Origin: Bolinopsis microptera
Taxonomy: Eukaryota > Ctenophora > Tentaculata > Lobata > Bolinopsidae
Reading direction: 5' to 3'
Length of the DNA: 64,000 bases
Assembly: GCF_026151205.1 (NCBI RefSeq)
Contig: NC_087078.1
Location: forward strand, 7,766,675-7,830,674
The translations under genes and the position numbers were made by a program. The notes beneath the pieces were generated by a model that saw only the letters and a list, made by a program, of their open reading frames with translations, did not search any database and was not told where the DNA came from. This document shows positions 1 through 64,000 of this stretch, one piece after another (within the stretch, counting starts at the first letter, position 1; each line of letters opens with the position of its first letter).

Positions 1-633
1 GAGGATATGATATATCATATGACATATATTGCAAGCTGTACTTATACTGTCAGTGTAACGAACGCGTGGATATATGATCACAACAGATATACTACTAGTA
101 CTACTAGTGATAATAAATATCGATATAAGATTCAGTATTTGTATCCTTAAGTTTAACTTCTTCATCGACATTTTCGATTCGACAAGTAGTGCAACGCATT
201 TTATTTTTATACATAGTGAGGTATGGTCATGAACATGGTTAGTCAATAATCAAGTTACTTCTTTTTAAGAGTATTCTGACGCTTATCTGTAATCGTAGAA
301 ATTTTCTTTGTCTTTTAGTTTTATGGTTGCAGAACAAATTTGATCAGCTTTAATATTTATTCATTTCTGTAAAATCAATAATAATATGACGAAAAACAAA
401 AAATATATTTATATTATATGCTATCATGGGTGGCGAGAAAGCAAATAGGTCCTACTGACTGCAAAGTGCAAGTTGAAAATGAAATCAAACAAAACGGGTG
501 AATGGATTGATTCCCAGTTTAATCATTATTATTATCATGATGAAAAACAGAAATATCCGGTCAAACGGATTAGGCTTAAATTTTCCCGGGATGAAGTATT
601 GCCTCCAGTACTGCAATAATAATATAATACATA
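1..633. other. AT-rich sequence without a recognisable gene
   Basis: No convincing coding region, RNA gene or repeat is seen. Only short chance reading frames occur. Confidence 0.6.
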
Positions 634-1579
634 ACGGGTGATGAATAAAAAATGGGACTACATGTTTTTTAGCCCTCAGATTCCACCTGAACAAAATTTT
701 GATATTTTACCACAACCACCAGTTACTCTGAACGATACTCGAACAGTTTCCGCCCCCATTTGATAAAATTGGTTGATCTTTGTCCCCGATAATGGTCTCG
801 AACTAGGGGAGGGGTCCTATAAAAACTTTACAGTACAAAGCTCTGTTCACAGAAGTCGCCTCACAGGTAGTTAAAGCTTCCATACCAAAAAATATTTAGC
901 AGAGAGTATGCCGAATGTTATGCTTAAGACGAGGGTTCAACACCCATCAGCGTAGCTAAAACCAGTAAGAAGATATTTGAGCTCAAAACCACAGCTGAGG
1001 GGTAAAATTTTACCGTGTGAAAGATCGAGGCTAGGTCAACTATCGGCTTTAGCATGGTTTATAATGGTACCACGTAAAAATCAAAGTGCTTGAAGCCTTG
1101 CCAGGTGTTGTTCCTACAAGAAAATATCCCCAAAGGGTGGAAGGTGGTTCGTTAGGATGGGGCTAGATCGTATTTTTCTGGGAAAACCACATCTTTATTT
1201 GCCATAAGGGCCAATTTCGTCCCAAAAGTTATCGACCAAAGTAAATTTTGACAATCTCAACCCATAGAGGACTTCTTTAGAGTCCTGGCAACACATGTAC
1301 ATGCCCGGAATATGGCTTACAAGCATACATGGGCCTTAGGGCACAAAAGAAGAGACTGCGCCAACACGATTTTAGGCCCAACTGTACAGACGGATTTTTG
1401 AGCTTGATGAAAGAAGCCCTCCTGAACCAATCAAAATGGGCTCATGGGCGTTTGTCATTGACCATACTCGTTAAAAATTGCCCGTTTTACAACGCTGTTT
1501 CATTGGTTTGAACCAAAAATAGTTTTATCGACACTAAAAAGACCCTTGAAAAAAGTCCCATTTTTTAATCATCACCCGT
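634..1579. mobile_element. 946-bp inverted-repeat DNA element flanked by TA
   Basis: The left end reads ACGGGTGATGAATAAAAAAT and the right end is its reverse complement with one change, giving inverted repeats of about 26 bp. Both ends are bordered by TA, the target duplication typical of Tc1/mariner-type elements. No intact transposase is present inside, so it is non-autonomous or eroded. The superfamily is inferred from the TA flanks alone. Confidence 0.6.
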
Positions 1580-1925
1580 TAATAGGGATCATGTTCGCAT
1601 ATTGATATAACGTAAGCCAACCTGGGAGTGGGACGGGTAAAGAAAGCTTACTGTTTGCTGTTATTCTTAATCTTACAGAATGTATGTGTAAAGTGGCTTA
1701 TGAATGGAGTAGAGAGAGAGGTCTAGACTGGCCAAAATCTAGCTTCTTTTATACTTATAGATTGAAGATGAACAGGTTCCCGCCGAAAATAAACGACCAA
1801 CAACTTGCACCAATAACTTAATTGGATAAGTTAAAGTCAAAACTGAATGTGGATTATTAGAATTGAAAAGTGGGAAAAGCATTCGTGGTTCGATTCTGTA
1901 AGTTCTATTTACATGCCGACGCGGT
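1580..1925. other. Unassigned spacer
   Basis: No gene, hairpin or repeat relationship could be supported in this stretch. Confidence 0.5.
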
Positions 1926-2455
1926 ATCACAGTGCTGGCAAGCACGACCGTTGCATTTATTGTGGGTGTACTATGTACCCCATTTACTATTATACCCCCT
2001 TAACTATTATACCCCCTTTGGTACACGTTACAAGCCTCTTTCGTGCACGCGAAGCGTGCACTCCGGCCGGAGGCGGCGGCCGAAGGCCGCCGCCTCCGGC
2101 AGGAGTTTTTCAGGCATTAAGACTCATCGGAAGTCGTTCGACAGATTTATTTTTAGTTCAAAACATTCTAATTTGATGTCAAAGATGACAGGAATAAAAA
2201 ATAGTTATGTTGAGATTTTTAAGAAATTTGCATAAAATACTCGCCAGCACTGTTATACGAAATTCGGTAAAAAACCCAAAATCGCCATATTCAGGTGCCT
2301 TAAAAACCATGTTAAAATTGAGTTAGAGATCTGAAATTTTTTAGGACGTCTAGACGTTGACCAAATCGATTGCGAAAAAAGTTTCAAGTTTCAGGAGCAT
2401 CGGGAAATGGGTTTTCTAGAACCCCTGTTTTACGACAGATTGTCGTGATACATAC
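1926..2455. repeat. Dispersed repeat A, copy 1
   Basis: It starts near GTGCTGGCAAGCACGACCGT and ends near CAGATTGTCGTGATACATA. The same order of segments recurs at about 2533-2990 and 5413-6280: CTGGCAAGC motif, run of short pyrimidine-rich repeats, then a conserved ~350-bp tail. This copy alone carries a GC-rich hairpin at 2067-2099. No coding capacity is evident, so it is probably a transposon-derived repeat. Confidence 0.7.
2067..2099. repeat. GC-rich perfect hairpin, 15-bp stem
   Basis: Arms at 2067-2081 and 2085-2099 (CCGGAGGCGGCGGCC and its complement) surround a GAA loop. Next to it is a second small hairpin around GTGCACGCGAAGCGTGCAC. The GC content is far above the surroundings. A related but shorter GC-rich block lies at about 4890-4955. 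Confidence 0.8.
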
Positions 2456-2532
2456 ATACATATACATATACATATATTCAGGGATAGACGCTTTGCCAGT
2501 CAATTATAGGCTACATTCAGGTGTCTGTAGAT

Positions 2533-2990
2533 CACAATGCTGGCAAGCATGACCGTGCCTCTTATATTCACAACACTATTTACCCCTTTATACTATTTAC
2601 CCCCTTTACTATTTACCCCCTTTACATTTATAACCCTTTATTGTTTTTTCGGGCATTAAGACTCATTGAAAGTAGTTCAGCAGGTATATTTAAGTTCAAA
2701 TCATTCTAATTCAATGTTAAAGATGACAGGAACAAGAAATAGTTATGTGGAGGTTTTAAAGAAATTTGCGCAAAATACGCGCCAGCATGTTATACGAAAT
2801 TCGGTAAAAAACCCAATATTGCCATATTCAGGTGCCTTAAAAACCCTGTTAAAATTGAGTTAGAGATCTGAAACATTGCAGGGCGTCTAGACGTTGACCA
2901 AATCGACTGTAAAAAAAAATCGTGTTTCAGGAGTATCGGGAAATGGGTTTTCTGGAACCCCTGTTTTACGATAGATTGTCGTGATACATA
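2533..2990. repeat. Dispersed repeat A, copy 2
   Basis: This is a second copy of the repeat at 1926-2455, lacking the GC-rich hairpin. The junctional CACTATTTACCCC-like motifs are tandemly repeated here. It runs directly into repeat B. Confidence 0.7.
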
Positions 2991-4009
2991 TATTCAGGGA
3001 TAGACGCTTTGCCAGTCAATTGTAGCCTGTATTTAAGTGTCCGGAGATTCAAAAGTATAAAAGATACAGCAATTTCCGACCACAGGTCTTAAAGATAATT
3101 GTTTACACTTCAGTTTCAATTATATAAAAAATAATTTAACGTCATCATCACCACTTGATGACGTCATCAAATTAAGTGTTTTTAAAACTTGATTTTTGAC
3201 AAAATAATAACTTTTCAAACTGATTTTACACCATTAAGGAGTAATTTTATTCAAAATCTGAGGACATTTTATATTAGATAATTGTTCAAGCATTCTGAAA
3301 ATCTACCGGAAAGTTTCCCTACCTTGCTCCTTCATAAAGATATTTGCTATTGAAGTTAGTGCTTTTTTGAAGAATTATTTTATAAAAACGTCAATTTTGC
3401 GATTTAGTATTCTCTGGTGTTGGGCTATCCCTTGGGTTGTGGAGCTCAGTTCTGCTTCCTATAGGTATAAATTGTGTATTAGGCTAGTTTTAAAGTTAAA
3501 AATCTAAAAGTTGCACACGTGGGGACACGCCCAAATTGATTAAAAATTGCTAAAATCACTGAAAATTGCTGTTTTTACCATTTTCTGTAAACGTTGGTGT
3601 GCCGTTGTGATTACAGTTCTTCTTGAAATACTTTGAAACTTTCAATGCTTATCAAACTATATATAAAACACCAACCCGCAAAAATTTACGGCGATTCAAT
3701 ATTGGATGCGCACGCAACGTCCGCTCATAGTTTGCACGTGCGAAAGGTGATAATTTTGCTCATTCGTGATTTCGAACAAATTCTGCTTTACCACGACAGT
3801 TCAATGTCATTATATATCAATTTAATGCCAACTTGAATGAGTATAAAGTGGCATATTCAGTCAGTGATCGACCGATATGCTTACCCAAACACAAGGAAAT
3901 GTTTTCAAAGGAAAAATTTCGAAATCGTTGAAACTTCCTCCTTATTAATGAAGATATCAGTTTATATTTCGACTTTATAAAGTACCCTGACATTAATCAA
4001 AAAGCGATG
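2990..4009. repeat. Duplicated block B, copy 1
   Basis: This ~1 kb stretch matches 6715-7717 in the same order, with substitutions and small indels throughout. Landmarks shared by both copies are GATAGACGCTTTG at the start, CGTCATCATCACCACTTGAT (a short inverted repeat with GATGACGTCATC) and a segment near ACGTGGGGACACGCCC. Each copy ends at a foldback element, so block and foldback probably moved together. Confidence 0.7.
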
Positions 4010-4529
4010 ATATTTGACCAAAACCCATAATCATGGGTAGAGTGGACCGCTGCCAGTGTCTCTCTTTCCCAAACAAAAGGAAATGATATTAATTTGATTG
4101 ACCGTTTTCAAATGCAAAATGATACCGAGAATGAAATCGGTCGCTCGCTTTTCCCATTCATTTACAAATGTAATAGATTAAGAAGAACTACCCAAAGGCA
4201 GCTGTACTCGGCAATGAAGATTCAATAAACTTCAGCTTGTTCAATAAGTAATAACTACCACCCTTGTCCCTTACCCCGAAATACTAGGTATCGACCCGAA
4301 CGCAACCCAAAGAGATTTTTACAGCATCTGATTGATGTAATCAATCGAAACTTAATTATTCAATTCGTAAGCCGTGAATGAATGGGAAAAGCGAGCGACC
4401 GATTTCATTCTCGGTATCATTTTGCATTTGAAAACGGTCAATCAAATTAATATCATTTCCTTTTGTTTGGGAAAGAGAGACACTGGCAGCGGTCCACTCT
4501 ACCCATGATTATGGGTTTTGGTAAAATAT
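4010..4529. mobile_element. Foldback element with ~150-bp inverted arms
   Basis: The sequence from about 4018 to 4165 (starting CCAAAACCCATAATCATGGG) is repeated in reverse complement at about 4373-4521. The ~200-bp centre is unique. Long arms with a short centre and no ORF describe a foldback or MITE-type element. A closely related, shorter element is at 7718-8056. Confidence 0.75.
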
Positions 4530-5412
4530 AATTATATGCAATATTAAACTTAAAGCTAGGTAGACAAGCAGTCACTAAAACATGATGATATACCCGATAC
4601 GATATACATAATATAACACCTGATACCAAGGTCATTACCTAAAGATATCTTTAGTTCACAGAGACCCAAACACTTTACATCTCAACGTATATTGCACTGG
4701 ATACTACTACTAGTCGTATATTGTGTATGTTATGTATACTGTAGCACATAATTATATCATTGTACATTGTATATTATTATTATAATTGGTATATTATTAT
4801 TATAATGTATACTTCAGGAATGAGAAAACATTTTGATGCATCTCATATAAAACGATACTTGATACTAATAGCAAAAAGTTGCTATACGTTAAAAAGTTGT
4901 ATACGTTATAAGCCCCTCTCGTGCACACGAAGCGTGCACTCCGGCGGCCGAAGACGCGCTTCATATGATATAATATACAATTAATTATATAATATATAAA
5001 TATAATACCCAAAGGGCCTTTGCCCTTTTCGCAAGAATATTCTTAAAATTTGGGCGAGCGATTTATATTAGTGGGAGCGGCTTCGCGCAGGCCGTCACGC
5101 GCTTTGCTGTTTAAGTTTTTGCGCAAAAAGGGGTTACAGATAGTGTAGATCAGAACAAAGAAGCATTTTATGCGAAACACAAAGATTGCCGAAAATTGTA
5201 AAGTACAATGCTTTTTCGATCATCGTTCACTTAGGACTTAATTTTAGTTGTTTGCCAATTGTTTTACTTTTAGAAATCAGAAATATAAATGGTTTATATC
5301 GGCGATATTATCGCTCTCACTAAATCGCTCGTCAAACTTTATAAATCTTGTGAAAAGGCCATATTATATTCATATTATATTTTCTGCTCAACTATAATTC
5401 TTTAATTGCTTA
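4522..5412. repeat. Repeat C, copy 1, with GC-rich block
   Basis: Parts of this stretch (about 5215-5340, including GATCATCGTTCACTTAGGA and CACTAAATCGCTCGTCAAAC) recur at about 8168-8290. A GC-rich segment at about 4890-4955 resembles the hairpin region of repeat A copy 1. No coding region is supported. Confidence 0.55.
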
Positions 5413-6280
5413 TCACAATGCTGGCAAGCATTACCGTCGCCCTTATATTCACAATACTATTTACCCCCTATACTATTATATCCCCTTTATTGTTTTCCAG
5501 GCATTAAGACTCATCGAAAGTAGTTCAGCAGGTATATTTAAGTTCAAAACATTCTAATTCAATGTTAAAGATGACAGGAATAAGAAATAGTTATATGGAG
5601 GTTTTTAAGAAATTTGCGCAAAATACGCGCCAGCATGTTATACGAAATTAGGTAAAAAACCATAAATCGCCATATTCAGGTGCCTTAAAAACCGTGTTAA
5701 AATTGAGTTAGAGATCTGAAACTTTGCAGGGCGTCTAGACCAGAGTTGAAAAATACGTATTTTACGAATTTTATAAAATATCAAAAATACGTTAAATACG
5801 GCGTATTTTATTTTCGTTGAATAAAATACGTAAAAAGTGTTATTGTACCATTGATAGCTCCAATAAAGTAATAAGTACTATTGCTTTATATAAATTTACG
5901 ATTTTATCAAAACTCGCGTAGCTCTGTCGTTTTTCACCTCGCATATGACTTCATAGTACTGGGCACGTGCTATAGTCTATACCAAAGCATTAAAGCGTTG
6001 AAGTTAAATAGAAATGTGTCTGAAAAAAATGCAAACGAATGACATAACTTTAGTCTTTGAATGAAATTTCAAGAAAAACGTATTTTAACGTATTTTTGAC
6101 GTATTTTATTTCTAAGCAAAAATACGCAAAATACGGCGTATTTAAAAAATTATCTCACGTATTTTTCAACTCTGGTCTAGACCTTGCCCAAATCGACTGT
6201 AAACAAAATTTCATGTTTCAGCAGTATCGGCAAGTGGGTTTTCTGGAACCCCTGTTTTACAACAGATTGTCGTGAAGCAT
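5413..6280. repeat. Dispersed repeat A, copy 3, interrupted by a hAT-like insertion
   Basis: This is the third copy of repeat A. Its tail is split at GTCTAGAC by the element at 5741-6174; the other two copies are continuous at the corresponding point, which reveals the insertion and its 8-bp target duplication. Confidence 0.75.
5741..6174. mobile_element. 434-bp hAT-like MITE
   Basis: The ends are CAGAGTTGAAAAATACG and its reverse complement. The 8-bp sequence GTCTAGAC is duplicated at 5733-5740 and 6175-6182, while the uninterrupted copies of the host repeat have it once. An 8-bp target duplication and CAGAG-type termini are the marks of the hAT superfamily. The interior is rich in ATACGTATTTT-like inverted motifs and has no transposase, so the element depends on an enzyme made elsewhere. 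Confidence 0.85.
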
Positions 6281-6714
6281 ATATATAAGTGACTACCCAC
6301 ACGCAACCTCTTAATAACTCACGTAATTCGTCTCCAAATTGCACCAAAATTTCAGAGATTATAGATATGGGTCAAACTTAGATTTCCTGAAAGTTTCGTA
6401 AGCCACGCCCAATTACAGTGGGCGTGGCGTGACACTCCCTCTTTTTCACTATTGTCTTCATAAAATAAGAACGCTTTAAGCTAAGAACTCAATATTTTTT
6501 GCACACATTTGGCTTGATAATTGAAAACCTTTCCCAAAGTTTCACGTTCATTGGTTTAAATATGGCTAAGTTATGACCATTTCAAAACTCATCGGATACG
6601 TGATCCGAGCACTCAGTCAGTGATCTCGTCACTTGGTTAATGGCCTGTTTGGCTCACATGCACCGCTTGATTGGTTGCAGCCTGCTTATGGGCCGGCCTA
6701 TACAGCTGTATATG
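6281..6714. other. Unassigned spacer between repeats
   Basis: No gene or repeat copy could be supported. Confidence 0.5.
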
Positions 6715-7717
6715 TATGTATAGACGCTTTGGCAGTCAATTGTAGCCTACATTTAAGTGTCCGTAGATCCAAAAGTATAAACGATACAGTCATCTCGAAC
6801 CACAGGTTTTAAAGATAATCGTTTAAACTTCAGTTTACATTGTATTGAAAAATAATTTAACGTCATCATCATCACTTGATGACGTCATCAAATTAAGTGT
6901 TTTTAAAACTTGATTTTTGACAAAGTAAGAAATTTTCAAATCGATTTTACACCATTAAGGAGTAATTATATTCAAAATCTGAGGACATTTTCACCTTAGA
7001 TAATTGTTCAAGCATTCCGAAAATCTACCGGAAAAGTTTCCTACCTTGCTCCTTCATAAAGATATTTGCTATTGAAGTTAGTGCTTTTTTAAAGAATAAT
7101 TTTTTTTAAACACAAAAGTTGTGAATTAGTATTCTCTGGTGTTGGGCCATCCCTTGGGTTGTGGAGCTCAATTTTGCTTCTTAAAGGTGTAAATTGTGTT
7201 ATAGGCTAGTTTTAAAGTTAAAAATCGAAAAGTTGCACACGTGGGGACACGCCCAAATTGATTTAAAATAGCTAAAATCACTAAACATTTTGATTTTCAC
7301 GATTTTTATCAACTTTGGAGTCCCCTTGTGATCCAAGTTCTTTTTGAAATCTTCTGAAACTTTTCATGCTTATCAAACTATATATTTAATACCACTATGC
7401 AAAAATTTACGGTGATTCAATATTGTATGCGCATGCAACGTCCGCTCAAAGATTGCACGTGCGAAAGGTGAGAATTTTGCTCATTCGTGATTTCGAATAT
7501 ATTCTGCTTTCCACGATATTTAAATGGCATTATATATGAATTTAATGCCAACTTGAATGAGTAAAAAGTGCCATATTCAGTCGGTTATCGACAGATATAC
7601 CTACCTAAACACAAGGAAACGTTTTCAAAGGCAGAATTTCGAAATCGTTGAAATTACCTCCTTATTAATGAAGTTTCGACTGTGTAAATTATCCTGACAT
7701 TATAATCAAAAAGAGAT
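6715..7717. repeat. Duplicated block B, copy 2
   Basis: Second copy of the block at 2990-4009, in the same orientation and again ending at a foldback element. The divergence suggests an old duplication or two transposon insertions. Confidence 0.7.
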
Positions 7718-8056
7718 GATATTTGACCAAAACCCATAATCATGGGTAGAGTGTACCGCTGCCAGTGTCTCTCTTTTCCAAACAAAAGGAAATGATATTA
7801 ATTTGAGGAACCGTCCGCTAATGCAAATTGAAACCGAGAATGAAATCGGTCGCTCGCTTTTCCGACCCCATTTAATAAGCTTTATTACATTTCGTAAGCT
7901 GTGAATGAATGGGAAAAGCGAGCGACCGATTTCATTCTCGGTTTCAATTTGCATTAGCGGACGGTTCCTCAAATTAATATCATTTCCTTTTGTTTGGAAA
8001 AGAGAGACACTGGCAGCGGTACACTCTACCCATGATTATGGGTTTTGGTCAAATAT
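7718..8056. mobile_element. Foldback element, near-perfect palindrome
   Basis: Arms of about 145 bp beginning ATATTTGACCAAAACCC face each other across a ~45-bp centre. The arms match closely enough that the same peptide frame can be read on both strands, so those frames are shadows of the palindrome and not genes. It is related to 4010-4529 but differs in the inner part of the arms. Confidence 0.8.
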
Positions 8057-9100
8057 AGGTACGCTAATATTGAACAACAACGTGTCGCTTAATCTAATAA
8101 TCAAAACTACCAATATGACCGTGTGGCCATTATGCGGTCAATTTAGAACAAAGACAGCTATTAGTATTACGATCATCGTTCACTTAGGATTTAATTTTAG
8201 TTGTTTGCCAATTGTTTTATAAATTTCTTTGGTCCTTGCAATTGCATCGTGGTTTATATCGCTATCACTAAATCGCTCATCAAACTTTATTGTTTATAAA
8301 TTAAATATTATAAATTGAATAAATTGAAAATTAAACAACGTGTCGCTTAATCTCTCTCAGGCGGTGTGAAATGTGACATTCTAATCTTACACTTACAGTT
8401 ACAGTTACCTTACCCAATTCGCGTACTCTAGTTCGACATGTTCTCTGGTAGTATTTCGACAACTAAACTCTGCCAGAAATCACCCCTCTCGAACCTGGGA
8501 ACGTGTCGAACTATAGAGTCCAAGTAGCGTACTCTGGTGACTGGTGGCTTACTTCAAACTGGTAACTTACAACTGATTTCAAAGCTCGAGGCGCATAATT
8601 TCTAATTTAATTAAGAAATACAAGGATAAGTACCGGCAGTTATGTTAAGCAGATCGGAAACAGTGACACTGATGACCCCAGATCCAGTTAGAGAATTCAT
8701 TAACCAAGGTTGTGCAACACAGTATCAGCTACTAAATCGCCAGACTTGACCTGATTTACTTTGATGGACAGTAATGAGTTACAGGAACCATGATCAAGGA
8801 TTTTGAGAATCCTGTTCCATATGTGATATGGTCGAATTTCAGCAATTTGGCCGGATCACACCGGATTTTTCTTTTGGAATATTTTTCATAAAATTCAAAA
8901 CCAAAGAAAACTCATCATTTTTCAAAGTCAAATAAATCTCGAGGATCGTTTCACACAATTTACACAAAGCATCATATTCATATCTGTAATTAAATTTAGA
9001 TGGAAACCTGTTAATAATTATATCATTGTGTAGAAAAACATAATTATAAAATATCACAAGTCCAGATTTAAGAGATACAAATGAGGGACCACATTCTAAA
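8057..9100. other. Partial copy of repeat C, then unassigned sequence
   Basis: About 8168-8290 matches part of 5215-5340. An imperfect inverted repeat lies at about 8421-8521 (GTTCGACATGTTCT facing GAACGTGTCGAAC). Nothing else is recognised. Confidence 0.5.
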
Positions 9101-9640
9101 CTGGTATATCAGCTGATATACCGTTTTTAAGATATTGGTACCATGACGATCGGCATGAAAATGCGCATCTGATGGTTTAGGTCTCATAGCTCTACGATAA
9201 AGTTTTGTTTTTTGCAAACAATTTTCTTAGGGGTATATCATCTGATACACCATGTTTCAGCACTAACTTGGACGGTCGGTGGGTACATCAGCTGATATAC
9301 CGTGTTTAACTGTAACTAACTTGTCGGTATAATTGGTATATCTGAAGATATACCAGTTTTAACAAGTTTGTAAAACACATAATATGTTTGAAAGTGGTAT
9401 ATGTGCTGATATACCAAATTCAAAAATCTGGATGCCATCAGTTTGATTTGAAAATGGTATATTTGTTCAGATATACCAGTTTTAACAGTAAAATCAAGTC
9501 ACAAAACATTAAAATGGTTCAGATATACCAGTTTTAACAGTAAAATCAGGTCACAAAACATTAAAATGGTTCAGATATACCAGTTTTAACAGTAAAATCA
9601 GGTCACAAAACATTAAAATGGTTCAGATATACCATTATAT
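9101..9640. repeat. Array of ~20-bp palindromes
   Basis: GGTATATCAGCTGATATACC is a perfect palindrome at the start. Variants follow at roughly 50-60 bp spacing, near 9229, 9283, 9336, 9394 and 9456, then half sites at 9515, 9567 and 9622. The last part is a ~52-bp tandem repeat containing TTTTAACAGTAAAATCAGG. A diverged copy lies in the duplicated unit at about 12365-12790. Regularly spaced palindromes suggest binding sites for a dimeric protein, but nothing shows which one. Confidence 0.75.
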
Positions 9641-10046
9641 CTGCATAAAAGTGAGCCAAATCAGGTTTTGAGCAGTGAAAAATATCTGTAGTAAAACACA
9701 AGGATATATTTTGTCCCTGCCCCAGATAAAGTGACCCAACGGGGAGAAGAAGATGACCCTGCCCCAGATCAAGTATATTACTATTATAGTTAATATCAAG
9801 TAATATATTACTATTATAGTTAATATCAAGTAGTATATATAACTGTAAGTTAACAAGTTACACATTTCATAAATTTTTAACGCATCTGAAAATCAAATGA
9901 CTAAAAATAACCTGGCTAAAAGTTGGCAAAACATTTTAACTCAAAATGTTAGCCATAGTAACCCGCACATAACATGTAATTATTCACATGTTACCAACGT
10001 GTTCACTGTTCAGGGACTCAAGGGAGCCTGTTGTTGTTCAATGAGG

Positions 10047-10156
10047 TACTATTATAGTTAATATCAAGTAGTATATTACTATTATAGTTAATATCAAGTA
10101 GTATATTATTATTATAGTTAATATCAAGTAGTATATTATTATTATAGTTAATATCA
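10047..10156. repeat. 30-bp tandem repeat
   Basis: Almost four copies of a 30-bp unit containing TATTATAGTTAATATCAAG. A shorter run of the same unit is at about 9775-9840, and the duplicated copy is near 13197-13305. Confidence 0.85.
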
Positions 10157-11000
10157 ACACTAACATACGGACAATTCACATTTCACATATTATCTCTAAC
10201 CAGAAGAGATCTCTCACTCAAACATATTAATTTTGCAACATTTTACAGCTCTATTAAGCATTGAATGATCATCTCAATGTAAGGAATACATCAGACAAAT
10301 ATAATCGAAGATCATTTAAGATTCAGAACGCGAAGAAAAAATATTGGATTTGACGATTAGTATCAACTTGGTTTCTCTACAGTTAATGATTCCTGGAAAA
10401 ACGAAGAACAAGTTTGGAACGAAGAAGTTTAACCATGATGAGTTGTTTTTGTATCATCTTTGAGCAGGTGAAAAGAGGAAGTTACTCCCGTAACCTTTTT
10501 ACCAGAAATGTAGCATTTAAAATAAAGAATCTCCTAAATAAACGGGTATGTCTTAGTAAGATGGAAAGATCAGAAAAGAGTTGGAAACTGTCACAGAATT
10601 CGCAAAATTACCCATTTTAGTTATTTTGTCGACTTGTGCTCAGCCTACATAGTATACCTATCGAATTTCTAACGATAGACAAGCATTTGACTGTATTTTG
10701 TATCAGAAAGACAGCTTCTTCCTGCTTAAAATATTATCTAAAAGCTGTTGCATACATGTCTGTTAAATCGTTCACAGTACTTCATTTGGAAAGTCACAAT
10801 TGATTACCTTTTTTATCTTAAGATTGCCATTTCGGCACTATCCGTCGTGGAGTGGACTCCGCGGCGGAGCCGCCGGACTCCGAGCGGACTCCGATATCGT
10901 CCGATATATTTTAATAGCAATTGAAGGTGCAAATATGGCGGGATCGGGTATATATGCATCATGCATTAAGCTGATAAGTTAAACTTATTTGTATTTGCAG

Positions 11001-11152
11001 CACCTACGCCAAGCGATGATCATGAGGATGGAGATCACCCAGAGATCACCCAGAGATCACCCAGAGATCACCCAGAGATCACCCAGAGATCACCCAGAGA
11101 TCACCCAGAGATCACCCAGAGGATCATGTACGAAGAAACCTGTTTGGAGGCA
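11001..11152 (+). CDS. Probable exon with 11-bp tandem repeats, gene unknown
   Basis: A splice acceptor TTTGTATTTGCAG precedes the segment. The frame from there is open through eight or so copies of the 11-bp unit AGATCACCCAG (11031-11122). Because 11 is not a multiple of three, the repeat encodes an 11-residue period mixing acidic, Pro and Arg residues. A possible GC-type donor (GGCAAGT) follows. The protein is not recognised, and the corresponding part of copy 2 is altered. This could also be a repeat in a non-coding transcript. Confidence 0.35.
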
Positions 11153-11331
11153 AGTTGTTTACTGTACACTGCACTGGTTATTTGCAGATTTTAACTTTTC
11201 TTCTTTTGACCCATGAGGATTGGACATGTTGTTTAAGTTATTGAATGTGACTGTCCCATCTTTGGTGTTCAAATGTAATTTTTCATCTTGATTGTTATAA
11301 TTTCAAGATTTTAACGTTCCCATTTTTGCAG

Positions 11332-11463
11332 TTCAAGAAGATTCGGTAAATGAAGGCCAAGGTTCAGAACCTAAAACACCTCCAGATCTACAAGCAGTAC
11401 AGTCGAAGTCTGACCTGTCTGAAAATGAAACGGGAGAGTGCAATCTCGAGATTAGATTTAGTC
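11332..11463 (+). CDS. Probable internal exon, gene unknown
   Basis: It follows an acceptor CCCATTTTTGCAG. The frame in phase 2 is open and gives a hydrophilic peptide rich in Glu, Ser and Pro (SEPKTPPDLQAVQ is in its centre). A third possible exon starts near 11573 after TTTTTAAAAACAG. The copy in the second unit (about 14487-14610) is broken by single-base changes. No family is recognised. Confidence 0.35.
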
Positions 11464-12281
11464 AGTGGACTCTGTTTCTTTATTCTTCCTTTCTTTTTCT
11501 TTTTTTTCTATTCGGGCAATTCCATATATTTTCTTTTTCTTTGCATTATTTATCCACTATTTTTAAAAACAGCCGATTCAAAAGAATTGAAGCAAGAAGA
11601 GATATCAGCATTATTATTGATATTACACCTACATATCAATCAGGATAAGCAGTCGCTTTGTGGGTGTTAAAAACAGAACAACTGTAGAACCATCATGTCG
11701 AGAAAAATAGTTTGTATAAGTTCATTGGTTTTATTGAATGTTAGCTTTGGATTCTATAGAAAAGAATAATAATGGAGATAATAAATCTATTAAAATCTAG
11801 GAGAGGTGAACTTAATCAAAAAGTAAAATCATTATCAGCATTATTATTGATATTACACCTATCAGTGTACATATCAATCAGTTTTAACAGTTAATTTGTT
11901 AATGTTTGATGAAAACTGTTCAACCACCATGTTAAAAAATATACGTAATTTTATGTAATTATTGTGTATAATGTATTATATCGTATAAATTTATCTTAAA
12001 TTGGGATTTTTATCCATGGAAAACCGTCCCACTTGTGAAGCAGGACCGGAATATAACGAGTGTAAACTTCGGGAAAATAGTTGTCCATAGCCCAAAGAAT
12101 GCTAACCCAAACAGGATCGTGTACCGTAAACCACTGCGGCTAGCGCCTAAAATTGACAGGAAAGACATGATCATGACTCCCTTATCATTATTTAAATTAT
12201 CAATCTATCTGAACATTAGTCAGTATAACCAGCTGTTGAGAACAACAAAAGAATCACTGTTTAACCACCATGTCGAGAAAA

Positions 12282-15200
12282 GACGATCGGCATGAAAAAT
12301 GCGCATCTGATGGTTTTAGGACTCATAGCTCTACGATAAAGTTTTGTTTTGCAAACAATTTTCTTATGGGTATACATCTGATAACCAAACCCCCAAATGT
12401 ATCAGCCCTAAACTTGGACGGTCGGTGGGTAAATCAGCTGATATACCGTGTTTAACTGTACTAACTTGTCCGGTATAAATGGTATATCTAAGATAAACCA
12501 TTTTTTAAACACGAAGTTTGTAAAACCACATAATATGTTTGAAAGTGGTATATGTGCTGATATACCAATTTCATAAAAATCTGATGCCATCAATTTGATT
12601 TGAAAATGTATATTTGGTCAGAAATACCAGTTTTAACAGTAAAAACAAGGTCACAAAACATTAAAATGGTTCGATGATATAACCAGGTTTAACAGAAAAT
12701 CATCACAAGAACATTAAAATGGTACAGATTTAACACAGTTGTAACAGTAAAATCAGGTCACAAAAAAGTAAAATGGTTCAGAATTCCATTATAATCTGCA
12801 TAAAAGTGACCAAATGCAGTTTGAGCAGTGAAAAATAGCTGTAGTTTAACACAAGGATATAATTTTGCCCTGCCCCAGATAATGTGACCCAACGGGAAAG
12901 AAGATGACCCTGCCCCAATCAAGATATTACAATTATTATAGTTAAGATCAAGTAAGATATTATTTTCTATATATTTAATATCAAGTAGTATATATAACTG
13001 AAGTTAACAAGTGACACTTTCATAAATTTTTACGCATCGGAAAATCAATGACTAAAATAACCTGCTAAAAGTTGGCAAAACATTTTAACTCAAAAGGTTT
13101 AGCCATATATAACCCGCACATACATGTAATTATCACATGTTACCAACGTGTTCACGGTTCAGTGGACTCAAGGGAGCCTGTTGTTTGTTCAATGAGGTAC
13201 TAGTATAGTTAATATCAAGTAGTATAGTACTATTATAGTTAATATCAAGAGTATATTATTATTATAGTTAATATCATATATATTATTATTATAGTTAATA
13301 TCACACTAACATACGACAATTTCACATTTCACATATTATCTCTAAACCAGGATGAGATCTCTCACCTCAAACATATTAATATTGCAACATTTTACAGCCT
13401 ATTAAGCTCTTGAATGATCATCTCAATGTAAGGAATACATCAGACAAATATAATCGAAGATCATTTAAGATTGCAGAACGACAAGTAAAAATATAGATTT
13501 GACGATTAGTCTCAACTTGGTATCTCTAAAACAGTTAATTGAATTCCTGGAAAACGAAGACAAGTTTGGAACGAAGAAGTTTAAAACCATGATGAGTTGT
13601 TTTTGTATCATCGTTGAGAGTGAAAAGAGGGAAGTTACTCCCGTAACCTTTTACCAAAATGTAGCATTAAATAAAGAATCTCCTAAATAAAACGGGTATG
13701 TCTTAGTAAAATGGATAGATCAGAAAAGAGTTGGAAACTGTCACCAGAATTCGCAAAGTACCCATTTTAGTTATTTTGTCGACTTGGCTCCAGCCTGCAT
13801 AGTATACCTATCGAATTTTCAACGATAGACAACATTTGACTTATTTTTTTATCAAAAGACAGCATCTTCCTGCTAAAAAATTATCTAAAACTGTTGCATT
13901 CATGTCTGTTAAATCGTTCACATACTTCATGTTGGAAAGTCACAATTGATTTACCTTTTTTTATCTTAAATTGGCATTTCGTTTCGGCACATCCGACGGG
14001 AGTGGACTCCGCGGCGGAGCCGCGCCGGACTCCCGAGCGGACTCCGCAATCGTCCGATATATTTTAATAGCAATTGAAGGTCAAAATGGCGGGATCGTAT
14101 ATATGCATCATGTCATTAAGCTGATAAGTAAAAAACCATTATTTGTATATGCAACACCTACGCCAAGCGATGACATGAGGATGGAGATCACCCAGAGATC
14201 ACCCAGAGATCACCCAGAGATCACCCAGAGATCACCCAGAGATCACCTCAGAGATCACCCCAGATCTCCCAGAGGAGCATGTACGAAGAAACCTGTTTGG
14301 AGGCACCTTGATTAACAGTACACTGCACTGGTTATTTGCAGATAATAACTTTCTTTCTTTGACCCCATGAGATTGGACATGTTGTTTAGTTATTGAAATG
14401 TGACTTGTCCCATCTTTGGTGTTCAAATTTAAATTTTCATCCTTGATTGTTATAAATTCAAGATTTTAACGTTCCCATTTTTGCAGTTCACGTAGTTCGG
14501 AAATGAAGGCCAAGGTTTCAGAACCTAAAACACCTCCAGATCTACAAGCAGTACAGTCGAAGTCGACCTGCTGAATATGAAACGGAAAGAGTGCAATCTT
14601 GAGATTAGATTAGTCATGGACTCTGTTTCCCTTTATTCTTCCTTTCTTATTTCATTTTTTTCTATTCGGGGGCAATTCCAATAGATTTCCTATTTCTTTG
14701 CATTATTTATCCACATAGTTTTTAACAACGAGCCGATTCAAAAAATTGAAGCAAGAAAGATAAATCAGCATTATTATTGATATACACCAACATATCAAAC
14801 AGGATAAGCAGTCGCTTGTGGGTGTTAAAAACAGAACAACTATGAACCCTCATGTCGAGAAAAATAGTTTTTATAAGTTCTTGGTTTTATTGAATGTATA
14901 GCTTTGATTCTATAGAAAAGAATAATAATGGAGATTAAATCCTATTAAAATAATCTAGGAGAGGTGAACTTAATCAAAAAGTAATATCATTTATATCAGC
15001 ATATTATTGATATTAACAACCCTATCAGTACATATCAATCAGCTTTTAACAGTATTTGTTAATGTTTGATGAAAACTGTTCAACCACCATGTTTAAAAAA
15101 TATACGTAATTTTATGTAATTATTGTGTATAATGTATTATATCGTAAAAAATTTATCTTGAAATAGGGATTTTATAACCATGAAAAACCGTCCCACTGTG

Positions 15201-15447
15201 AAGCAGGACGAATATTATAACGAGGTTGTAAACATCGGGAAAAATAGTTGTCCTTAGCCCAAAGAAATGCTAAACCCAAACAGATCGTTACCGTAAACCA
15301 CTGCGGCTAGCGCCCAAAATTTGACAGGAACGACATGATCATGACTTCCCTTATCATTATTAAATTATCAATCAATCTGAACATTAGTCATATAACCACT
15401 GTTGAGAACAACAAAAGAATCACTGTTTAACCACCATGTCGAGAAAA
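12282..15447. repeat. Tandem duplication, unit copy 2, indel-rich
   Basis: This is the head-to-tail repeat of 9145-12281 with all landmarks in the same order. It differs mainly by one- or two-base insertions and deletions, many in short homopolymers, more than by substitutions. Every candidate exon of copy 1 is frameshifted here. Either it is a decayed duplicate or the consensus is of low quality. Confidence 0.85.
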
Positions 15448-16017
15448 AACTTGTTTAATTATATTAATTACATTATAATCATAATAGTGCACTAAATGGT
15501 TTAACGCTTGGGATCCAAAACCTTAAACATTTTTCAACCAAGACAATGTGTTTAAATTGTTTTGGAGGGGAGAAGAAGAGAAAGGATGACGAATCTTTTG
15601 TACGGAAATTGGAAATTATTTAAAGAAAAACTGCAGCAGAGGGAGAACTGAATGAGGTTTGAAGAAACAGGAAAAAGACTATTTGAAAATATTTGCTAAG
15701 ACTGTGCCCACTGTTTTGTTGTATATGTGATCGAAATCTTGTGTGTTCTAAAATTGGATGACTTATTAATAATTGATTTTCAGTTGAAAATATTTATCTA
15801 GAACTATTTATCTAGAGTAGCTATTTTGGTGAAAATTGATTTGCGGTTGAAAATATTTATGTATAGTGTGTTCTAAAATTGGAGAACTTGGTGAAAATTG
15901 CTTTCCGGTTGAAAATATTTATATATAGTGTGTTCTAAAATTGGAGAACTTGGTGAAAATCGATTTTCAGTTAAAAATGTTTATCTAGAAAATAAGGAAA
16001 ACAAAGACAAAAGCTCA
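15448..16017. repeat. Spacer with ~72-bp minisatellite
   Basis: Between about 15735 and 15990 a ~72-bp unit containing TGTGTTCTAAAATTGGAGAA and GGTTGAAAATATTTAT recurs about four times. The rest of the interval shows no gene. Confidence 0.7.
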
Positions 16018-16698
16018 ATGATCCCTGATGTAAACAGCCATATAAGGTTTTGGGCACTATACAGTAAGCTTTACCCCTTATTTATATAATATAAGTAAAT
16101 TTTTAACAGGACACACATAAACTATAATTGCGATTAATAAATAATTAGAAGGTTTGGCTCTAATTCGAACGTCTACATGGACACATAGTGTGGGGGCGTT
16201 TTCAACCTTATATTATCGATGAATCATGAAGAGGAAACAATTACAAGTTGTCCTGATTCGACCAAAAAAGAAGAAGAACAAAATCCAGCGTTTAATTCGT
16301 TTTTAAGATTCGTTTGACACATATCAAGAAAGTCGAGTAATCACTGAAGAAACAGATATAAATCCGAAGTAGTTAACGCAACCAGACAACATATTTACTT
16401 ATAATAATAATCTTTTAAGATCTGATAAAAGAATATGATGTTTAAAACGTAAACTAAAATGTTAATAAGGTTATTTTTAGCGCTTTTAATCTAAAATTCA
16501 CAAACTTAAGCTGATATATTGAAGAACTATAAATATTCACAATTTCCACAGTTATATTCAATTAGAACTCTAAAGAAGGAAATTGGGGGCAATCAAATTT
16601 AGAGCAAAGATATTTAAACCAGGAACTGTGTTTTAATTTTTAGTTTTATTCAATCGTTCGATTATCACTTCAGTCGCATTTTATATTTGTTTTTCAAC

Positions 16699-16923
16699 AT
16701 GGCCACGACATCGGGAAAAGAACCTCCACCAAGAAAACGTCCTAGAAATTATACAACATCTGAGACAGAGCTACTCCTAGAATTGGCTGAGGGAAAAAGA
16801 AGATTCTCGGTTGTAGATTCAGTACTACGGTTTCTGCAGAAAAGAAAAAGAAACGTTGAGATTACAAAAGACGTGAATGAGGTGAACGGTAAAATGACAG
16901 TACAGATTACTTATTGCCATTAA
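16699..16923 (+). CDS. Myb/SANT-like DNA-binding protein, N-terminal part (unit 1)
   Basis: A 74-residue ORF starting at the ATG of MATTSGKEPPP. A basic proline-rich start is followed by NYTTSETELLLELAEG and, after a variable stretch, EITKDVNEVNGK. This is the spacing of the first helices of Myb/SANT-like domains found in NAIF1-type and Harbinger-associated proteins. The tryptophan usual before the EIT motif is missing; compared with units 3 and 4, five bases are absent here. The rest of the domain seems to lie in the ORF at 17267, so this is either an exon or one part of a broken gene. Family assignment is by motif recognition only. Confidence 0.5.
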   Translation: MATTSGKEPPPRKRPRNYTTSETELLLELAEGKRRFSVVDSVLRFLQKRKRNVEITKDVNEVNGKMTVQITYCH

Positions 16924-16972
16924 ATCTTGATAATTCACCCAGTTAATTAACTGTCGTCATCTTCCATATATC

Positions 16973-17194
16973 ATGAGTTTAACGGAATTGAAATGTCCAA
17001 CATGCGATGAAAGCCTTGCTCACAAACCGTCGCTGTCAGTCCTTCGTGATAACTTGGCACGACACATACAGAACAGAAGCTTATGTCACAGCAGTCGAGA
17101 ACACATGGATATACAACAAGACTGTCGAACCTACTATCCACTAAGATGTTCAGTACGCTTCGTACCTAAGCGTACTGAACATCTTAGTGGATAG
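16973..17194 (+). CDS. Small C2HC zinc-finger ORF with hairpin-encoded tail (unit 1)
   Basis: 73 residues. Cys8, Cys11, His31 and Cys38 make a C-x2-C-x19-H-x6-C pattern suited to one zinc ion. The last ~23 residues are encoded by the 35-bp inverted repeat at 17126-17202, so the C-terminus may be a by-product of the hairpin. The ORF begins 49 bases after the preceding ORF ends. It is conserved in all four units, which argues for some constraint or very recent amplification. No named family. Confidence 0.45.
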   Translation: MSLTELKCPTCDESLAHKPSLSVLRDNLARHIQNRSLCHSSREHMDIQQDCRTYYPLRCSVRFVPKRTEHLSG

Positions 17195-17202
17195 TAGGTT
17201 CG
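17126..17202. repeat. Perfect 35-bp inverted repeat with 7-base loop (unit 1)
   Basis: Arms 17126-17160 and 17168-17202 are exactly complementary around the loop CGTACCT. Part of the right arm (GTACCTAAGCGTACTGAA) is repeated once more directly downstream. The structure recurs at the same place in units 2, 3 and 4. Confidence 0.95.
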
Positions 17203-17266
17203 TACCTAAGCGTACTGAAAATACGATAATATGGTCAATTAACTTAAGAAACAAGAAAGAGACCGT

Positions 17267-17557
17267 ATGAAATATAGAAAAGCTACCGGAGGTGGGCCAG
17301 CCAGAAAGACTCAGGCTCTCTTAGAAGCCGAAACTGCATGCTTGTCAAATCTACCACTAGAGCAAATAACTGGAATCGAAGGAGGACATGAGAGCGTCTC
17401 TTATAAGTTCCTACGCGACACTCTCCCCACTACACTAATGTCACAGATATTAGAGATATATCAATTTTCATATATCCTAGAACTTTGGAAGATGCCGGAT
17501 GTGGCATGCATCACTCATCACCTCGTTACTGCTCGTTGGCTAAGCTTAAGATTGTAA
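17267..17557 (+). CDS. Myb/SANT-associated ORF, C-terminal part (unit 1)
   Basis: 96 residues opening MKYRKATGGGPARK. A KATGGGP motif of this kind follows the Myb/SANT-like domain in many transposon-associated and NAIF1-like proteins. In units 2 and 4 the frame is open 12 codons further upstream from ATGGTCAATGAA, whereas here GAA is TAA, a stop. The ORF ends at RWLSLRL inside a 63-bp segment that unit 2 lacks. It is likely one part of a split or spliced DNA-binding protein with the ORF at 16699. Confidence 0.5.
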   Translation: MKYRKATGGGPARKTQALLEAETACLSNLPLEQITGIEGGHESVSYKFLRDTLPTTLMSQILEIYQFSYILELWKMPDVACITHHLVTARWLSLRL

Positions 17558-17827
17558 ACAGATTTTGCTCAGAAAACTTTAAATTTTCACGAAAAGACAA
17601 TTAATTTGATAAGAAGAGTATCAAACACCCTTACAAGTCACGTGACAGACGTTATCCGATCACGTGACAGCTTTTATATTGGTTAGCTAGTATCACATTA
17701 TTCAATTACTAGTGTATGATTCAATTAACATTGCCTTAGTTATCCTATGTGTCCTCGCCTTTATCCAGAACCCTTATCTATACCCTACCGATATCCCTGT
17801 TTATTTGTTCATAGTCTTCTATTCAAA

Positions 17828-18223
17828 ATGTGTATTTCTCATGACATTCTATACTACGTCCTCGATTACCTTTGCGATGAACACCTGCTACCTCTTATGG
17901 GGGTTAGCAATCTCTGGAGGAGGATGGCATTGGACCGCATAGAGGATCTGAAGATAACGTCGAGTAACCTTCATGCAGTGCTGCTACTGATAGCAGAATG
18001 TCCAAAACTGGAGAAATTGGACGTCACCTTCACAGGTGATGAGAGGGAGCAGACACTAAACAGTTTTATCAGCCTACCCTCAAACCTAACAGAACTGCGT
18101 TGCAGAGGTGCTATACCCGAATGGTGGTTAGCTTCCGTGTGCAAACGACTTCCTAAACTGTCAGCTGTGGAGATTATTGATAACCACACGATAACAGGAG
18201 AGTTCCTGATAGGGGCTCCCTGA
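17828..18223 (+). CDS. F-box/leucine-rich-repeat-like protein (unit 1)
   Basis: 131 residues from MCISHDILYYVLDYL; the frame stays open for 27 further codons upstream. Residues 3-36 fit an F-box (hydrophobic I-L-x2-V-L-x-Y-L core, then VSNLWRRMAL). Three leucine-rich-repeat-like strands follow: CPKLEKLDVTF, PSNLTELRCRG and LPKLSAVEIID. F-box proteins bring substrates to SCF ubiquitin ligases through Skp1; the substrate is unknown. The protein is short and has few LRRs. An almost identical copy is in unit 3, one of the few differences being Cys versus Trp at AECPK/AEWPK. Confidence 0.55.
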   Translation: MCISHDILYYVLDYLCDEHLLPLMGVSNLWRRMALDRIEDLKITSSNLHAVLLLIAECPKLEKLDVTFTGDEREQTLNSFISLPSNLTELRCRGAIPEWWLASVCKRLPKLSAVEIIDNHTITGEFLIGAP

Positions 18224-18883
18224 TGTAAACAGCCATATAAGGTTTTGGGCACTATAAAGTAGCTTACACCTTATGTTATATAATATAAGTATTATTATTT
18301 AACAGGATCACACATAAACTATAATTGCAGGATTAATAATTAATTAGAAGGGTTTGTCTCTAAATTACGAACGTCTACATGGACACATAGTGGGCGTTTC
18401 AACACTTATATCGATGAGCATGAGGAGGAAACAATTACATGTTTCTGATTCGAGCCAGAAAAGAGATGAACAAATCCTGCGTTTTTAATTCGTTTTTAAG
18501 ATTCGTTGACACATATCAAGGAATGTCGAGAAATCACTGAAGAAACAGATATAAATCCTGAAGTAGTTAAAGCACCAGACAACATATTTACTTATAAGAT
18601 AATCATTTATCTGATTAAAAGTAATATGATTTTTAAAACGTAAACTAAATGATAATAAGTGATTTTAGCGCTTTAATCTAAAATTCACAAACTTTAAGCT
18701 GAAATATTTAAGAACTATTAAATATTCACAATTTCCCAGTTAATTTGCAAGTAGAACTAATGAGAATTGGGGGGCAATCAAATTTAGAGCAAAGATATTT
18801 AAACCAGGAACTGTGTTTTAATTTTTAGTTTTATTCAATCGTTCGATTATCACTTCAGTCGCATTTTATTTTTGTTTTTCAAC

Positions 18884-19108
18884 ATGGCCACGACATCGGG
18901 AAAAGAACCTCCACCAAGAAAACGTCCTAGAAATTATACAACATCTGAGACAGAGCTACTCCTAGAATTGGCTGAGGGAAAAAGAAGATTCTCGGTTGTA
19001 GATTCAGTACTACGGTTTCTGCAGAAAAGAAAAAGAAACGTTGAGATTACAAAAGACGTGAATGAGGTGAACGGTAAAATGACAGTACAGATTACTTATT
19101 GCCATTAA
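18884..19108 (+). CDS. Myb/SANT-like DNA-binding protein, N-terminal part (unit 2)
   Basis: The translation is identical to the 74-residue ORF of unit 1, 2185 bp downstream. It includes the basic N-terminus, NYTTSETELLLEL and EITKDVNEVNGK. Identity across units points to recent amplification or gene conversion. Confidence 0.5.
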   Translation: MATTSGKEPPPRKRPRNYTTSETELLLELAEGKRRFSVVDSVLRFLQKRKRNVEITKDVNEVNGKMTVQITYCH

Positions 19109-19157
19109 ATCTTGATAATTCACCCAGTTAATTAACTGTCGTCATCTTCCATATATC

Positions 19158-19379
19158 ATGAGTTTAACGGAATTGAAATGTCCAACATGCGATGAAAGCC
19201 TTGCTCACAAACCGTCGCTGTCAGTCCTTCGTGATAACTTGGCACGACACATACAGAACAGAAGCTTATGTCACAGCAGTCGAGAACACATGGATATACA
19301 ACAAGACTGTCGAACCTACTATCCACTAAGATGTTCAGTACGCTTCGTACCTAAGCGTACTGAACATCTTAGTGGATAG
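19158..19379 (+). CDS. Small C2HC zinc-finger ORF (unit 2)
   Basis: Same 73-residue product as in unit 1, with Cys8, Cys11, His31 and Cys38. Its tail again overlaps the inverted repeat (19311-19387). Confidence 0.45.
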   Translation: MSLTELKCPTCDESLAHKPSLSVLRDNLARHIQNRSLCHSSREHMDIQQDCRTYYPLRCSVRFVPKRTEHLSG

Positions 19380-19387
19380 TAGGTTCG
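19311..19387. repeat. Perfect 35-bp inverted repeat with 7-base loop (unit 2)
   Basis: Arms 19311-19345 and 19353-19387, identical to those of unit 1. Confidence 0.95.
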
Positions 19388-19415
19388 TACCTAAGCGTAC
19401 TGAAAATATGATAAT

Positions 19416-19453
19416 ATGGTCAATGAACTTAAGAAACAAGAAAGAGACCGTAT
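19416..19453 (+). pseudogene. Myb-associated ORF, 5' fragment, cut by the LTR element
   Basis: Begins ATGGTCAATGAACTT and encodes MVNELKKQERDR, the open version of the upstream extension that is stopped in units 1 and 3. It is interrupted at the target site GTAT by the LTR element and continues at 29535. Before the insertion it would have been among the most complete copies of this ORF. Confidence 0.7.
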
Positions 19454-20168
19454 TGTTGGCCTCTCGGACCAACAAGACTCTTTAATTATAGGTGGTTCTT
19501 TGCTAAAGTTCCGTTCATTTGGCTGAATTTGTCGAATCCATTTCTCTTGAGAACTCAAAGTTTTAGTATACCTCCAAGTCAAATTTATTTTACGGATTGA
19601 AACAGTTAATTGAATTAACCCGTAAAACTCTTAGAGGCACAGCTACAGTGACTTTGGTCATTAGTCCAGTGAAACTTTCAAAATATAAAACACCGATAAC
19701 GGGTCTACTCAAATGATCCAGGGTGTTGGTCATTAGTCCGGAAAAACTTTCAAAATATACGGACCTTCAAATGATCTAGGGTACATAGTTCCGTGTTGAT
19801 TAGTTTCAATTGAGCATTAACGAGGCCACGCATCGGCGATCTAGAAGCCGTGTTTCGATGCGTCCTAACGGCAACAACACTGCCCGACTATATCTGAATT
19901 TTAGTTGCGATAGCAACAAGTTACAATTCGACGTAGCTCTCAAATAAGCTACAAGTTCAATTCAAATCGGAAATATAAAAAGACTCTCAATATATGAACC
20001 TTATCTCCGAAGGTATCTATTTAATGAATTAATGGAAGTATTATTATATTTGAAGGCTTATTATACTACTCTATCAATTGTGTTCAAGTAACCATAAATT
20101 GAGACTGATTAAAAGCTCTAAAATCTAAAATATAAAATATAAATAAACCACAACGGCAGTAGCCAAAA
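19454..20168 (+). repeat. 5' LTR
   Basis: Begins TGTTGGCCTCTC and ends GCAGTAGCCAAAA. A TATA box (TATAAAAA) is at 19974-19981, and a poly(A) signal AATAAA at 20142-20147 lies only 21 bases before the end. The termini are TG...AA and not the usual TG...CA. Confidence 0.92.
19974..19981 (+). promoter_or_regulatory. TATA box in the 5' LTR
   Basis: TATAAAAA sits about 190 bases before the LTR end, the expected place for a promoter driving full-length RNA. An identical copy is in the 3' LTR. No transcription data are available here. Confidence 0.55.
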
Positions 20169-20169
20169 C

Positions 20170-20187
20170 TGGTGCCCTCCTGGTTCG
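20170..20187 (+). other. Candidate primer-binding site
   Basis: One base after the 5' LTR the sequence starts TGGTGCCCTCCTGG. TGG at this position matches the complement of a tRNA CCA end. I could not assign the tRNA with confidence. Confidence 0.55.
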
Positions 20188-20224
20188 AATTGACGATCTC
20201 TTCATATCAAGCTTCAATTACTGA

Positions 20225-21067
20225 AACATCAAACTGAGTTGCAACAAACTTAACTACCACTATAATCAATTCTGCGTCTCTTGCGGATCTAGTTTGAAAA
20301 AGGCATTAATTTTTTGCTTCACTTGCCAAGAGTTAAATTCCCGCTGGAATAGATTTTGTCATAGTTGTGGGCAGCCACCAACCCCAACTGGAGAACAACC
20401 AGTGGAGAAGAAGGGTAACCGACGAACGGCATCACACTACAGACGTCCCAGAAGAGATCAGGAATGGTCCCAAGATCAATTTCCCTCGTCGTCTACTAGA
20501 GGTCAAAAGGAAACAAGAAGAGAAAAAGAAGAAACTTGTAAAGAATCAGAGAAGCAAGAAGAAGACAGATCTAAAAGTCAAAAGGAAACAAGAAGAGAAA
20601 AAGAAGAAACTTGTAAAGAATCAGAGAAGCAAGAAGAAGACAGATCTAGAGCTCAAAAGGAAACAAGAAGCGAAAATGGAGAAACTTGTAAAAAATCAGA
20701 GAGGCAAGAGGAAAGGACCAATCTGGAACCTGAATATGAAAACATCACACCCACAGGTAGCGATGTGGACTGGAGCCGGGTCAGCACTCCTTCAAGTTCA
20801 CCACCTCCTCCCCCGCCCCCTGAAAATCTCGACATAGAAATGGAAGAAACACAGTTGCCAGAATCGAGAGAAGAGGACAATGAAGCAGAACCAGAAGTCT
20901 GGTCAGAGGACCCGGTACGTACCACGGCTCATAGAAGGAAAAATGAAAAAAGGAAAGAGCCCAAAAAGAAGAAAAAGAAAGACTCTTCAGAGGGAAACCC
21001 CTCTAGCAACCGGACTTATCTGTCCAGCGAGGACGAATTTCTTGAATGTGATATACTTAGTAATTAA
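20225..21067 (+). CDS. Zinc-ribbon/charged-repeat protein of the LTR element
   Basis: The frame is open from the stop at 20222-20224 and has no ATG before its C-terminal third. It starts with three Cys pairs, CVSC (codons from 20273), CFTC and CHSC, like a double zinc ribbon, so the true start must come from a spliced leader, a non-ATG codon or recoding. After the ribbons are about three copies of a 25-residue charged repeat (QKETRREKEETCKESEKQEE in each), a proline run (seven Pro) and an acidic-then-basic tail with a KKKKKK run. No domain of gag is recognised. A nucleic-acid-binding or assembly role is possible but unproven. Confidence 0.6.
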   Translation, partial: NIKLSCNKLNYHYNQFCVSCGSSLKKALIFCFTCQELNSRWNRFCHSCGQPPTPTGEQPVEKKGNRRTASHYRRPRRDQEWSQDQFPSSSTRGQKETRREKEETCKESEKQEEDRSKSQKETRREKEETCKESEKQEEDRSRAQKETRSENGETCKKSERQEERTNLEPEYENITPTGSDVDWSRVSTPSSSPPPPPPPENLDIEMEETQLPESREEDNEAEPEVWSEDPVRTTAHRRKNEKRKEPKKKKKKDSSEGNPSSNRTYLSSEDEFLECDILSN

Positions 21068-21162
21068 TTTATTAATACTCAAAATCCAAAAAATCATGTA
21101 TTTAACGTGTTACCGGACAGCACCAAATTAACGGGGTTATAAATAAATATACCTATAGGTAT

Positions 21163-22803
21163 ATGTCGTTTGCAAGGACAGTGATAATACTGGTCTCCAT
21201 ATCGATAGCACAAACCACATTACTACTCTGCTCTGAAGAATATTGGGGAAAGCTATACAAGCTATCAGAAAATTTAAAATGTAAAAATAAAAATTACGTC
21301 AAATGGAATATTTCCATCTCGAAACGTAACATCGCGGAATACGAATCATCAGCCAATGCTCTGGTAATAATGTCTCGAACCTGTGAATCATATATGAATT
21401 TTGTGGGAGAAGAAACAATCACGGGTCAAAGTAAAAGAGTAATCACCGTAAACCCAGAAAGGGCTAAATATTTGATTGAAAATCGAAAATGTATTAACGA
21501 AAAAGGCGAGTATCAGACGAAATTGGTTAATAATTTTAAATGTGACTTCAAGTGGCTGGAACACAGATCTAAGACTACGACATCTTGTTATTTCTCGGAT
21601 GGAGTAGTAATAGCGAATCATGAGGATACATTTACGTCCTCTTTGTCAAATATGGAGGGTTGCGACTATAGTTCAGGGTACTGTCTAACGCATAACGGAA
21701 AACACGTCACTTGGAACGTGATTGAAAATGTAAAAAGGGCTTATTTGCCTGTGGGGCAGTTCAATGCAACACAAATCGAAAATAAGCTACTCGTACCCGA
21801 GTTGAGCATGTCATTTAATCTGCCGGAGAAAAATCCGGGTAACACTTGGATCGATAGGGATTTCCAAATAAAGGGAAGCCCAGCCCCGTATCAATTTAAT
21901 CTTGAAAATGTAAATTCGAATAATGAAAATGCGATCGAAGCAATAAGAGAGGAACTCGTCAATAAATTTAATTATCTTTTGGAATTAATTAAAAGTCCGT
22001 TGGCGCAAACGGAGTATTTGTGTAACGTGTACAACGACATATATGGGACTGAGAGAATCCTAGCTAAAATCGATCCAACTGATTACGTACAATGGAAGTT
22101 AAATAGGACGGATGTAAAGGCTAAATTGGTCGGAAAATTGTTAATGATTTATCCTTGTCTGCAAATTCAACATTATCGATTCATAAACGACACCAACAGG
22201 TGTTATAACGGGTTTAAAATAGAATATAATCTGCCGGAAAATGATGAATATATTGAGGGCTATGTAGATCCTAAGTATAACATGATAATGCCTACCGCAA
22301 TAGAGATAGATTGCCACAACTCTACGACCCAATATATGATAGTGAATAATACGATTCTCGCTCAAAGTGCTCATGGGTTACACGAAATGAGGGTAAACCT
22401 TTCAAAGGTAGATAGTATAGAGAGAGTGAAACTTACTGGAATACCCATGTCTCAAGATTTTCAAAATTGGATATATAATACGTCTGAATTGAAGCACCAT
22501 GATATTAGCGATTTAATCCTGAAGGAAATGGAAAATGAAATTAAACATTTGACGATTGATAAAACGGAAAAACGAAATGTAAAATCCAATTGGCGGGAAT
22601 TATTTGGAATATTCGGACAAAGTAAGTTTACGATTATATTTGCTATTATTAGCAACGTACAAAGCATCGCCGTATGGTATCTAATCTGGAGGTACATTAT
22701 AGTAGAATTAATTATAAGTAAATGCGTCGATCGCACCAGAGGACGGATCCCAGTTAATGAGGGCCCAATTGACCGGGATGGTCAGGATGATACGGAAGTT
22801 TAA
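21163..22803 (+). CDS. Type I membrane glycoprotein of the LTR element (env-like 1)
   Basis: 546 residues from an ATG. A hydrophobic signal peptide (residues ~5-22) is followed by a ~460-residue ectodomain with about a dozen cysteines and many N-glycosylation sequons (for example NIS, NAT, NRT, NDT, NST). A membrane span lies near residues 485-515 and an acidic cytosolic tail ends in DDTEV. No furin-like site or fusion peptide is visible. The sequence is not one I recognise; position and topology suggest a virion or cell-surface protein working with the fusion glycoprotein downstream. It could instead be a captured host receptor. Confidence 0.65.
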   Translation: MSFARTVIILVSISIAQTTLLLCSEEYWGKLYKLSENLKCKNKNYVKWNISISKRNIAEYESSANALVIMSRTCESYMNFVGEETITGQSKRVITVNPERAKYLIENRKCINEKGEYQTKLVNNFKCDFKWLEHRSKTTTSCYFSDGVVIANHEDTFTSSLSNMEGCDYSSGYCLTHNGKHVTWNVIENVKRAYLPVGQFNATQIENKLLVPELSMSFNLPEKNPGNTWIDRDFQIKGSPAPYQFNLENVNSNNENAIEAIREELVNKFNYLLELIKSPLAQTEYLCNVYNDIYGTERILAKIDPTDYVQWKLNRTDVKAKLVGKLLMIYPCLQIQHYRFINDTNRCYNGFKIEYNLPENDEYIEGYVDPKYNMIMPTAIEIDCHNSTTQYMIVNNTILAQSAHGLHEMRVNLSKVDSIERVKLTGIPMSQDFQNWIYNTSELKHHDISDLILKEMENEIKHLTIDKTEKRNVKSNWRELFGIFGQSKFTIIFAIISNVQSIAVWYLIWRYIIVELIISKCVDRTRGRIPVNEGPIDRDGQDDTEV

Positions 22804-23756
22804 TTCCTAGATTGACACTGTCCTTTATATGTACTGTAGTAAATGTGTATATTTAGATATTCTCCTTAGATATTCCATCAACATAAAGAATTAATTAGCT
22901 GGAATTTTAATTATGTTAGTAAATAAGGATAAGTAGTAACAAGGCTACTATGTATGATGAACATTATTTGAAGGAACTACTATAAATAAAGTATATTATA
23001 TATATATGAAGTATGAGTACTAGGACAGTATAACTATATTATGATTGACAATGAAACAATGATAATGAATAACAAGTGCACAATATGATATGTAATAAGA
23101 AATAAATATGCGCAATATGAAAGTATTTGTATGCAATGATATTAAAGTAAATGCACTATGTATGACAAAGATTATGTTATGAAAGATAATAAAGCGCAAT
23201 CATATAAAATGAAAGTGCACAAGATAGCTAGATTATGAATGAAGTGTATGCGCAAAGATATGATCAAGATGAGTAACAAGTAATGCACAATATGGCATGA
23301 TATTTAAATAAGTGATAAGCAAGCGCTATGAAAATATAAGATTAAAATAATGTGAGATATGAAACGCCATGAAACAAACCATATTTTAAATGCAGGCCGG
23401 CCAAATGGAATGGGAACTAGATTAAATGACGTCACCCGGAAAATTTTATTTATTTATTTATTTATTTAGTTCTTAATTTATTTATTTATTTGCGTGCACG
23501 ATTTGTGCCAAATCTGAGCTTAAATGTGCCAAAAGACTCTTTAGATCCAAGGCAAATTGAACGTGATTGTTGTCTGGAACCAAAATAATTACTTTAGCAT
23601 GACCTGTTTTGTATACTTTTCTAATAAAACACAAAAACCAAATTAGGCACGTAGTAATTTAGAATCTTGTATCTTTGTAACTAAAGTTACAGTTATAAAA
23701 ATATATTATAATATGACCGGTTAATGGTGGTTAATCTAAATACTTAAATAGCAAGG
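22804..23756 (+). other. Non-coding spacer of the LTR element
   Basis: No ORF of useful length. The first part is low-complexity with repeated GCACAATATGA/GCGCAATATGA words, followed by a TTTA-type microsatellite at about 23449-23493. This is where an autonomous relative might carry other genes, but no pol remnant is seen. Confidence 0.7.
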
Positions 23757-25862
23757 ATGCGGAAGAAAGGATATTATCAACAAGTTATCTTCTTTATCAG
23801 TTGCTGCATAGCACTTTCAAAAGGAATGATTGAAGAAATCAATTACCACCAGGAAAAGACTGGTCTCATCTTACAAGGAATCGGAATCGTCGCACCGGAG
23901 ATTACCCCTGTGCTGATATCAACATTTATAAAGATAAGAAATCCAATGAAAAATGTAAATGAATGCGAAAACATATGCAACATTGACGAAAATGTAATTT
24001 GGGGACTGCTAACCCACGTAAAATGTAATCATGTGCACAACAAAATCGGAGATCGCCAAAATGTAATAAAGGAAATCGAGAATTCGGTGGATAAAGACCT
24101 CGAAAATGATTCTAGACAAATGGCGGAACGATGTTTCAGAGAATGTATCAAAATACCGAAATGTAAAGCTTTCGGTGTGGAATATAGATCTGACGTCGTG
24201 ATCTGCATTCTGAGAGAAACCATCCCTACGTATCATCAGGATTCTAAAGGTTCAAGCGAATTCGACATGCGATGCATGGTCGAAGATAAGAATAAATTCT
24301 GTGGACAATATCAGTCCAGAATCAATATTCTGTTTGAAAAATCAAATGAAAATTTTGTCAATGAAACAATGACAAAAATAGAAAAACTTACTGAATTGAC
24401 GAAAAACAGGAAACAGAAAAGATTTGTTCAAGCAGCCCTTGGATTTTTTGCCGGTTCTATTCTTACTGGAGTGTTCAGTCTCTATGAACAATCGAAAATT
24501 TCAACTCAACTTAACGAGTTCTACGACCAATTTCAGGATTTCCGTAATGAAATGACGGACTATATTGAATCAGCAACGGAATTTCATGAAGGTATGTTGA
24601 AAATGTACAAAACTTTGGAATTAAATTCCCAGGAGTCATTGGAAGAATTAAGCTGTGAAATGATGAGTATAATTCGGTATAACCTGAAAAGAAATCAGCT
24701 TCAAGACTGGAAAGAGTATATATACACTCTCTCGAAAGATTTGATAGACGGCCAATTAAAAGGTCCCGTGAGTCCCACAATATTTAATGAAACGAATATA
24801 CTGGATTTGCTGAAACATAAAAGAATGGAGGACGCAATTTATGTTGACAACGTCCCTTTATTCTATCGTCTAGGCAGAATGTGGCTAGCTGATGTAAAGA
24901 AAGATGGAAAATTTTTCAATCTTCATGTGATTATATCGATACCTCAAATAAAAAGTGATGAAATGTACATCCTATATCAAGTGAACCAAGTAGGTTTGGT
25001 CAATGGTACTCAGTGCATGCGTCTGGATATACCGAATCACGTGTATCAAAAAGATGGCGAATTCTACGAATTGGAAAACAAAAATAATTGCGAGGTCCGA
25101 AGTGGGATAAAATTATGTCTGGGGAATAAAGAAAACGAAGAATCTGCAAAGAAAGCAAGGTGTTTAAACGCCGACCCAAGAATATGTAAAACGAATTTGG
25201 AAAAATGTCAAATGCGCAATATTCAGACTAGTTCTGGTGTCATGGTCAGAGCAATACATCATTTGAAAGCATCGACGCAAGAAAGTCCTACTGAATACGT
25301 GGATATTTCAAATGGAAGTACGGTGAAATTTCTCAACTACGATAAATATTATCAAATAGTTGCCGACAACTACATCATTAGATCAATTAAAGAGCCAATG
25401 TTTACGAAAGAACTAGAGTTGACGAACCCCGAAAAATGGGACGAATATTTGATATCTGAAAATGAATTGCTGAAAAGAACGAATCTAAGTCAGCTCAGTG
25501 CTCATGTAGTTCAACAAAAAGAAATTGTTAAACATATCAAATCTGAAAGAATCGGACTAAATCTGACAAAGGATCTAACTCTTGTGAATTTTATAGGAAT
25601 TTTAACAGTAATGATTAGCATTATAGTGGGAATCTTCCTTCTATACAGCTATTGGAAAAAACGGTTCAGGACAAGGAAAGTAGAAAAGGACATAGAATTA
25701 GAAGAACAAAATAAAGACGAACTTTTAGAAAGCGGAAAAGATGAAGAATCTGGAGTAGATGAAACTAATTTCAGTGGTGAATATAGCGAAGGACTGCGAC
25801 AAAGAGCGCCTAGTACAACTAAGGTGTATTCAGTGGACGATGTGAAAAACAGAGTCTTATGA
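23757..25862 (+). CDS. F-type (errantivirus/baculovirus-like) fusion glycoprotein of the LTR element (env-like 2)
   Basis: 701 residues from an ATG. Order: signal peptide (~1-22); a cysteine-rich part with a PAN/apple-like pattern (~120-175); a basic cleavage motif KQKR at 219-222; a hydrophobic fusion-peptide-like segment rich in Gly, Ala and Phe (~223-242); helical heptad-like stretches (~243-310); a long ectodomain; a membrane span (~609-632); and a ~65-residue charged cytosolic tail. This order is that of class I/F-type fusion proteins of errantiviruses and baculoviruses. I infer membrane fusion from layout, not from a database match. The stop TGA at 25860 is followed by CTAG and the next ORF continues in frame. 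Confidence 0.75.
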   Translation: MRKKGYYQQVIFFISCCIALSKGMIEEINYHQEKTGLILQGIGIVAPEITPVLISTFIKIRNPMKNVNECENICNIDENVIWGLLTHVKCNHVHNKIGDRQNVIKEIENSVDKDLENDSRQMAERCFRECIKIPKCKAFGVEYRSDVVICILRETIPTYHQDSKGSSEFDMRCMVEDKNKFCGQYQSRINILFEKSNENFVNETMTKIEKLTELTKNRKQKRFVQAALGFFAGSILTGVFSLYEQSKISTQLNEFYDQFQDFRNEMTDYIESATEFHEGMLKMYKTLELNSQESLEELSCEMMSIIRYNLKRNQLQDWKEYIYTLSKDLIDGQLKGPVSPTIFNETNILDLLKHKRMEDAIYVDNVPLFYRLGRMWLADVKKDGKFFNLHVIISIPQIKSDEMYILYQVNQVGLVNGTQCMRLDIPNHVYQKDGEFYELENKNNCEVRSGIKLCLGNKENEESAKKARCLNADPRICKTNLEKCQMRNIQTSSGVMVRAIHHLKASTQESPTEYVDISNGSTVKFLNYDKYYQIVADNYIIRSIKEPMFTKELELTNPEKWDEYLISENELLKRTNLSQLSAHVVQQKEIVKHIKSERIGLNLTKDLTLVNFIGILTVMISIIVGIFLLYSYWKKRFRTRKVEKDIELEEQNKDELLESGKDEESGVDETNFSGEYSEGLRQRAPSTTKVYSVDDVKNRVL

Positions 25863-25866
25863 CTAG
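25860..25866 (+). promoter_or_regulatory. Candidate stop-codon readthrough site (TGACTAG)
   Basis: The glycoprotein stop codon and following bases read TGACTAG. UGA followed by CUAG is the best known readthrough context in animal mRNAs and several viruses. The same frame stays open for another 316 codons, to 26810. Readthrough itself is inferred. Confidence 0.6.
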
Positions 25867-26810
25867 ACGAAGTAGAAGAATCAAATTTAAACTTGAACTG
25901 GAACCTAAATTGCGAAAATATAAATTGTGGAAACGTGCCAGAAAAAGAGGTAAAGAAAGCTGTAAATTTACATTACGAAAATGTAAATGATAGTGTTCAA
26001 GATGTCAGCGACTGGGAAAGTGAATCAAAGAATACAATAGACTCAAATAGTGCTTCGGATATACACGAGGAACTGGAGGAATTGAACATCGAGCATGACG
26101 CTTCTAACGATGATAATTTGGAACAACTACACAAAGAAGAGACGAAACGAGAAACAGAAATACCAATAGAAATATGGGTGATGATATTTAATTACCTCAC
26201 CATCAAGCAATTACTGAAAGTACGAGAATTAAATAAACGATTCAGTAGTTTGGTGAAGGATTACTTGCGGAACCCTACCAATGTAATAATGGAAAATTTT
26301 AAATTTTATAGTTACGAAACGTTCTATTTAACCGAAATACTTATAGAAGATCAAATGTGTTGGACGAATATGAAAACTAAAATTGGAAAGTTTGCCATGA
26401 AATACATGATCATGAAAGGGGTGTACTGCAGCGCCATCAATAAAGTGGAAAAACCATACTTGAGGTTTTTAAGAACACGGTGTCTACCATTGTATACTTT
26501 CAAGGACCGGCTAAGAAGCTTCACTCCTAAAGCGTCTGACGACGAAGTGATCATAAGATGGAAGGAATATAAGAAGAATTCTTGGGCGGATATTTCCCCA
26601 TTGGAAAAATCATGCATTAAAATGGAATGCAAGTTCCAAACTTTCTTAACGAAACTATATATGAATAAATATGGTACGTCTCTACCGATAACTACGAATC
26701 GGGAAAAGATCCAAAGAATAGGCAAAATGCTGAAAACCGAAGAGAATAAAAACTTCAATCTTCTTCAAGCTATAAAATATAGACCCCCGATTGAAGTTCT
26801 AATAGGGTAA
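25863..26810 (+). CDS. F-box protein 1 of the LTR element, in frame after the fusion glycoprotein
   Basis: The frame is open directly after the upstream TGA and has no ATG before the F-box itself. A ~100-residue acidic linker leads to the F-box (starting IPIEIWVMIFNYL, with a following L-x-V-R-x-L-N-K-R-F), and then ~180 residues shared with the next ORF. Shared motifs include Y-E-T-F/Y-Y-L, a K-F-A-M/I-K helix, RTRCL and I-K-M-E-C-K-F. F-boxes bind Skp1 of SCF ubiquitin ligases. By readthrough the domain would form the cytosolic tail of the membrane glycoprotein; by splicing it could be made alone. The substrate is unknown. Confidence 0.7.
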   Translation, partial: LDEVEESNLNLNWNLNCENINCGNVPEKEVKKAVNLHYENVNDSVQDVSDWESESKNTIDSNSASDIHEELEELNIEHDASNDDNLEQLHKEETKRETEIPIEIWVMIFNYLTIKQLLKVRELNKRFSSLVKDYLRNPTNVIMENFKFYSYETFYLTEILIEDQMCWTNMKTKIGKFAMKYMIMKGVYCSAINKVEKPYLRFLRTRCLPLYTFKDRLRSFTPKASDDEVIIRWKEYKKNSWADISPLEKSCIKMECKFQTFLTKLYMNKYGTSLPITTNREKIQRIGKMLKTEENKNFNLLQAIKYRPPIEVLIG

Positions 26811-26980
26811 TCAAACCGTAAAAAGGAAAATGTAAAATGTAAAATGTAAATCAAACGTAATATGTCAAACGTAATATCACAACTCACCAACGGGTTCAAA
26901 ATTATAGAAACAGGCTCTTTCGTCATTTCCATTATCACTTTAATTAAAGTTTTCTAACCACATATTGATCAGCAAAGCAA

Positions 26981-27661
26981 ATGGAAAATACATCAGAAGA
27001 GATACCTTCAAAAACAGAAGAAATTCAAAGTCTATCCATTAAAGAAGTCAAATCAGTTTCCAACTGTAATCTACCTATTGAACTATGGCATATTATTTTG
27101 ACAAGGCTGAATCTACGTGATTTACTCAAAGCCAGGTTAATTTGCAAAAGGATGGGGAAAATCGTCTCACAATATTTGCGAGACACAACAAGTGGATATC
27201 CAGATCTCTTCAGCTTCTATAATTATGAAACATATTATCTCTTTGACATTCTAATGGAGAACGAGATGTATTGGACCAGGATACAAACGAATATTGGAAA
27301 ATTCGCGATAAAACTCCTAACCATGAGAGGAGCGTATAATGCAGCAGTATTAGGACAAAAGAAATGTTATGCTCGTTTTGTCAGAACTAGATGTCTAACA
27401 TTTGAAAAATACAAGTCATTATTCCCAAATGAATCGGACTGGGTTATCCTAGAACGTTGGGGAAAGTATAAACACGAGTCATGGACGAAATTGTCAAGAA
27501 TCGAAAAATCAATTATTAAGATGGAATGCAAATTCGATTATTATTTAAAGTACCAATACTGTAAAGCTTATGGAACCTGGTTGTCTATTACAATGACAGA
27601 AGAGAAAATAAAAGAAATCAGTAAAATGATGAAATACGAAGATAAGCAATACGGTAAATGA
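26981..27661 (+). CDS. F-box protein 2 of the LTR element
   Basis: 226 residues with its own ATG. The F-box spans about 30-66 (LPIELWHIILTRL, then LLKARLICKRM). The rest aligns with F-box protein 1 along its whole length, so the two arose by tandem duplication inside the element or an ancestor. It lacks the long acidic linker and is separated from F-box 1 by 170 bases, so it would be a free cytosolic protein. Two diverged but intact copies suggest each is useful to the element. Role in ubiquitin-mediated turnover of a host or viral protein is inference. Confidence 0.7.
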   Translation: MENTSEEIPSKTEEIQSLSIKEVKSVSNCNLPIELWHIILTRLNLRDLLKARLICKRMGKIVSQYLRDTTSGYPDLFSFYNYETYYLFDILMENEMYWTRIQTNIGKFAIKLLTMRGAYNAAVLGQKKCYARFVRTRCLTFEKYKSLFPNESDWVILERWGKYKHESWTKLSRIEKSIIKMECKFDYYLKYQYCKAYGTWLSITMTEEKIKEISKMMKYEDKQYGK

Positions 27662-28819
27662 GTTCATCGCATAACTATGCGTGAATCTGCATTTAGATAA
27701 AGAATGATGAAAAATGTAAATATTGAAAAATTTGAAACTTAAAATATAAAACTAAAAACGGGCAGGTTTAAAGATGAGGAAGTTAGATAAGTAAAGGATC
27801 GAACTCAGCCCAACTGAGATCCTAAACAATAAATATATGTATACAGTTTAAATTGTGAAAGATATTATAAGACTTCAATAAGTTAAACACTTATTAAGTT
27901 AAGTAAGAAATTAATTAAATTAATAAGTAAGAATAAGTTAAAAGGCAAATAAGTTAAATATCCGATAAATTGAAAGTAGTTTGTCAAAGGACTATTAATT
28001 TAGTACCATTTCAGAGCCTTTTAAGTTTATTGAAGTCTACTGACCAAAATGGCCCATCCAGGGGTTATGATCAAGTTATTTCATAGGTTCTTAAATAGTT
28101 CTTGAATAGAAAATTACAAGCTAGTAGATCTTCTCGTTTAGCCGGTCTATTGAGATTCTGGATCGCAACCGTATCCCCTCTCTGCACAGGAACATTTCCT
28201 ACGAAGACCGTAGACGCATCGTTATCGGGACGTAACCCGAATCTGTTTCGTATCGGGACGTAACCCCCGTTGAGAAGAAGAAGAAAGAAGAAAGAAGAGG
28301 GAATGGAAAGAATTATAATTGTAGCAATTCGTTACCGGGACGTAACCCGACTTTAAAAGCATCGCAATCAGGGCGTAACCTGACCCCCGTTGTCGTCGAA
28401 GAAAGAAGACCAAAGAAAAGGAAAGGAAAGGAAGAAAAAAAAAAAAAAGAGAAAAGAAAAGAAAAGAAAAATACTACTTGTAATAGTGGTGAGCGGCCCT
28501 AATGGCGAATTAGGTATTAATATATGTTAACAGTTTTAAGAAATGTTGATCAGCCCTAATGGCTAAATTATAGTAAATATTCTCCTATTTGAAGGAGAGG
28601 AAAACTTTGGTGTTAGATGATGATTATAATTAGGAGACCTAGGTTCTAAAATTCAGAGTCTTAAAATTTAAGGATGTCAAGGAAAATTTAATAGAAGAAA
28701 AGAAGAAGACGAAGAAGAAGAAGAAATATTTCATTAGAATAGTACGAGTAAGCCCTCGGTTGGCGAATCGGCTAATCGGTGAAATGATCAAATTAAAAAC
28801 TCTATGAAAAAGGGGATCG
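27662..28819 (+). other. 3' non-coding region of the LTR element with polypurine tract
   Basis: Contains four or five copies of GGGACGTAACCC-like words (28220-28385), purine-rich GAAGAA runs, and a repeated GCCCTAATGGC motif (28495-28565). The tract GAAAAAGGGGA at 28806-28816, three bases before the 3' LTR, is the polypurine tract candidate. No ORF is supported. Confidence 0.7.
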
Positions 28820-29534
28820 TGTTGGCCTCTCGGACCAACAAGACTCTTTAATTATAGGTGGTTCTTTGCTAAAGTTCCGTTCATTTGGCTGAATTTGTCG
28901 AATCCATTTCTCTTGAGAACTCAAAGTTTTAGTATACCTCCAAGTCAAATTTATTTTACGGATTGAAACAGTTAATTGAATTAACCCGTAAAACTCTTAG
29001 AGGCACAGCTACAGTGACTTTGGTCATTAGTCCAGTGAAACTTTCAAAATATAAAACACCGATAACGGGTCTACTCAAATGATCCAGGGTGTTGGTCATT
29101 AGTCCGGAAAAACTTTCAAAATATACGGACCTTCAAATGATCTAGGGTACATAGTTCCGTGTTGATTAGTTTCAATTGAGCATTAACGAGGCCACGCATC
29201 GGCGATCTAGAAGCCGTGTTTCGATGCGTCCTAACGGCAACAACACTGCCCGACTATATCTGAATTTTAGTTGCGATAGCAACAAGTTACAATTCGACGT
29301 AGCTCTCAAATAAGCTACAAGTTCAATTCAAATCGGAAATATAAAAAGACTCTCAATATATGAACCTTATCTCCGAAGGTATCTATTTAATGAATTAATG
29401 GAAGTATTATTATATTTGAAGGCTTATTATACTACTCTATCAATTGTGTTCAAGTAACCATAAATTGAGACTGATTAAAAGCTCTAAAATCTAAAATATA
29501 AAATATAAATAAACTACAACGGCAGTAGCCAAAA
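28820..29534 (+). repeat. 3' LTR
   Basis: Same 715-bp length as the 5' LTR; the only difference I find is T at 29515. The GTAT target duplication follows directly. Confidence 0.92.
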
Positions 29535-29893
29535 GTATGAAATATAGAAAAGCTACCGGAGGTGGGCCAGCCAGAAAGACTCAGGCTCTCTTAGAAGCCG
29601 AAACTGCATGCTTGTCAAATCTACCACTAGAGCAAATAACTGGAATCGAAGGAGGACATGAGAGCGTCTCTCATAAGTTCCTACGCGACACTCTCCCCAC
29701 TACACTAATGTCACAGATATTAGAGATATATCAATTTTCATATATCCTAGAACTTTGGAAGATGCCGGATTTTGCTCAGAAAACTTTTAATTTTCACGAA
29801 AAGACAATTAATTTGATAAGAAGAGTATCAAACACCCTTACAAGTCACGTGACAGACGTTATCCGATCACGTGACAGCTTTTATATTGGTTAG
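29535..29893 (+). pseudogene. Myb-associated ORF, 3' fragment (unit 2)
   Basis: Continues the ORF cut at 19453. It encodes the KATGGGPARK segment and, because the 63-bp segment found in units 1, 3 and 4 is absent, reads on past KMPDF to a C-terminus ending DSFYIG. A start at 29537 would be fortuitous, since this ATG belongs to the interrupted frame. Confidence 0.65.
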
Positions 29894-30229
29894 CTAGTAT
29901 CACATTATTCAATTACTAGTGTATGATTCAATTCACATTGCCTTAGTTATCCTATGTGTCCTCGCCTTTATCCAAAACCCTTATCTATACCCTTTACTGG
30001 ACGGACCGCCGAAAAACAGAAAACAAACAACGAAAACTCGAATCATTATATATCATAGAGATTAAAACAGTATTTAACCCTTCTGGTCGTGGACTAGCCA
30101 CATTGCATTTTATCCAGCCGGTAGTTCAGAATCAAATTTGGATCATCGAATGAAATACATTTTTCCTCAGGTCACATTCAAAAGAGTGGTGATAGAAGTG
30201 GTGACAGAAGTGGTGACAGAAGTGGGCAA

Positions 30230-30475
30230 ATGCTGGAGAAGTGTTCCGCATTTGCCCTCTTCACGTGGGACTATAGCGAGAAGCGGTACATGGTACTCGA
30301 CCTACAAGGAATGGGTGAGGTCTTAATGGACCCGGCCATCATTACTAGTAGTGCAATTGATCCTCAAAATCGACTATTCAACCCGGCCAACTTCTCACAA
30401 CAGGGCATAGACACTTTATTTAAAGAACACAAATGCTCGAAGCTGTGTGAGAAGTTGGGCCTGTCTTTGTGAGAA
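30230..30475 (+). pseudogene. Alpha-kinase C-terminal fragment (unit 2)
   Basis: The frame encodes AFALFTWDYSEKRYMVLDLQ, then GMGEVLMDPAIITS, a Gly-poor stretch, HKCSKLCEKLGL and a stop. In alpha-kinases (myosin heavy-chain kinase/EF2 kinase family) the D-L-Q-G and D-P motifs form the catalytic end, and the H-x-C-x3-C zinc site closes the domain. The N-lobe is not present in the frame, so this is a fragment. It sits where units 1 and 3 have the F-box ORF, joined at the same CTATACCCT word. A short GTGGTGACAGAA repeat lies just upstream (30190-30225). Confidence 0.7.
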
Positions 30476-30805
30476 CTTTCCCCTGTTCTGAATCGGGATT
30501 GAAACAATCAGATTTTTGATTATATATATATTTTGTTTAAATATCTGGTAACCCTTAAGTTAACTTTCCACATTATATTACGGCACTCTTTACAGGAGTG
30601 CTTGTTGCAGTTTTCAAGTAATTACGTAGATCTCATCACCAGTGCCGTTCATATTGAGCTGTTCACAGGTTTGATGAAATGATGTGGTTTTTGTAAGGAG
30701 GTTTTTGCAGCGTGCACATCCGATGAACCATGATTAACCAGTCGTGTCGCCGTTTAATGAAAACTGATTTACACGATGTTTGGAGCCATCTTTTCTTCAT
30801 TCATT
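30476..30805. other. Unassigned spacer before unit 3
   Basis: No gene or repeat seen. Homology to the other units resumes abruptly at about 30806. Confidence 0.5.
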
Positions 30806-30823
30806 TTATTTTTGTTTTTCAAC

Positions 30824-31060
30824 ATGGCCACGACATCGGGAAAAGAACCTCCACCAAGAAAACGTCCTAGAAATTATACAACATCTGGGACAGAGCTACT
30901 CCTAGAATAAAGAATTGGCTGAGGGGAAAAGAAGATTCTCGGGTGTAGATTCAGTACTACGGTTTCTGCAGAAAAGAAAAAGAAACTTTGGACTGAGATT
31001 ACAAAAGACGTGAATGAGGTGAACAATAAAATGACAGTACAGATTACTTATTGCCATTAA
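30824..31060 (+). pseudogene. Myb/SANT-like ORF, broken (unit 3)
   Basis: The start MATTSGKEPPP is intact, but a small insertion after CTAGAA brings a stop (TAAAGA) after 28 residues. The downstream part has the longer version of the region preceding EITKDV, with TTTGGACTGAG present. Confidence 0.7.
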
Positions 31061-31105
31061 ATCTTGATAATTCACCCAGTTAACTGTCGTCATCTTCCAT
31101 ATATC

Positions 31106-31198
31106 ATGAGTTTAACGGAATTTAAATGTCCAACATGCGATGAAAGCCTTGCACACAAACCGTCGCTGTCAGTCCTTCGTGATAACTTGGCAAGACAC
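31106..31198 (+). pseudogene. C2HC zinc-finger ORF, 5' part, cut by the MULE (unit 3)
   Basis: Encodes the Cys8-Cys11 knuckle, then stops at the insertion site. The histidine/cysteine half and the hairpin lie after the insertion, from 32387. Confidence 0.75.
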
Positions 31199-32386
31199 GA
31201 TTGGGCGACATCTGTCCGACAGCGACATCTGTCCGAAAGCTGAATTAGGGATTTCGGACAGATGTCGCTGTCGGACAGGAGTCGTTTTTGGCGACATCTG
31301 TCCGAATTTCGGATCATATTGTAATTTCGGTTCACATTCGCATTTCACAAGCTCACAGGTAATCTCGTGACGTTCTAAAGCTGATGTGATCCCTTAAGAT
31401 CTGATCCATCGATACGTGATTGACTAGTTGAGAACAGGATCGTACTAGCCGTACCCTAACAACGATCTTTCCTTTGGGGGACTCCTAAGAACGCAGATCA
31501 TATGGTGGACGCGGAGCATTGGGTAGTCGACGGTACCTTCAAATCCGCACCTAATCTCTTCCGCCAGCTCTTCACAGTCCATGGCCTCTTCCCTGACGGC
31601 TGGCACCTCCTTCCTGGAAAAACGACGACCCTCTACCGCAACCTGTTCGAGGAGATAGACACCTGGGCTTCTGGGGGCTACCAACCACAATCCATCCTCA
31701 TGGACTACGAGCTCGCCATTCACAACGCAGTTGCTACGTGTGGCCCAATCCTAACTTCGCTCCCCACATGTGGAATCAACACGAAGCTGCACAGATGAGG
31801 ATTCCTCGCTCATCCAACATCGCAGAAGGTTGGCATCACGGATTCCATTCAATGCTGTCCTGCTCGAAGCCCACAATTTGGAAGTTCCTTGATTGCCTTA
31901 AAGCAGAACAAGCCCTTACAGACGTGAAGAAAACCAAAAGAGACGGGCGGGAACTACCTGAGCCACGTGCACCCAAATGGATCCGTTATGATCGACAACT
32001 TCAGAGAATTGTAGATGATTACGACAACTACAGCAACCCTATGGATTTCCTTAAAGCTATCGGAAATTTCAAATGCTTTAGATTTGATTCTGTGAATTAA
32101 TTTATAACATTTAAATAACATTGAAACTATTGTCCAATTTATCGACATCAAATTAAAATAAACTGTGGTAGTAAACTATGGCTCAGATCATATCTCAAAT
32201 TGGACATGTTACGTATACAATTTAGCAAGTAACAGTTTAGATTATGTCTCTAATTGGAAATGTGTCGTATTGAAATCAGGTCACAATTTCGGACAGATGT
32301 CGTTTTTTTCTGGTACCCTGATTCGGACAGATGTCGCTGTCGGACAGATGTCGCTGTCGGACAGGAGTCGTGTTACCGCACGACAC
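31190..32386. mobile_element. MULE-type insertion with 9-bp target duplication
   Basis: A 1179-bp insertion (31199-32377) flanked by GCAAGACAC and GCACGACAC, a 9-bp target duplication with one change, as expected of Mutator-like elements; the empty site is GCACGACAC in units 1, 2 and 4. The ends are inverted and built from repeats of CGACATCTGTCCGACAG. More copies lie inside near 31250-31313. The element encodes MULE transposase fragments in two frames. Confidence 0.85.
31502..32100 (+). pseudogene. MULE transposase fragment, frameshifted
   Basis: The first frame (31502-31798) contains WVVDGTFKSAPNLFRQLFTV and, later, ILMDYELAIHNAV. These are the two Asp-containing strands of the MULE DDE domain, with a PGKTTTLYRNLF helix between them. 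The second frame (31738-32100) continues with RSSNIAEGWHHGFHSMLSCS and WKFLDCLKAEQ, the typical end of these transposases. A shift near 31740-31800 and the missing N-terminal DNA-binding part show that it is not functional. Confidence 0.8.
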
Positions 32387-32446
32387 ATACAGAACAGAAG
32401 CTTATGTCACAGCAGTCGAGAACACATGGATATACAACAAGACTGT

Positions 32447-32523
32447 CGAACCTACTATCCACTAAGATGTTCAGTACGCTTCGTACCTAAGCGTACTGAA
32501 CATCTTAGTGGATAGTAGGTTCG
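32447..32523. repeat. 35-bp inverted repeat with 7-base loop (unit 3)
   Basis: Arms 32447-32481 and 32489-32523, the same as in units 1 and 2. Confidence 0.95.
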
Positions 32524-32587
32524 TACCTAAGCGTACTGAAAATACGATAATATGGTCAATTAACTTAAGAAACAAGAAAGAGACCGT

Positions 32588-32878
32588 ATGAAATATAGAA
32601 AAGCTACCGGAGGTGGGCCAGCCAGAAAGACTCAGGCTCTCTTAGAAGCCGAAACTGCGTGCTTGTCAAATCTACCACTAGAGCAAATAACTGGAATCGA
32701 AGGAGGACATGAGAGCGTCTCTTATAAGTTCCTACGCGACACTCTCCCCACTACACTAATGTCCCAGATATTAGAGATATATCAATTTTCATATATCCTA
32801 GAACTTTGGAAGATGCCGGATGTGGCATGCATCACTCATCACCTCGTTACTGCTCGTTGGCTAAGCTTAAGATTGTAA
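32588..32878 (+). CDS. Myb/SANT-associated ORF (unit 3)
   Basis: Same 96-residue product as in unit 1, opening MKYRKATGGGPARK and ending in the 63-bp segment. The upstream extension is again stopped by TAA in place of GAA. Confidence 0.45.
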   Translation: MKYRKATGGGPARKTQALLEAETACLSNLPLEQITGIEGGHESVSYKFLRDTLPTTLMSQILEIYQFSYILELWKMPDVACITHHLVTARWLSLRL

Positions 32879-33146
32879 ACAGATTTTGCTCAGAAAACTT
32901 TAAATTTTCGCGAAAAGACAATTAATTTGATAAGAAGAGTATCAAACACCCTTACAAGTCACGTGACAGACGTTATCCGATCACGTGACAGCTTTTATAT
33001 TGGTTAGCAAGTATCACATTATTCAATTACTAGTGTATGATTCAATTAACATTGCCTTAGTTATCCTATGTGTCCTCGCCTTTATCCAGAACCCTTATCT
33101 ATACCCTACCGATATCCCTGTTTATTTGTTCAGTCTTCTATTCAAA

Positions 33147-33542
33147 ATGTGTATTTCTCATGACATTCTATACTACGTCCTCGATTACCTTTGCGATGAA
33201 CACCTGCTACCTCTTATGGGGGTTAGCAATCTCTGGAGGAGGATGGCATTGGACCGCATAGAGGATCTGAAGATAACGTCGAGTAACCTTCATGCAGTGC
33301 TGCTACTGATAGCAGAATGGCCAAAACTGGAGAAATTAGACGTCACCTTCACAGGTGATGAGAGGGAGCAGACACTAAACAGTTTTATCAGCCTACCCTC
33401 AAACCTAACAGAACTGCGTTGCAGAGGTGCTATACCCGAATGGTGGTTAGCTTCCGTGTGCAAACGACTTCCTAAACTGTCAGCTGTGGAGATTATTGAT
33501 AACCACACGATAACAGGAGAGTTCCTGATAGGGGCTCCCTGA
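33147..33542 (+). CDS. F-box/leucine-rich-repeat-like protein (unit 3)
   Basis: 131 residues, nearly identical to the ORF at 17828; the clearest replacement is Trp for Cys in the first LRR strand. F-box core at residues 3-36, three LRR-like strands after it. Unit 3 thus keeps this gene although its Myb and zinc-finger ORFs are broken. Confidence 0.55.
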   Translation: MCISHDILYYVLDYLCDEHLLPLMGVSNLWRRMALDRIEDLKITSSNLHAVLLLIAEWPKLEKLDVTFTGDEREQTLNSFISLPSNLTELRCRGAIPEWWLASVCKRLPKLSAVEIIDNHTITGEFLIGAP

Positions 33543-34202
33543 TGTAAACAGCCATATAAGGTTTTGGGCACTATAAAGTAGCTTACACCTTATGTTATAT
33601 AATATAAGTATTATTATTTAACAGGATCACACATAAACTATAATTGCAGGATTAATAATTAATTAGAAGGGTTTGTCTCTAAATTACGAACGTCTACATG
33701 GACACATAGTGGGCGTTTCAACACTTATATCGATGAGCATGAGGAGGAAACAATTACATGTTTCTGATTCGAGCCAGAAAAGAGATGAACAAATCCTGCG
33801 TTTTTAATTCGTTTTTAAGATTCGTTGACACATATCAAGGAATGTCGAGAAATCACTGAAGAAACAGATATAAATCCTGAAGTAGTTAAAGCACCAGACA
33901 ACATATTTACTTATAAGATAATCATTTATCTGATTAAAAGTAATATGATTTTTAAAACGTAAACTAAATAATAATAAGTGATTTTAGCGCTTTAATCAAA
34001 AATTCACAAACTTTAAGCTGAAATATTAAAGAACTATTAAATATTCACAATTTCCCAGTTAATTTGCAAGTAGAACTAATGAGAATAGGGGGGCAATCAA
34101 ATTTAGAGCAAAGATATTCAAACCAGGAACTGTGTTTTAATTTTTAGTTTTATTCAATCGTTCGATTATCACTTCAGTCGCATTTTATTTTTGTTTTTCA
34201 AC

Positions 34203-34385
34203 ATGGCCACGACATCGGGAAAAGAACCTCCACCAAGAAAACGTCCTAGAAATTATACAACATCTGAGACAGAGCTACTCCTAGAATTGTCTGAGGGAAA
34301 AAGAAGATTCTCGGTTGTAGATTCAGTACTACGGTTTCTGCAGAAAAGAAAAAGAAACTTTGGACTGAGATTACAAAAGACGTGA
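34203..34385 (+). pseudogene. Myb/SANT-like ORF, frameshifted (unit 4)
   Basis: 60 residues from MATTSGKEPPP. After KRKRN the frame runs into FGLRLQKT and stops. Five bases more than in units 1 and 2 are present (AACTTTGGACTGAG versus AACGTTGAG). Read in another frame this restores Trp-Thr-Glu before the ITKDVNEV motif, the residue expected in a Myb/SANT helix, so the longer form looks ancestral. Confidence 0.6.
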
Positions 34386-34477
34386 ATGAGGTGAACGGTA
34401 AAATGACAGTAGAGATTACTTATTGCCATTAAATCTTGATAATTCACCCAGTTAACTGTCGTCATCTTCTATATATC

Positions 34478-34699
34478 ATGAGTTTAACGGAATTTAAATG
34501 TCCAACATGCGATGAAAGCCTTGCTCACAAACCGTCGCTGTCAGTCCTTCGTGATAACTTGGCACGACACATACAGAACAGAAGCTTATGTCACAGCAGT
34601 CGAGAACACATGGATATACAACAAGACTGTCGAACCTACTTTCCACTAAGATGTTCAGTACGCTTCGTACCTAAGCGTACTGAACATCTTAGTGGATAG
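34478..34699 (+). CDS. Small C2HC zinc-finger ORF (unit 4)
   Basis: 73 residues with Phe for Leu at position 6 and Phe for Tyr in the hairpin-coded tail; the zinc ligands are kept. Confidence 0.45.
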   Translation: MSLTEFKCPTCDESLAHKPSLSVLRDNLARHIQNRSLCHSSREHMDIQQDCRTYFPLRCSVRFVPKRTEHLSG

Positions 34700-34735
34700 T
34701 AGGTTCGTACCTAAGCGTACTGAAAATACGATAAT

Positions 34736-35062
34736 ATGGTCAATGAACTTAAGAAACAAGAAAGAGACCGTATGAAATATAGAAAAGCTACCGGAGGTGG
34801 GCCAGCCAGAAAGACTCAGGCTCTCTTAGAAGCCGAAACTGAGTGCTTGTCAAATCTACCACTAGAGCAAATAACTGGAATCGAAGGAGGACATGAGAGC
34901 GTCTCTTATAAGTTCCTACGCGACACTCTCCCCACTACACTAATGTCCCAGATATTAGAGATATATCAATTTTCATATATCCTAGAACTTTGGAAGATGC
35001 CGGATGTGGCATGCATCACTCATCACCTCGTTACTGCTCGTTGGCTAAGCTTAAGATTGTAA
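34736..35062 (+). CDS. Myb/SANT-associated ORF, longest version (unit 4)
   Basis: 108 residues from ATGGTCAATGAA: a charged helix (ELKKQERDRMKYRK), the TGGGP motif, then LEQITGIEGGHESVS and a C-terminal hydrophobic part. This copy has the GAA codon where units 1 and 3 have TAA, so it shows the frame continuing upstream towards the zinc-finger ORF. It probably represents the C-terminal exon of a Myb/SANT-like protein. Confidence 0.5.
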   Translation: MVNELKKQERDRMKYRKATGGGPARKTQALLEAETECLSNLPLEQITGIEGGHESVSYKFLRDTLPTTLMSQILEIYQFSYILELWKMPDVACITHHLVTARWLSLRL

Positions 35063-35290
35063 ACAGATTTTGCTCAGAAAACTTTAAATTTTCGCGAAAA
35101 GACAATTAATTTGATAAGAAGAGTATCAAACACCCTTACAAGTCACGTGACAGACGTTATCCGATCACGTGACAGCTTTTATATTGGTTAGCTAGTATCA
35201 CATTATTCAATTACTAGTGTATGATTCAACTAACATTGCCTTAGTTATCCTATGTGTCCTCGCCTTTATCCAGAACCCTTTCTATACCCT

Positions 35291-35456
35291 ACTGGCACAC
35301 ACTCCAGATCTTGCCTCGATGATCTCGCAGCTAACACTGGCTGCTCGGTTCAACAGAGTCCAGCATGAGAAACTGATCCATGGGGCACCGGCCTCTGCAG
35401 TGATGGAAGTGGAGCCTATAGAAATAGGAAAACATGGGTCATGGATGGTCCAACAG
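35291..35456 (+). CDS. Unrecognised ORF joined to unit 4
   Basis: The frame that enters from unit 4 at CTATACCCT stays open for about 56 codons (centre LTLAARFNRVQHEKL, then GAPASAVMEVEPIEIG) and ends at 35457-35459. The base composition is more GC-rich than the spacer around it, suggesting coding origin. It takes the place of the F-box ORF (units 1, 3) and the alpha-kinase fragment (unit 2). No family is recognised. Confidence 0.35.
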
Positions 35457-35459
35457 TAG

Positions 35460-36722
35460 GTGACCGTGGTCATACTACTCCTGACACTGATATGGTGAAT
35501 GATGCAATATACGTTTCAGAGCACACTTCAACCGACTGAAAAGATGCCACTTACCTGCTGCCACATTGGACGCCTTAAACGATGCCATCGAGCGAGGATT
35601 CGAAAGAAGAGGAAGAATGAAAGGTCACAGCAGACGAACTATACACGGACTCCGGGGAGGAGAATTAAAAACAGCTTAACCCATTCTTTTTATACCCTTG
35701 TTAAATACTTTTCTGAGGATGATTTAAGTTGTTACATCTAACAAATCTCGATTCCTCTCGTGTCATCATGTTAAAAAATAGATATGTTATTTTATGTTAT
35801 AAATAATATAATAGCCTCGGAAAAGAAGTACTAAATTGGGACCAGGGATCATGGTAAGGCTAAAACCTATGTAACATAACATGTTCCTGCTAAAGAGAAG
35901 AAATCTCGTGAGATGAGGCACATGAAGCAGCTGATAGGATCCTTCAAAACAGTGGTGAACTTTGGAGATCCTCAGAGACTTTTGTGTGCTTACCATCCAC
36001 CACTCCAGATCGAAGGACTCGGGTAATGAGGAACTTAAGTGACTTACAGAATCAGAAGAGAAGAAAGATGTAATGCTGCTAAGAAGAGCTTCATCAGACT
36101 CCGCTGGACACGGCCAGTAATGTAATACATAAACTTTGTAAGGTAAATAATAAGTCTATCATTATATTATTATTATTACACATTATATACGTTGTTCACA
36201 TAAGAAGCTTAATGAAAAACGATACAGTACTAAATTTCGTACTTAAACATACAATTAATGTATTTGTAACCAGGAGGAATTGCTAAAATATACATCTATT
36301 CCATCAAGAATTCAAGAATACTGTTTTATTTCAAACAGCATGTACGTATCGAGTGGCCATCTAGAAGACTGAGAAAAACAATAGCGTAATAATGGGAAAT
36401 AGAACGAACACCGATGCAAGAAAGACAAAGAAGCTGAAGAAGATATCGTTGTTGTTTCGTGTGACTTGCAGAAAGTGTTGCTTCTACCCAGATTACCGGG
36501 ATATAGGGAGTCAATCTTTACATCCCACCTCATTGCCTTCAACCTATCATTTGTTCCCCTAGGAAAGATAAAGAGTAAAAATAAGTCGGAAACATGGACA
36601 AGTGTTCGAATAAATCAGCAGCTGAGCCAGTGGCAGTTTGCTGGCAAGAAGGAATAAGAGTAAGAGATATTTACCCTCTGTAGCACACATTTTGCTATTG
36701 CACACATTTTCTTCTCACTCAG
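35460..36722. other. Non-coding sequence with a few coding-like scraps
   Basis: Short open stretches occur, for example near 35880-36020 on the plus strand (HMKQLIGSFKTVVNFGD), but with stops and no recognised family. No repeat relationship was found. Confidence 0.4.
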
Positions 36723-36856
36723 AAATGATTGTAGAAGGTGTAGTAACCTTCATTGGTAGTATATGTAAGGGGAGAGTTAAAATTGTTATAAAAAAGAAAG
36801 ATAACGAGGAGACTGACTATCTTATATGGGCATCCATTGTTCCCGATGAGCTAAAG
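36723..36856 (+). CDS. Possible exon, gene unknown
   Basis: Bounded by an acceptor TTCTTCTCACTCAG and a donor AAGGTTTGT. It encodes a basic/acidic peptide starting MIVEGVVTFIGSICKGR. The next part of a gene cannot be placed with confidence; transposase-like remains lie 0.5 kb downstream. Confidence 0.3.
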
Positions 36857-37325
36857 GTTTGTAGTTTGCCATACAAAAGGATCAAATTTTAACGGTTTTT
36901 TTTAATATTTCAGTTAAAACAGTTATAGTGTAAAGTAGGAGATTGAAAATCTGACATCTGCTCGTAAAATTACTATTAGTGACAAATTCACCATATGAAA
37001 TTTTTGTGACACAAATTTTCAATTTGCAATTTATTTTTGTGTAATAGAAAATAATATCAAACAGGTCAATAGTAAGATAAACATGAAAACTCTTGAAAAG
37101 ATTGTAAATGGTAAGTCATACACAAATGTTGTTGGGTTAAGCATCATCTCATCAGCAGTTACAGTACAACACTCAACCCCAGCAAAACACCGAAAAAGAG
37201 TGAGTCTATTTTTAAAGAAATCAATATATTTCTACAGTTTATACTTTTGAACATATAATTTGTGTAGAAAAGATGAGTATATCTGTTCTGGCTATCTGAA
37301 ATTTCTAACAAGCTCTCAATGCAGG

Positions 37326-37490
37326 AATGCAAAACATGTAAAGATATGGTGGGACAACTGTGCTGAACTGTGGGCAGAATAAATGCTGGACTCTTTACCA
37401 GCCTAGAAACGATAACCATTAGGTACTTTGAAAAATGTCATAGTTTTACGTCAGCAGACCTTAAAAAGGTTGTCTTATTGTTGTCTTAAT
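37326..37490 (+). pseudogene. DDE-type transposase remnant
   Basis: Reading across frames gives HVKIWWDNCAE, then QNKCWTLY, then ITIRYFEKCHSFTSADLKK. The order D-N-C-x2-Q-N-K-x-W followed by a Y-F-E-K-x-H-(S/T)-F-x-S-A-D block is common to a class of metazoan transposon proteins. Stops and shifts between the pieces show decay. Recognition is from motif memory. Confidence 0.5.
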
Positions 37491-38133
37491 GTTGTCTTAT
37501 TGTTACATCGGTGTACGTTCTAGTTGCCTTGTGCATGGGTTAACTAATCAACTATCTGGAACTGATATTCTACAAACAAATATCAAGCTTTAAATTATCG
37601 GGAAAGTTACTAGCATTTTATTGGGCATCCTGATTCCCAAAACAACCAAAAACTTCTCGATTCACCCTATTTCATCAGCAGTTTAATCGATCTTCAGAAT
37701 GTCAACAAAAAACTGAAAACAGTAGACTTTCAAAGTCACGTGTCCTAAGCTACCCAAACAGTAGATTCGTCTTTAGAAAAGTCACAAACATCGAATTTTA
37801 CGTTACCCGCCTTCCTAATGTCCCAATTGGGGCTGCAGCTGCACTATCTCAGCCGTTTAGGGACAATAAGGGCCTAACTTCCTAAATTATAAAATATATA
37901 ATAGCTGCTCGACAGCAGCGGTGGTATGTGTTCTGTTAAAAAACGCAATGATTCAACATCAGATATCGTTGAGATAGTGGACAGTAAAAACCTTCGGTGG
38001 CACCCATGAAGGTGACGACGATTTTTTCCTAAATGGAATGACCTAGAAGCCCTTTAAGCTTTGGTTAAAGAATAAAGTATTTAGTGAGATGAGCAGGGGC
38101 AATAAAATAACAGCATAATAACGTTTAAAATAC

Positions 38134-38152
38134 GGGGGGGGGGGGGGGGGGG
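38134..38152 (+). repeat. Poly(G) tract of 19
   Basis: An uninterrupted run of 19 G in AT-rich DNA. It can form G-quadruplexes and is prone to sequencing-length error. Confidence 0.95.
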
Positions 38153-38390
38153 ATTGAATGATATAAAAAATATAATTATGTATAGAAATATTGATGGTTA
38201 TCTCGGAGAGTTACTGTTATTTGACGTTAATCTTATTAAGGTCATTTATCAGAATAATAGTGGGGAAAACAATGGTCGAACTGAGAATAACGGATACTCC
38301 GCTAAAAAGCCAAGAGAAAAAAAGAAGATATACAATTATAATTAATCATAATAATTTCATTCATGATATATTAAAGTGGGTTATAAATTG

Positions 38391-38776
38391 AACACAGTGG
38401 TACTAATTACTTCTACAGAAGGAGCAACAGTATTTAACGAAGATGGACATGCTGTTGAACATTTCGCGCCCAATAGGCCAATAGGTCAACATTTATACCC
38501 TGGTCTCTAGAGAACCAAACAGTGCAGGTGGGTACTAGAATTTTGTTTAACCCTAGTACTAACGACAACACACTCACCCTAAACATGCACTACGACGCCA
38601 ACTCTACTAACCTGTTTCGTTTTAACGAATCTGATGTACTTAATATTTCAACTATTCCAGAACTCAAAAACCCTAACGAAAGAATCAGACAAACGGAAAG
38701 TAAAGTTGACTTGCATTTTGAAGATGTAAAATCGACCTTATGGAATTTTTCAATTATTGACTATTATAATCGATAA
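38391..38776 (+). pseudogene. Frameshifted coding-like fragment, unknown
   Basis: One frame opens with a peptide containing GATVFNEDGHAVEHFAPN and stops at 38508-38510. Another frame continues at once (from about 38512) with a sequence rich in Asn and Thr (NPSTNDNTLTLNMHYDAN) and ends at 38776. The amino-acid make-up looks like a real extracellular or structural protein broken by a shift. No family recognised. Confidence 0.35.
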
Positions 38777-39882
38777 GGGAGATAGATGCTACAACGGAGA
38801 GCATACAGTAAGATATTAATTATATTTTTATCATTACTTTTACCTTAACAGATATTACCGATATGTATGACTATTTGTATAGTCATCGTTTATAGGAACA
38901 TCACCATTCTTATAAATGACGAACAATTTCAGTGAATCATTTTTGCAAACCGATATTATTCTTTTCCATAATCGAGCTTTAACCTTTAAAATGTCTTTGT
39001 TTGGAGAAACCAAAACGTGCAGTATTTACAAAACATGTAAATCTAATTCTTTACTAAGCAGCAACGGCCGAAACCTGAAAAAAATATTGTTCAATAATAA
39101 TATTAATGATTTACTGAAACAATATCAAGCTTGGATTTTTCATTGCGTCCAATTAAAACTAAGAGATTAATCCGAATTAAGAGATTTTAAAAGTAATAGT
39201 ACTCACGATAAAAGGATGTTGCCAATATAGAGCAACTCCCAGAACGTTTGGCAAGTAATATATAGGTTTTCATCTTTAGATAATCTTTCATATTAGAGGT
39301 CTGGACCAGGGGATTTTCTTTCGAGACTAGAGTTTCCATTTTTTATGTTGATAAACTGAAGAAGTCAATTATTTAGTTACTTACAAACTGATATCAACGA
39401 ACTAAGATCCTAACTAATTCAACTATGTTAATCATAAATAATTACTAATTATAAATTGTTGAAAAGAATAACATTACATAATGATATGTTATAATTAAGG
39501 TGTAATGATATGTTATTAGTCACCTTGTAACACAACGAGCAGAGCTGTTTATCATTCTTCCACCATTTGAGTAGAGCAGGATCCAATCAATTTATTAATA
39601 ATCTCTGTTATTTTATTATCTTTATTTCTTGTATCATCTGTATTATCTACATTATCTTTACTATTTTATTATTTCATGATCTTTATCATCTTTTTCATAT
39701 TTTTCATCTTTATTATTTTTATCATCTCTATCATCTAGATCTGTATTGTCTTTATCTTTTGACATATTGAATATATACATATTTGTAACATTATTGAAAA
39801 GGAAGGAACATATATGAGGAAGAGACGGAAGTCACTAAGATGAAAGAGATGACGAAACCTAGATCGCGGAAGACAATGCTTG
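38777..39882. other. AT-rich spacer with pyrimidine-rich low-complexity tract
   Basis: An 84-codon frame at 38916-39170 shows no recognisable feature. At 39600-39740 TATCATCTTTAT-like words repeat irregularly; the frame through them is an artefact of the repeat. Confidence 0.45.
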
Positions 39883-40041
39883 ATGTTCAAGGAGGCTGTC
39901 GGCGTGCAGCAAATGAAAAGGAGGAAACGATCATCGCCACTAAATTTCGCCATTCAACAGGAATTAGATGAGCTTCTGGCAGACCTACCAGCTCCCGAAC
40001 CCAGTCCCAAACCTTTTAGCTCTAAGACAGAATATGTCTAA
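39883..40041 (+). CDS. Short ORF of 52 codons, unknown
   Basis: ATG-initiated, with a basic cluster (KRRKRSS) resembling a nuclear localisation signal, then QQELDELLADLPAPEPSPKP. It lies just upstream of an alpha-kinase fragment, and might be a remnant of a linker from the same gene. Low confidence that it is expressed. Confidence 0.25.
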   Translation: MFKEAVGVQQMKRRKRSSPLNFAIQQELDELLADLPAPEPSPKPFSSKTEYV

Positions 40042-40108
40042 TATTACATTATTCTATAGATTATAGTATGTGGTAAAAACGGCCAGAGTGTGTGTGATGA
40101 TATTATTT

Positions 40109-40335
40109 GCCGCTGACCTACAGGGTATAGGGGATACCCTCATGGACCCCACGTTGATAACTGGATCCACTAAACTAGACAGGCATTGTGATCTTTTTTG
40201 CAATGCAAATTTTGAAGAAGGTGCTATAAATAAACTGATTAGTGGTCAGTGACCACTGGTCACACATGCAACGACATCTGTCACCAAATGGGCTTGAAGG
40301 CGTGTGATGGGTGGAATAACATCAGGTCAAGTTAG
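40109..40335 (+). pseudogene. Alpha-kinase C-terminal fragment 2
   Basis: One frame gives ADLQGIGDTLMDPTLITGS and then NANFEEGAINKL before a stop at 40250-40252. A second frame from 40261 gives HTCNDICHQMGL. D-L-Q-G, D-P, the N-F-x2-x-G-I-x-x-L helix and H-x-C-x3-C follow the alpha-kinase C-terminal order, matching the fragment at 30230 in layout but with different sequence. A frameshift separates the two parts and the N-lobe is missing. Confidence 0.6.
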
Positions 40336-43300
40336 TCTTGGAGTGTCACATTAAACTTATATTGGAAAAGAATACCCCATTCAAGACATGTTATCAGACA
40401 ATCTGTGTGTGGCAGCGGGATGTTCTGACAGGATTTGCGGCGGGACCAGGTTATCATAACATTTTTAAATTTTGTATTCAATTCATTCATTCACGGTGAT
40501 GAATTACCTTTATTATCTTAATCATCGAGTTATCTTTATCAAGTTAAATTAAGAATATCAGCGTTCACACAAGCAGAAGAGTGTGCAAAGAAGACTTTCA
40601 GTAGCCGGACAAGCTTTGCAACGTTACAGTGAGTTCGTGTTTTGTTCTAGCTCAGTGCAGTCAGCTGGAATACACGATGGAGTATTATTTTAATTACATT
40701 AACTTATTGGTATCTTCATATATATTACGTCCTTTCGCGTCAACAACCGATATAAAGGCCATCACATCGAGTTTCTATTTAATCATTATTGATCATTATT
40801 GAGTGTTAGGACCGGTATAAGACTATATAAGAATCTGAACTCAATGTACAAGGCTATACATGTTGAAGGATAAGGTTCCGATTATGACCGTTACCCACGT
40901 GGTACACCATATGGACGTGGATATATCTTTGGTTACACCAGGCCACATGACGAGAGAACCCCAGCGATAAAAAACACATAATAATTGCTGAGGAAATAGG
41001 AAATAACTGGATTACAGAACTGTGTACTAGCTTACGACGTAAACCCAGAGGTTCTTAACTCGATCAATCAAACGTGATCATGGATAGCATTTTATTTTTT
41101 AAGTGAAGTACCAAATACCAATTTTGTGTCATTTTTACGAAATATTTAAATTACCTACAGAGAACCGAAAATTGAAGACTCATCTGCAAAGCATGGAGCA
41201 AAGATTTAATATTTCAACAGTTAGCTAAATTTATGGAGAGAGAGCTAGAGAGTAGACTCAATATTTCACCTTCTTCTTTTTTGTCAGGCAGGACAAGAGT
41301 TTTATAACGTTACGGTCAGTTCGTGCTTAATTCAAGCTCAGTACAGCAGCTGGAATACACGATAGAGTATTATTATAGTTGTTTTTTATATAATCATGTG
41401 TATTTTTACACTTATTTGAAATCAAGAGGATAAAGGTTAGTATCAAGTTATTCTGCTTTCCTAGATTCCATTCAACTCATTGACTCCTTGAGGGAATGCA
41501 GTCAAAAATTCCTGTTAAAGAAGACTCTCCACTCACAGAAAACTATTCGCTTTTTTTTCTTCAATCGTTTTAAAACTCTTCGTCAGAAATATTTTTTTAG
41601 CGATTCTTTTCTTATTTCGTAATATTTATTAGTATTGAGTTTTGACTGACGCTGGAGCTGAAAAGGTTGGGATTATTTTATAAGGTCGTAATAATCAGCG
41701 GACAAGTAATTTCTTGGACCATTGTAAAACGAAAGTTAAAAGCAACAGTGAATACTGTTAAGCTAATAAGCTATTTTGTCAATATACAACTGTACTTAAA
41801 AAATCCCTCATTAATAAGTAACAATTAAAATGGAAATTGACAATTATTTCAAAACAATTACCGTCGGAGACTAGAAAATTTGATGATCAGTCAAAGTAAT
41901 AAAGAGCTTCCACTCCGCTAGTCATAGAAGATAAGAAGGACGTTAGAAAGGAAAGAAATGGAGAGGAACAATGAAACAGGCTTCCTGAAAATGGGGCATT
42001 GTTATTGGTTGGTTGGTCTGGGTATTGTTATAATATGCTGATCATTGTTTTTAAACTTTACAAGTTGTTGCTTAAAAGACAATTAACCATAGTTTGATGT
42101 TGGTGTTATTCTCAACTTATACAATTGTATATCTTATACAAAACCTAAAATTCAGCGTTAGACACCAAAATCTGAAAGTTATACCTCACCTTAGTTTTTA
42201 ACGAAGCCTGGTCTTCCGAAAAACAAGACAGGATCAAGAATTAACCAACAACATTGCGGTGGAATATATTCATCACGTGATGTACATACATCAGTTCATT
42301 TTTTATTTGCTGTCTCTTCTGGAGTAGGAGCACCTTTGACCTTTGTTGGAGACCATTTATAAGAAAACATCTCCAGCGTAATCTACATGGTAATAACAGC
42401 CACATTCCCACCAAGAACCCATTACAGAGTAAAGAGATGGAATACTACAGACGATAAGATATTTATCGCTGGCGTGTAACTGAAAAGAGTGTTATAAGTA
42501 TTAGCTTTGTCGATCTGTCAGTTATTCACCTCTATTCAGAGGATTCATTGTGCTAGTTTACACTTACAGTGGTTTAGAGTGCACTCAAAACCCGAAGAAA
42601 TGTGTAGGATAGCTAGCTAATTGCTAACAAATGGAAAATGCAAAACTATCATAATATGATATTGTAAATTATAGTAATACTCATACTTACAAAAAAATGC
42701 TTAGATTCCACGAAGCGAAGTAGACCGACTATGAGACCACTGGACCACATCAAAGGGAGGTGTTTGGGGTAGAGGTGTTCTCAACATACTACACGGGTTA
42801 ACCTCACCTGTTAAATAATTTTTTTTATAATTTATGATATAATAGAATACAAGAAATACAAGAAATATTTTTGGAAAACGTCTGAATTTTTAGTTTGATA
42901 TCACGTGATCCTTTAAAATACAGGGTATAAGCAGGACTCTGATTTCAGGGGTGTTATTTCCCCTACGGATTTAGATAGGCCTAATGGACTTTCTATCCCT
43001 TATTTGAATGCATACCAACCGTAACCCATAATTTTGAACCAGTACTGTTTGTAAAGAAACCATGTGATCCGACTGGGAATTTTTTTAATCAAAACCCCGG
43101 TTTACCGTACAATTTTCTTTTCCTCAAACGGTAAATCGTGGTTTACCGTTCTAAGTTCTTAAATAGGTGACAACAAAACGACCCAAAAGCTACGTGTCCG
43201 ATCTCTACTTAAAGTCTAATTCTAACCGACATGTAGCCTGGACGTTACTGTCACCAAGACGTAAACCAACCTCGATCAATGATAACATTGGCCGAAGTTT

Positions 43301-45571
43301 GCTACATTTTGGAGACAATAACGACCCTTTCGCCTAATTAAATCTAAAGGGCTTAAAACTTACTGGTATTTTGATGTTAGGAGGTTGTCAAGTCGGTCCA
43401 AATCGCTTCATTTAAAATATAACTTCATATTCTTCGTGTAGGAGAGCCATTTTGCTAAAGGTAGTGATAAATTAGAATCGATTTTTTAAACTGGACAATA
43501 TAACTTTCTACATCTCGTTTTCTGTGGACGAACTGCTACTTTTTGAATTATAGCTAAAATATTTTGATAATCACTAGTAATGACTGACGAGGTCGGAGTC
43601 AGGGACTGTCAGCAGGTGTCACGTTCGGTCGGTCATACTGATTAAAAGAGGCTAAACTTAATAAAAGCAGAGTTAAGATAAAAAACTAAACTAAGCTAGG
43701 GGAGACAAAGCATCGAATGGTAAAAGAAACAAAAAGAAGGTTCTTACGCTAGCATAATTATTAGCCACGCCAAGTCACTGTTTCTAAACACAAACCAGAC
43801 ATTACAAGAGAACTTACAAGTCACAATGACAAAGGTACTCCACAAAAGTAACACGTGTCTACGAACACATTTATCACGTGACAAATCCACCTGAACTTCT
43901 TCAACTCCTATTGGCTCCCTAAACTATTTATCCGGTAGCTCTAACTAGACACTTGACACTGGTTTCCGGGCTGAATATCTAGTCTGGGTACAAAACACAA
44001 TACTGTGTGTACAATAGTGGTACGGTATTGGGTGTACAGTGTACAGTGTACAGTTGGACTCCAAAATTCAGAGAATGGCTGTTAAGTGGTGGCTTATGAA
44101 AGGAAATGGTTAATAGGTGACAGCTCACAAGCAATCAATGGATCATGTGACAAAGTGACAGCCTGTGTAACAGTTTAACAAGTAACACATCAGCAGTAAA
44201 AGTGTACACTGTACAGTGAGGTATGTGACGTGTCAAACTCAGAAATATCTCAGTTTTACTATTAGCTATCAGAGAGATTTAGTGGACCGGGAAATTCTGG
44301 TCACATGACTGAGAGAGAGAGAGAGTCGAGAGAATGACGAAATCATAAGAAGAGCAGATCTCATTATAACGGTAAGAAGATCATGTTATTTGAGCTGTAA
44401 TAAACCCAGAGCAGAAGTCAGCACTCAAATAACACGTCACATAAGACACGTAGAAATACGATAGCACTTCAAATTAGAGAGCACCGCTCAACAGTGAACC
44501 ACTCATTGCACGATCAACACGATTCACAATACATTTGAAAATGTATACTAACTAACCCACATTGAGTCTCTAATTTCACATTCAACAACCCTCACTATAC
44601 AACTACCATTGTTCTAGAACACAACAATAGAACATTGTAAATATCAATAAACGCCTCTACGAGTCTACATTGGATACAAGGTAGCAAGTCCGCAGTGTGG
44701 CCACACGTAGTAACACGTAGTAGTTGCCATCTATACATTAACATACGTGGTTGTGTTATCTGCTCCGGTATCCTAGCAGTCGCCACCATTAGCGGTCCTG
44801 TTAGCGGTAATTTGTGGGGCACTTCAACAATTGAGCCCTGAAAGTTCCAGAAATTCTTCCGTGATTAGATTGGATTCCTTGAAATTCAGAGAATACAGTG
44901 AAATTTGTTCGCTGCTCATAGGATCTCACACCACACACGCGCTAATCTCTAGTTTGCTGACGTTGCTTTAGAGGAGGAGTATTGAGGCCGCGGCCGGATA
45001 TAACGACCGTTTCCTCAACTTAATGACTGGCAACCTGGATTATTAATCATCATAGCTTACGTGTGCAGTTAGTTTCAGGGTGTTTTTGGGGGGCACCTGG
45101 TGGTTTTGTTACATTTGTTGGATTGTATTGTTCAGTTTTATAACTTATTTAATGATTTGATTATGAGGGTTAATTTGAAATTTGAGAGGGAGCTGTGTGT
45201 TCGGTTCAGGGGTTCAGGTTGTTGTTAAACGTGGAGTTTTACGTTATTTTAATTAGCTTATTTATCGTTAATGGGAGGTTTCATGTGTATGGAGAACACT
45301 GTGCCGTAACGAAAACTGCTGCATAGTGCACCATAAGTCCATAATGAGTTAATAATGAGAACAATGATAATTACAAAGTTAAACAATGGATCTAGAATAT
45401 AAGAAGTTTTAGTAATAAGCTAGATCCATTGTCTCAAGTTTCGTAATTTAGTTAATTTAATAGAGCACTTTCTTGAAATACAGATATCATAAAACTACTT
45501 TTATGATGCTGCTCAATATTGATTCTATCCTTGTTTTAGTTTTCTTTAACATTTAAGTGATCTGCTTACAG
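40336..45571. other. 5.2 kb without a supportable gene
   Basis: A ~85-bp dispersed repeat occurs at about 40615-40700 and 41300-41385 (shared words AACGTTAC and CAGCTGGAATACACGAT). TGTACAG is tandemly repeated near 44030-44052. No ORF has coding character on either strand. The last ~1 kb should include BiP promoter sequence. Confidence 0.5.
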
Positions 45572-45593
45572 TGACGTGGGATAGTTGACGTGG
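45572..45593 (+). promoter_or_regulatory. Two UPR elements upstream of BiP
   Basis: TGACGTGG occurs at 45572-45579 and again at 45586-45593, 14 bases apart, about 260-280 bases before the BiP start codon. TGACGTGG/A is the established XBP1/ATF6 unfolded-protein-response element. Tandem sites before the main ER chaperone gene are biologically apt. Binding is inferred. Confidence 0.65.
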
Positions 45594-45852
45594 CATAGTT
45601 GAATAAAGCTAACGGTCTCAATTTATATTAAGTTGTTTTACTTCTTTTGTTAAACTCATCGGGTACGGTTGCCTTCTAAGTTTTATAACTTTAGTCTTTA
45701 ACATCGTCCTTTAATGTTGTACACTAAAAAAGGACCCTACCAATTAAAACTACTATGGCAAATTTTGTATTAAGTCTGATTTTATTAACTAAGTTATTCT
45801 AGTAAAAGTTTATTTTTAAGTTTGTTCCTATTAACTGAGTTATTCCAGTAAG

Positions 45853-53440
<7,588 letters not shown>

Positions 53441-54400
53441 CGAGCTCTTTGTTTTTGTCACTGTCATGTCAAGTGTCAGGATAAGGGTCGTCAGATTTTA
53501 ATGAAATATTTGTTTTTAATTGTTTTGATGGGTGGTTTATTTGATATTAATGTTATAGTTACTAATTTAAATTTGAACCTTCTTATCGATAACCAAAAGT
53601 GGAATTTTATTGGCAACTGATTACTCGATGAGTTACAAACTTGACCTCAACGAAAATTATCACAGACCAGAAATAACCGGAGAGTGCTTGGGCCTAAAAA
53701 AAGTTTGGTGTATAATCAAGTTTGCAACCCATAAATGTTTAAATAGATATATATTTTGAAGTCAAGGATAGCCCAAAATCCATAAAAAATGTCAAAATGA
53801 AATCATTTAAATAATAAATACATTGTTGCAGACTGCTGGAGACAGATAACCTGAGATAATCTTATTGTCAAAATTATGGAAGTGATCAAAATGGGATCAA
53901 AACACAGATTTTATAACGTCTTATTGAATATTGAAGCGGCAAAATAATTTAAACTCAACTTATTAATATTATTTAACAATGCACGGGGATTAAGATATTA
54001 TGATGATTAAAAAACGATCTTGATCAAGATTGCTTAGTGGTTACCGTGCAAAATCAATCAAATTTTATGCGATCAAATACTTTCCATGTTGAAAAAGAAA
54101 TAATAGTCATAGGTACTAAATTATTAAAACTATCCGTTCATAAAAACCCATCGCCTACTTAAATAGCTAAACACAAATTTGACATGAGATATTACAATAT
54201 GAAACGCAGGTGTAGGCACACTTTATACAAAACAGCATTGTCGAGTGTCGGTCGTATATTATATGTTGAAAGTCTTGATTGGTAACGAGGGTAGATAAAA
54301 GATACCTATTGTGCGGAAGCTAGTCAGGATATGCGCGGCGGAGATCTTTACAAGGATCGGACTTGGTGGAGCAGTAACTGGTGGTCACCAGAGTGGAGTT
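53441..54400. other. BiP 3' UTR and spacer
   Basis: A poly(A) signal candidate AATAAA lies near 53812. No other feature is seen before the minus-strand exon. Confidence 0.45.
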
Positions 54401-54520
54401 TTATGGGGATTGCTTGCGGAGAACCATGGCAACCAGCGCAGCTCCAAGTGCGATGAACGCAACTGTGCTGAAGACTTTGGAGAAGGATGATGAATCTTCG
54501 ATCTCCTCAACTTGATGGGC
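54401..54520 (-). CDS. Probable last exon with C-terminal membrane span
   Basis: On the minus strand a splice acceptor (AATATTTCTTCAG) is followed by 39 codons: an acidic stretch (HQVEEIEDSSSFSK), a hydrophobic span of about 18 residues (VFSTVAFIALGAALVAMV), a basic LRK and a stop. It looks like the cytosol-facing end of a membrane protein. The upstream exons were not found. It might be an alternative 3' exon of the cysteine-rich gene upstream, or a separate gene. Confidence 0.4.
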   Translation of the reverse strand, partial: AHQVEEIEDSSSFSKVFSTVAFIALGAALVAMVLRKQSP

Positions 54521-55154
54521 CTGAAGAAATATTTTGGGTAAGACATGGAAAATAAATTGGGAGATGTAATTAAACTTGAAATTTTGAAATAGTTTAATTT
54601 TCACATCACAGAGGGGATTTAGGATAAAAAATAATTTGTTCATGATTTTTTCGACCGATTCAAGAGAAGTCAATGAAAAGATCAGTTTAACATTTCTTTA
54701 GAAACAAATCAAAATTTTTGATATGATTATTATGACAAATAATTCAGCCAACAAGTCCGACAATCTAAACAACTAAACAACAAAGAACGCTACACTTCTG
54801 CGGCTAAAAATTCATTGATCACTACCAGGACCTCATTAATCACAAACAAACATTAAAAGCGCTAAATTTTCAAAACACTGCTTTTCTCAGAAAAGTCCGT
54901 CATCTCTGATGACTCATTTAAATAAATAATTGTGATAATGATATATCAATTGTTAAATGAAAATCCTTTCGGAATAAAATATCCAAACTCAGGACTCCAC
55001 TGTTGTACAAAAATCACGAGCAAGTTTAATTTTCTGAATGATGAAGGGTCATGGACTTCCTCAAAAACTGCTACCAATAAAAAAAGTCATGCAATTACTG
55101 ATACCAAAGGAATAAAAAGTTTGAAAATCTGATCAGAAAATATCACAGTCAGTT

Positions 55155-57767
55155 TCAAAAGGTAGGAGTAATAAGCTGTTCGCGATCCTCCGCGGTTGAC
55201 CGCCTCTTGATAACCCAAATAATCGCAACAACAATCACCACCGCCACAGCCACCCCCAAAACAATCCACAAGGGTAATAGTCCACCCTTCTTCTGACACG
55301 CCGCAACACCAGACGCTGCGTCCTCTTTACAGGAAAAGTGGCCCGTACAGGAAACCCCTTCTCCAGTAGTGCTGTTGTCGTTGATACAGAGAGGGAACCC
55401 ATCGGCGTTGACAGTACAGTAGCCGGTGTCTTGAGAGCATCCTACGAAGGTCTCGGCGTTGTCAAATACTCCCTGGCACTTGGAATTGTAGCAATCGTAT
55501 GGCTTAGGGTACACACAAGAAGCAGTGAAGGGATTGCCTACAGTTGGGGAGCAATAGAAGCTGAGAGTTTCATTACATTGTACTCCTGATCCTCTTGAAC
55601 CCTCAACACACAAAGGAGATCCATCATCAGCAACACTGCATCGGTGTTCAGCTCCATCGCAGTTCACCCAAGAGGCATTGTTGAGCCCAGTGCCCTGACA
55701 AAACTGACTGTAACAGCTCTGAGGTGGAGTAAAGACACATTGAGCTCCACCGACCTCACTTGTACCACAATAGAAGTCAAGGTCAGAGGTGTGTGCACAG
55801 TCGATCCCTGCTCCTCGAGTGGTATCAATACACACTGGTGCTCCAGTGGCGTTGAAGCCACATCTGTTGGAACTTTGATCACAGTCCATGACAGTTGTGT
55901 TAAAGGCGTCCTTTCCAGTGCAGGTGCTCTCGTAGCAGTCGTGTTTAGGAGGAACAACACACACTCCAGCTCCTTTGTCATCAACGTTGCAGTAAAATTC
56001 GTCATCTTTAGAGCAGTCGACCCCTTCTCCTCGAGTAGTATCGATACACACTGGTGCTCCAGTGGCGTTGAAGCCACATCTGTTGGAACTTTGATCACAA
56101 ACAATTGATGTTTCGTTGAAGGCTTCGATTCCTGTGCAGGTAGTGTCATAGCAGTCGTGTTTGGGAGGATAAACGCACACAGCAGCTCCATTTGTAAGGT
56201 CATTCTGACAGTAAAATTCATCGTTATCCGCCGTGACAGTGCAGTTGACTCCAGCTCCACGAGACATAGGAGAACAAATAGGGGCACCAGTTTCATCGAC
56301 CTGGCACAGATTCGCAGACTGATCACAGTCAATAAAGTTCTCGCTTTGATCCCCAGTTCCTCCACATTTTGTATTGTAGCAATTACTTAGAGGAGTGACC
56401 ACGCAAACTGCAGCTCCACTGTCTCCGTTATTGCAATAAAAGTCCTCGTGCTCCGTGCCTGAACAATCCACCCCGGCCCCACGAGTAGTGTTTACACAGG
56501 ACGGCTCCCCTTCCGTACTGAGGACACAGCGGTGATCCTTTTGGTCGCAATCTATGGTGGTTTCGTTGAAGGTACCAGTTCCTACACATTGTAGATCGTA
56601 GCAACTATGGACTGGGGGAACAACACATACTCCAGCTCCTTTGTCATCAACGTTGCAGTAAAATTCGTCATCTTTAGAGCAGTCGACCCCTTCTCCTCGA
56701 GTAGTATCGATACACACTGGTGCTCCAGTGGCGTTGAAGCCACATCTGTTGGAACTTTGATCACAAGCAATTGCTGTTTCGTTGAAGGCTTCGATTCCTG
56801 TGCAGGAAGTGTCATAGCAGTCGTGTTTGGGAGGATAAACGCACACAGCAGCTCCATTTGTAAGGTCATTCTGACAGTAAAATTCATCATTTTCCTCAGT
56901 GACAGTGCAGTTGACTCCAGCTCCACGAGACAGAGGAGAACAAATAGGGGCACCAGTTTCATCGACCTGGCACAGATTCGCAGACTGATCACAGTCAATA
57001 AAGTTCTCGCTTTGATCCCCAGTTCCTCCACATTTTGTATTGTAGCAATTACTTAGAGGAGTGACCACGCAAACTGCAGCTCCACTGTCTCCGTTATTGC
57101 AATAAAAGTCCTCGTGCTCCGTGCCTGAACAATCCACCCCGGCCCCACGAGTAGTATCAATGCATAGCGGTGCTCCTGTAGCATTAAATCCACATCTGTT
57201 GGTACTTTGGTCACAATCGATGACAGTTTCGTTGAAGGCTTCGATTCCTGTGCAGGTAGTGTCATAGCAGTCGTGTTTGGGAGGATAAACGCACACAGCA
57301 GCTCCATTTGTAAGGTCATTCTGACAGTAAAATTCATCGTTATCCGCGGTGACAGTGCAGTTGACTCCAATGCCAATATTTCCAGGATTGCAGACTGGTA
57401 ATCCGTCGTCATCATTTGAACAGGTGTTGGTACTCTGATCACAATCGATAAATGTAGTGCTGGCTCCATCAACCCCCTGACACTTGTTATTATAGCAACT
57501 AGAGGTAGTGTACACACAGAGAGCTTCTCCGGCCTCACTAGCTGAGCAGTAGAAGTTCGGCACCACACACTCCACCCCTGCTCCTCCACCAGGAGACGTG
57601 TCACACTTGGGTTTTCCATCATCTTGGATCGTGCAATTCCTTGTGGATTGGTCACAAGGAATTGTCATTTCTGTTCCTACACAAAGGGTGTTGAAACAGT
57701 CATGAGCAGCGAAGGAGAACGGCAGAAGGGCGAGGAACAGGATCATATGCATGCTACAGGCAGACAT
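55155..57767 (-). CDS. Eight-cysteine-repeat type I membrane protein, 11 modules
   Basis: 870 residues in one uninterrupted frame. A signal peptide (MILFLALLPFSFA core) precedes 11 tandem modules of ~70-75 residues. Each has eight cysteines in the order C-Y-x2-x-C, D-C-D-Q, C, P-x-C, V-x-C, F-Y-C and A-x-C-V, with an R-G-A-G-V motif in the middle and frequent N-glycosylation sequons (FNET, FNAT). A membrane span (LWIVLGVAVAVVIVVAIIWV) and a short tail ending LITPTF follow. Modules 3-5 and 6-8 are a ~660-bp internal duplication at DNA level. No named domain is recognised. Adhesion, matrix or recognition at the surface is plausible. Its neighbour at 60137 is a paralogue. Confidence 0.85.
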   Translation of the reverse strand: MSACSMHMILFLALLPFSFAAHDCFNTLCVGTEMTIPCDQSTRNCTIQDDGKPKCDTSPGGGAGVECVVPNFYCSASEAGEALCVYTTSSCYNNKCQGVDGASTTFIDCDQSTNTCSNDDDGLPVCNPGNIGIGVNCTVTADNDEFYCQNDLTNGAAVCVYPPKHDCYDTTCTGIEAFNETVIDCDQSTNRCGFNATGAPLCIDTTRGAGVDCSGTEHEDFYCNNGDSGAAVCVVTPLSNCYNTKCGGTGDQSENFIDCDQSANLCQVDETGAPICSPLSRGAGVNCTVTEENDEFYCQNDLTNGAAVCVYPPKHDCYDTSCTGIEAFNETAIACDQSSNRCGFNATGAPVCIDTTRGEGVDCSKDDEFYCNVDDKGAGVCVVPPVHSCYDLQCVGTGTFNETTIDCDQKDHRCVLSTEGEPSCVNTTRGAGVDCSGTEHEDFYCNNGDSGAAVCVVTPLSNCYNTKCGGTGDQSENFIDCDQSANLCQVDETGAPICSPMSRGAGVNCTVTADNDEFYCQNDLTNGAAVCVYPPKHDCYDTTCTGIEAFNETSIVCDQSSNRCGFNATGAPVCIDTTRGEGVDCSKDDEFYCNVDDKGAGVCVVPPKHDCYESTCTGKDAFNTTVMDCDQSSNRCGFNATGAPVCIDTTRGAGIDCAHTSDLDFYCGTSEVGGAQCVFTPPQSCYSQFCQGTGLNNASWVNCDGAEHRCSVADDGSPLCVEGSRGSGVQCNETLSFYCSPTVGNPFTASCVYPKPYDCYNSKCQGVFDNAETFVGCSQDTGYCTVNADGFPLCINDNSTTGEGVSCTGHFSCKEDAASGVAACQKKGGLLPLWIVLGVAVAVVIVVAIIWVIKRRSTAEDREQLITPTF

Positions 57768-58626
57768 GTCCTAAGAAAATTAGTTTGGTTAGGCCAATCG
57801 GATCAGCTGCAAGTTTTAGGTGGGCGACATATTCGAAAATTTCACATTGCATCGATATTTGCGGACAATTCTATTTTTCGCGTGTTTTGAGATTAAAAGT
57901 ATTTGGCCACATAAATCTTATGATCGGTACAATTGCTGATATTATGACGATGAGAACTTTGTGACCTTAATGGCATCCAAGACCTACTACTGTAAATCAT
58001 TAAAAACATGTTCACTCGTGTGTTACTGTTACCGACTCATGGACACTTCGGCTTGGGCTCTATTGAAAGTTAATTGAATTGTGGTTAGAGGAGGCATCTA
58101 TATATGAATATAAAACGGTAGGTTCGCTTTTTAGGCAGTCTTCAGTTTCCCGATTAATCCATTCTCTGAGTCTGAAAGAACAAAAATTTAGTTTTATTGT
58201 AAGTGAAACTTTTACAGAGGTTATGGCGGGTTCGTGTGTAGCATGTACACGTGACTAGTATTCAAGCAATCACTATTGGATCTCCGGGCACTGTTGAATC
58301 AAAACTCTCAATATAAGTGCGATGTAAAAGTACACAGAACTAGCTAGGATATTTCGCATTCTAAACATCGATCAGACGGCAACCCAATCAGTTGTATAAG
58401 ACTCTTTTTAGCCTTGACTTGATCAGACATGATTATCATGAACCCTCATTTCTTTAAGTTTTGCTTGTTCTTTTTGGGTGCTATACTATACAAAACGTTA
58501 AGCTTATTAATAGGTTTTGACTTTTAATAACGTAGATTGAGGAGAGTAACAAATTGTCATTTTTGAAAATAAGCATTTGACATAATATCAAAAAGCATGA
58601 AATAAACAACACAATAACCCTTGGTA
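57768..58626. other. Spacer upstream of the cysteine-rich gene
   Basis: Expected to contain the minus-strand promoter and 5' UTR. No specific element is supported. Confidence 0.4.
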
Positions 58627-59433
58627 CCTTAGTTCCCAAAAATTTTGTGTGCCATTATATTGAGCACAATTTATTTGAGCCCGAAAAATTTGGGCAGAAA
58701 ATTTGAACTCATTTGGGCGACCGAAAATTTGGGCACAAATTCTTCGAAAAATGAACGATCTTCCATTAAAATTTCAGTTAGATATTTGCCTTAGTTCATT
58801 ATTATTCCTTATTATTCCAGTCATTTTGCTTTCAATTTTAAGCATGTAGGTGGTAGTCTGAGTTGTTTCACATTATGAAAACATAGTGTGTCAGCTCAAT
58901 GGAGGAGTTTCATCAGACAATGTGAAAATTGATACCCGCTTGACAGTGATCCGTGAAGTACACGCTCGTTGGATCAACGAACTTTTTGTATATTTAAAAG
59001 GGAGGCCAGATGACATAAGGAAAGGCTTTGAGAAGTCGGGTATAATTGATGCTTGTAGATCAGAGTTTACGGTGGATGATAATCCATTTGCAGATCTTGT
59101 TTAAATCTCTAGCTATCCGTACCTCTAGCCATTTGTTTTATTAGTAGCTGTTAGCTATTCCAGTTATTTCTATTCATTTAAAATATAAGCCTTTTTACTT
59201 GGTCAAGCCATGAATGACAGATTAAAAAACTAAAATTTCAAATATTATTTCACTTGGATATGAAGAAAAAGCCATCTTTCTATAGATTTCAGGGCCACAT
59301 GCCAAATGCCAAAAGTTTGGTTAGCAAAAAATTTAGCAGACGGAAAAGATTTATGCAATTAATTTGGTCTGCAAAAAATTTGGGCGAGAGGCACGCTCAA
59401 ATTTTTTGTCGCCCAAATTTTTGGGAATTAAGG
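58627..59433. mobile_element. 807-bp pogo/Tc1-like element remnant
   Basis: The left end CCTTAGTTCCCAAAAATTT and the right end AAATTTTTGGGAATTAAGG are inverted repeats with two differences. TA borders both ends (58625-58626 and 59434-59435). Inside, AAATTTGGGC words recur in both orientations. It contains a transposase C-terminal fragment, so it is an internally deleted DNA transposon. Confidence 0.75.
58886..59104 (+). pseudogene. pogo/Tigger-like transposase C-terminal fragment
   Basis: 72 codons. VIREVHARWINELFVYLK, an R-K-G-F-E-K-S-G-I segment and D-D-N-P-F near the end match the order seen at the end of pogo/jerky-type DDE transposases (W-I...L...I-x-K-x-F-x-K-x-G-I...D-x-x-D-P-F). The DNA-binding and catalytic parts are missing. 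Confidence 0.6.
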
Positions 59434-59435
59434 TA

Positions 59436-60077
59436 TATCTTTTTTGAAATATTTCTTTAACGAAATAAATTTTCAATGTCTGAACTGCTTGAGAAATTAA
59501 AATTATAATGTTTGACTATGAATGTGAAAAAAACCTTTTTAAAAAATATATAAAACTGAAATAGCATAAAATAAAAGCGAGTTAAAAATAAAGATATTGG
59601 TCAAATCTTTTATTAGATATAGTATGAATTATGGATTGAAATCTTTCCAACGAAACACCTAGCTTAGAACGTATATTGATCGTAGTGCATACAGAATGTA
59701 TGTAACATAATTTAATTACTTAAAAGTTAAATGCGTATAAGTGATTGAAACATCCCTTTACTCAACTACCCATGCAATATGCAATATGCATGCAAAACTG
59801 AATACCGATACTTAATAAATACTGCCATAAGAATATTTATCATCGTTTTAAGTAATATTAGGTGATATAAAGAGTTTGTAATTATTATAAATTGTGCTCA
59901 GTACAAAATAGTGCAAAATATTTCTTTATTCATTTATTGTTTATTGGTGGATGAAAATTGTAAAAAGGAACTTAAATATTAACATATATGCCCAATTTTT
60001 TCCACAATTGCAATGTATACAAACATAGAACCTGAAAAAAAAACAACAGCATTGTTTTGATGATAGATTATTAAGAG
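59436..60077. other. AT-rich spacer, 3' side of the 7-module gene
   Basis: TTTATT words at 59925-59945 could be minus-strand poly(A) signals for the gene ending at 60137. Nothing else is seen. Confidence 0.4.
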
Positions 60078-60146
60078 TGCTAGGAGGACAAGGAGGACAG
60101 CTAGGAGGACAGCTAGGAGGACAGCTAGGAGGACAGCTAGGAGGAG
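60078..60146. repeat. 12-bp minisatellite at the 3' end of the 7-module gene
   Basis: AGCTAGGAGGAC is repeated about five times and overlaps the stop codon region of the minus-strand gene. A frame through it gives Leu-Leu-Ala-Val runs, an artefact of the repeat. Length changes here could alter the C-terminus. Confidence 0.85.
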
Positions 60147-61876
60147 GATGCGAGTAGATACTGGTGATCCTCTGAATTCCTCCACTTTCTTCTGGCGACC
60201 CAAATTATTATCACAACTACCACAACAGCTGCTGCAACTCCAATGATGATCCAAAGATTAGCCAGTCCTTTATCGGTCCTACAAAAAGCAGCCCCAGTAT
60301 CTTGATCAGCCATACAGGAGAACTTACCGGAACAAAGAACCCCTGCGCCTGTCTGGTTACCATTGGATATACACGAGGGGAGTCCAGAGGCATCGACACT
60401 GCAATACCCAGTATCTTGGGAACAGTCTAGGAATGAGTCAGAGTTGTTGAATACTCCCTGGCACTTAGAGTTGTAACAATCGTATGGCTTAGGGTACACA
60501 CAAGAAGCAGTGAAGGGATTGCCTTCAGTTGGGGAGCAGTGGAAACTGAGAGTTTCATTACATTGTACTCCTGAGCCTCTGGAGCCGTTAACACACAAAG
60601 GAGACCCGTCATCAGCAACACTGCATCGGTGTTCAGCTCCATCACAGCTCACCCAAGAGGCATTGTTGAGCCCAGTGCCCTGACAAAACTGACTGTAACA
60701 GCTCTGAGGTGGAGTAAAGACACATTGAGCTCCACCGACCTCACTGGTACCACAATAGAAGTCAAGGTCAGAGGTGTGTGCACAGTCGATCCCTGCTCCT
60801 CGAGTGGTATCAATACACACTGGTGCTCCAGTGGCGTTGAAGCCACATCTGTTGGAACTTTGGTCACAGTCAATGACAGTTGTGTTAAAGGCGTCTATTC
60901 CAGTGCAGGTTGTTTCGTAGCAATCATGTACGGGCGGGTAAACACATTCGGCAAGTCCGTTTGTAAGGTCATTCTGACAGTAAAATTCGTCATTTTCCTC
61001 AGTGATAGTGCAGTTGACTCCAGCCCCACGAGACAGAGGAGAACAAATAGGGGCACCAGTTTCATCTACCTGGCACACATTCGCAGACTGATCACAGTCA
61101 ATAAAGTTCTCGCTTTGATCCCCAGTTCCTCCACATTTTGTATTGTAGCAATTACTTAGAGGAGTGACCACGCAAACTGCAGCTCCACTGTCTCCGTTAT
61201 TGCAATAAAAGTCCTCGTGCTCCGTGCCTGAACAATCCACCCCGGCCCCACGAGTAGTGTTTACACAGGACGGCTCCCCTTCCGTACTGAGGACACAGCG
61301 GTGATCCTTTTGGTCGCAATCTATGGTGGTTTCGTTGAAGGCTTCTATCCCAGTACATGTGGTATCGTAGCAGCTGTGTTGAGGAGGGTAGACACACTCA
61401 GCCACACCTGTTATCAAGTCATTCTGACAGTAAAATTGATCATTCACATCGCTAACAGTACAGTTTACTCCTAGTCCAGGATTTCCAGGTATACAGATTG
61501 CTACATCCGAATCATCATCAAATCCACAGGTGTTGGCACTCTCATCACAGTCAATGTAATTGGTGCTCTGTGCACCTCTTCCCGGGCACCTGTTATTATA
61601 GCAGGAGGAGGTAGCGTAGACACAGAGAGCGGCTCCAGTCTCTGTTGCAGAGCAGTAGAAGTTGTCCGAGAGGCACGTTACTCCTTCTCCCTCACCAGGG
61701 GTTGGAGTGGGGTTACATATGGGGGTTCCATCCTCCAGCTGGGTACAGTTGTAGGCTGATTGGTCGCAAGGGATGATGGTTTGAGGGTCGTCAGTGCCGT
61801 GGCAGAGAGTGTCGTAGCAGTCTGCTGCGTTATAGAGAGGGAGGAGGGTCAGGAGGAGGATGGTAGTGGACATCAT
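60137..61876 (-). CDS. Eight-cysteine-repeat type I membrane protein, 7 modules
   Basis: 579 residues in one frame. Signal peptide (MMSTTILLLTLLPLYNA), seven eight-cysteine modules, a membrane span (LWIIIGVAAAVVVVVIIIWV), basic ARRK and a tail ending YLLASSS. The modules match those of the 870-residue neighbour in order at both ends, so the larger gene gained modules internally, or this one lost them. Blocks near 60690-60860 and 55715-55885 are almost identical at DNA level, pointing to gene conversion or a recent duplication. Same strand, 2.4 kb apart. Function unknown; surface recognition or adhesion is a guess. Confidence 0.85.
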   Translation of the reverse strand: MMSTTILLLTLLPLYNAADCYDTLCHGTDDPQTIIPCDQSAYNCTQLEDGTPICNPTPTPGEGEGVTCLSDNFYCSATETGAALCVYATSSCYNNRCPGRGAQSTNYIDCDESANTCGFDDDSDVAICIPGNPGLGVNCTVSDVNDQFYCQNDLITGVAECVYPPQHSCYDTTCTGIEAFNETTIDCDQKDHRCVLSTEGEPSCVNTTRGAGVDCSGTEHEDFYCNNGDSGAAVCVVTPLSNCYNTKCGGTGDQSENFIDCDQSANVCQVDETGAPICSPLSRGAGVNCTITEENDEFYCQNDLTNGLAECVYPPVHDCYETTCTGIDAFNTTVIDCDQSSNRCGFNATGAPVCIDTTRGAGIDCAHTSDLDFYCGTSEVGGAQCVFTPPQSCYSQFCQGTGLNNASWVSCDGAEHRCSVADDGSPLCVNGSRGSGVQCNETLSFHCSPTEGNPFTASCVYPKPYDCYNSKCQGVFNNSDSFLDCSQDTGYCSVDASGLPSCISNGNQTGAGVLCSGKFSCMADQDTGAAFCRTDKGLANLWIIIGVAAAVVVVVIIIWVARRKWRNSEDHQYLLASSS

Positions 61877-64000
61877 TATCTATCAAACAAGGAGTATTAG
61901 GACAGTATAAAACTTGAAAAGGAAAGCGCTGTATAGAAGCTCAAAAAAACTAGCTTAAACTAGTGTCTGAAATGGAGATGGAGGACTCAAAAAGCTGAGG
62001 CCCTGGAGCAAAGATTAGAAAATAAAAGTCGGCAGCGTTTTCAAAAGCAAATGAACCCAAATCAAAAAACTTTGAAAAAAATCTGATATATGAAACGGTA
62101 CTGAACAAAACGACGTAGCCTCGCAGAACTTTTGCATAAAATAGGACTAAAAGGTTGAGATCAGGGGTTATAAACGCTACATTTACTTCCTAGTAAGCAC
62201 GTACACTTTTCTCAGTAAAACTGGGCGATCACTGATTCTTAGTAACGACCAAATGGATGAGTATTTTAGATCGTTTATTTTCACAGAAATCAAGTTTTAT
62301 TTCAGTGGTATGATGTTGGATCCCATTAACATGATTAAGGTCCAGTTATATCGTTGAACGAGAATGTCATACCAAGGTATGAATACCAGACTATATACAT
62401 CGGAGCGCGGTACGGCAAAATTTGTAAATTTTTTGTACAACATGCCACAAAGAAGTATGATTTAAATAAAATGAAAAAAGATTATGCGGTTCTCATTTCG
62501 TTCTTATCTTATCGTAAAATTCTTTAAATATTTATAGAAAGTTATAAAACAGTGAGGTTACCAACCTCAGAGGTTGGTGACTGTGGGGTGAAACACAATA
62601 TATCTAGAAACATGCCATAATACAACTAGTAAATCCAATCTAGAATCATTGAACATGATACAAAACACATATGTTTAAACAACTAATTGACAATGTTTCA
62701 CTGTCAACAACATGACCACTGAACAACAAAAGAAGAAACTGTGTAAAACAATAAATCTTTGAATAATTCCCACACTCCGCACTCCGCACTCCGCACTCCG
62801 CACTGGGGCAGTGGGGCAACTGCAGTCTGGAGACGGCCCATGATCTCATGACCTACCAGTTTAAACTTTAATGTCATTAGTCATTATCTTACAACAGAGA
62901 AAGCACGTGATCTTTGATAAGTTTGATATATTACTGGAATATGGGCTCGCTCTATCAAAGATAGCAATTGAAATGATTGGCACATACAGAGAAGGGTATT
63001 GCAGTTAAACAACGCTACAAATGTATTACATTTATAAAAACTTATTCGGTATAACAGTTCTAGCGTGAGCTATCACGGTCTTTTGAGACAAATATCTTTA
63101 TTGCTTAATAGCAAGACAACGTGAAATCACGCCTATCGGATATGCAACTTCCCAGTGGACCCGTGGCAGTTCATATTACATCGCAATCGACACGGCAAAA
63201 TACGAAAATCACGACTTTCGAGTTTACAACTTATATAATATGGAGATTGGAGGTATGCATAAGAAAATTTAATTCGATTTACAGATCTTTAAATACAATA
63301 TTCAAAATGTTAAATCTTAGATCGTGTTATTTAGAAGTGTTTAATTAAAGAAGGCATAAACTAAAGTGTACATTACAAAATATACTAGGCAAATATTCTG
63401 AGGAATCCAGTCACAGTCAAAGCTGCAAAACTTACTTTACAACATATTATGTAAAATAATACGACAGCACACAAACTATAAAGGAGTGAGCAGCCCCCGA
63501 AGTATAACACTGTGACCCAGCACTATAATCACGAGACTCATTTATACACGGAGCTCCTCTACACACGTAACACGGTCCACTCTTTACGAGTTACAATTAG
63601 AGTATACAAATCACAATCATCCTCCTAGCTACTCTCTTAAGACGCGCGCACGCCAGGTGTGATGTGTTAGAGTACATTATGTTCATTTCAATACATTGCA
63701 GTCAAGAGAGTAGTGTCACACACACACGACTCCCACAACATTAACTTGGGTATTTTCCGGGTAATCAGACTACAGGTGACAGAAAGAAGACTACTGATTA
63801 AAGATAACACTATTAATTGGGTATTGTAAGAATCAATAGTTTAAGTATGACTCTTAATGATTTGATTTAGTAATCGAATTATGTTCATACAATCATTAAT
63901 TTTTGAAAATATGCCAAATACTGTTTGCTTTCGATGATGTTCTAGGAAATATAGCGGCTATATTAGCGACCAATCAATATTTAGCTGGATCAAAATTGAA
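61877..64000. other. Unassigned sequence to the window end
   Basis: A CACTCCG microsatellite lies at about 62769-62805. No coding region is supported; short frames near 62646 (minus) and 63121 (plus) lack coding character. Confidence 0.45.

Follow-up and report, generated by a model that had tools for sequence, protein, structure and literature searches.

A young envelope- and F-box-bearing LTR element of Bolinopsis microptera as a probable pol-deleted provirus of a Ty3/gypsy-type family

How does a recently inserted LTR element come to carry two glycoprotein and two F-box genes while gag and pol are absent? This question is raised by a 10.09-kb copy within the window—the whole 64,000-nucleotide stretch of DNA analysed here. 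The preliminary description regarded it as a complete, young element and proposed a segmented or helper-dependent agent, or an errantivirus-like one with a split genome. The structural part is borne out: LTRs, GTAT duplication and purine tract are in place, and the two LTRs, 715 bp each, differ by one mismatch and no gaps. The features of this copy are as follows.

19450–19453, no strand: target site duplication GTAT, 5' copy
19454–20168, forward strand: 5' LTR, TGTTGG...CCAAAA
20169–20235, forward strand: leader of 67 nt, 100% identical in each of the 10 env-bearing copies and in contig C184
From 20170, forward strand: TGG-type primer-site candidate inside the leader
20235–20236, forward strand: deletion junction; C184 sequence is absent from position 68 past the LTR onward
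20228–21064, forward strand: accessory ORF, 279-aa frame with a double zinc ribbon and a charged, proline- and lysine-rich tail (Pfam DZR, 2.3e-7)
21163–22803, forward strand: glycoprotein 1, 546 aa, class III-like (gB/Monjiviricetes), from weak profile matches
23757–25862, forward strand: glycoprotein 2, 701 aa, class I-like, from profile matches of homologues and features seen by eye
25863–26810, forward strand: F-box gene 1, 315-aa frame, first ATG at 26181 (209 aa); the long frame, 25863–26807, matches Pfam F-box at 1.6e-5
26981–27661, forward strand: F-box gene 2, 226 aa; Pfam F-box, 2.5e-7, over the cut-off
28806–28816, forward strand: purine tract 5' of the 3' LTR, from sequence, kept in all nine other copies
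28820–29534, forward strand: 3' LTR
29535–29538, no strand: target site duplication GTAT, 3' copy

That envelope and F-box genes are present without gag or pol is confirmed by Pfam, run on six interior frames or ORFs of the window copy, and by the frames themselves: inspection by eye of the 31 interior stop-to-stop frames of at least 60 aa revealed neither gag nor pol. On the DNA level, the similarity of the interior to the gag-pol region of the family is confined to the 67 nt that directly follow the LTR. A genome search with the 17-nt complement of the primer-site candidate gave 13 occurrences, each at a leader of the family or of older relatives, and no primer tRNA.

The search for further copies that had been proposed yielded nine other env-bearing copies in the same genome, together with C184; of 30 LTR matches, 23 lie in the 10 env-bearing elements and one in C184. 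All nine share the 14 nt preceding the 3' LTR with the window copy, and reverse transcriptase (RT), RNaseH and integrase are missing from all ten. The copies are young—the seven uninterrupted LTR pairs differ at 0–4 sites—and exact 4-bp target duplications flank eight of the ten (nine were testable, with C11 outside the test and C12d agreeing at three of four bases). Within this one assembly every copy has its own deletion junction, and none is common to two. Past the LTR, five of the nine other copies retain 375–2670 nt of gag-pol, 99.7–100% identical to C184. Where junctions could be compared on both sides (n = 9), seven show overlaps of 0–7 nt, four of these being 0–1 nt, and two carry fillers of 12 or 22 nt. 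The structure in which the leader runs directly into the zinc-ribbon frame is found in no second copy among the ten: the first part of that frame (20236–20462) is absent from all nine others, while segments of 20463–21110 are present in five. That pol is lost from every env-bearing copy exceeds the expectation for random deletion; this counts against a plain deletion account and calls for an additional cause, be it a limit on length, the removal of intact copies or their loss from the assembly.

Two relatives supply what the window copy lacks. The unplaced contig C184 shares LTR, leader and gag with the window family and continues into an open pol frame; gag spans 508 aa and the overlapping pol frame at least 1399 aa. 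Pfam places its domains in the order protease–RT–RNaseH–integrase, the protease 0.1 bit under the cut-off and the others over it. The preliminary description had named pol in full-length copies, with the window copy as a simple deletion derivative, as the observation that would speak against it. To a large extent this was what the search showed: C184 has pol next to the same LTR, leader and gag, and the window copy is one of ten with private internal deletions. C184 itself stops inside or just past pol, before any env gene. A DNA search finds this type of pol at only one place in the genome; in the assembly, neither a contig that joins RT-integrase and env of the window family nor an end-to-end intact copy of it was found. 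The second relative, C3, holds gag end, pol, basic ORF, both glycoproteins and an F-box gene on one strand and in one order, with the same protease–RT–RNaseH–integrase arrangement. Among 24 matches of the family RT to solved structures, the best are 4ol8 (3.4e-49), the Ty3 RT, and 7q5b, "Transposon Ty3-G" (7.7e-49), followed by 8r0s (5.3e-33).

The identity between C3 and the window family falls from 44% in pol to 37% in glycoprotein 1, 34% in glycoprotein 2 and 28% in the F-box protein. F-box genes are retained across two lineages with 44% identity in pol. The F-box of C3 stays under the Pfam cut-off (15.4 versus 20.5), yet it aligns to F-box protein 2 at 1e-11. For F-box gene 1 the long frame passes the cut-off, and the ATG-started ORF scores 0.013. 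The zinc-ribbon frame has no ATG close to its start and is perhaps truncated; its alignment to the counterpart in C3 is unconvincing (E 0.031 across 17 residues).

Glycoprotein 1 appears class III-like, resembling the fusion glycoproteins of the gB/Monjiviricetes type. It matches PF00606 at 6.2e-5, with 23 bits under a curated cut-off of 43, and its homologues give similarly weak Pfam matches (3.3e-5, 0.0055 and 1.5e-6), all under their curated cut-offs; the C3 protein reaches PF24664 at 2e-6, with 26.5 versus 27 bits and hence 0.5 bit under the cut-off. A profile of glycoprotein 1 finds nine PDB matches up to E 1, three of them below 0.001 and the best, at 1e-6, a gB. By name these comprise five glycoprotein B, three GP110 or BALF4 and one ORF8. 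One homologue is, in addition, matched by a Borna virus G profile (2e-4). The structure model of glycoprotein 1 is poor, with a mean pLDDT of 35.

Glycoprotein 2 bears, as seen by eye, a furin-like KNRKQKR motif followed by a hydrophobic stretch, and a membrane segment at the C-terminus. The predicted structure adds an N-terminal PAN/apple-like domain with a PAN-like fold at about model residues 80–180. Taken alone, the window protein gives no Pfam match to paramyxovirus F0; PF00523 matches one of six homologues at 6.3e-6 and the C3 protein at 4e-10 (39 versus 29.8 bits, over the cut-off), so that similarity to the class I (paramyxovirus F) profile is present in the lineage by way of this homologue and C3. 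Among the Pfam matches up to 0.1 for the six homologues or C3, Fusion_gly is present and Baculo_F—Pfam's name for the baculovirus-F Env family—is not.

Very probably, the window copy descends, as a provirus that has lost pol, from a family of large, envelope-carrying Ty3/gypsy-type retroelements; it would be a dead-end internal deletion derivative that arose by a template jump from a parent with gag, pol, env and F-box genes. The parental genome would comprise gag, a protease–RT–RNaseH–integrase pol, a basic accessory ORF, the class III-like and class I-like glycoproteins and one or more F-box genes. In C3 all of these genes lie in one genome; for the window family C184 and the derivative copies point to the same, and we infer a single-genome parent because C3 has that order, C184 itself lacking the env side. 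During reverse transcription of parental RNA, the enzyme would have jumped from the leader to somewhere upstream of the glycoprotein genes, leaving out gag-pol, and the shortened DNA would have been integrated by enzymes from a parental particle. Such a provirus would not be copied further without help. As to the proteins, the two glycoproteins might serve fusion during entry, and the F-box proteins might act as adaptors that bring SCF ubiquitin ligases of the host to one of its own factors, which may belong to the silencing machinery.

The deletions might also have been made after integration, with host DNA repair removing pol from full elements site by site. Short overlaps and fillers at junctions are typical of end joining, and the overlaps of 0–1 nt in four copies and the fillers in two fit this route too. 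The near-identical LTR pairs leave little time for it, however, and repair would have had to remove RT-integrase and spare both ends in ten of ten copies, which makes this account improbable. A split genome would consist of a gag-pol RNA of the C184 type and an env/F-box RNA of the window type, with mosaics formed by jumps between the two co-packaged RNAs. The env side of C184 is indeed missing from the assembly, and the searches met RT-integrase and env of the family on no shared contig. Against this stand C3, where the genes follow one another in order at a single place, and the uniqueness of the leader-plus-zinc-ribbon structure, which as a parental env segment should recur; we consider a split genome very unlikely.

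Just as unlikely is a satellite, in which the pol-less form is a lineage of its own that propagates by means of helper enzymes. It would leave young pol-less copies such as the ten found, eight of the nine testable ones flanked by 4-bp duplications, but a multiplying satellite should place an identical junction at different sites, and in this one assembly all ten junctions differ. From the preliminary reading, youth, envelope and F-box genes and the relation to gypsy elements find support, whereas a segmented or self-standing helper-dependent agent and a split genome do not. Near-identical repeats are hard to assemble, and two short contigs, C184 and C129, have an end or a start within element sequence. 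Nevertheless, an assembly artefact, which had been raised for the LTR pair, is hardly credible: the ten env-bearing copies sit on contigs of 15–23 Mb, with different flanking 4-mers and each with its own junction.

Going beyond the preferred reading of a deletion derivative, the parent might be a gypsy-type virus of unusual size that is infectious to this day, employs fusion machines of two different classes and counters host silencing with F-box adaptors. For the most part it would reside elsewhere than in the assembled chromosomes, being exogenous or of low frequency, and would leave almost only pol-deleted germline proviruses, its genome being too long for whole copying and integration in most attempts. 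We regard this extension as rather doubtful.

LARD, TRIM and BARE-2 are non-autonomous LTR elements with LTRs and target duplication that lack full gag-pol and occur as recurrent forms. In contrast, the copies of the window family retain env and F-box sequence, and the deletion of each is its own. Defective proviruses and defective-interfering retroviral genomes keep the ends of a parent that exists alongside them but lose internal stretches individually, as do the copies described here; interference or repeated copying of one deleted form finds no support here. With Metaviridae—the envelope-carrying Ty3/gypsy elements, including errantiviruses—the family shares gag, the protease–RT–RNaseH–integrase order, env after pol, LTRs, the 4-bp duplication and Ty3 among the best RT matches. 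PMC12992720 describes the Env of errantiviruses as of baculovirus-F type, whereas Pfam links glycoprotein 2 of C3 to paramyxovirus F0, and the family has F-box genes and a class III-like glycoprotein in addition. Type III or Jingchuvirales glycoproteins are reported with gypsy or BEL elements in PMC13172572, PMC10084718 and PMC12440569; gypsy elements bearing type III glycoproteins are, by these accounts, already published. Glycoprotein 1, with its apparent gB/Monjiviricetes likeness, would resemble the type III (chuvirus-like) glycoproteins of gypsy and BEL/Pao elements such as Anakin, to which the window family adds a second, class I-like glycoprotein and the F-box genes. An incomplete literature search returned no retroelement that combines class I-like and class III-like glycoproteins with F-box genes.

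An element with env and without pol need not, then, mean a split genome. Ten pol-deleted proviruses with private junctions, beside a single contig that bears pol, document in nature how deletions arise in retroviral copying. It is the gene set of the parent, not the deletion copy, that is unusual: the pair of class I-like and class III-like glycoproteins together with F-box genes across two lineages offers a route to ask how retroelements turn infectious, and whether they exploit the host ubiquitin system.

The genome searched comprises 265 Mb in 232 contigs, with the window lying at C7:7766675-7830674. The element at 19450-29538 has 715-bp LTRs with one difference between them, as in its preliminary description; a GTAT duplication flanks it, and its interior holds a leader, five frames and a purine tract. 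By Pfam, two of these frames encode F-box proteins, and the zinc-ribbon frame encodes a double zinc ribbon that carries a basic tail. Inverted and direct repeats are visible by eye directly upstream (19301-19420). Just downstream, an ORF at 30230-30472 matches the alpha-kinase family (5.3e-18, Pfam) and is preceded by a 118-aa ORF at 29537 without a Pfam match up to 0.1.

A genome search with the window LTR scored 30 places. Ten env-bearing elements, the window copy included, account for 23 of these, and one lies on the unplaced contig C184. Two are older relatives with 90-91% identical LTRs and gag pieces (C7:6142951, C11:2581070). The remaining four lack the family interior in the flanking sequence examined—among them a solo LTR on C8, flanked by a TAAT duplication, and a place at the start of contig C129. 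The seven uninterrupted LTR pairs differ at only 0-4 sites, and the insertions are therefore recent:

Differences between the LTRs of each pair (copies named by contig)
Window: 1
C12a: 0
C7b: 1
C6: 1 plus 2 gaps
C2: 4
C12c: 1
C12d: 0

The gag piece of the C7 older relative (C7:6142000-6151900) is 87% identical to the young family; that of the C11 one (C11:2572000-2581900) is 99% identical over 778 nt despite LTRs of about 90-91%, which reads as if this sequence had recombined. An 836-bp sequence, 98% identical and probably another young mobile element, is inserted both in glycoprotein 1 of the C6 copy (L017:3173-4007) and in gag of the young C3 copy (L019 about 1917-2753).

The preliminary description had taken the window element to be built without gag and pol; it is best read as an ordinary deletion derivative. 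The pol-bearing relative sought via the LTR exists on C184, which shares LTR, leader and gag (PNMA 9.9e-6; Retrotrans_gag 1.5e-4) with the family. A second frame, open for at least 1399 aa, overlaps the gag end in another register and runs to the contig end. Pfam places in it a protease (3.1e-6, at 28.1 bits where the cut-off is 28.2), RT (2.5e-24), RNaseH (9.1e-23), integrase zinc-binding (2e-14) and integrase core (7.7e-11) domains. The best solved-structure matches of this RT are 4ol8 (3.4e-49), which we take to be the Ty3 RT, and 7q5b, named Transposon Ty3-G (7.7e-49). In a DNA search, the RT–integrase part occurs at this one place only. What other copies retain codes for gag, in which zinc knuckles are visible by eye, for the protease region and for sequence that stops some 100 nt short of the RT domain; the RT domain itself is wholly absent from all ten env-bearing copies. 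Between leader and glycoprotein genes every copy is different, and no two share a junction:

Deletion junctions (nt after the LTR in C184 numbering / window position of rejoining; ends as BLAST gives them)
Window: 67/20236
C7b: about 96-100/20463, overlap 5 nt
C12c: 115/20491, overlap 1 nt; second deletion 20770/21514
C12a: 2147/20680, overlap 1 nt
C11: 2625/20743, overlap 0 nt
C6: about 118-122/20843, overlap 6 nt
C12d: 375, then 22-nt filler, then 21221
C12b: 102/21340, overlap 1 nt
C2: about 2664-2670/21515, overlap 7 nt
C3 copy: 1165, then 12-nt filler, then 22575

C12b and C2 have a small indel near 22939/23009 in common and different pol junctions, an argument for independent losses of pol in the individual copies. 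The 3' partner of the window junction is only presumed to be parental, because 20236-20462 is found nowhere else.

An arrangement of these genes in one genome, and not two, is seen in the C3 relative (C3:6113500), which is distinct from the young C3 copy and is covered here from its gag end to its F-box gene. On a single strand it carries, in order, a gag end (zinc knuckles, 3.5e-14), pol (1472 aa, 44% identical), a basic ORF rich in proline, a stretch full of repeats, glycoproteins 1 and 2 (37% and 34%) and a single F-box protein, 28% identical across 155 residues. Of 23 matches to F-box 2 at E 0.001, 22 are the family's two F-box genes and one is that of the C3 relative; hence, the F-box gene has long been among the accessory genes of the lineage and is not a capture by the window copy itself. 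Matches to pol and glycoprotein 2 lie within about 10 kb on the same strand at no fewer than ten further places, so that a wider group of gypsy elements seems to use glycoprotein 2 as its standard env.

The window copy most likely arose by a one-off internal deletion while parental RNA was reverse transcribed, the deleted product then being integrated. If the window interior is all parental, the parent would measure about 15.8 kb or more (715 + 5758 + 8584 + 715); the longest env-bearing copy, later insertions set aside, is no more than about 12.1 kb. The loss of pol in all ten copies would be accounted for if there were a limit to the length that can be copied or packaged, but also if intact insertions had been purged or had dropped out of the assembly.

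Glycoprotein 2 is present in ten near-identical copies (≥99%) without stops, the young C3 copy (C3:7525644) bearing a 24-nt indel. Two of the ten copies (window, C11) keep a full-length, unbroken glycoprotein 1, and F-box 1 and F-box 2 are open in eight and nine of the ten. Glycoprotein 2 is thus the sole one of these four genes open in all ten copies; amino-acid versus silent changes number 6 versus 8 in it and 32 versus 12 in the other three pooled, both being small numbers. A structure model suggests a PAN/apple-like domain in glycoprotein 2. The window protein alone gives no F0 profile match and no telling Pfam match; one of six homologues matches F0 at 6.3e-6, and the C3 relative's at 4e-10, above cut-off. 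At the level of sequence profiles, the class I likeness of the lineage is suggested by this one above-cut-off match and homology to that protein. A class III likeness, again at profile level, is suggested by repeated matches under the curated cut-off: to herpesvirus gB weakly in the window's glycoprotein 1 (6.2e-5) and in homologues (3.3e-5, 0.0055, 1.5e-6), and to Monjiviricetes_fusion in the C3 relative (2e-6). Run against the PDB, a four-sequence profile of glycoprotein 1 gave nine matches at E of 1 or less, three of them below 0.001 and the best at 1e-6.

Type III glycoproteins have already been published for gypsy and BEL elements (PMC13172572, PMC10084718). No published report of a type III and class I-like pairing with F-box genes was found in a literature coverage that is incomplete. 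Both glycoproteins and F-box 2 also have homologues (P0001, P0006, P0007, P0009, P0010) on short contigs of 903-4872 bp, possibly transcript assemblies; if so, these genes would be transcribed.
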